Of a stretch of DNA of 33,233 bases, positions 1 through 33,233 are shown one piece after another; position 1 is the first letter of the stretch; each line of letters opens with the position of its first letter. Location of the stretch: assembly GCA_016872925.1 (NCBI GenBank), contig VGYR01000010.1:1-33233 (forward strand), written 5' to 3'. Made by a program: the position numbers and the translations under genes. The DNA is from Planctomycetota bacterium. Its GTDB lineage: Bacteria > Planctomycetota > Planctomycetia > Pirellulales > UBA1268. Below the pieces are notes generated by a model, which was not told where the DNA came from, did no database searches, and worked only from the letters and a program-made list of their open reading frames with translations.

Positions 1-110
1 GCGAATCTTGTGGCGAGCGGCAGCCATGCGCCACACTATGCCAGCCTTGTCCGCAGCGCGCAACTCCACCTATTTAGCCCGAATTACCGAGACTGCCTGG
101 CGCAAATCTC

Positions 111-130
111 GTGCCGAACAGGAGTGGCAT
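111..130 (+). repeat. 20-nt dispersed sequence, copy 1
   Basis: GTGCCGAACAGGAGTGGCAT, overlapping the ribosome binding site and the first bases of the DUF72 start codon. It has 19/20 identity to the copy upstream of ppdK. The bases before it (1-110) hold no recognisable gene. Confidence 0.4.
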
Positions 131-1142
131 GAGCCCTCAGCTGCCGCTGTTCGGCGACGCCGACACGATCGATCCGGCCGACGTGCCGGCCGAGATCAGG
201 CGGCTCGGCACGGAACTTCCGCAGCGGGTGAGGCTGGGGACCTCGAGCTGGTCGTTCCCGGGCTGGACCGGGCTGGTGTTCGCGGCCCGCAGCGGCAGGC
301 CGGCCGGCGAGCAGGCGCTCGCCCGCCACGGCCTGTCGGCTTACGCCGCCCACCCGCTACTGCGGACCGTGAGCCTCGACCGCACGTTCTACGCACCGCT
401 CACGCGGGACGAGTTCGCGACCTACGCCACCCAGGTGCCCGAGTCATTTCGCTTCGTGGTCAAGGCGCCCGCAGCCTTCACCGATCCGGTGATCCGCAAC
501 CCGGGCAGTGGCGCGGCAAGCGGCGACAACCCGTCGTTCCTCGACGCATCGGCGGCGGCGGCCGTGTTCGTCGAGCCCGCGATCGCGGGGCTCGGCACGA
601 GGTGCGGGCCGCTTGTCTTCCAGTTTCCACCGCTCGGCCGCCGGCAGCTCGCCGACGTGCCCAGGATCACCGCCCGGATCGCCGCGTTCATGGCCGCGCT
701 GCGGTACCGCGTGGCCGCCGACCTGACGCTCGCGGTCGAGATCCGCGATCCCGAACTCGCCTCCCCGGCCTTCGCCGCCGGACTGGGCGACGCGTCCGCC
801 ACACCCTGCCTCGCGGCTCACGCCCGCATGCCACCCGTCGCCGACCAGGCGGCGGCCTTCGGCCTCGACCACGACGACTGCCCCCTGCCCCTGGTGGCCC
901 GCTGGAATCTCCATGCCGGCCACGGCTACGAGCAGGCCAAGCAGGCCTACTTTCCGTTCGACCGGCTCGTCGAGGAGGACGTGCCGACGCGGCGGTCGCT
1001 CGCCCGGCTCGCCGCGCGGACCGCAGCGGGGGGCCGCGAGGTGTTCATCACGATCAACAACAAGGCCGAAGGATCGGCGCCGCTCTCGGTCGTCAAGCTT
1101 GCCGCCGCAATCACGGAAATTTCAGCGGGCCACGAGGCGTAG
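129..1142 (+). CDS. DUF72 (YecE-like) family protein
   Basis: 337 residues. The N-terminal part carries the DUF72 hallmark LGTSSWSFPGW. It is followed by FRFVVKAP, by LAVEIRDPE and by a C-terminal NNKAEGSAP segment, matching the order of conserved blocks in this TIM-barrel-like family. The family's biochemical function is not established, so none is proposed. The ORF track begins at a GTG six codons upstream, but AGGAG lies four bases before the ATG chosen here, so I prefer that start. The 3' end overlaps the end of the minus-strand HtrA gene by 21 bp (convergent). The segment just upstream contains a 20-nt sequence that recurs near ppdK (see findings). Family assignment is firm; the role is unknown. 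Confidence 0.88.
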   Translation: MSPQLPLFGDADTIDPADVPAEIRRLGTELPQRVRLGTSSWSFPGWTGLVFAARSGRPAGEQALARHGLSAYAAHPLLRTVSLDRTFYAPLTRDEFATYATQVPESFRFVVKAPAAFTDPVIRNPGSGAASGDNPSFLDASAAAAVFVEPAIAGLGTRCGPLVFQFPPLGRRQLADVPRITARIAAFMAALRYRVAADLTLAVEIRDPELASPAFAAGLGDASATPCLAAHARMPPVADQAAAFGLDHDDCPLPLVARWNLHAGHGYEQAKQAYFPFDRLVEEDVPTRRSLARLAARTAAGGREVFITINNKAEGSAPLSVVKLAAAITEISAGHEA

Positions 1143-2348
1143 GTCCAGTTCGGTCGATTCGCCGCCTTGCAGCCGCCGCACCGTGAGCGACACCACGTCC
1201 CCCACGCTGATGCCCGTCCGCAGGCCGCGGTCGAAGGCCCGGCGCTCGTCGCGGCTGGAGAACTCGAGCCGCCGCCCCGCGAAGGCCACGATCACGTCCC
1301 CAGGCTTCAGTCCGGCGGCCTCCGCCGACGATCCCGCCTCGACCGCCTCGACGACCGGCAGGAGATCTCCCCCTCGCGGCCGCTCGAAGTCGATGCCGGT
1401 GCGGCATCGCTGTGGAGCGGTGAGCGTCGCCCGGAGGTCCTGCTCCGCGCCATCGCGGCGGATGCGGACCGCGACCTCCTGCCCCGAGGGATAGATGCCG
1501 ATCAGGCCGGCGAGCCGGTGGCCGTTGGCGACCCCCGCGCCGTCGATCGCCAGGATCGTGTCCCCGGCAGCGAACCCGGCCGCCGCCGCCGGCGAACCCT
1601 CCGCCACCTCCTGGACCACGACACTCTCCGGCCGCTCGCGGTCGCGGCTCTCGAACCGCAGGCCCGCGAGGGAGGCGTGGTTCACGACCCCGCCCCCCGC
1701 CTGCTCGAGGAGCGGCAGCCAGATCGCGATCTGTCGCGCCGAGATGGCAAAGCCCAGGCCGGTGTTGCTCCGCAGCCCGAAGCGGGTGCTGATTTGACCG
1801 TTGATCCCGACGACCTCCCCGGCCATGTTCACCAGCGGCCCGCCCGAGTTTCCCGGATTGAGTTCGGCGTCGGTGACGATGCACTCGGTGTAGGTGCCCT
1901 GCGCATGATGCACGGCCGAGACGATGCCCAGGGTGAACGTGGGCGCTTGGTCGATCACGCCCAGCGCGAACGGGTTGCCGACCGCAACCACCTCGTCGCC
2001 CACGCGAACCGCGGCGGAATCGCCGAGGGGCAGGTGCGGCAGCGGCTCCCCCTCGGGAACGTCGATCTTGAGAACCGCCAGGTCGCCAACCTCGTCGCGG
2101 CCGAGGACCCGGGCCTTGCAGGACCGGCCGTCGCCGATCCGGACGTCGAACGCGCGGCGATCCTCCAGCACGTGGTCGTTGGTGAGCATCAGGCCGTCGG
2201 GACGGACCACCACGCCGCTGCCGCCCGCGATGAACACGTAGGCTGGCCGGATCGCAGCACACAGGGCGGCCAGATCGCCGGCCTGGGCCGTCGTGGCCAG
2301 GCCGACGACCGCCAGAGCCGCCGCACGCATCGCCAGGTGCCTCTGCAT
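1122..2348 (-). CDS. HtrA/DegP-like secreted serine protease with two PDZ domains
   Basis: 408 residues. An N-terminal signal peptide (hydrophobic run, then AQAG near residue 23) sends it to the periplasm or cell surface. A trypsin-like domain follows with a full catalytic triad: His59 in TNDHV, Asp89 in GDLAVLK and Ser168 in NPGNSGGPL. Two PDZ-like regions come next, at about 235-300 and 315-400, recognisable from SPAAAAGFAAGD and SSAEAAGLKPGD. HtrA proteins degrade or refold damaged envelope proteins, with PDZ domains binding exposed C-termini. Its ATG overlaps the stop of the upstream gene (TGATG), so the two are almost certainly translated from one message. The upstream partner is a catalytically dead relative. 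Orthology to DegP, DegQ or DegS cannot be settled by eye. Confidence 0.93.
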   Translation of the reverse strand: MQRHLAMRAAALAVVGLATTAQAGDLAALCAAIRPAYVFIAGGSGVVVRPDGLMLTNDHVLEDRRAFDVRIGDGRSCKARVLGRDEVGDLAVLKIDVPEGEPLPHLPLGDSAAVRVGDEVVAVGNPFALGVIDQAPTFTLGIVSAVHHAQGTYTECIVTDAELNPGNSGGPLVNMAGEVVGINGQISTRFGLRSNTGLGFAISARQIAIWLPLLEQAGGGVVNHASLAGLRFESRDRERPESVVVQEVAEGSPAAAAGFAAGDTILAIDGAGVANGHRLAGLIGIYPSGQEVAVRIRRDGAEQDLRATLTAPQRCRTGIDFERPRGGDLLPVVEAVEAGSSAEAAGLKPGDVIVAFAGRRLEFSSRDERRAFDRGLRTGISVGDVVSLTVRRLQGGESTELDLRLVAR

Positions 2349-4348
2349 CAGCGGACCTCCCCGAGCACGACGGTGATCTCGCGAGCGTCGTCGGTCTCCA
2401 GACGACCCGCGAAGGATTCGCCGGGCTGGAGCGACTTCTTCAGCCGCTCCAGGTCGTCGAGGGTCTCGACGTCGCGGCCGGCGATCACGAGCCGGGGCCC
2501 CCGCTGGCTGCGACGGATCGTGAGCACCACCGCGTCGCCCGGCTTGGCCGCGGCGATCCGTTCGGTGAGGTCCCGCCAGGCGGAGAGTTCCACGCCATCG
2601 TAGGCCAGGATCACGTCCCCGTTCTTCAGGCCCGCCTTCGCCGCCGGCGATCCCGGCGCCACCGACCCGATCACCACGTCGTCACCGAAGGCCTTCGACT
2701 CGTCGGCCTGCACGCCGAGGAACGGGCCCGGGAACCGCTCGAAAGACCTGCCGGCCTTGAGGTCGTCGAGCACGGCGCGGATCCGGTCGGCCCGGGCCAC
2801 GAATCCCACGCCCGAGTTGGGCGCGCGGCTCCAACGCATCAGCTGCTGCCGCGGGAACAACCTGCCCTGAACGGTGTCGGGCTCGATCGGCGCCGTCGCG
2901 ATCCCGAGCAGGCTGCCGAAGGCGTCGACGACCGGGCCTCCCGAGTTGCCGTAGTTGAGCAGGGCGTCGGTCTGGAACCGATAGCCGCGGTTTCGTGAGG
3001 CGGCCCCCACGATGCCCGGATTGAGCGTCTCATCGCCGGCCGCCGCCGAGCCCAATCCGACGACGGCCACGTGGTCGCCGAGTTGCGGCGACACGGCTGC
3101 CGCCAGGTCGAGCCACGGAAGGTCGGCGGCCTCGATCGTGAGCAGGGCGATGCCCAGCGGTTCGTGGCGGGCGAGCACCCGCGCCTCCCGGCGGCTGCCG
3201 TCGGCCAGCACCACGACGACGCGCCGGATCGCGTTGTCGCGCGGGACGAGTCGGCCATCGGCCTCGGGGGCGGAAACGGACGGACGGGGCCGACCGGAAC
3301 CCTGGGAAATGAAGGCGGTGTCGGCGCCGACATTGAACGAGCTGGTGAGCACGTGGCCGGTGGCCGAGACGACGACCCCGGTCACGGGGCCCGGCGGGCG
3401 GCGGAGCAGTTGGTTGACGTCGAGCAAGCCCGCCCGTGCAGCGAAGGCAGCGAACTGCGAGCCTTTCTCGGCGTCGGAGAGCCGATCCCAGCCGGCCATG
3501 CTGCGGCGGTGTTCCTGCCAGGATTCCCGCGGCAGTCGCTCCGGCGGCCAGGTCCGTTCCACCTCGATGCCCACCAGGTAGGGCGCGACAGCCGAGGCGG
3601 TCCGCCGCAGCCCATCGAGAGGCGGCGCGGGGACGGATGCAGTCGGGTCGTCACCGGCCACGGACACGCCGACCGTCGCCAGGGGGGCGAACCTCTCGAG
3701 CACCACGGCGGCGGGCACGGCGACACCCTGCCAGCGTTGCGGCGACACCGCCAGACTGATCACCCCCACCACCCGGCCTGTGGCGTCGACGAGCGGCCCG
3801 CCGTCGGAGCCCGGATTCACCGCTGCGGTGGTCTCGATGACCCGTCCCGCATAGGGGGACTCCGGCTGCTTGTCGACGTCGTACAGCCCGCTGACGAAAC
3901 CCCGGCTGAACGACGCCCGGCCGTTGGCCAGCATGACGCCATCCACATCGGCCGCGGTGAACGCCACGTCGCCGACGGCCGGCAGCCGGCGGGCGAGGGG
4001 TAGGCTAGCAAGCCGCTCCTCGGCCGGGACCTTCACGAGCGCGACACCGAGGTTTTCGTCGACGGCCATCACCGTGGCCTCCAGCCGCCGGGTGCCGGGA
4101 AGCAGCACGGTCACCTCGGTCGCCCCCTGCGGCACCGCACTGGCGGCCGTGAGCACGTGCCCCTCGGGTGAGATCGCGAAGCCCGAGCCCGAAAATGATC
4201 CGCCGTCAACGGAGCATGCGACGCTCACCGTGGCCGCCAGCACGCGATCGGCGATGGCGTGGATGTCGACGACCGGAGCGTCATCGGCCCGCGTCGGCAG
4301 GCCGCTCGCGAGCAGGAGGCAGACGGCAACGACGGCCCCTCGTCCCAT
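2348..4348 (-). CDS. Double trypsin-like pseudoprotease with PDZ domain (HtrA-related)
   Basis: 666 residues from ATG 4348. A signal peptide covers roughly residues 1-21. Two trypsin-like domains lie at about 35-225 and 310-560, then a PDZ-like domain (SPAAKAGLKNGD) to the end. In domain 1 the His, Asp and Ser positions are Ser70 (LTAAS), Gly101 (NLGVALVKV) and Asp182 (NPGSDGGPL). In domain 2 His is Phe (LTSSF) and Asp is Gly (LGIALLTI), while Ser survives in YGNSGGP. Neither domain should be proteolytic, so a binding, scaffold or regulatory role is inferred. It is the first gene of a coupled pair with the intact HtrA. The ORF track extends upstream to 4651, but that stretch has no coding character and runs through the promoter and into the divergent cupin gene. 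A promoter ends six bases before this ATG. Confidence 0.88.
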   Translation of the reverse strand: MGRGAVVAVCLLLASGLPTRADDAPVVDIHAIADRVLAATVSVACSVDGGSFSGSGFAISPEGHVLTAASAVPQGATEVTVLLPGTRRLEATVMAVDENLGVALVKVPAEERLASLPLARRLPAVGDVAFTAADVDGVMLANGRASFSRGFVSGLYDVDKQPESPYAGRVIETTAAVNPGSDGGPLVDATGRVVGVISLAVSPQRWQGVAVPAAVVLERFAPLATVGVSVAGDDPTASVPAPPLDGLRRTASAVAPYLVGIEVERTWPPERLPRESWQEHRRSMAGWDRLSDAEKGSQFAAFAARAGLLDVNQLLRRPPGPVTGVVVSATGHVLTSSFNVGADTAFISQGSGRPRPSVSAPEADGRLVPRDNAIRRVVVVLADGSRREARVLARHEPLGIALLTIEAADLPWLDLAAAVSPQLGDHVAVVGLGSAAAGDETLNPGIVGAASRNRGYRFQTDALLNYGNSGGPVVDAFGSLLGIATAPIEPDTVQGRLFPRQQLMRWSRAPNSGVGFVARADRIRAVLDDLKAGRSFERFPGPFLGVQADESKAFGDDVVIGSVAPGSPAAKAGLKNGDVILAYDGVELSAWRDLTERIAAAKPGDAVVLTIRRSQRGPRLVIAGRDVETLDDLERLKKSLQPGESFAGRLETDDAREITVVLGEVR

Positions 4349-4354
4349 GCCGCG

Positions 4355-4382
4355 ATTGTATGCCATCGGGAGACCGCGTGAA
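4355..4382 (-). promoter_or_regulatory. Sigma-70-type promoter of the pseudoprotease-HtrA operon
   Basis: On the minus strand, TTCACG (4382-4377) is followed after 16 bp by TACAAT (4360-4355). Six bases then separate the -10 from the ATG at 4348, so transcription would begin at or next to the start codon and give a leaderless message. The hexamers match the consensus at 4/6 and 5/6. This is a sequence match only. Confidence 0.55.
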
Positions 4383-4420
4383 ACCACGCAGGGCGGCATC
4401 ACGCGACACTCCGCCCGCGG

Positions 4421-4449
4421 TTGCGAACCCGAGTCGTCGTCCGTACAAC
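4421..4449 (+). promoter_or_regulatory. Sigma-70-type promoter of the cupin sugar operon
   Basis: TTGCGA (4421-4426), a 17-bp spacer and TACAAC (4444-4449). The predicted start near 4456 leaves a leader of about 53 nt that includes the AGGAGG ribosome site of the cupin gene. It is divergent from the pseudoprotease promoter, with about 40 bp between the two -35 hexamers. Confidence 0.5.
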
Positions 4450-4508
4450 AACGTCCTTCGACGATCGAACTCACCGCCGCCTTGACCGGCCGCATCAGGA
4501 GGTCTTGC

Positions 4509-5768
4509 ATGGCTGCAGCCGTTACGGGAACAGCGCTTCTGCCGGCAGCGAAAAACGTGGGCTCGGCGCTCAGCCGTGGGCTCGACGCCGGCCGCGGGAT
4601 GCTCCGCCTCTCGCCCACCTGGGTGCCGCGGAGCTTTCTCCATCCCGGCAAGCGGGTTCGCCTCCATCCCGACGACTATTACGCCTACGGCCTCGACCGG
4701 GGTGGCATCGACGAGCGCTGGTTCGCAAGCACGACGGAGGCCGCCAACGAGGGCCGGGTCCCCGACGAGGGGCTGTCGTGGTGCGTGGTCGAAGGGGAGC
4801 GGTTCCTGCTGCGCGACGCGGTGGCCGAAGGTCAATCACGGCTCGTCGGCAAGGCGATCTGGGATCGGTACCAGAAGTGGCCCGTGTATTCGAAGTTCTT
4901 CGACAACATGGGCCCGATCCCGCACCACATGCACCAGTCGGCGGCCGACGCGGCGCTCGTGGGCCAGGAGGGCAAGCCCGAGAGCTACTACTTTCCGCCG
5001 CAGTACAACAACTGCGACAACAACTTCCCCTACACGTTCATGGGGCTGGAGCCCGGCACCACGAAGGCCGACGTCCGCAGGTGCCTGGAGAACTGGAACC
5101 GCGGCGACAACGGGATCATCGATCTCGCCAAGGCCTACCGGCTCAAGCGGGGCAGCGGCTGGCTGATCCCGCCGGGCGTGCTGCACGCCCCGGGATCGCT
5201 GCTGACCTACGAACCCCAATGGGGCAGCGACGTGTTCGCGATGTTCCAGTCGCTCGTGGAGGGGCGGGCCGTGCCCTGGAGCCTGCTCGTCAAGGACATG
5301 CCCGAGGACAAGCACCGCGACCTCGACTTCATCATCGGCCAGCTCGACTGGGAGAAGAACGTCGACACGCACTTCAAGGAGAGCAACTACCTCGAGCCCA
5401 TCGTGGACCAGTCGCAAAGCGTTCCGGGCGCGACCGACCGCTGGATCGTGTACGGCCACGTGGACGGCAGGCAGCTCTTCAGCGCGAAGGAACTGACGCT
5501 CGAGCCCGGGGCGAGCATCACCGTGAAGGACGCCGGCGCCAGCGGTTGGATCACGGTGCAGGGGGAGGGCACGGTGGGCGCGCACGACGTGGCCACGCCC
5601 ACGCTGATCCGCTTCGGCCAGATGACGGCCGACGAACTGTTCATCTCGGCCGACGCAGCGGCCTCCGGCTACGTCGTGAAGAACACCGGCCCGGGCCCGC
5701 TGGTGTCGCTCCGCTACTTCGGCCCCGACGTCCACCCCGACCTCCCCCTGAACGGAAAGCGGTCATGA
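4509..5768 (+). CDS. Cupin protein resembling mannose-6-phosphate isomerase
   Basis: 419 residues. The start is fixed by a perfect AGGAGG six bases upstream of the ATG; the longer ORF in the track is antisense to the pseudoprotease gene. Features resembling the metal-binding cupin core of type I phosphomannose isomerases are [16 protein letters not shown] and [14 protein letters not shown], giving candidate His, Glu and His metal ligands. A C-terminal beta-rich segment contains [11 protein letters not shown]. The overall sequence is not a classical ManA, so the substrate is unknown; aldose-ketose isomerisation of a sugar or sugar acid is the best guess. It is first in an operon, and its stop overlaps the next gene's ATG. 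The family is recognised from motifs only. Confidence 0.72.
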
Positions 5769-6799
5769 TGTCACACGCCGCCCCGAAACTGCACAACGCC
5801 ATGTGGCCCGGCCTCGTGGGCAAGGGCACCGATCCCGGCCAGGAGCCCCCGATCTCGCTCGAGCGGATGCTCGAGTTGACCGCCGCGGCGAACGTCAACG
5901 GTCAGACGTTCGACGGCATCGACTACTTCCTGTACCTGCCGCACACCAATCCCGAGGCCAGCGACTCCGAGCTCGTGCAGATCGCCGACACGATCGCGAG
6001 GCACGGCTTCGCGATCGGATCGCTCGTCGCCCCTGTCTGGCCGGGCACGGTGGGCGACTCGGCGATGGGTGACGCGGCGGCCCGCGAGAAGTTCCTGGCG
6101 GCGGTGACGATGGCCTGCCGGATCGCGCGGGTCTTCGAGCGCCAGGGCGTGCGGAACTATGGCGTGATCCGGATCGACTCGGCCGAGTTCGGCGTGGCGA
6201 AGTGGCGGGAGAACCCGTCGGCCAACACCTCGAAGATCGCCGAGACGTTTCGCGAGGCCGCGAAGATCGCCAAAGACCACGGCCAGCGGCTCGCGGCCGA
6301 GGGGGAGATCTGCTGGGCGGGCATGCACTCCTGGAAGGACATGCTCGACCTGCTCGAGGAAGTGGGGATGCCCGAAGCGCTCGGCTTCCAGGCCGATCTC
6401 GCCCACACCTACCTCTACCTGCTCGGCTACAACGCCCCGGAGCACGCCCTCGTGCAGCCCGGCTACACCGAGGCCGAGTTCTGGCCGGCGTACGAGTCGA
6501 TGGTGGCGAAGCTGCGGCCCTGGACCTACGACTTCCACGTCGCCCAGAACGACGGCCAGGTGCACGGTGCGGGGTCGCACGACAAGACGGGCAAGCACTG
6601 CCGGGCCGACGATCCTGCCGGCAAGCTCGACATCGTGAAGTGCGCGGGCCTCTGGCTGGAGGGGGCGGCCGACCGTGGCATCCGGCACATCTGCTGGGAC
6701 GGCTGCATGTTCCCCAACGCGACGCTCGAAGACCCGAAGACCTGGAACACGATCCTCGAGACGATGATCGCCGTCCGCGACGCCCACGGCTGGGGGTGA
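5765..6799 (+). CDS. Sugar phosphate isomerase/epimerase-like TIM-barrel protein
   Basis: 344 residues, belonging to the xylose-isomerase-like (AP endonuclease 2) TIM-barrel superfamily. Blocks consistent with a divalent-metal site are LAAEGEICW (Glu), GFQADLAHT (Asp, His) and [10 protein letters not shown] (His). These enzymes isomerise or epimerise sugars, inositol derivatives and keto-sugars. Two adjacent ATGs (5765 and 5768) are possible starts. The first overlaps the cupin stop as ATGA, with GGAAAG upstream, which points to translational coupling. Position between a PMI-like cupin and a Gfo/Idh/MocA dehydrogenase implies a shared sugar pathway. I cannot name the substrate. Confidence 0.82.
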
Positions 6800-6874
6800 G
6801 CCCGGCGACGAGACGTGTGCCGTTCCCGAGCCGGCGTCCCTCGATACCACCCTGAACAACCAGAGGAATTCACG

Positions 6875-8011
6875 ATGGCCAAGCAGCTCCGCATCGGCAT
6901 GATCGGCTACGGCTTCATGGGCCGGGCCCACTCCAATGGCTACAACCGTGTGAAGGACTTCTTCGACCTGGAGTATCTCCCCGTCCTGCAGGCGGTCGCC
7001 GCCAGGGATGCCGACAAGGCGAAGTCCTTCGCCGACCGCTGGGGCTACCGGAGGGTGGAGACCGACTGGCGGAAACTCGTGGCCGCCGACGACATCGACG
7101 CGATCGACATCTGCACGCCCAACAACCTCCACGCCGAGATCGCGATCGAGGCGGCGAAGCACGGCAAGGCGATCCTCTGCGAGAAGCCCCTGTCGATGGA
7201 CGTCGCCGAGGGGGAGCGGATGTGCGCGGCCGTGGAGCAGGCCGGCGTGCCCAACACCGTCTGGTACAACTACCGCCGAATTCCGGCGGTGACGTTCGCC
7301 AAGCAGATCATCGACTCCGGGGCCCTCGGACGCGTGTTCCACTACCGCGCCGAGTTCCTCCAGGACTGGACCATCAGCGCGGACCTGCCGCAGGGCGGGG
7401 CGGCCCTGTGGAGGCTCGACGCGGCCGCGGCCGGCAGCGGCGTGACGGGCGACCTGCTCGCCCACTGCATCGACACGGCGATCTGGCTCAACGGGAACGT
7501 GGCCGACGTCACGGCGATGACCGAGACGTTCGTGAAGGAGCGCAAGCACACCCTCACCGGGAAGGTGGAGCCCGTGAAGATCGACGACGCCTGCTCGTTC
7601 CTGTGCCACTTCGCCAACGGTTCGCTCGGGCTCTTCGAGAGCACCCGGTATGCCCGCGGCCACAAGGCCCTCTACACGTTCGAGATCAACGGCGAGACCA
7701 TGAGCCTGAAGTGGGACCTCCATGATCTCCATCGGCTGCAGGTCTTCGACTACAAGGACGCCGGGCCGATGCGGGGCTGGAAGAGCGTCCACGTGACCGA
7801 CGGGGATCATCCCTACATGGGCAAGTGGTGGGTGCCGGGCCTGGCGATCGGCTACGAGCACTCGTTCGTCCACCACGTGGCCGACTTCCTCGAGGCCTAC
7901 GCGAAGAAGCAGCCCTGCCCGCCGACCTTCCGCGACGCGCTCGAGACCCAGAAGGTCTGCGCGGCGGTGTTGCAGAGCGCGAACAGCCGTCAGTGGGCGA
8001 AAGTCGGCTGA
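6875..8011 (+). CDS. Gfo/Idh/MocA family NAD(P)-dependent oxidoreductase
   Basis: 378 residues. The Rossmann fold starts at once with [13 protein letters not shown] (GxGxxG), followed by [14 protein letters not shown] and the family signature CEKPLS, whose Lys is catalytic in this family. The C-terminal half is the alpha/beta substrate domain, with [12 protein letters not shown] supplying the usual catalytic Asp and His. The start is ATG 6875 behind AGAGGAA; the longer track ORF adds upstream codons with no ribosome site. Such enzymes oxidise or reduce a sugar, inositol or sugar-acid hydroxyl with NAD(P). A 75-bp gap separates it from the TIM-barrel gene, and only four bases separate it from the next gene, so a single operon is likely. 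No signal peptide is visible, so it should be cytoplasmic. Confidence 0.93.
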
Positions 8012-8015
8012 CGCC

Positions 8016-8960
8016 GTGACGCTCCGCCCGATGTCGGCGACCGCCGCCATCGCCCTGCTGGCGGCGCTCGTGGCCGCGGCCGCGGCCCCGAAGCGCTTCG
8101 TCGTGGACGGCTTGTCCATGGCGCCGGGCCTGATGCCGGGAGCGGTGGTCGCGACCGGCTGGTTTCCGGCGGGCGATCGGCTCACGCGGCCGGACAGGCT
8201 GGAGACCTGGGTGGTGGCCGCACCGGACGGTGAGCGGGCCGTCAAGCGGCTGATCGGGCTGCCCGGCGACGTGGTCGCGGTCGCATCGGGGGACGTGCTG
8301 ATCGATGGTGAGCCACTCCTCAAGCAGCCGCCGGAGTTGGCGCAGGTTGCGGTGCCCGTGCCGATTCGCGGAGTCGTCGCCGGTGGACGACTGGAGATCG
8401 CCCCGCGAGAAGTGCTCGACGACGCGGCGTTCGCCCGCGAGGTGAACCGCCCCCTGGAGCCGGTGGCCGACGTGGGCATGACGGTGACGATCCGCGCGGC
8501 CGACCTGCCGGGGAGCCTGGTCGCGGGCGTGGAGGACGCCCGCATCGGCTGGCGAGTCGCCGCCGGGGAGCGGTGCGTGGTGCTGGCTGGTCGCCTCGAC
8601 GGGCACGTGGTCGCCGTCGCCTGGCGGGTGCATCGGCTCGAGCCCACCGATGCGGGGCGTCCCCTGCCCGACCGAGTGCCGCGGGCGTGGAGCGTCGCCA
8701 CTCGCCGGACCAGCGTCGCGGGCCGGCCAACGCTTTCGCCCGGGCTGTCTCTCGAGAGCGATCCGCCCGTCGTGGTCGAGGACGTGCGGATCTGGCGCGA
8801 CGTGCTGGTCAGGCCGACCGCCGGTGGCACGACGTCGTGGCGACTCGGCCCCGACGAGCATCTGCTGCTCGGCGACTTTCCCACCGGCAGCGTCGACGGC
8901 CGGCAGTGGGGGCCGCTGCCGCGCCGGGCGCTCCGGCAGCGGGTCAGCCGCCTTCGCTGA
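8016..8960 (+). CDS. Signal peptidase I-like protein (S26 family), divergent
   Basis: 314 residues. One N-terminal hydrophobic segment (about 8-24) precedes the S26 boxes. Ser34 in GLSMAPGLMPG is the expected nucleophile and Lys77 in ERAVKRLIGLPGD the expected general base. The last box is LLLGDFPTGSVDGRQWG, which departs from the usual GDN-R pattern. About 210 residues lie between the Lys box and that box, where membrane-side insertions are common. Signal peptidases remove signal peptides from exported proteins. I start at GTG 8016, four bases after the preceding stop; ATG 8031 is also possible, and neither has a good ribosome site. The 3' end overlaps the convergent LarA-like gene by 17 bp. 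It is probably an accessory paralogue. Confidence 0.78.
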   Translation: MTLRPMSATAAIALLAALVAAAAAPKRFVVDGLSMAPGLMPGAVVATGWFPAGDRLTRPDRLETWVVAAPDGERAVKRLIGLPGDVVAVASGDVLIDGEPLLKQPPELAQVAVPVPIRGVVAGGRLEIAPREVLDDAAFAREVNRPLEPVADVGMTVTIRAADLPGSLVAGVEDARIGWRVAAGERCVVLAGRLDGHVVAVAWRVHRLEPTDAGRPLPDRVPRAWSVATRRTSVAGRPTLSPGLSLESDPPVVVEDVRIWRDVLVRPTAGGTTSWRLGPDEHLLLGDFPTGSVDGRQWGPLPRRALRQRVSRLR

Positions 8961-10170
8961 TCCGGTCGGCGGCGTGCGGAAAGCTCCGGTCGGCCTCGGC
9001 GACGACGGCGAGCCGGTCGCTGCGGCGCGCGAGTCGCTGCACGGACTCCGGCCCCGGTGCGTGGCCGAATTCCAGTTCCTCGACCGCGGCTTCATCGAGG
9101 TCCGACAGCAGCACGAGCCGCCGGTCGGCGAGCCCGCGGGCGAAGATGCGTGTCAGCAGGGCGTCGGCGATCAGCGACTCATCGCCGCTGGCGACGGCCT
9201 CGTGGACGAGCGGCTCCAGCGGCGCACCCTGCCGCCACCGCGTGAGGATCACTCCCGGCGGCTCCACGTGCCGGCAGGCCACGCAGATCATGCCCCCGGG
9301 ACGCGTCGCCCGGGCGGCAGCCGACGCGGCGGCGGCGATCATGCCGAAGCCGCCGTCCGGATCGGAGAGCGCGGCCACCACGACATCTGCCTGCTCCAGC
9401 TGCGGGCACCACGCGGCCGCCACCTCGCGGGCCTGCCGCGCCGCCTCGTCGGGAAGCCCGAACCGCGCGGCGAGGATGCTGCCTTCCGCGCCCCGCACGA
9501 CCCGGAGACTCGCGCACACCCCCAACTGCCAGGCGATGTCCTGCATGCCCCCCTTCCACTCGGCCAGGGCGTTGCGGCCGCGGCGGGCCAGCGCCACCAG
9601 CAGGTCTCGGCGGCACTGGGCCCGGGCGAAGGTGGGCCAGAGTTCACCCTCGATCGAGCGGCCGCCGAACGCAGGGCTCCAGCCCCACTCGCCGACGGCG
9701 ACCACGACATCGGCATCGACGAGGGCGCGGGCGAGATGGAGCGGACGGCCGGCCTCGTCGGCGGCGAGATACGCGGTGGCCGACTCGACTGCCGGGTCGA
9801 AGGCCTCCGCTCCGGCGACCGGCCGGCGCGGTCCGGCCGTGCCGGAGGAGCCATACCCCAGCATGGGCCCCTCGAGAACCGCCACGTCGGCCGCCTCGAC
9901 GCCGGCAGTCATCAGGCAATCACGAACGGCCTCGACGACCGCTTGTTCCTGCGGCACCTCGCCGGCGATCGCGATCACCACCCGATCTCCCGGCACCACG
10001 TGCGCGGTCAGCGGGGGCCCGTCGAGCGGACCGGTGAGGGCGGCCGCGACCATGCCCCGTGCCTCGGCCCCGGTCGCGCCGGCCGGCGGCGCGAACGACC
10101 CGGGAGTTACCGCCGGCGACTCGAACACGAGTGGCTGGTCCGCGCCGTAGTCGAGCGTGATCGGGTGCAC
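8944..10170 (-). CDS. LarA-like (DUF2088) protein lacking racemase signature residues
   Basis: 408 residues from GTG 10170. The pattern follows the nickel-pincer lactate racemase family: an ITLDYG beta strand at the N-terminus, a PLTAHVVPGDRVVI segment, ALVDADVVVAVG, then AFGGRS, and near the C-terminus RPGGMICVACRHVEPPG. The family's active-site motifs are not visible: the DHTRP position reads AGEVPQE, the His after the first domain is missing, and the HFFAGFSGGRK region reads SPAFGGRS. Racemase activity is therefore doubtful. The ORF track starts at 10287, overlapping the divergent lipoprotein start. I prefer GTG 10170 because family similarity begins there and a TACACT -10-like element lies upstream. 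The family is inferred from pattern, not a search. Confidence 0.65.
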   Translation of the reverse strand: MHPITLDYGADQPLVFESPAVTPGSFAPPAGATGAEARGMVAAALTGPLDGPPLTAHVVPGDRVVIAIAGEVPQEQAVVEAVRDCLMTAGVEAADVAVLEGPMLGYGSSGTAGPRRPVAGAEAFDPAVESATAYLAADEAGRPLHLARALVDADVVVAVGEWGWSPAFGGRSIEGELWPTFARAQCRRDLLVALARRGRNALAEWKGGMQDIAWQLGVCASLRVVRGAEGSILAARFGLPDEAARQAREVAAAWCPQLEQADVVVAALSDPDGGFGMIAAAASAAARATRPGGMICVACRHVEPPGVILTRWRQGAPLEPLVHEAVASGDESLIADALLTRIFARGLADRRLVLLSDLDEAAVEELEFGHAPGPESVQRLARRSDRLAVVAEADRSFPHAADRISEGG

Positions 10171-10216
10171 GGTGCCGCGGGTGGGCTGGACGGAGGGAGC
10201 GGAGGCGGGGAACCGA

Positions 10217-10226
10217 AGTGTATCGT
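10217..10226. promoter_or_regulatory. Overlapping divergent -10-like elements
   Basis: TACACT on the minus strand (10222-10217), facing the LarA-like gene, and TATCGT on the plus strand (10221-10226), facing the lipoprotein gene, share bases. Predicted leaders are about 40 and 53 nt. No convincing -35 is visible for either. Confidence 0.3.
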
Positions 10227-10285
10227 CGCCCCGAGCGGCGAGAATGCTCTGTTCCCGGATCGGGGCTTTCGCGCAAGATGCCGGC

Positions 10286-12658
10286 ATGAAAGCCCTGCGA
10301 CGAGCGTGTGCGGTATGGTGCCCCGCCGTCGTGCTGCTCCTGTCCGGCTGCGGGGCCGATCCGCGGCAGGTGCTCGAGTCGATGGCCCACGCGTACCGGA
10401 CGGCCGAGCACTATTGCGACGATGCCCGCGTGGTCGTGCGGCACACGCGGGCCGGCAGCACCACCGAATCGACCCAGCCATTCCGCATCGCCTTCAGCCG
10501 GCCCGACCGGCTGCGGGTCGAGGCCTACGACGCCCGCGTGGTCGGGGATGGCGCGGCGCTGTTCGCGGCCGTCGGCGGGGTGCCGGGCCAGGTGCTCGTC
10601 GAACCGCTCCGCAGCCCGCTCGACATGGATCAGCTATTTGCCGACGACGTCGTCCGGGGAACACTGACCGAGGGGGAGGCGGGCTGCCCTCCACAGCTGC
10701 CCCTGCTGCTGGCCGACGACACGCTCGACGTGATCCTCGCCGATGCGGAGGCCGACCCGCAGATCGTGGGCACGGAGGTGGTCGACGGTCGGCGCTGCCA
10801 CCGCATGGCCGTGGCCAAGGCGGAAGGCTTGCTCGAACTCTGGATCGATTGCGAGTCGGCCCTGGTGAGGCGGATGCGGGTGCCGACCGCCGCCTACGCC
10901 GACGAGGCCTCCCGAGAGGCCGGAGCTCCGGTGGGGATCTCGGTGGACGTCGAGTTCGTGTCGGCGGCGTTCGCACCGGCCGCCGCCGAGGCCTTTGCAT
11001 TCGAGGTGCCGCCCCGGGCCGCGCAGGTCTCCCGCCTCGAGCCACTGGAGCGCCCGCGACCGCCCCATCCGCTGCTGGGAAAGCCGGCCACCCTGCCTGC
11101 GCTCGCGCCGGCCGACGGCATCTCGCCGGAGGCGGCGGTCACGGCGGGCGGCCCGATGGTGCTCGAGTTCTTCTTCGACGGCTGCTCGCCCGCGACCAAG
11201 ACGATGCCCGAAGTCGCCGCCGGAATCGCCGCCTTCACCCGGGACGGCCGCGGGCAGCCTGCCACCTCACCCCCGCGGCACTTCGCCGTGAGCCTCGACC
11301 CGGCGGAACTCACCACCGCGGAGATCAGGAAGAGGCTCGCCGAGTTCGGCGGCGTGGGCACGCTCGTCAGGGACACAGACGCGGCCGCGGCGCGAGCCTT
11401 GGGCCTGGAGTCGTTTCCTGCCATCGTGATCATCGCCGGCGACGGCACGGTGGCCGACGTGATCGTGGGCGAACGGCCCCAGATCGCGGCCGACGTGGCC
11501 GAAACCCTCGCCGCCCTGGGCCGCGGCGACTCCACCATGGGCCTCGTGCAGTCTCGACACCGCCGCAGGCTCGACGAGTACCGCCGCAGACTCGCGGTTG
11601 CGGCGTCGGGCAACGACGACCGTGGCGTGCCAAAGCCGAGCATCGCCCCCCAGCGGCAGCCCGACCGATTCAAGCTGCGGCCGGCTTGGCGGGCCGCAGT
11701 CACCATGCCCGGCAACCTGGTCTGCCTCGACGCGACCAGGGGGTCTGCCGAGGTGCGGATCGTGGTGCTCGACGGCTGGCGAACGGTCGTGGAACTCGAT
11801 GCCGACGGAGTCGAACTCGGGAGGCATGAACTCGACCTGCCGCCCGACGCGGCAGTGACCTTCCTGCGATCCGCCGGCGCCGCGGACGGCCGGCGGTGGT
11901 GGCTGGGGGGCAGCCGGGGTGGGCGTCAGGTGTTTTTCCTCGACGACGCGTTTCGGATCCGCGCGGCCTATCCCGCCGATGCCTCGGCGACGGCATCGAT
12001 CCTGACCGCCGAGCTGGCCGATCTGGATGGCGATGGAACTCCGGAAGCGGTGGTCGGCTTCACGGCACCCCGCGGTGTCGAGGTGGTCTCGCTCGACGGC
12101 ACCCTCCGCTGGTCCGACGTGCGGGCCGACGCCACGGGAGATCTCGCCGCCGCCGGGCCGGGTGGCGGCGTGCTGTTCGTCACCACGACAGGTCGCCTGG
12201 GCCACGCGTCGCCGACCGGTGCCACGTCTGGACAACCAGCCGCGACGGATCGGACGTTCGCGGCGATCCTCGCCGGCCCGGTGGCCGGCGACGGCGGCTG
12301 GGCGATCGCGGGCCTGACCACGCGGGATCCCGACGGCCAAGCGCTCGTCGGCCTCGATCCGCGCTCGCTGGACGTTTTGTCCGATCTCCCGATCGCCGGC
12401 GGCTCGACCATCACCGGCCCGCTCGAGCCCCTGGCCTGGGCCGACCTGCTGGGCACCTCCCGACGGCAGTGGTTGGTGGCCGCGGCCGATGGGTCGGTCA
12501 CGGTGGCCTGGGCCGACGGCCGGATCGTCGACCGCTATTGCCATGGCCGGCCGCTTGCGGGGATCGGCGGCTACCGGCGCGGCGACCGCGGCCACCTCGT
12601 GCTGGCCACGGCCTCGGGCATCGAGGCCCTCGCCATCGACGACGTGGCTCTCGACTGA
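10286..12658 (+). CDS. Composite lipoprotein: LolA-like, thioredoxin-like and FG-GAP-like parts
   Basis: 790 residues from ATG 10286. A lipobox (LLLSGC, Cys22) marks it as a lipoprotein. Residues about 25-240 look like a LolA/DUF2092-type beta fold (FRIAFSRPDRLRVEAY, GRRCHRMAVAK). Residues about 280-420 resemble a thioredoxin/TlpA fold: PMVLEFFFDGCSPATKTMPE sits where a WCxxC active site would be, but only the first Cys is present, and SFPAIVII supplies the expected cis-Pro. The rest is beta-propeller-like, with an FG-GAP-type calcium motif (LADLDGDGTPEAVVGF, near residue 578). Anchoring would be on the periplasmic or outer face of a membrane. I do not recognise this domain combination as a named protein. 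No strong ribosome site precedes the ATG; the track's longer start overlaps the divergent gene's leader. Confidence 0.82.
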   Translation: MKALRRACAVWCPAVVLLLSGCGADPRQVLESMAHAYRTAEHYCDDARVVVRHTRAGSTTESTQPFRIAFSRPDRLRVEAYDARVVGDGAALFAAVGGVPGQVLVEPLRSPLDMDQLFADDVVRGTLTEGEAGCPPQLPLLLADDTLDVILADAEADPQIVGTEVVDGRRCHRMAVAKAEGLLELWIDCESALVRRMRVPTAAYADEASREAGAPVGISVDVEFVSAAFAPAAAEAFAFEVPPRAAQVSRLEPLERPRPPHPLLGKPATLPALAPADGISPEAAVTAGGPMVLEFFFDGCSPATKTMPEVAAGIAAFTRDGRGQPATSPPRHFAVSLDPAELTTAEIRKRLAEFGGVGTLVRDTDAAAARALGLESFPAIVIIAGDGTVADVIVGERPQIAADVAETLAALGRGDSTMGLVQSRHRRRLDEYRRRLAVAASGNDDRGVPKPSIAPQRQPDRFKLRPAWRAAVTMPGNLVCLDATRGSAEVRIVVLDGWRTVVELDADGVELGRHELDLPPDAAVTFLRSAGAADGRRWWLGGSRGGRQVFFLDDAFRIRAAYPADASATASILTAELADLDGDGTPEAVVGFTAPRGVEVVSLDGTLRWSDVRADATGDLAAAGPGGGVLFVTTTGRLGHASPTGATSGQPAATDRTFAAILAGPVAGDGGWAIAGLTTRDPDGQALVGLDPRSLDVLSDLPIAGGSTITGPLEPLAWADLLGTSRRQWLVAAADGSVTVAWADGRIVDRYCHGRPLAGIGGYRRGDRGHLVLATASGIEALAIDDVALD

Positions 12659-12781
12659 CGTCAGGCTTTGCGCCACCCGCACGACCCGTCCTGCCGGTGC
12701 GGCCGTTCAACCCCGCAGGCTCGGCCCGCCGAAGAACGCCGGTGTCAGGGAGGTCTGTCCTCGTATTCGGGAGGTCCAGCC

Positions 12782-13162
12782 GTGCTTTCACCCCGCCACA
12801 TCATCGCAGCCGTCGTCGTCGCCGTGCCGTCGCTGTTCGCGACGGGCACCGCATCTGCCCAAGACACGACGGTCATGGACGAATCCGCGACGATGTCCAC
12901 GGACGGGTCGGGGAGCGGTTGCGGTTGCCGGAACGTGCAGAGCCCCCCCTGGCATGCCAGCGTGAACGGCCCGGCCTGCGGCCCGGCCTGCCACCACTGC
13001 GGCGTGTTCCACGCGGATCCGTGCGGTCAGTTGCGGGCGAAGCATGACATCCACCGTCATTGCGGCGTCACCCTGCCCCCCTGCTTTCCGCGACTCCACA
13101 CGTGGTGGGCCGAGGGCCACATGCCCACGCCCAAGCCGCTGGCGCTGCCTCGTTGCCATTAG
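12782..13162 (+). CDS. Small secreted Cys/His-rich protein, unknown function
   Basis: 126 residues from GTG 12782, which has GGGAGGT about seven bases upstream. A clear signal peptide ends near TASAQ, leaving a mature part of about 100 residues. That part holds nine Cys and ten His in motifs such as GCGCRN, PACGPACHHCG, HADPCG and HDIHRHCG. The composition suggests metal binding or a disulfide-knotted extracellular protein, but I recognise no family. It sits 123 bp downstream of the lipoprotein gene on the same strand and ends before a strong hairpin shared with the convergent transporter gene. The ORF track's ATG at 12668 adds a non-hydrophobic leader with no ribosome site, so I reject it. 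Confidence 0.72.
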   Translation: MLSPRHIIAAVVVAVPSLFATGTASAQDTTVMDESATMSTDGSGSGCGCRNVQSPPWHASVNGPACGPACHHCGVFHADPCGQLRAKHDIHRHCGVTLPPCFPRLHTWWAEGHMPTPKPLALPRCH

Positions 13163-13254
13163 TGCGGCGCGGTCATCGAGGGAGGCTTCTGAGCTCGGCC
13201 CCCTTCGACGCGACGCCTGATCGGGCGATGACGGACGACGACACCCTCTCACGC

Positions 13255-13284
13255 GGTCCGGCCGGAAAGGTCCCCGGCCGGGCC
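13255..13284. terminator. Hairpin between convergent genes (candidate bidirectional terminator)
   Basis: GGTCCGGCCGG and CCGGCCGGGCC form an 11-bp stem with one G-U pair around an 8-nt loop. It lies between the ends of the Cys/His-rich gene and the DASS transporter gene. No strong U-tract follows on either strand. Confidence 0.45.
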
Positions 13285-13309
13285 GCGGCGTCGTTTCTGC
13301 GGGATCCCT

Positions 13310-14722
13310 TCACCTGCCGACGGCACTCGACACCGCGAGCATGGTGGCGGAGATCATCACCCATCCGATCACGTCGAGGATCAAGCCCGACGCCATCATG
13401 GCGCGCAGCGGAATCCGTCCCGAACCGTAGACCAGCGCATTGCACGGGCTGCTCACGGGCATCATGAACCCGAGGCTCGCAGCCATCGTGGCGGCGAGTG
13501 CCGCGGCGACCGGTTCGGCTCCGAGCGTCCGGCTCATCGCGATCACGATCGGGACGACCATCGTGGCGCTGGCGACGTTGCTGGTGAACTCGCTCGTGAC
13601 CACCGCCACGAGGGCGGCGACGGCCACCAGGGCCGTGGTCGCCGCCGCACCGTGGGGAATCCAGGCCGTGATCCGCCCCCCGGCCGCGGCGGCGAGCCCG
13701 GTGGAAAAGCAGAGCTCTCCGAGCGCCAGCCCGCCGCCGTAGAGCAGCACGATGTCCCAGTCGATCCGGGCATCCCGCCACGACAGTGCCCGCCGCGGCT
13801 GGCCGTCGGCGGTGCGATCACCGGGAAGCACGAACAGCAGGATCGCGCCGACGAGTGCCGCGACCCCCTCCGGCAGTCGGTCGCGAAGCCACCGGCTCGC
13901 CTCGTGATCCGCACCCAGCCCGATGACCGCCAGTCCTGGCACGATCCAGAGCATCACCGTGATGCCGAAGGCGACGGCGGTCGACCACTGACCGACCGAC
14001 CAAGGACCCAGCCGGGCCCGCTCCCGGCGGACGAAGGCCTGCACGCCGTCGAGGCGGGAGACACCGGCGGGAAACAGCCGCGCCATGATGACCACGAGGA
14101 TCGCCGAGAAGACCGTCACCAGGGGCAGGCTGATCGCACACCATCCCGGAAACGAGATGTCCACGCCCAGTTCGTTGCGGATGAAGCCGAGGCCGATCAG
14201 ATTCGTGGGCGTGCCGATCGGCGTCGCGAGGCCGCCGATCGACGCGGCGAATGCGATCGAGAGCAGCAGGCCGGTCGCGAAGGACGACGCCGGCCGGATT
14301 CCCGAAACCGCCCCCGCCTCCTCGATGGCCGCCAGGATGCCGGTGACGATCGCCAGCATCATGGCGGCCGTCACGGTGTTGGAGATGAAGGCGCTGATCA
14401 GCACCGAGACGACCACCACCGCCGCCAGGATGCCGACCGGCCGCTCCCCCACGGCGCGAGTCGCCAGCACCGCATAGGCCAGCCGGCGATCGAGGCGGTG
14501 CAGCCGGATCGCCTCGGCGAGCAGAAACGACCCGATGAACAGGAAGATCAGCGGGTCGGCGAAGGGGCGAAACACCTCCTTCGCCGGCGCCACGCCGGCG
14601 ATCACGCAGGCGACGGCGCCGAGCAGCGCCGTCACGGCCAGCGGCAACGCCTCGGTGAACCAGAGCACCACGACCGCGGCGACGATGAACGCCAGCCGCT
14701 GCGCTTCGGGCGTGAGTTCCAT
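13310..14722 (-). CDS. DASS (SLC13) family anion:sodium symporter
   Basis: 470 residues with about a dozen hydrophobic segments. The two halves each carry the family's Ser-Asn motif: ISNTVTAAMM in the first half and FTSNVASATMVV in the second. GLATPIGTPTNLIGLG is also typical. Members import dicarboxylates, citrate or sulfate with sodium; the substrate is not readable here. The neighbouring PPDK gene makes a C4-dicarboxylate plausible, which is inference. I choose ATG 14722. The track's GTG at 14740 lies upstream of a TACACT element that ends seven bases before this ATG, again suggesting a very short leader. It is 36 bp downstream of ppdK on the same strand, so read-through transcription is likely as well. 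Confidence 0.9.
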   Translation of the reverse strand: MELTPEAQRLAFIVAAVVVLWFTEALPLAVTALLGAVACVIAGVAPAKEVFRPFADPLIFLFIGSFLLAEAIRLHRLDRRLAYAVLATRAVGERPVGILAAVVVVSVLISAFISNTVTAAMMLAIVTGILAAIEEAGAVSGIRPASSFATGLLLSIAFAASIGGLATPIGTPTNLIGLGFIRNELGVDISFPGWCAISLPLVTVFSAILVVIMARLFPAGVSRLDGVQAFVRRERARLGPWSVGQWSTAVAFGITVMLWIVPGLAVIGLGADHEASRWLRDRLPEGVAALVGAILLFVLPGDRTADGQPRRALSWRDARIDWDIVLLYGGGLALGELCFSTGLAAAAGGRITAWIPHGAAATTALVAVAALVAVVTSEFTSNVASATMVVPIVIAMSRTLGAEPVAAALAATMAASLGFMMPVSSPCNALVYGSGRIPLRAMMASGLILDVIGWVMISATMLAVSSAVGR

Positions 14723-14729
14723 GCCGCGG

Positions 14730-14735
14730 AGTGTA
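14730..14735 (-). promoter_or_regulatory. -10-like element directly upstream of the transporter start
   Basis: TACACT on the minus strand, seven bases from the ATG at 14722. The implied transcript start lies one base from the start codon. No -35 is visible at normal spacing. Confidence 0.3.
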
Positions 14736-14758
14736 ACCACCCCGCGGCACGGACTCGG

Positions 14759-17539
14759 TCAGTATGTCTTGCCGAGCGCCGCCTGGGCTGCCGCGAGCCG
14801 GGCGACGGGCAGGCGGAACGGCGAGCAGCTCACGTAGGCGAGGCCCAGGTGGTGGCAGAAGACCACCGAGTGGGGATCGCCGCCGTGCTCGCCGCAGATC
14901 CCGAGCTTGATGTCCTTGCGGGTCTTCTGCCCCTTCTCGACGGCGATCTTCATCAGCTGGCCGACGCCCGAGGCGTCGATCGACGCGAACGGGTTGGCCT
15001 TGAAGATGCCCTCGTCGGTGTACTTCCCGAGGAACGACCCCATGTCGTCGCGGCTCATGCCGAGGCACGTCTGGGTGAGGTCGTTGGTTCCGAACGAGAA
15101 GAACTCGGCGGTCTCGGCGATCTCGTCGGCCGTCAGCGCACCCCGCGGGATCTCGATCATCGTGCCGACGAGATACTTGATCTTCTGTCCCGTCTCGGCC
15201 TGTACCTTCTCGGCGACGGCGTGGACGATGGCCACCTGGTGGTCGAGCTCCTTCTTGAAGCCCACGAGCGGGATCATGATCTCCGGCTTCACCTTGATGC
15301 CGTCCTTCTGCACCTTGACGGCGGCCTCGAACACGGCTCGGGCCTGCATCTCGGAGATCTCCGGATAACTGATCCCCAGCCGGCAGCCGCGGTGGCCGAG
15401 CATCGGGTTGAACTCGTGGAGGGCGTGGACGCGGGCCTTCACCGTCTCCAGCGGCAGACCGAGCTTCCGGGCGAGGTCCGCCTGGGCCTTCTCGTCGTGG
15501 GGCACGAACTCGTGGAGTGGCGGATCCAGGAACCGGATGGTGGCGGGCCGGCCGTCGAGGGCGCGGAAGATGCCCTCGAAGTCGTCCCGCTGGTAGGGCA
15601 GGAGCTTCGCCAGGGCGGCCCGCCGGGCCGGCTCGTTCTCGGCGAGGATCATCTCCCGCATCGCGTCGATCCGGTCACCCTCGAAGAACATGTGCTCCGT
15701 TCGCGTCAGCCCGATGCCCTCGGCGCCGAAGGCGATCGCCTGGCGAACCTGCTCCGGCGTGTCGGCATTGGTGCGCACGCCGAGCTTCCGGTGCTTGTCG
15801 GCAAGCTTCATGATGAAGTCGTAGTACTGGAAGACCTCCGAGTCGGCGGGCTTCATCGTCTTCGCGACCAGCACCTGCTTGAGCTCGCTGTCGGCCGTCT
15901 TGATGCCGCCGGCGAACACCTCGCCGGTGGACCCGTTGATCGAGATCGCGTCGCCTTCGCGGAGCGTCTTGCCCGCGCAGGTGAGCGTGCCCTTGGCGTA
16001 GTCGATCTGGATCGCGCCCGCGCCGGCCACGCAGACCTTGCCCATCTGCCGGGCCACGAGGGCCGCATGGCTCGACACGCCGCCGCGGCTGGTGAGGATG
16101 CCCTCGGCGGCGATCATGCCGCGGAGGTCCTCGGGGCTCGTCTCGACGCGGGCGAGCACCACCTTCTCACCCTTGTGGGCGAGTTCCTCGGCCTTGGCGG
16201 CGGTGAACACGAGGTGGCCCGTGGCGGCGCCCGGGCCGGCGGGCAGGCCCGCGGTCAGGAGCCGGCCGCTCTTCTTGGCCGCCTCGTAGTCGTGGCGGTC
16301 GAAGATCGGAGCGAGCAGCTGCGAGAGGGCGTCGGGGTCGGCCGACTGAATGGCGTGCTCGGCCGTCATCAGCTTCTGCTTCACCATGTCGTGGGCGATC
16401 TTCACGTAGGCCAGCGCCGTCCGCTTGCCGTTCCGCGTCTGCAGCATGTAGAGCTTCTTCTTCTCGACGGTGAACTCGAAGTCCTGGACGTCGCCAAACT
16501 TCTTCTCGAGGGTGGCCCGGACCTTCTCCAGCTCCTTGTAGGTGCCGGCGAACATCGCCTCGTGCTTCATCTCGGCCACGGGCTTCGGCGTCCGTACGCC
16601 CGCCACCACGTCCTCGCCCTGGGCGTTGACGAGGTACTCGCCGTAGAACACGTCTTCGCCGGTGGCCGGGTCGCGGGTGAAGGCCACGCCGGTGGCGCAG
16701 TCGTCACCCATGTTGCCGAACACCATGCTCTGCACGTTGACGGCGGTGCCCCACTCGTCGGGAATCTTGTACTTGCGGCGGTAGAGGATGGCCCGCTCGT
16801 TCATCCAGCTGCCGAACACGGCCCCCACCGCCCCCATCAGCTGCTGGAAGGGATCCTGCGGGAACGACTTCCCGGTCCGCTCCTTGATCAGGCGGAGATA
16901 CCGGCCGATCAGTTCCCGGAGGTGCGACTCGGAGAGGTCGGTGTCGTCGTGCACCCCGATCTGGTGCTTGAGGCCCTCCATCACCTCCTCGAACGGCTCG
17001 TGCTCGTTCTCGTGCCGCTTCTGCACGCCCATCACCACGTCGCCGTACATCTGGATGAAGCGGCGGTAGGAGTCGTAGGCGAACCGGGGGTTACCGGTGG
17101 CCTCGGCGAGCCCCTTCACGGTCTCGTCGTTGAGGCCGAGATTCAGGATCGTGTCCATCATGCCCGGCATGCTGTCGCGGGCCCCGGAGCGGACGCTGAC
17201 GAGCAGCGCGTTTCGCGGGTCGCCGAACTTCTTCCCCGTCTCCTTCTCCATGAGCTTCATGGCGGAGGCGACCTCCTCCTCGAGGCCCTTGGGAAACTTC
17301 TTGTGATTCTTGTAGTAGTCGATGCAGACCTGCGTGGTGATGGTGAAGCCGGGGGGCACCGGGAGCCCGATCTTCGTCATCTGGGCGAGGTTGGCCCCCT
17401 TGCCGCCGAGCAGCGGCTTCATCGTGCCGTCGCCGTCGCACTTCTTGGCCCCGAAATAGTAGATCATCTTGCCCGCCTTGCCCGCGGCTCCCGACTTGCG
17501 TGCGGACTTCTTCGCGGACTTCTTGGTCGAGGTGGCCAT
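14759..17539 (-). CDS. ppdK: Pyruvate, phosphate dikinase
   Basis: 926 residues. PPDK interconverts pyruvate, ATP and phosphate with PEP, AMP and pyrophosphate in the cytoplasm, serving gluconeogenesis or a PPi-linked glycolysis. The ATP-grasp N-terminal domain starts with [12 protein letters not shown]. The phosphohistidine swivel domain has [15 protein letters not shown] (His near residue 490). The C-terminal PEP/pyruvate barrel has GTNDLTQ and the catalytic Cys in [13 protein letters not shown] 17539 is chosen because the protein then begins with a Lys/Ala/Ser-rich extension (about 23 residues) before the conserved MIYYFGAKK block. That extension makes it somewhat longer than typical bacterial PPDK. 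A well-formed promoter lies about 60 bp upstream, and the DASS transporter gene follows on the same strand. Confidence 0.96.
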
Positions 17540-17604
17540 GGGCGGGGCGGTCCCTTCGTGGTGAGGAGAGAAAAAGACGGTTTTCCAGGGCAAAAAGCCG
17601 ACCG

Positions 17605-17633
17605 AATCTACGTTCGGGGTCGGGCATCGTCAA
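17605..17633 (-). promoter_or_regulatory. Sigma-70-type promoter of ppdK
   Basis: TTGACG (17633-17628), a 17-bp spacer and TAGATT (17610-17605) on the minus strand. The predicted transcript start near 17598 gives a leader of about 58 nt. It is the best -35/-10 match noticed in the window. Confidence 0.6.
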
Positions 17634-17687
17634 CGAGCCTTCCCCGGAGGGCGAAGCACCGCGGACGCGCGGAGCGCAGGGCAGGAT

Positions 17688-17707
17688 GCCATTCCTGTTC
17701 GGCACGG
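17688..17707 (-). repeat. 20-nt dispersed sequence, copy 2
   Basis: Read on the minus strand this is GTGCCGAACAGGAATGGCAT. It matches positions 111-130 on the plus strand at 19 of 20 bases. Here it lies in the noncoding 291 bp between the serpin stop and the ppdK start. Function is unknown and chance is not excluded. Confidence 0.4.
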
Positions 17708-17787
17708 CAGATGTGAGGCGGGGCGACGCACGTCTGGCTCGGGTTCACGGCAACCCGCAGCGCACCTCCGCAGCCCCACATCGAAAG

Positions 17788-17810
17788 CCCCAATCGCGTG
17801 AGCGATGGGG
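17788..17810 (-). terminator. Candidate intrinsic terminator after the serpin gene
   Basis: On the minus strand CCCCATCGC, a TCAC loop and GCGATTGGGG form a nine-pair stem with one bulged base, followed by CTTTC. It starts about 20 bases after the serpin stop codon. Confidence 0.5.
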
Positions 17811-17830
17811 ACCATGACGGCCCGTCTCGA

Positions 17831-19060
17831 CTACCCGCGCGGATCGGTCACCGTGCCGGCGAACAGCACGGCCCCCGTGGCCCGGTCGACGATCGCCCAG
17901 GCGAAGGGCCGGTCGGCCTTGATCTCCAGCGGCTCCTCGGGCTGTGGCCGCATGCTCCGCACGCCGACCACCACCCCGGTCGCGGCGGCCGCCTCGGTGC
18001 CCTCCTCGGAGACGTCGACGAAGCCCTCGTGCACGACGTCGCTGACGAACAGGTCCCGCGTGCCATCGATACCCGAGAGGTCGGCGGCGGCCGCATCGAA
18101 GGCCGCTCTCATGCCGAGCGACTCGAGCGCCCGATTGAGCTGCAGCGGCTTGCGGGCCGTCCACTTCGGAAGCGACAGGTCCACCGCCCGCAACGCCACG
18201 TCGTCCGACCCGGCGGCCCACTTCGTCCGCCAGTCGCCGGCGAGGCTCCCGAGCACCGACTCGAGCCCGTCGGTCGCGACCGGCACCACGAGCACCATCG
18301 CGAGACCATGCCCCGCGTACGGAAGTTCACAGACCATGGCCGACTCGTCGCCGGAGCCCGTCCGACCGGCCAGCATGCGGCCCGACCGGCGCATGAAGGG
18401 CACGTCCACCCGATCACCGGCGCCGAGCTGAAACGGCTCGGGACGCGTCGCCGACTTCTCGAACGGCTCGGCCCACGGAGCCTTGAGAAAGACGGCGTTG
18501 GTGAGCACGATCCGCGTCAGCGGCGTGATCGAGCCGGCCTTGAGCAGCTCCGGGATCTTGTCCGCGGTGTGCCCGGACACCCAGCGGTTGATCTCTCCAC
18601 GGGCGGTCTCGGGAGCGGTGGAGAAGTCGACGAGCCCGGCCGCGGCGGCGAACCTGTCTTCCAGCGCGGCGGCGAATCCGGGATCGATCTGCTTGCCGCG
18701 CTGGATCCAGAGCCGATTCGCCACCTCCAGCGTGATCGACGCCCCCCTGGAGTCGGCGAACGACGTGCGCAGCGCCTCGGCCGCGGCGGCGATGGCCGCC
18801 CGATCGTCGGGCATGCCCAACACGGCGGCGATCTCGCCGGCCGTGGTACCCCGGGCTCCCTGGTGCGTCATCGCCAGCGCCTCCCAGACGCTCGCCGGCG
18901 AGACCACCACGGTGCCGCCGCCGGCCGCCCGCACCAGGTCCCAGGCGAGTTCGTCGATCCCCGCCGCCGCCGTGGCGGCATCGCGCTGCGCTTCGGGGCG
19001 GGCCTCGACGGGCACGAGCCCCGCCAGCATCAGGGCCGCCAGGGTCACGATCCTTCGCAT
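17831..19060 (-). CDS. Secreted serpin (serine protease inhibitor)
   Basis: 409 residues from ATG 19060, with a signal peptide of about 24 residues (LAALMLAGLVPVEA). Serpin landmarks are in order: VVVSPASVWEAL, the shutter region, IVLTNAVFLKAPW, and the inhibitory hinge EEGTEAAAAT. After the reactive loop come DRPFAWAIVD and VLFAGTV. Serpins trap proteases as covalent complexes after cleavage of the reactive loop. Counting 17 residues from the first hinge Glu, as in antitrypsin, puts Arg at P1 and Ser at P1', which predicts inhibition of trypsin-like proteases. The short Ala hinge residues favour an inhibitory serpin. The ORF track's GTG at 19186 adds a non-hydrophobic leader and is rejected. 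It is followed by a terminator-like hairpin and then ppdK on the same strand. Confidence 0.95.
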   Translation of the reverse strand: MRRIVTLAALMLAGLVPVEARPEAQRDAATAAAGIDELAWDLVRAAGGGTVVVSPASVWEALAMTHQGARGTTAGEIAAVLGMPDDRAAIAAAAEALRTSFADSRGASITLEVANRLWIQRGKQIDPGFAAALEDRFAAAAGLVDFSTAPETARGEINRWVSGHTADKIPELLKAGSITPLTRIVLTNAVFLKAPWAEPFEKSATRPEPFQLGAGDRVDVPFMRRSGRMLAGRTGSGDESAMVCELPYAGHGLAMVLVVPVATDGLESVLGSLAGDWRTKWAAGSDDVALRAVDLSLPKWTARKPLQLNRALESLGMRAAFDAAAADLSGIDGTRDLFVSDVVHEGFVDVSEEGTEAAAATGVVVGVRSMRPQPEEPLEIKADRPFAWAIVDRATGAVLFAGTVTDPRG

Positions 19061-19090
19061 CCTTTTCCCCTCACGTCCGACGTTTCGGCA

Positions 19091-19108
19091 CCCGCGGGCA
19101 TCCGCGGG
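19091..19108 (-). other. Short perfect inverted repeat upstream of the serpin gene
   Basis: CCCGCGG and CCGCGGG flank a 4-nt loop (7-bp stem). It lies about 30-50 bases before the serpin ATG, between a weak -10-like TATCCT (19125-19120) and the start codon. It could be a leader hairpin or an operator; GC-rich chance is also possible. Confidence 0.3.
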
Positions 19109-19180
19109 TCGCCGCTCAGAGGATATCCGGCGGGCGACCCCGGCGTCTGCCGACCCGGCCGGCCCCGAGAGGCGATCCCG

Positions 19181-19186
19181 TACCAT
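19181..19186 (+). promoter_or_regulatory. -10-like element of the NagA-like gene
   Basis: TACCAT followed by GTCGG, implying a start near 19193 and a 27-nt leader. No clear -35 is seen. Confidence 0.3.
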
Positions 19187-19219
19187 GTCGGCTCACGAAA
19201 CGTTCTCGGGAAGCGGGTC

Positions 19220-20155
19220 ATGGCGGGCGGCTTCGACATCCAGGTCAACGGCTACGCGGGAGCCGACTTCTGCTCGCGTGACCTCACACTCGAGCAGTGC
19301 AGCCGGGCCTGCGCCGAACTCGCCGCCGACGGCTTCAGCGGCATCCTCGCCACGGTGATCACCGACACGATCGAGGGCATCTCCGCGAAGCTCGCCCGGC
19401 TGGCGGCGTTTCGCGACCGCGATCCGGCGATCGCCCGCATGATCGCGGGCTTCCACGTCGAGGGCCCGTTCCTGAGCCGCAAGCCGGGGTGCCCCGGGGC
19501 CCACGATCCCACGAAGTTCCTGCCCGCGAGCGTCGACGATGCCAGACGCATCCTCGAAGCGGGCGCCGGTCTCGTGCGGCTAGTCACGCTGGCACCGGAA
19601 TGCGATGCGGGGCTGGTGACCACCGGCTATCTGGCCCGCCAGGGCGTCACGGTCTCGGCCGGGCACTGCGACCCGTCGCTCGACGAACTCGTGGCGGCGA
19701 TCGACGCCGGCCTGTCGATGGTCACGCACCTCGGCAACGGCTGCGCCCTCGACCTGCCCCGGCACGACAACTTCATCCAGCGCGTGCTCTACCTGCACGA
19801 GCGGCTCTGGACCTGCTACATCCCCGACGGCGTCCACGTGCCGTACCACGCCCTGGCCAACTACCTGGCGATTTCGGGCGTCGACCGCTCGATCATGGTG
19901 ACCGATGCGATCGTCGTGGCGAAGCTTCCCCCGGGCCGCTATGCCTACGGCGAAGGCGAGGTGGAGGTCGACGGCGCAGGGGTCGCCCGTCGGCCCGGAC
20001 GGCGCACGCTCGCCGGGTCGACGATCTCGATGCACCGCGTGCGCGAGAACCTCGCCCGGCAGCTCCACCTCGACGACGCGGCGATCGAGCGGCTGGTGTC
20101 GACGAATCCCCGCCGGGCCGTCGGCGTCGCGGCACCGCCCGGCGCCTCCGCCTGA
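19220..20155 (+). CDS. NagA-like N-acetylglucosamine-6-phosphate deacetylase, compact form
   Basis: 311 residues. NagA-type amidohydrolase motifs are all visible: FDIQVNGYAGADF, FHVEGPFLS (metal Glu), SAGHCDPS (His), VTHLGNGC (His), PDGVHVP, VTDAI (catalytic Asp) and LAGSTISM. The enzyme removes the acetyl group from GlcNAc-6-P in the cytoplasm, feeding amino sugars to central metabolism. The Q-x-N arrangement in the first motif resembles the single-metal E. coli type. The protein starts only seven residues before that motif and ends soon after the last barrel segment, so the beta-sandwich domain of classical NagA is absent. The track's 785-residue ORF is antisense to the serpin upstream of ATG 19220. 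The last 263 bp overlap mutY on the other strand. No NagB or kinase gene is nearby. Confidence 0.85.
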   Translation: MAGGFDIQVNGYAGADFCSRDLTLEQCSRACAELAADGFSGILATVITDTIEGISAKLARLAAFRDRDPAIARMIAGFHVEGPFLSRKPGCPGAHDPTKFLPASVDDARRILEAGAGLVRLVTLAPECDAGLVTTGYLARQGVTVSAGHCDPSLDELVAAIDAGLSMVTHLGNGCALDLPRHDNFIQRVLYLHERLWTCYIPDGVHVPYHALANYLAISGVDRSIMVTDAIVVAKLPPGRYAYGEGEVEVDGAGVARRPGRRTLAGSTISMHRVRENLARQLHLDDAAIERLVSTNPRRAVGVAAPPGASA

Positions 20156-21230
20156 CGGGCCGCGCCGGCATCGCCACGTCGTCCCCGACGAGCCGCGCGA
20201 TCCTGCGGCCGGGGGAGGTCATGGCGAGGCCGTCGAGCATCGCAACCGGAATCCAGCGGGCCGCTGACGCCACGGCTGGTGCGCGAGCCGTGCGCCGCTC
20301 GACCGCCACGCACTCGATCCGGTGGTTCGTCACGCCATAGGTGAAGCGGCCGAGTTCGCGGCCCTTGGATCCCGGCCGCTCCCGCGGAAAATCCCAGAGC
20401 CCCTCCCACCATTCGCCGGCACCTCGGCGCACGACCAGCACGCGGTCGCCATGCCGCGTCACGACCGCCGTCTCCCGAATCCGCCGCGTGGCCCGCGGCG
20501 CGGCCGTCACCGGAATCGATTCCACCCGCCCCGCCGCATGCGCGCCGCAGTTCGCTGCCAGCGGGCAGCGGCCGCAGACCGGTCGCGCGGGCGTGCAGAC
20601 CGTCGCGCCGAGGTCCATCAGAGCCTGGTTGAAGGTTCCCGCGCCGCGCCGCGGCACGAGCGTTGCGGCGATCCGCCAGATCGGCTCGTCGCCGGCGCCG
20701 CCCACAGGCTCGGCGTGGCCGCTGAGCCGTGCCAGCACCCGCCGCGAGTTGGCCTCGACGATCGGCGCCGGCAGATCGAACGCGATCGAGGCGATCGCCC
20801 CGGCCGTGTACCGCCCCACCCCGGGAAGCGACCGCAGTCCGGCGACCGACCGCGGAACCACGCCGCCGTGCTCGGCGACGAGCGCCTGGGCCGCGGCGTG
20901 CAGCTGCCGGGCCCGCCGATAATAGCCCAGCCCCTCCCAATGCTTGAGGACCTCCGCTTCGCTCGCCCGCGCGAGATGGCCGACGCTGGGGAACCGGCGG
21001 AGGAACCTGGCGAAGAAATCCTTGACGCGTTCGACCTGTGTCTGCTGGAGCATCACCTCGCTCACCCACACGGCATAGGGATCACGGGTGCGGCGCCACG
21101 GCAGGTCGCGCCGCGCCCTGGCGTACCACCGCGCGAGCCGCCGCCGGACGCCGGCCGGATCGGTGACGCCCGCAGGGGAGGTCGTGCGGAAGGGCGGACG
21201 TTTTTCAACGGCGGGCCGCGACCGTGACAC
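19893..21230 (-). CDS. mutY: A/G-specific adenine glycosylase with long antisense-derived tail
   Basis: 445 residues from GTG 21230, with GGAG seven bases upstream (GTG 21236 is the alternative). MutY excises adenine mispaired with 8-oxoguanine. Seen in order: DLPWRRTRDPYAVWVSEVML with catalytic Glu58; LPGVGRYTAGA in the helix-hairpin-helix, with the Tyr expected for MutY; the iron-sulfur loop Cys212/219/222/228 (spacing 6-2-5); and a NUDIX-like C-terminal domain (EWWEGLWDFPR, GVTNHRIE). The usual catalytic Asp (DGNV) is Glu159 in VEANSRRVL. No stop codon occurs where the family normally ends (about 355). Translation continues about 87 residues, rich in Arg, Pro and Ser, antisense to the NagA-like gene. 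A TACACT element lies at 21272-21267. Confidence 0.88.
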   Translation of the reverse strand: MSRSRPAVEKRPPFRTTSPAGVTDPAGVRRRLARWYARARRDLPWRRTRDPYAVWVSEVMLQQTQVERVKDFFARFLRRFPSVGHLARASEAEVLKHWEGLGYYRRARQLHAAAQALVAEHGGVVPRSVAGLRSLPGVGRYTAGAIASIAFDLPAPIVEANSRRVLARLSGHAEPVGGAGDEPIWRIAATLVPRRGAGTFNQALMDLGATVCTPARPVCGRCPLAANCGAHAAGRVESIPVTAAPRATRRIRETAVVTRHGDRVLVVRRGAGEWWEGLWDFPRERPGSKGRELGRFTYGVTNHRIECVAVERRTARAPAVASAARWIPVAMLDGLAMTSPGRRIARLVGDDVAMPARPVRRRRRAVPRRRRPGGDSSTPAARSPRRRGGAAGRGSRARGASRSSTRRACAVRADGRPLRRRPPPRLRRRHSGPGEASPRRSHRSP

Positions 21231-21266
21231 TTGCACTCTCCGGGTCCGTGCGGTCAAACCGACGGC

Positions 21267-21272
21267 AGTGTA
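21267..21272 (-). promoter_or_regulatory. -10-like element of mutY
   Basis: TACACT on the minus strand followed by GCC. The implied start near 21260 leaves a leader of about 30 nt that contains the GGAG ribosome site. No -35 was identified. Confidence 0.35.
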
Positions 21273-21302
21273 GTGCACTCCCGCCGCCGGCCGACCCACT
21301 CC

Positions 21303-21833
21303 ATGAGCCACCGACGAGACCAGGAGAAAGCGGGGGATCGCGGCGGCCGCGGCCGCGACAAGCTCTCGGTCGCCCGGCGCGACACCGCCGCGGGCCCCGC
21401 CTGGGAACTCGTCCACCCGCGGTGCAGCCGCAGGCGGCGGGAGGACATCGAGGAGGTCGAGGCGATGGTCGAGGCCGGCGAGGTCGAGATCGCCCACGAC
21501 GAGCTGATCTGGCTGCTCTCCGAGTGTCCCGACTTTCTCGAAGCCCACGTGCAGCTCGGCTTGATCGCCCTGGAAGGCGACGACCCGAAGCTCGCCCGCG
21601 GCCACTTCGGCCGGGCCTACGAGCTCGCCATCCGGACGCTCGACGCCGCCAACACGCCGTGGCCGATGCCCTACGAGCTCGACGGCAACAAGCCGTTCTT
21701 TCAGGCCGCGAAGGGCCTCGTCCAGTCGCTGATGGAGCTCGGCCGGCCGCGGTCGGCCGCCGAAGTCTGCCAGCGGCTCGCGGTGCTCGACCCCGCTGAC
21801 CCCCTGGGCATCCAGAAAATCGCCCGCCGGTAG
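21303..21833 (+). CDS. Small TPR-like protein, unknown function
   Basis: 176 residues from ATG 21303. The first 50 residues are basic and polar (RRDQEKAGDRGGRGRDK) and probably disordered. From about residue 60 the protein is helical with TPR-like periodicity: HDELIWLLSECPDFLEAHVQLG, then DPKLARGHFGRAYELA, then a last helical pair ending in LDPADPLGIQKIARR. TPR proteins usually mediate protein contacts; no partner can be named. The ORF track starts at a TTG 24 codons earlier, close to the mutY start on the other strand, and I prefer the ATG although no good ribosome site precedes it. It is divergent from mutY and lies 49 bp upstream of the esterase gene. Confidence 0.7.
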   Translation: MSHRRDQEKAGDRGGRGRDKLSVARRDTAAGPAWELVHPRCSRRRREDIEEVEAMVEAGEVEIAHDELIWLLSECPDFLEAHVQLGLIALEGDDPKLARGHFGRAYELAIRTLDAANTPWPMPYELDGNKPFFQAAKGLVQSLMELGRPRSAAEVCQRLAVLDPADPLGIQKIARR

Positions 21834-21842
21834 CGGCTGCCG

Positions 21843-21848
21843 TATCAT
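21843..21848 (+). promoter_or_regulatory. -10-like element of the esterase-tmk-holB group
   Basis: TATCAT followed by GCCGG. The implied start near 21855 gives a 28-nt leader. The track's ATG at 21847 falls inside this element, which supports ATG 21883 as the true start of the esterase. Confidence 0.35.
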
Positions 21849-21882
21849 GCCGGTCGTTCGCCCGCCTCCGGAAGCACCTGCC

Positions 21883-22791
21883 ATGACGACGATGCCTCTC
21901 CGGCTGCTGGCATCCACGATTCTGCTCCTGCCCGCGAGCGCCCGCTGCCACGACACGACGCCGGCGGCGGCCGCCGCCGAGACGCTTCGGCTCTGGGAGG
22001 AAGCCGCCCCCGGCGCGGCGGGTGCGGCCGACCACGACATCCCGGTCGTGGCCTGGTGGCCGGCCACGCGCGGCGTTGATCCCGCGGCCGCGCTGGTCGT
22101 CTGCCCCGGTGGTGGATACGGCGCCCTCGCCGACCATGAAGGCAGCGATTACGCCCGCTGGCTCAACGCCCGGGGCATCTCCGCCTTCGTGCTCCGCTAT
22201 CGCCTTGGCAGCCACGGCTACCGCCACCCCGTGATGCTCGACGACGTCTCGCGGGCGATCCGCCTGGTGCGGCACGGCCACGAGCGGTTCCACGTCGATC
22301 CCGGCCGGGTCGGCGTGATGGGCAGTTCGGCCGGCGGCCATCTCGCCCTCACCGCCTGCCTGCACGCCGGCGCCGGCGACGATCGGGCCGCCGATCCGAT
22401 CGACCGTGGCTCCGCCCGACCCGATCTCGGCGTCCTCTGCTATCCCGTCGTGAGCATGACGCCCGACAAGACCCATGCCGGCTCACGGCGGAACCTGCTC
22501 GGCGACTCGCCGGACGACGCAGTCGCCCGGCAGCTGTCCGGCGAACTCGCGGTCCACCGGGACGTGCCGCCGCTGTTCATCTGGCACACCCGGGACGACG
22601 CGGTGGTGAAGCTCGAGCCGATCCTGGAGCTCTGCCTCCGGCTCACGTCGCTCGAGCGACCCTACGAGCTGCACGTCTACGCGTCCGGCCCGCACGGCCT
22701 CGGACTCGGCGTCCGCCCCTATGATCCCGCCAAGCCGCTCCATCCGTGGACGGTGGAGTGCGGCCGCTGGCTCGGTGCCCAAGGGTTCTGA
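21883..22791 (+). CDS. Secreted alpha/beta-hydrolase esterase (acetylxylan-esterase-like)
   Basis: 302 residues from ATG 21883. A signal peptide (LRLLASTILLLPASA) precedes a BD-FAE/acetylxylan-esterase-like alpha/beta hydrolase. The oxyanion block is VVCPGGGYGALADHEG, the nucleophile elbow MGSSAGGHLAL, the acid in WHTRDDAVV and the base in GPHGLG. Such enzymes remove acetyl or feruloyl groups from plant polysaccharides or other glycans outside the cytoplasm; the substrate here is not readable. Cys at LPASARC might suggest a lipoprotein, but the sequence before it is not a good lipobox. Only six bases separate it from tmk, so it may be cotranscribed with a replication gene pair, an unexpected functional mix. 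Confidence 0.82.
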   Translation: MTTMPLRLLASTILLLPASARCHDTTPAAAAAETLRLWEEAAPGAAGAADHDIPVVAWWPATRGVDPAAALVVCPGGGYGALADHEGSDYARWLNARGISAFVLRYRLGSHGYRHPVMLDDVSRAIRLVRHGHERFHVDPGRVGVMGSSAGGHLALTACLHAGAGDDRAADPIDRGSARPDLGVLCYPVVSMTPDKTHAGSRRNLLGDSPDDAVARQLSGELAVHRDVPPLFIWHTRDDAVVKLEPILELCLRLTSLERPYELHVYASGPHGLGLGVRPYDPAKPLHPWTVECGRWLGAQGF

Positions 22792-22797
22792 TCGCCC

Positions 22798-23424
22798 ATG
22801 ACACCCGGCCGGTTCATCTCGCTGGAAGGCATCGACGGCGCCGGGAAGTCGGCGCAGATCGGCCGGCTCGCCGACTGGCTGATCTCGGAAGGCCGCCGGG
22901 TGACCACCTGCCGGGATCCCGGCTCGACCCCGGTGGGCGACGCCATCCGCGCGATTCTCCTCGACCGGCACGACCTCCACCTCGCCGCGACCGCGGAGAT
23001 GTTTCTCTACATGGCGGCCCGGGCACAGCTCGTGGCCGAGGTGATCGAGCCGGCGCTGGCCCGCGGCGAGTGGGTGGTCAGCGATCGCTACCTGCTCTCC
23101 AACGTCGTCTACCAGGGCTACGGCGGGGGGCTCGATCCGGAGTCGATTCGCCGTGTGGGCCGAATCGCCACGGCCGGCCGGATGCCGGACCTGGTGCTGC
23201 TGCTCGACGTCGATCTGGAGACCAGCAGCCGTCGGCTGGCCCGCCCCCTCGACAAACTCGAAAATCGCGGCGCCGACTACCGGGCGCGGCTCCGGACCGG
23301 CTACCTCGCCGAGGCGGCGCGGAATCCCGACCTCGTGGTCACGATCGACGCCTCGGCGGGAATCGACGACGTCGCGTCGGCGATCCGTGTCGCCGCCGCC
23401 CGGCGGCTCGCGGTCGTCGGCTAG
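22798..23424 (+). CDS. tmk: Thymidylate kinase
   Basis: 208 residues, the normal size. It phosphorylates dTMP to dTDP in the cytoplasm. The P-loop GIDGAGKS is at residues 11-18. The DPG block (CRDPGSTPVGDAIR) corresponds to the usual REPGGT motif, and SDRYLLSNVVYQG is the DR motif that contacts dTMP. NRGADYRARL is the LID region. The stop codon TAG overlaps the AGGAGGA ribosome site of holB, so the two genes are coupled; tmk-holB pairing is common in bacteria. The ATG start leaves six bases after the esterase stop. Confidence 0.95.
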   Translation: MTPGRFISLEGIDGAGKSAQIGRLADWLISEGRRVTTCRDPGSTPVGDAIRAILLDRHDLHLAATAEMFLYMAARAQLVAEVIEPALARGEWVVSDRYLLSNVVYQGYGGGLDPESIRRVGRIATAGRMPDLVLLLDVDLETSSRRLARPLDKLENRGADYRARLRTGYLAEAARNPDLVVTIDASAGIDDVASAIRVAAARRLAVVG

Positions 23425-23432
23425 GAGGATCC

Positions 23433-24488
23433 ATGGCCTGGCAGGGCATCGAGGGGCACGACGAGATCGCCGCGCGGTTCGCGGCGGCCAACGCCCGCGG
23501 CAGGATCTCCGGCGCGTACCTGTTCGTCGGCCCGCCCGGCGTGGGCAAGGGGACGTTCGCGCTGGCGCTGGCGAAGGCGGTCGTCTGCGCGCAGCCCCGG
23601 CCGGGGATGGTGGCCTGCGGCACCTGTGCCTCGTGCATGCAGGCGGCCGCGGGAAGCCATCCCGACATCGACGTCGTCCGCAAGCCCGAGGATCGGGCGA
23701 CGATCCCGCTGGATCTCCTGATCGGTGATGACGAGCACCGGATGCGGGAGGGGCTGTGCTGGCGAATCCTGCTCCGTCCGGCCCTGGGCACGCGGAAGGT
23801 GGCCGTCGTGATGGATGCCGACCACTTGGCGGAGGAGGGGGCCAACTGCCTCCTGAAGACGCTCGAGGAGCCGCCCGCGGGATCCGTGATCATCCTCGTC
23901 GGCACCGCCCCGGAGCGGCAGTTGCCCACGATCCGCTCGCGATGCCAAGTGGTGCGGTTCGCGCCGCTGCCGACCGAAGCGGTACGGCGGATCGTCGCCG
24001 CCGAGATGCGGGCGGCGGATCTGCCCGTGGACGAGGCGGCGCTCACACTGGCGGCGCAGGCGGCCGGCGGCAGCCTCGCCCGCGTTCGGCTGATGCTCGA
24101 TCCCGAAGTGGCGGAGTTTCACGGCCGGTTGCTCGACCTGCTCGCCAGCAGGCCGCTTCGCGGGGTCGATCTCGGACGTGAGACGCTGGCCTTCGTGGAG
24201 GCCGCCGGCAAGGAGGCGCAGCCGCGACGGGCCCGGCTGCGGCTGGTGCTCGATGCCACGCTCGACGTGCTCCGGGAGGCGGCCCATCGTGCCGCCGGAT
24301 CCGCGGCTGCGGCACCGCAGCTGGCCCGCGCCGCCGCGGCCTGGTCGACCGACGTCGACACCGTGGTCTCGGCGTTCGAGCGAACGCTCGACGCCGTCGA
24401 CGCCGTCGATCGCAACGCCAACCTCGGTGTTCTTGTCGATGCCTGGACGGCGCTCCTCGAAGAACCCCGCCTCGCCCGCCGCAGCTGA
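23433..24488 (+). CDS. holB: DNA polymerase III delta-prime subunit (clamp loader)
   Basis: 351 residues. It is a subunit of the clamp loader that places the beta sliding clamp on DNA. The AAA+ domain has a Walker A GPPGVGKG (33-40), a zinc-binding set of four Cys (VVC, then ACGTCASC), a degenerate Walker B (VAVVMDADHL) and the conserved LLKTLEEPPAGSVIIL block followed by the SRC motif (TIRSRCQVVRF). The C-terminal third is helical, as expected for the collar. A retained Walker A means a DnaX-like ATPase cannot be ruled out, but the short length and tmk pairing favour delta-prime. AGGAGGA, overlapping the tmk stop, fixes ATG 23433; the longer ORF in the track is antisense or out of frame upstream. 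Confidence 0.92.
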   Translation: MAWQGIEGHDEIAARFAAANARGRISGAYLFVGPPGVGKGTFALALAKAVVCAQPRPGMVACGTCASCMQAAAGSHPDIDVVRKPEDRATIPLDLLIGDDEHRMREGLCWRILLRPALGTRKVAVVMDADHLAEEGANCLLKTLEEPPAGSVIILVGTAPERQLPTIRSRCQVVRFAPLPTEAVRRIVAAEMRAADLPVDEAALTLAAQAAGGSLARVRLMLDPEVAEFHGRLLDLLASRPLRGVDLGRETLAFVEAAGKEAQPRRARLRLVLDATLDVLREAAHRAAGSAAAAPQLARAAAAWSTDVDTVVSAFERTLDAVDAVDRNANLGVLVDAWTALLEEPRLARRS

Positions 24489-24546
24489 CGGCGTCCCCAG
24501 CCTGCCCGGTTTCCCCCGCCACCCCCGTCCCCCGCGCTGCGGGCGG

Positions 24547-24573
24547 CGCCGGGGAAATCCTGCCGCCCCGGCG
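24547..24573 (+). terminator. Candidate terminator after holB
   Basis: CGCCGGGG and CCCCGGCG form an 8-bp stem around an 11-nt loop. AATTTT occurs some 12 bases later, too far for a classical U-tract. The 192 bp between holB and the next gene hold nothing else I can identify. Confidence 0.3.
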
Positions 24574-24680
24574 GGCGACGATCGAATTTTCCGGTCGTGC
24601 CTGTCGATCCATCCGTGCGGGGATTGCGGTCGTCGGGGCATTCGACGCCGCGGTGCTCCGGGCAGGCGGACGGCGGCGTT

Positions 24681-27377
24681 ATGGGGAGCAATCAGGGCAT
24701 CGCCGGCAGGCCGAGGGGCCTGGTCCTGGTGATGATCGTCGCCTTCGTGGGAGGCGTCGCCTTCTCGTTGTCGCTCTCCGGCGAGGGCTTGTGGCAGCCG
24801 CCGCCGGGCTCGTCGTTCGTGATCGAAGAGGCCTTGGTCGAGGCGGAGTGCCCGCCGACCATCTTGGACGACGCGCTGCCGGAGGAGGCGGTGCTCCTGG
24901 CGACGGCGCCTCCGCCCCGGTCGGAGCGGCTGGCGCTGGGTGAGGTCGCGACTCCACTGGCTCTGGCGATTGTCAGCCAAGCGATTCCGACGTCGGCCAG
25001 CAGCGAGGAGCCGTCATCCGTGGCCCTCGAGGAGGGCCGCGAAGCCGGTGCCGAGGTCGTCTCCGACGCCGACGTCGGCTCGTTGCTGCCGACGCCGCGA
25101 ACGCCTGCTCCCCCCGAGACGCATGAGCATCACGTGGGAGTGGAAACCACGCCCGATGCGGACCTGCGGTCGCTGATGACGCGGACCCGAACGACGGACG
25201 TCGCTCGGCGGCCGGTCGATCCCCCCAGGCCTCATCCCTCGCCGACGGAACCCGTCGAGCCTCCACCCCCTGCAGCTCCGCCACTCCCGGGAGCTGAATG
25301 GAGCGATCCCGACGGCATCAACTGGACGGAGCCGCCGGCGGACGACGGCCGGTCACCGGCCCCAACGCGGGCCGGCCGACTGTTCGGCAGGTTCGGCGAA
25401 CGGCTCGGTGATGCCCGGGGAGGTGCAGCCAACACCGGCCCCCCGCTCGGTGGCCGCATCCTCGACCGGGTGCGGGAACGCATCAACCCGCCGCGCGATG
25501 GCGACGCGGAGCCGCGTCCGCTCCCCGACCAGACCGGCCCCACGCCCCGGGACTGGCCCCTTCCCTCGACGCTCGTCGACCAACTCTCGCGCATCGACGA
25601 CGGGAGCCCCGGTCCACCTGCCGGCTGGGCCGCAGCATCGCTCGCCGACGTCGAGAAGGTCGTGTCCACCGCCGGACCAAACGATCCTGCCGCGGAACCG
25701 GCCTTGCTGGCGCTCGGCGAACGCGTGGGCGAAGGCATGGCGATCGCCGACGGCGTCGCAACACCCGCGTTGGCATCGCAGATCCGCCGTGCCGCATTGG
25801 CTCTCGCGCGCCGCGTGGCCGTCTGGCGGGCTGCGGCCTCACGCTGCGCTGAAACCAGGGCTCCGGCGGACGGAGCCGCCGGAGGTGGCACGCCCTCTCC
25901 GGAAGCCACGCCGGTCTGCCGGGAGGTCGGCGGCCTGCTGCTGGCCGTCGAGCGGTTCGAGGAGTCGCGCGGGGCCGAGGACGCCGCGGCCATCCGCGCC
26001 GCGCTGCGATCGGTTGATTCCTCGACATCGGCCGCGCAGCGGGCGCTCGACCGCGCCATTCAGGATCACTATCTTTCTCCGAACGTGCGGATCGCCATCC
26101 ACGAGCAGTTTGCCGAGCGGCTGCTCCCGGAGTCGACGGTCACCAGCGGTCCGCTGCAGGACTTCGTGCTGGGCCGCAAGGTTCGCGGCACGAAGACCGT
26201 CGAGCAGTCGACGGGCGTCCGCTTCCTGCCGCATCCTGCGGAAATCCGCCTCGACTTGCTGGTGACCGGGGAGATCGCCTCGCGGACGGTGACGGAGGCG
26301 GGCTCCGTCGCGATCCACTCCACGGGGCAGTCGTCCTTCACGGTGCACAAGCCGATCAGCGTGTCCACCCGCGGCCTGTCCTTCGGGCCGGCGCGGGGAT
26401 CCGCCTCGAACCACTCGCGGCTGGCGGGCATCGAGACCGGGTTCGACGCCGTGCCGCTGATGGGCCCGCTCGTCCGCGGCATCGCCCGCAACCAGCACGA
26501 CGTGAGCATCGAGGAGGCCAGCCGCGAAGTGAACGGGAAGATCGTCGGGCGGGCGTGCAGCGAGGTCGACCGGCAGACGGAGCCGCAGCTCACGGAAGTC
26601 GCCGCCGGAATCCGCACGCGGTTCTGGAGCCCCATGGTCGGCCTCGGTCTGGCGCCGACGGCGGTGGCCCTGGAGACGAACGGTGGCGTCGCGACCGCGC
26701 GGCTCCGGCTTGCGGCGGATTCCCAACTCGCCGCCCACACGCCCCGGCCGCGTGCTCCGGAAGACGCGCTGTTCAGCATGCAGGTGCACGAGTCGAGCGT
26801 GAACAACGCCTGCGGACGATTCGGGCTGGCCGGTCGGAAGATGTCGCTCGAGGAGCTGACGCGATCGATCTGCACGCAGCTGGGGCTGCCCCCGAAGATC
26901 CCCGACGACCTTCCCCAGGGCGTGGACGTGACCTTCGCCGCGATCGACCCGCTGCGGGTCGAATGCCGTGACGGGCTGGTGCACGTGCGGGTCGCGTTGG
27001 AGGCGCTGGAGAGCGGCCGGCGCAGCAACTGGTATGACGTCGTGGCCCACGTCGCCTACCGGCCGACCATCGATGGCATGCAGGTCTCGCTGGAGCGCGA
27101 GGGTCCGGTGCAGCTCAGCGGCCCGGGACACAAGGGGCGGATGGAGTTCGGGTTGCGGACGATCTTCGGCAAGATGTTTCCGAAGGAACGGCCGGTGAAA
27201 CTCGTGCCGGAGAAGCTGCTGGCGAATCCCCGGATGCGCGGCGTGCAGGCGGTGCAGGCGGTCGTGGCCGACGGCTGGCTGGCCGTGGCCCTGGGGAAGG
27301 CCGCATCGGACGGGCCCGCGCGGCCTTCGGCCACGGCGCGGAGGAGCTCGTCGGTGGAGCGGACCCAACGCCGCTGA
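24681..27377 (+). CDS. Large membrane-anchored protein of unknown function
   Basis: 898 residues from ATG 24681. One hydrophobic segment (about 13-32, LVLVMIVAFVGGVAFSLSL) after a short basic start looks like a signal anchor. Residues about 35-310 are rich in Pro, Glu, Ala and Thr and probably disordered. Residues about 310-450 contain Ala-rich helices. From about 460 to the end the sequence looks folded, with alternating hydrophobic strands (RLDLLVTGEI, FAAIDPLRVECRDGL, VVAHVAYRPTIDGMQVSLE). I recognise no catalytic motif and no named domain. The tail after residue 870 is again basic and Ser/Thr-rich. It may be a lineage-specific surface or periplasmic protein. The track's upstream start adds codons without a ribosome site. 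It stands alone between holB and fumC. Confidence 0.75.
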   Translation: MGSNQGIAGRPRGLVLVMIVAFVGGVAFSLSLSGEGLWQPPPGSSFVIEEALVEAECPPTILDDALPEEAVLLATAPPPRSERLALGEVATPLALAIVSQAIPTSASSEEPSSVALEEGREAGAEVVSDADVGSLLPTPRTPAPPETHEHHVGVETTPDADLRSLMTRTRTTDVARRPVDPPRPHPSPTEPVEPPPPAAPPLPGAEWSDPDGINWTEPPADDGRSPAPTRAGRLFGRFGERLGDARGGAANTGPPLGGRILDRVRERINPPRDGDAEPRPLPDQTGPTPRDWPLPSTLVDQLSRIDDGSPGPPAGWAAASLADVEKVVSTAGPNDPAAEPALLALGERVGEGMAIADGVATPALASQIRRAALALARRVAVWRAAASRCAETRAPADGAAGGGTPSPEATPVCREVGGLLLAVERFEESRGAEDAAAIRAALRSVDSSTSAAQRALDRAIQDHYLSPNVRIAIHEQFAERLLPESTVTSGPLQDFVLGRKVRGTKTVEQSTGVRFLPHPAEIRLDLLVTGEIASRTVTEAGSVAIHSTGQSSFTVHKPISVSTRGLSFGPARGSASNHSRLAGIETGFDAVPLMGPLVRGIARNQHDVSIEEASREVNGKIVGRACSEVDRQTEPQLTEVAAGIRTRFWSPMVGLGLAPTAVALETNGGVATARLRLAADSQLAAHTPRPRAPEDALFSMQVHESSVNNACGRFGLAGRKMSLEELTRSICTQLGLPPKIPDDLPQGVDVTFAAIDPLRVECRDGLVHVRVALEALESGRRSNWYDVVAHVAYRPTIDGMQVSLEREGPVQLSGPGHKGRMEFGLRTIFGKMFPKERPVKLVPEKLLANPRMRGVQAVQAVVADGWLAVALGKAASDGPARPSATARRSSSVERTQRR

Positions 27378-27403
27378 AGGCCCGCGTCGCCGGCGACTAC
27401 AAT
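27374..27403 (+). promoter_or_regulatory. Promoter of fumC
   Basis: CTGAAG (27374-27379), an 18-bp spacer and TACAAT (27398-27403), followed by GCC. The predicted start near 27410 gives a leader of about 52 nt with AGGAG before the ATG. The -35 overlaps the stop codon of the preceding gene. Confidence 0.45.
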
Positions 27404-27461
27404 GCCGCGCCGTCGGGGCCGCCGTTCCGTGCGGTTCCGGAGTTCCCCAGGAGCCTCGCCG

Positions 27462-28874
27462 ATGCCCGCCGCAGCCGCCTTCCGCACCGAGTCCGACAGC
27501 ATGGGGGAGGTCCGCGTGCCAGCCGACCGGTACTGGGGTGCGCAGACCGAGCGGTCGCGGGACAACTTCCGGATCGGCGTCGAGCGGTTCCAGTGGGGCC
27601 GCAGCATCACGAAGAGCCTGGGCATCCTCAAGAAGTGCGCGGCGCTCGCCAACGGCGAACTGGGGCAACTGCCCGCCGAAACGGTGAAGCTGATCGTCCA
27701 GGCCGCCGACGAGGTCATCGCCGGCACGCTCGACGACCACTTCCCGCTCGTCGTCTTCCAGACCGGCAGCGGCACGCAGTCGAACATGAACGCCAACGAG
27801 GTGATCTCCAACCGCGCCATCGAGATCGCCGGCGGCGTGATGGGATCGAAGAAGCCCGTCCATCCCAACGACGACGTCAATCGCGGCCAGTCGTCCAACG
27901 ACACCTTTCCCACGGCCATGCACATCGCGGCGGTCGAGGTCGTCCACGACCGGCTGCTGCCCGCCGTGCGGCTGCTCCGCGACGTGTTTCTCGGCCTCGA
28001 GCGGAAGCATGCCGAGCTCGTGAAGATCGGCCGCACCCACCTCCAAGACGCCACGCCGATCACGCTCGGCCAGGAGATCTCCTCGTGGCGGGCTCCACTC
28101 GACGAGCGGATCGCCGTGATCGAGCGGGCGCTCCCCGGCCTCCATCAGCTCGCGATCGGCGGCACGGCGGTCGGCACCGGCCTCAACGCCCATCCCAGGT
28201 TCGGGGAGGTGGCCGCCGGCTACATCGCGCGGGAGACCGGACACCCGTTCGTCTCCGCCGCCAACAAGTTCGCGGCGCTGGCGGCCCACGACGCCATGGT
28301 GGACATGAGTGCCGCGGAGCGCGGGCTGGCAATGGCTCTGTTCAAGATCGCCAGCGACATCCGCCTGCTGGCTTCGGGGCCACGCTGCGGGATCGGTGAG
28401 ATCACCATTCCCGAGAACGAACCGGGGAGTTCGATCATGCCCGGAAAGGTGAACCCGACCCAGTGCGAGGCGATGACCATGGTCTGCGTCCAGGTGTTCG
28501 GCAACGACTCGGCCGTCGCCTTCGCCGGCTCGCAGGGCCACTTCCAGCTCAACGTCTTCAAGCCGCTGATGGTCCACAACGTGATCGAGAGCGCCGACCT
28601 GATGGCCGACGCCTGTGATTCGATGCGAATCCACTGCGCGTCGGGCATCGAGCCGAACCTCGCCCGGATCCGTCACCACCTCGACGACTCGCTGATGCTC
28701 GTCACGGCCCTCAACACGCACATCGGCTACGAGAAGGCGGCCAAGATCGCCAAGCGGGCCCACCTGGAGGGCACGAGCCTCAAGGAGGCCGCCGTGGCAC
28801 TGGGCTACGTGACCCCCGAGCAGTACGACCGCTGGGTGGTGCCGGTGGAAATGACCCGGCCGTTGCCGGGCTGA
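27462..28874 (+). CDS. fumC: Fumarate hydratase class II
   Basis: 470 residues, normal for the family. It reversibly hydrates fumarate to L-malate in the TCA cycle and needs no iron-sulfur cluster. Family blocks: [43 protein letters not shown] with the catalytic His, and the signature [11 protein letters not shown], which holds the catalytic Ser loop. Aspartase shares this superfamily, but the N-terminal and active-site blocks read as fumarase. The ATG follows AGGAG at a spacing of nine. It has its own promoter-like element and appears monocistronic, with DUF808 85 bp downstream. Confidence 0.96.
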
Positions 28875-28896
28875 AGGTCCGCTCGCGGACGCCCGG

Positions 28897-28902
28897 TATG
28901 CT
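28897..28902 (+). promoter_or_regulatory. -10-like element of the DUF808 gene
   Basis: TATGCT, implying a transcript start near 28909 and a leader of about 51 nt with GGAGG before the GTG at 28960. No clear -35. Confidence 0.3.
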
Positions 28903-28959
28903 CCACTCCGGGCCGGGTGTCGGCTCGTTGGCGCCCGTCATCGCCGGAGGTTTCCGCTC

Positions 28960-29880
<921 letters not shown>

Positions 29881-29884
29881 CGTC

Positions 29885-30835
29885 GTGGTTCATTCGCAGC
29901 TGACGCGACTGGCGGCCGGCGCGGCGCCGAGGGCATGGGTCGGGCCCCTGGTCGTGCTGCTCGCCTGGCTGGAGGCCGGCCGCGTCGAGGCTGCTTTCGA
30001 CGTCTCGCCACCCCGGCGCGTCGGCGCGGGCACGGCGGTCGTGTTGCGGCCGCGGGGTGCGGCGGATGAGCGATCGATCGCGGAGTCGGGTGATCTTCTG
30101 ATCCACTTCCACGGTGCGGTCGACACCATCCGTGAAGCCCTCGAGCGGGCCGGCATCCGGGCGACGGTGGTGGTGGTCAATCAGCCGGGGCTGTCCGCCG
30201 CGTATGCGGCTCCGGTTCGCGAACACCCGGCACTCTTCGATTCCCTCGTGTCCGAGGCCGCGTTGTCGACGCCGGATCAGCCCGACGCGCCGGGTCGACA
30301 CTGGCGACGCATCACGCTCTCGTGCTTCAGTGCGGGCTACGGTGCGGTTCGCGAGATTCTCCGGGATCCGGCGGCGGTGGATCGCATCGACGCGGTCGTC
30401 GCGGCCGATTCGATCTACGCCGGGATCGCGGACGAGTCCGCCGCGGCAGGCTCCCGAGCGGTGGATCCCCGGGACATGGACGCGTTCGTGGCCTTCGCCG
30501 AGCGAGCCGCCCGCGGGGAGAAGGTTTTCGTGGTCACCCATTCGGCGCAGCCCACCTCCTACGCGAGCACCACGGAAACAGCCGACCATCTGCTCGGCAG
30601 CGTCGGGCTCCGCAGGACGGCGGTCGAGCCGGCCGCAGACGCCGAGTATCCGCAGGCGTCACGGGCCGGCCGTGGCCGGTTCCTCGTGCTCGGCTTCGCC
30701 GGCGCCTCGGGGCCGGCCCACCTCTTCCATCTCCGCTCCGTCGACCGCTGGTGGGCGATCGCGGATCAGGTGGCCGAACACGGCGTGGAGGACGGCAGGC
30801 CCCGCCCGGCCGCAGCGACCGCATCACCTCGCTGA
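29885..30835 (+). CDS. Secreted alpha/beta-hydrolase-like protein
   Basis: 316 residues from GTG 29885, coupled to DUF808 (gap of four bases, ribosome-site-like GAGGTGA overlapping its stop). A hydrophobic N-terminal segment (WVGPLVVLLAWLEAG) and AEA-type region suggest export. The core contains DLLIHFHGA, VVVNQPGLSAAY, LSCFSAGYGAVREIL, in which Ser is followed by AGYG as in a nucleophile elbow, and IDAVVAADSIYAG after the next strand. His candidates are in FVVTHSAQPTS and near the end. This order fits an alpha/beta hydrolase, but the family is not one I can name and the substrate is unknown. The track's ATG at 29702 lies inside the DUF808 gene and is rejected. Confidence 0.72.
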   Translation: MVHSQLTRLAAGAAPRAWVGPLVVLLAWLEAGRVEAAFDVSPPRRVGAGTAVVLRPRGAADERSIAESGDLLIHFHGAVDTIREALERAGIRATVVVVNQPGLSAAYAAPVREHPALFDSLVSEAALSTPDQPDAPGRHWRRITLSCFSAGYGAVREILRDPAAVDRIDAVVAADSIYAGIADESAAAGSRAVDPRDMDAFVAFAERAARGEKVFVVTHSAQPTSYASTTETADHLLGSVGLRRTAVEPAADAEYPQASRAGRGRFLVLGFAGASGPAHLFHLRSVDRWWAIADQVAEHGVEDGRPRPAAATASPR

Positions 30836-30861
30836 GGTTGCCGCGACGCACCGGGGCGCCC

Positions 30862-30888
30862 GTCGCGGGGCGACGATCGCCCCGCGAC
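30862..30888. terminator. Strong hairpin downstream of the hydrolase gene
   Basis: GTCGCGGGGCGA and TCGCCCCGCGAC form a perfect 12-bp stem with a 3-nt loop, 27 bases after the hydrolase stop. No U-tract follows. It could end transcription of the DUF808 operon, and also lies about 200 bp past the glnB stop on the other strand. The rest of the 252-bp gap (30836-31087) shows no convincing gene. Confidence 0.45.
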
Positions 30889-31087
30889 AGGTCGGCACCT
30901 CAGAGCACGCCCCGACTGGCGCATCGCCGGTTCGGCGGCGAAGGTCTCGTCACCGGAAGCGAGGATCCGCCCCAGGCTCCCCGAGCGTTCGCCGACCTCC
31001 TCGACGACCCGTTCGTCTCTACCGGCTCTTCGCTCCGCCTCATGAAGTTGCACGCGAATCTCCGTGGAGCGTGATCCCACTCGGGGG

Positions 31088-31732
<645 letters not shown>

Positions 31733-33067
31733 ATGACCGGATGTCGCTCCATTCGTGCCGCTCTTGCCGCCACCCTGCTCGCATTCCTGCCGATGACCAC
31801 GCCCTGGCCCTGTTCAGAAGCCGGCGAGCCTGCCAACTACGACGAGTCGGCCGTCGGCGACTTCGCGCTGCCCGACGTCCTGGCCGGCCCGGATGAGAGG
31901 CCGGCGACCTCCGCCGCTGCCTGGGCGGCGGCCTCGCGGCCCCACCAGTTCTCGCTGCTCGAGCGGCATGTCTACGGCCGCCGACTGCCGGCGGTGCCCG
32001 TGACCGTGATTGGTGACGTCGAGCGCCAGGAGGCCGTGCTCGGCGGGGGGGCGCGAGCGGTCCGGCTGCAGGCGCGGCTCCGACTGGGTGACGCCGCTTC
32101 GGCCCCCGCGACCGACGTGCTCGTCTACCTGCCGAAGTCCACGGCGCCGGTGCCGGTGTTTCTGCACCTGAACTTCAAAGGCAACCAGGCCGAGCATCCT
32201 GACCCCGGCATCCGGTTGTCCTCCGCATGGCTGCAGGACGATCCGGAACACGGCATCGTCGGCAACCGAGCGACCGACGCCTCGCGGCCACAGGAGCCGC
32301 GGCACTGGCCGGTGGAGCGGCTGCTCGACCGCGGCTACGGTGCGGCCACCGCGTGCTACGGCGACGCGTTTCCCGACCGTCCCGACGGCCGGGCCGCCAG
32401 CGCCCTGGCTGCGCTCGGCCGCCCGATCGACGGCGAGTTGCCCGCCGACGAGCCGGGGGCCATCGCCACCTGGGCCTGGCAGCTCTCGCGCCTTCTCGAC
32501 TGGCTCGTGACAGTGCCGGAGGTCGATTCGGCCCGGGTGATCGTCGTGGGCCACTCACGCAACGGCAAGGCCGCACTCTGGGCAGGCGCCTGCGACGAGC
32601 GATTCGCGATGGTGGTTTCCAACGAGTCGGGCTGCGGCGGCGCGGCCCTGGAGCGGCGGAACTATGGCGAGACGGTCGAATCGATCACGCGGCGTTTCCC
32701 GCACTGGTTCTGCCCCACGTTTCGCACCTTTTCCGACCGCGTGACGGACCTGCCCGTCGACACCCACGTGACCCTCGCAATGGCCGCGCCGCGCCCGCTG
32801 TATGTCGCCAGTGCCATCGAGGACCGCTGGGCCGACCCGCGCGGTGAGTTTCTCGCCGCCGTGGCCGCGGAGCCGGTCTGGCGGTTGTTCGGGCTCGACG
32901 GCCTCGGCACGGCGGAGTGGCCGCCGGTCGACACGCCCGTGGGCCGGACGATCGGCTACCACGTCCGCTCCGGGAAGCACGACCTCCTGGCCGAGGACTG
33001 GCTGCGGTTCGCCGACTTCGCCGACCGGACGCTGCGACCCCTCGGCGACCGTGGCGGAAGCCCGTAG
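31733..33067 (+). CDS. Secreted CE15-type glucuronoyl esterase
   Basis: 444 residues from ATG 31733, behind GGGAAGGG. A signal peptide (IRAALAATLLAFLPM) exports it. CE15 features: VPVFLHLNFKGNQ, the nucleophile motif GHSRNGKAALWAGA (Ser275), SNESGCGGAA (possible acid), FPHWFCPTFR, and GKHDLLAEDW near the end with His416 as base. CE15 enzymes cleave ester bonds between 4-O-methyl-glucuronic acid of xylan and lignin alcohols, loosening plant cell walls. In-frame ATGs at 31673 would add 20 residues ahead of the signal peptide and are less likely. It is divergent from glnB and has no visible operon partner, though a second secreted esterase lies 10 kb upstream. Confidence 0.87.
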   Translation: MTGCRSIRAALAATLLAFLPMTTPWPCSEAGEPANYDESAVGDFALPDVLAGPDERPATSAAAWAAASRPHQFSLLERHVYGRRLPAVPVTVIGDVERQEAVLGGGARAVRLQARLRLGDAASAPATDVLVYLPKSTAPVPVFLHLNFKGNQAEHPDPGIRLSSAWLQDDPEHGIVGNRATDASRPQEPRHWPVERLLDRGYGAATACYGDAFPDRPDGRAASALAALGRPIDGELPADEPGAIATWAWQLSRLLDWLVTVPEVDSARVIVVGHSRNGKAALWAGACDERFAMVVSNESGCGGAALERRNYGETVESITRRFPHWFCPTFRTFSDRVTDLPVDTHVTLAMAAPRPLYVASAIEDRWADPRGEFLAAVAAEPVWRLFGLDGLGTAEWPPVDTPVGRTIGYHVRSGKHDLLAEDWLRFADFADRTLRPLGDRGGSP

Positions 33068-33233
33068 CCGATCGCGACGGCCGGGGTTCCCCAGGGCCGC
33101 ATCACCCGTGTGAGGTTTGTTCGGCTCTCGAGCGGCATTATTGACGCTTGAAAAAAAGATTCATGGCCGATGGGCCGGGTGGCCGATACCCCATGCATGC
33201 CATACAGCGGAAAACGAAAAGACGCGGAAACGC
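33068..33233. other. End of window: AT-richer intergenic sequence
   Basis: After the CE15 stop there is a GGGG-TT-CCCC inverted repeat, then the most AT-rich stretch noted in the window, including seven consecutive A residues. Read on the minus strand those become a T7 run preceded by GGCC-CATC-GGCC, which could be a terminator for a gene entering from the right. An ATG at 33163 stays open to the window edge (23 codons), but I cannot support it as a gene. Confidence 0.3.

Follow-up and report, generated by a model that had tools for sequence, protein, structure and literature searches.

The window, a 33,233-nucleotide stretch corresponding to contig 10 of a 4.5 Mb planctomycete draft genome in 503 contigs, holds a forward-strand frame that is open from 10157 to 12658. 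The likely start is an ATG at 10286 and the stop codon lies at 12656-12658, giving a 790-amino-acid product (10286-12658, +) for which full-length homologues from many families of the order could be aligned. Its first segment (10286-10351, +) encodes a putative signal peptide and a lipobox, LLLSGC, in which Cys22 would be lipidated, and because of this lipobox the protein is predicted to be anchored in a membrane. A lipobox-like motif was present in many homologues and absent from some. Behind it lie, all on the same strand, a LolA-like (DUF2092) domain (residues 25-250; 10358-11035), a ResA/TlpA-type thioredoxin-like domain with a following helix (residues 256-440; 11051-11605), and an FG-GAP/PQQ-like beta-propeller (residues 458-790; 11657-12655). 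The gene thus reads as that of a real three-part membrane-anchored lipoprotein comprising a lipid-pocket domain, a thioredoxin-like domain, and a beta-propeller. The original prediction had placed a lipoprotein with the motif DGCSPATKTMPE at exactly these coordinates, and both frame and motif were as stated; its three domains were likewise borne out by Pfam, a family profile, AlphaFold2, and Foldseek.

Structure prediction, which had been proposed as a check, recovered a thioredoxin fold and the two others, and together with Foldseek supports all three at the level of models. AlphaFold2 gave a mean pLDDT of 87 for the full length, with a pTM of 0.58 that is too low for the mutual packing of the three domains to be read from the model, and a pLDDT of 93 with a pTM of 0.82 for residues 23-444.

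In the LolA-like domain, Pfam DUF2092 matched residues 142-248 above its cut-off (E 4.5e-6; 26.6 bits versus 21.2), and the family was found in 34 of the 42 aligned homologues from which all Pfam domain counts were taken (E 0.01). Foldseek searches with the model of residues 23-444 matched LolA structures, with TM-scores by target length of about 0.5-0.6, while the domain alone had no significant sequence match in the PDB (LolA 8orn, E 0.65), such that the likeness was visible in the fold search only. The domain also contains C171 (10796-10798, +), the sole cysteine invariant in 42 of 42 aligned homologues. LolA is a soluble carrier; the window protein, in contrast, has its own lipobox anchor (LLLSGC22) rather than a soluble periplasmic form, and is fused to a thioredoxin-like domain and a propeller. 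DUF2092 has been placed in the LolA superfamily by a published analysis (PMC4520260).

The thioredoxin-like domain was assigned to the ResA type by a family-alignment profile (5.7e-24 versus ResA) and by Foldseek, where the model of residues 23-444 matched ResA with a TM-score of about 0.8 by target length; Pfam AhpC-TSA was found in 33 of the 42 homologues. It resembles ResA/TlpA oxidoreductases in fold, in the position of the first active-site Cys, in that of the cis-Pro, and probably in its extracytoplasmic location, to which the lipobox points, but differs from them in being fused to two other domains and in its active site. The latter, DGCSPATKTMPE (residues 298-309; 11177-11212, +), reads C300-S-P-A303 in place of CxxC, with Gly instead of Trp before the first Cys. 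The lone Cys and the replacement of the resolving Cys by Ala were therefore correctly foreseen. So was retention of the cis-Pro region, since P378 (SFPAIVII; 11417-11419, +) aligned with the cis-Pro position, as judged from the alignment rather than from geometry, and was conserved in 90% or more of homologues. A peroxidase role, which the original prediction had listed among its options, is disfavoured because the domain is of the ResA/TlpA type and the residues around C300 (VLEFFFDGC) do not form the PxxxTxxC of 1-Cys peroxiredoxins.

The C-terminal propeller gave a weak FG-GAP_3 match in the window protein, below the cut-off (13.9 versus 26.9 bits); FG-GAP_3 was detected in 26 and PQQ_2 in six of the 42 homologues. 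From the strand count, it is probably seven-bladed. With the full model, Foldseek matched beta-propellers, the top match being 7djk (SOQ1), with BamB also among the matches.

Of 60 relatives of the window genome, 40 had a match to the protein, many of them full length and at about 27-66% identity. Across 298 genomes of the class, matches that reached through the propeller were restricted to the window's order, Pirellulales, and other orders carried a shorter LolA-thioredoxin version whose open frames mostly spanned about 420-570 amino acids and whose CxxC was nearly always intact. The original prediction had considered the LolA-like and propeller parts unusual company for a thioredoxin-like domain, which holds for proteins generally; in this order, however, the fusion is common, and in the class so is the pairing of LolA with thioredoxin. 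Within the window's family the gene is patchy, with matches at 1e-30 in 21 of 72 genomes, some of which are incomplete. A back-translated pattern scan of the genome contigs returned two loci only; named relatives among these contigs were a Pirellulales bacterium and a Planctomycetaceae bacterium, from which the order of the window was deduced.

The state of the active site varied widely among homologues. In a tree of 67 rows, 41 had both Cys, nine the first only, five the second only, and 12 neither, and a minimum of 11 changes of state were counted for each active-site Cys. CxxC was the commonest state, occurring in 17 of the 18 rows outside the main group of the tree, and is probably ancestral; the tree was a quick reconstruction (LG+G4, SH-aLRT only) that was midpoint-rooted for drawing, so that the direction of change is itself an inference. 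The proteins retaining only the first Cys formed a single group of nine (support 87), all from the window's genus, with Ala or Ser at the second site. The window genome is a draft in 503 contigs, and a sequencing or assembly error could in principle have removed one Cys; however, substitution at the same site in nine independent genomes that form one tree group refutes this, and we regard an error as having practically no likelihood. Both Cys were retained in one protein of the same genus (L010) and two of the same family (L011 and L013), and neither in another family member (L012), where the two positions are occupied by N and S. Moreover, the thioredoxin-like domain had been cleanly deleted in G029, from the window's family (L098:4126-6045, -), and in G053, from another family (L099:4487-6754, +), leaving the LolA-like domain and propeller joined directly in one open frame. 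Thus, conservation of the lone Cys, which had been suggested as a check, extends to the whole of the window's clade, nine proteins, but is not general outside it; homologues without this Cys, which the original prediction had named as evidence against its reading, do exist there (L012, others with one or both Cys lost, and the two with the domain deleted), and that interpretation as a whole is partly supported.

With its resolving Cys lost, the domain in the window's genus would be incapable of a dithiol cycle by itself, and since relatives lack both Cys or the whole domain, it has probably ceased to be a redox enzyme. It might still act as a thiol-disulfide oxidoreductase by borrowing a resolving Cys from another protein, as CxxC is probably ancestral and is present in close relatives (L010, L011, L013, and L090-L093), but both Cys, and indeed the domain, have been lost repeatedly where the other two domains remain, and we consider such borrowing very unlikely.

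Selection on the domain was examined using per-domain dN/dS, counted by the Nei-Gojobori method. For four pairs taken from the one-Cys clade, values for the thioredoxin-like domain were 0.16-0.35 and resembled those of the other two domains; for a pair lacking both active-site Cys (L045/L047), the value for this domain was 0.11. The domain is therefore still under purifying selection, even in the Cys-less pair, which argues that in that lineage the fold is retained without thiols, for a purpose other than dithiol chemistry; by analogy, the fold in the window's clade may likewise be kept for something beyond it. C300, P302, P308, and the cis-Pro were all present in the nine one-Cys proteins, but because 27% of the sites in the domain were equally invariant among them, the invariance of C300 is not exceptional, and excess conservation of this residue was rejected.

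These observations bear on whether C300 is a working monothiol. It would then be joined in a mixed disulfide to a client or small thiol, or paired with a second Cys in the protein, and the domain would serve as a trap or redox sensor. Retention of C300, P302, and the cis-Pro in nine of nine clade members speaks for this, and in a motif alignment C300 corresponds to ResA Cys74 and A303 to the residue changed in the Cys77Ala variant, whose structure (2h19) was among the Foldseek matches. Candidate partners are C134 and C480, found in nearly all family members, and immediately downstream lies a gene for a small, Cys-rich secreted protein (12788-13159, +). On the other hand, the conservation of C300 does not rise above background, and C134 and C480 occur both in CxxC members and in L012, where both active-site Cys are missing. 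They thus do not represent a compensating change, and were rejected as a replacement resolving Cys. Overall, a functional monothiol appears a possible but rather unlikely explanation.

The small downstream protein had no Pfam match and was detected by tblastn in 12 other loci, within the window's family. In this G+C-rich genome, many of the ORFs called beside the lipoprotein gene are shadow ORFs, and neighbours were therefore assessed by homology only. A conserved one was a LarA-like (Lar_N) gene (8944-10185, -): in 30 of the 41 loci of the order that were examined, it lay beside the lipoprotein gene in divergent orientation, with gaps, taken between matched domains, of about 140-740 bp; of the 11 remaining loci, one was cut off too near to tell. 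It was also retained at both loci with the thioredoxin-like domain deleted (L098 and L099). The window copy scored below the Lar_N cut-off and those of L079 and L086 above it. Alignment with the malate racemase Mar2 for one homologue (Mar2, GYSGGHKALLPG; L079, GCHAPGSSIYPL) revealed no pincer Lys, and the neighbour is probably a degenerate LarA-like gene. Additionally, a GCV_T-fold (YgfZ/CAF17-like) gene was found in 15 loci on the same strand, behind the LarA-like gene or replacing it. The lipoprotein, the Lys-less LarA-like protein, and the GCV_T-fold protein could conceivably constitute an undescribed envelope-linked module of Pirellulales with the pseudo-thioredoxin as its protein-binding part, a proposal that we hold to be doubtful. 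The conserved divergent neighbour gives a starting point for working out what this lipoprotein, retained widely across the order, does. Elsewhere, the window encodes two neighbouring trypsin-like/PDZ proteases (1122-2348, -, and 2348-4651, -), a serpin, that is, a serine protease inhibitor (17834-19186, -; Pfam E 2.7e-90), and a 1037-amino-acid ORF with no Pfam match (5774-8884, -) that is perhaps partly a shadow frame.

We favour, with somewhat better than even confidence, a periplasmic scaffold that binds lipid or lipoprotein, in which the thioredoxin-like domain is now a non-catalytic module; C300 would be left as a relic or, at best, as a monothiol. In this role the open barrel of the LolA-like domain of the membrane-tethered protein would accommodate a hydrophobic ligand, be it an acyl chain, a lipid, or a lipoprotein, and the propeller could dock a partner by analogy with the propellers of BamB or SOQ1. 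The middle domain would derive from a catalytic ResA/TlpA-type thiol-disulfide oxidoreductase and, in the window's genus, persist mainly for binding or as a spacer, with C300 at most occasionally reactive. We infer the class of ligand, the docking role, and the absence of catalysis; the scaffold is favoured because of the support for the folds, the repeated Cys losses, the two domain deletions, and selection in the absence of thiols, as well as the location of the one invariant Cys, C171, in the LolA-like domain. Against it stands C300, which all nine one-Cys proteins retain along with P302, P308, and the cis-Pro, although such invariance is not exceptional in this domain.

Each of the three domains is already known, and what is new is the way they are combined, along with the serial loss of Cys; our search, which was thin on subscription journals, found no literature on a LolA-thioredoxin-propeller architecture in planctomycetes. 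The homologues form a natural series within one otherwise conserved protein, running from a dithiol site through a single Cys and a Cys-less site to loss of the domain itself, and allow one to ask what a thioredoxin fold does once it is no longer an enzyme.

Among known systems, BamB is a lipoprotein propeller, and the window protein shares this property, with PQQ_2 in six of 42 homologues and BamB among the Foldseek matches, but BamB lacks LolA-like and thioredoxin domains. Thioredoxin-propeller fusions occur elsewhere in NHLRC2 and SOQ1. Like NHLRC2 and the lumenal region of SOQ1, the window protein has a thioredoxin-like domain followed by a propeller, and its matches to such proteins, at rmsd values of 18-20 (near 18 for 7djk), indicate agreement in domain order with a packing that differs or is not modelled. 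It differs in that a LolA-like domain belongs to the same polypeptide and in having an FG-GAP/PQQ-like rather than NHL propeller by Pfam, probably with seven blades; neither the CCINC motif nor the six-bladed NHL propeller is found in it. NHLRC2 possesses that motif and a propeller of six blades (PMC6107167). The lumenal thioredoxin-propeller part of SOQ1 acts on the lipocalin LCNP, and dithiothreitol did not reverse the change in LCNP (PMC10173003, PMC6107167), so that the thioredoxin-like domain of SOQ1, too, may or may not act through thiol exchange. By analogy, then, a thioredoxin-like domain, a propeller, and a lipid-binding barrel may be seen to co-occur both in SOQ1/LCNP and in the window protein, where they are joined in one chain.
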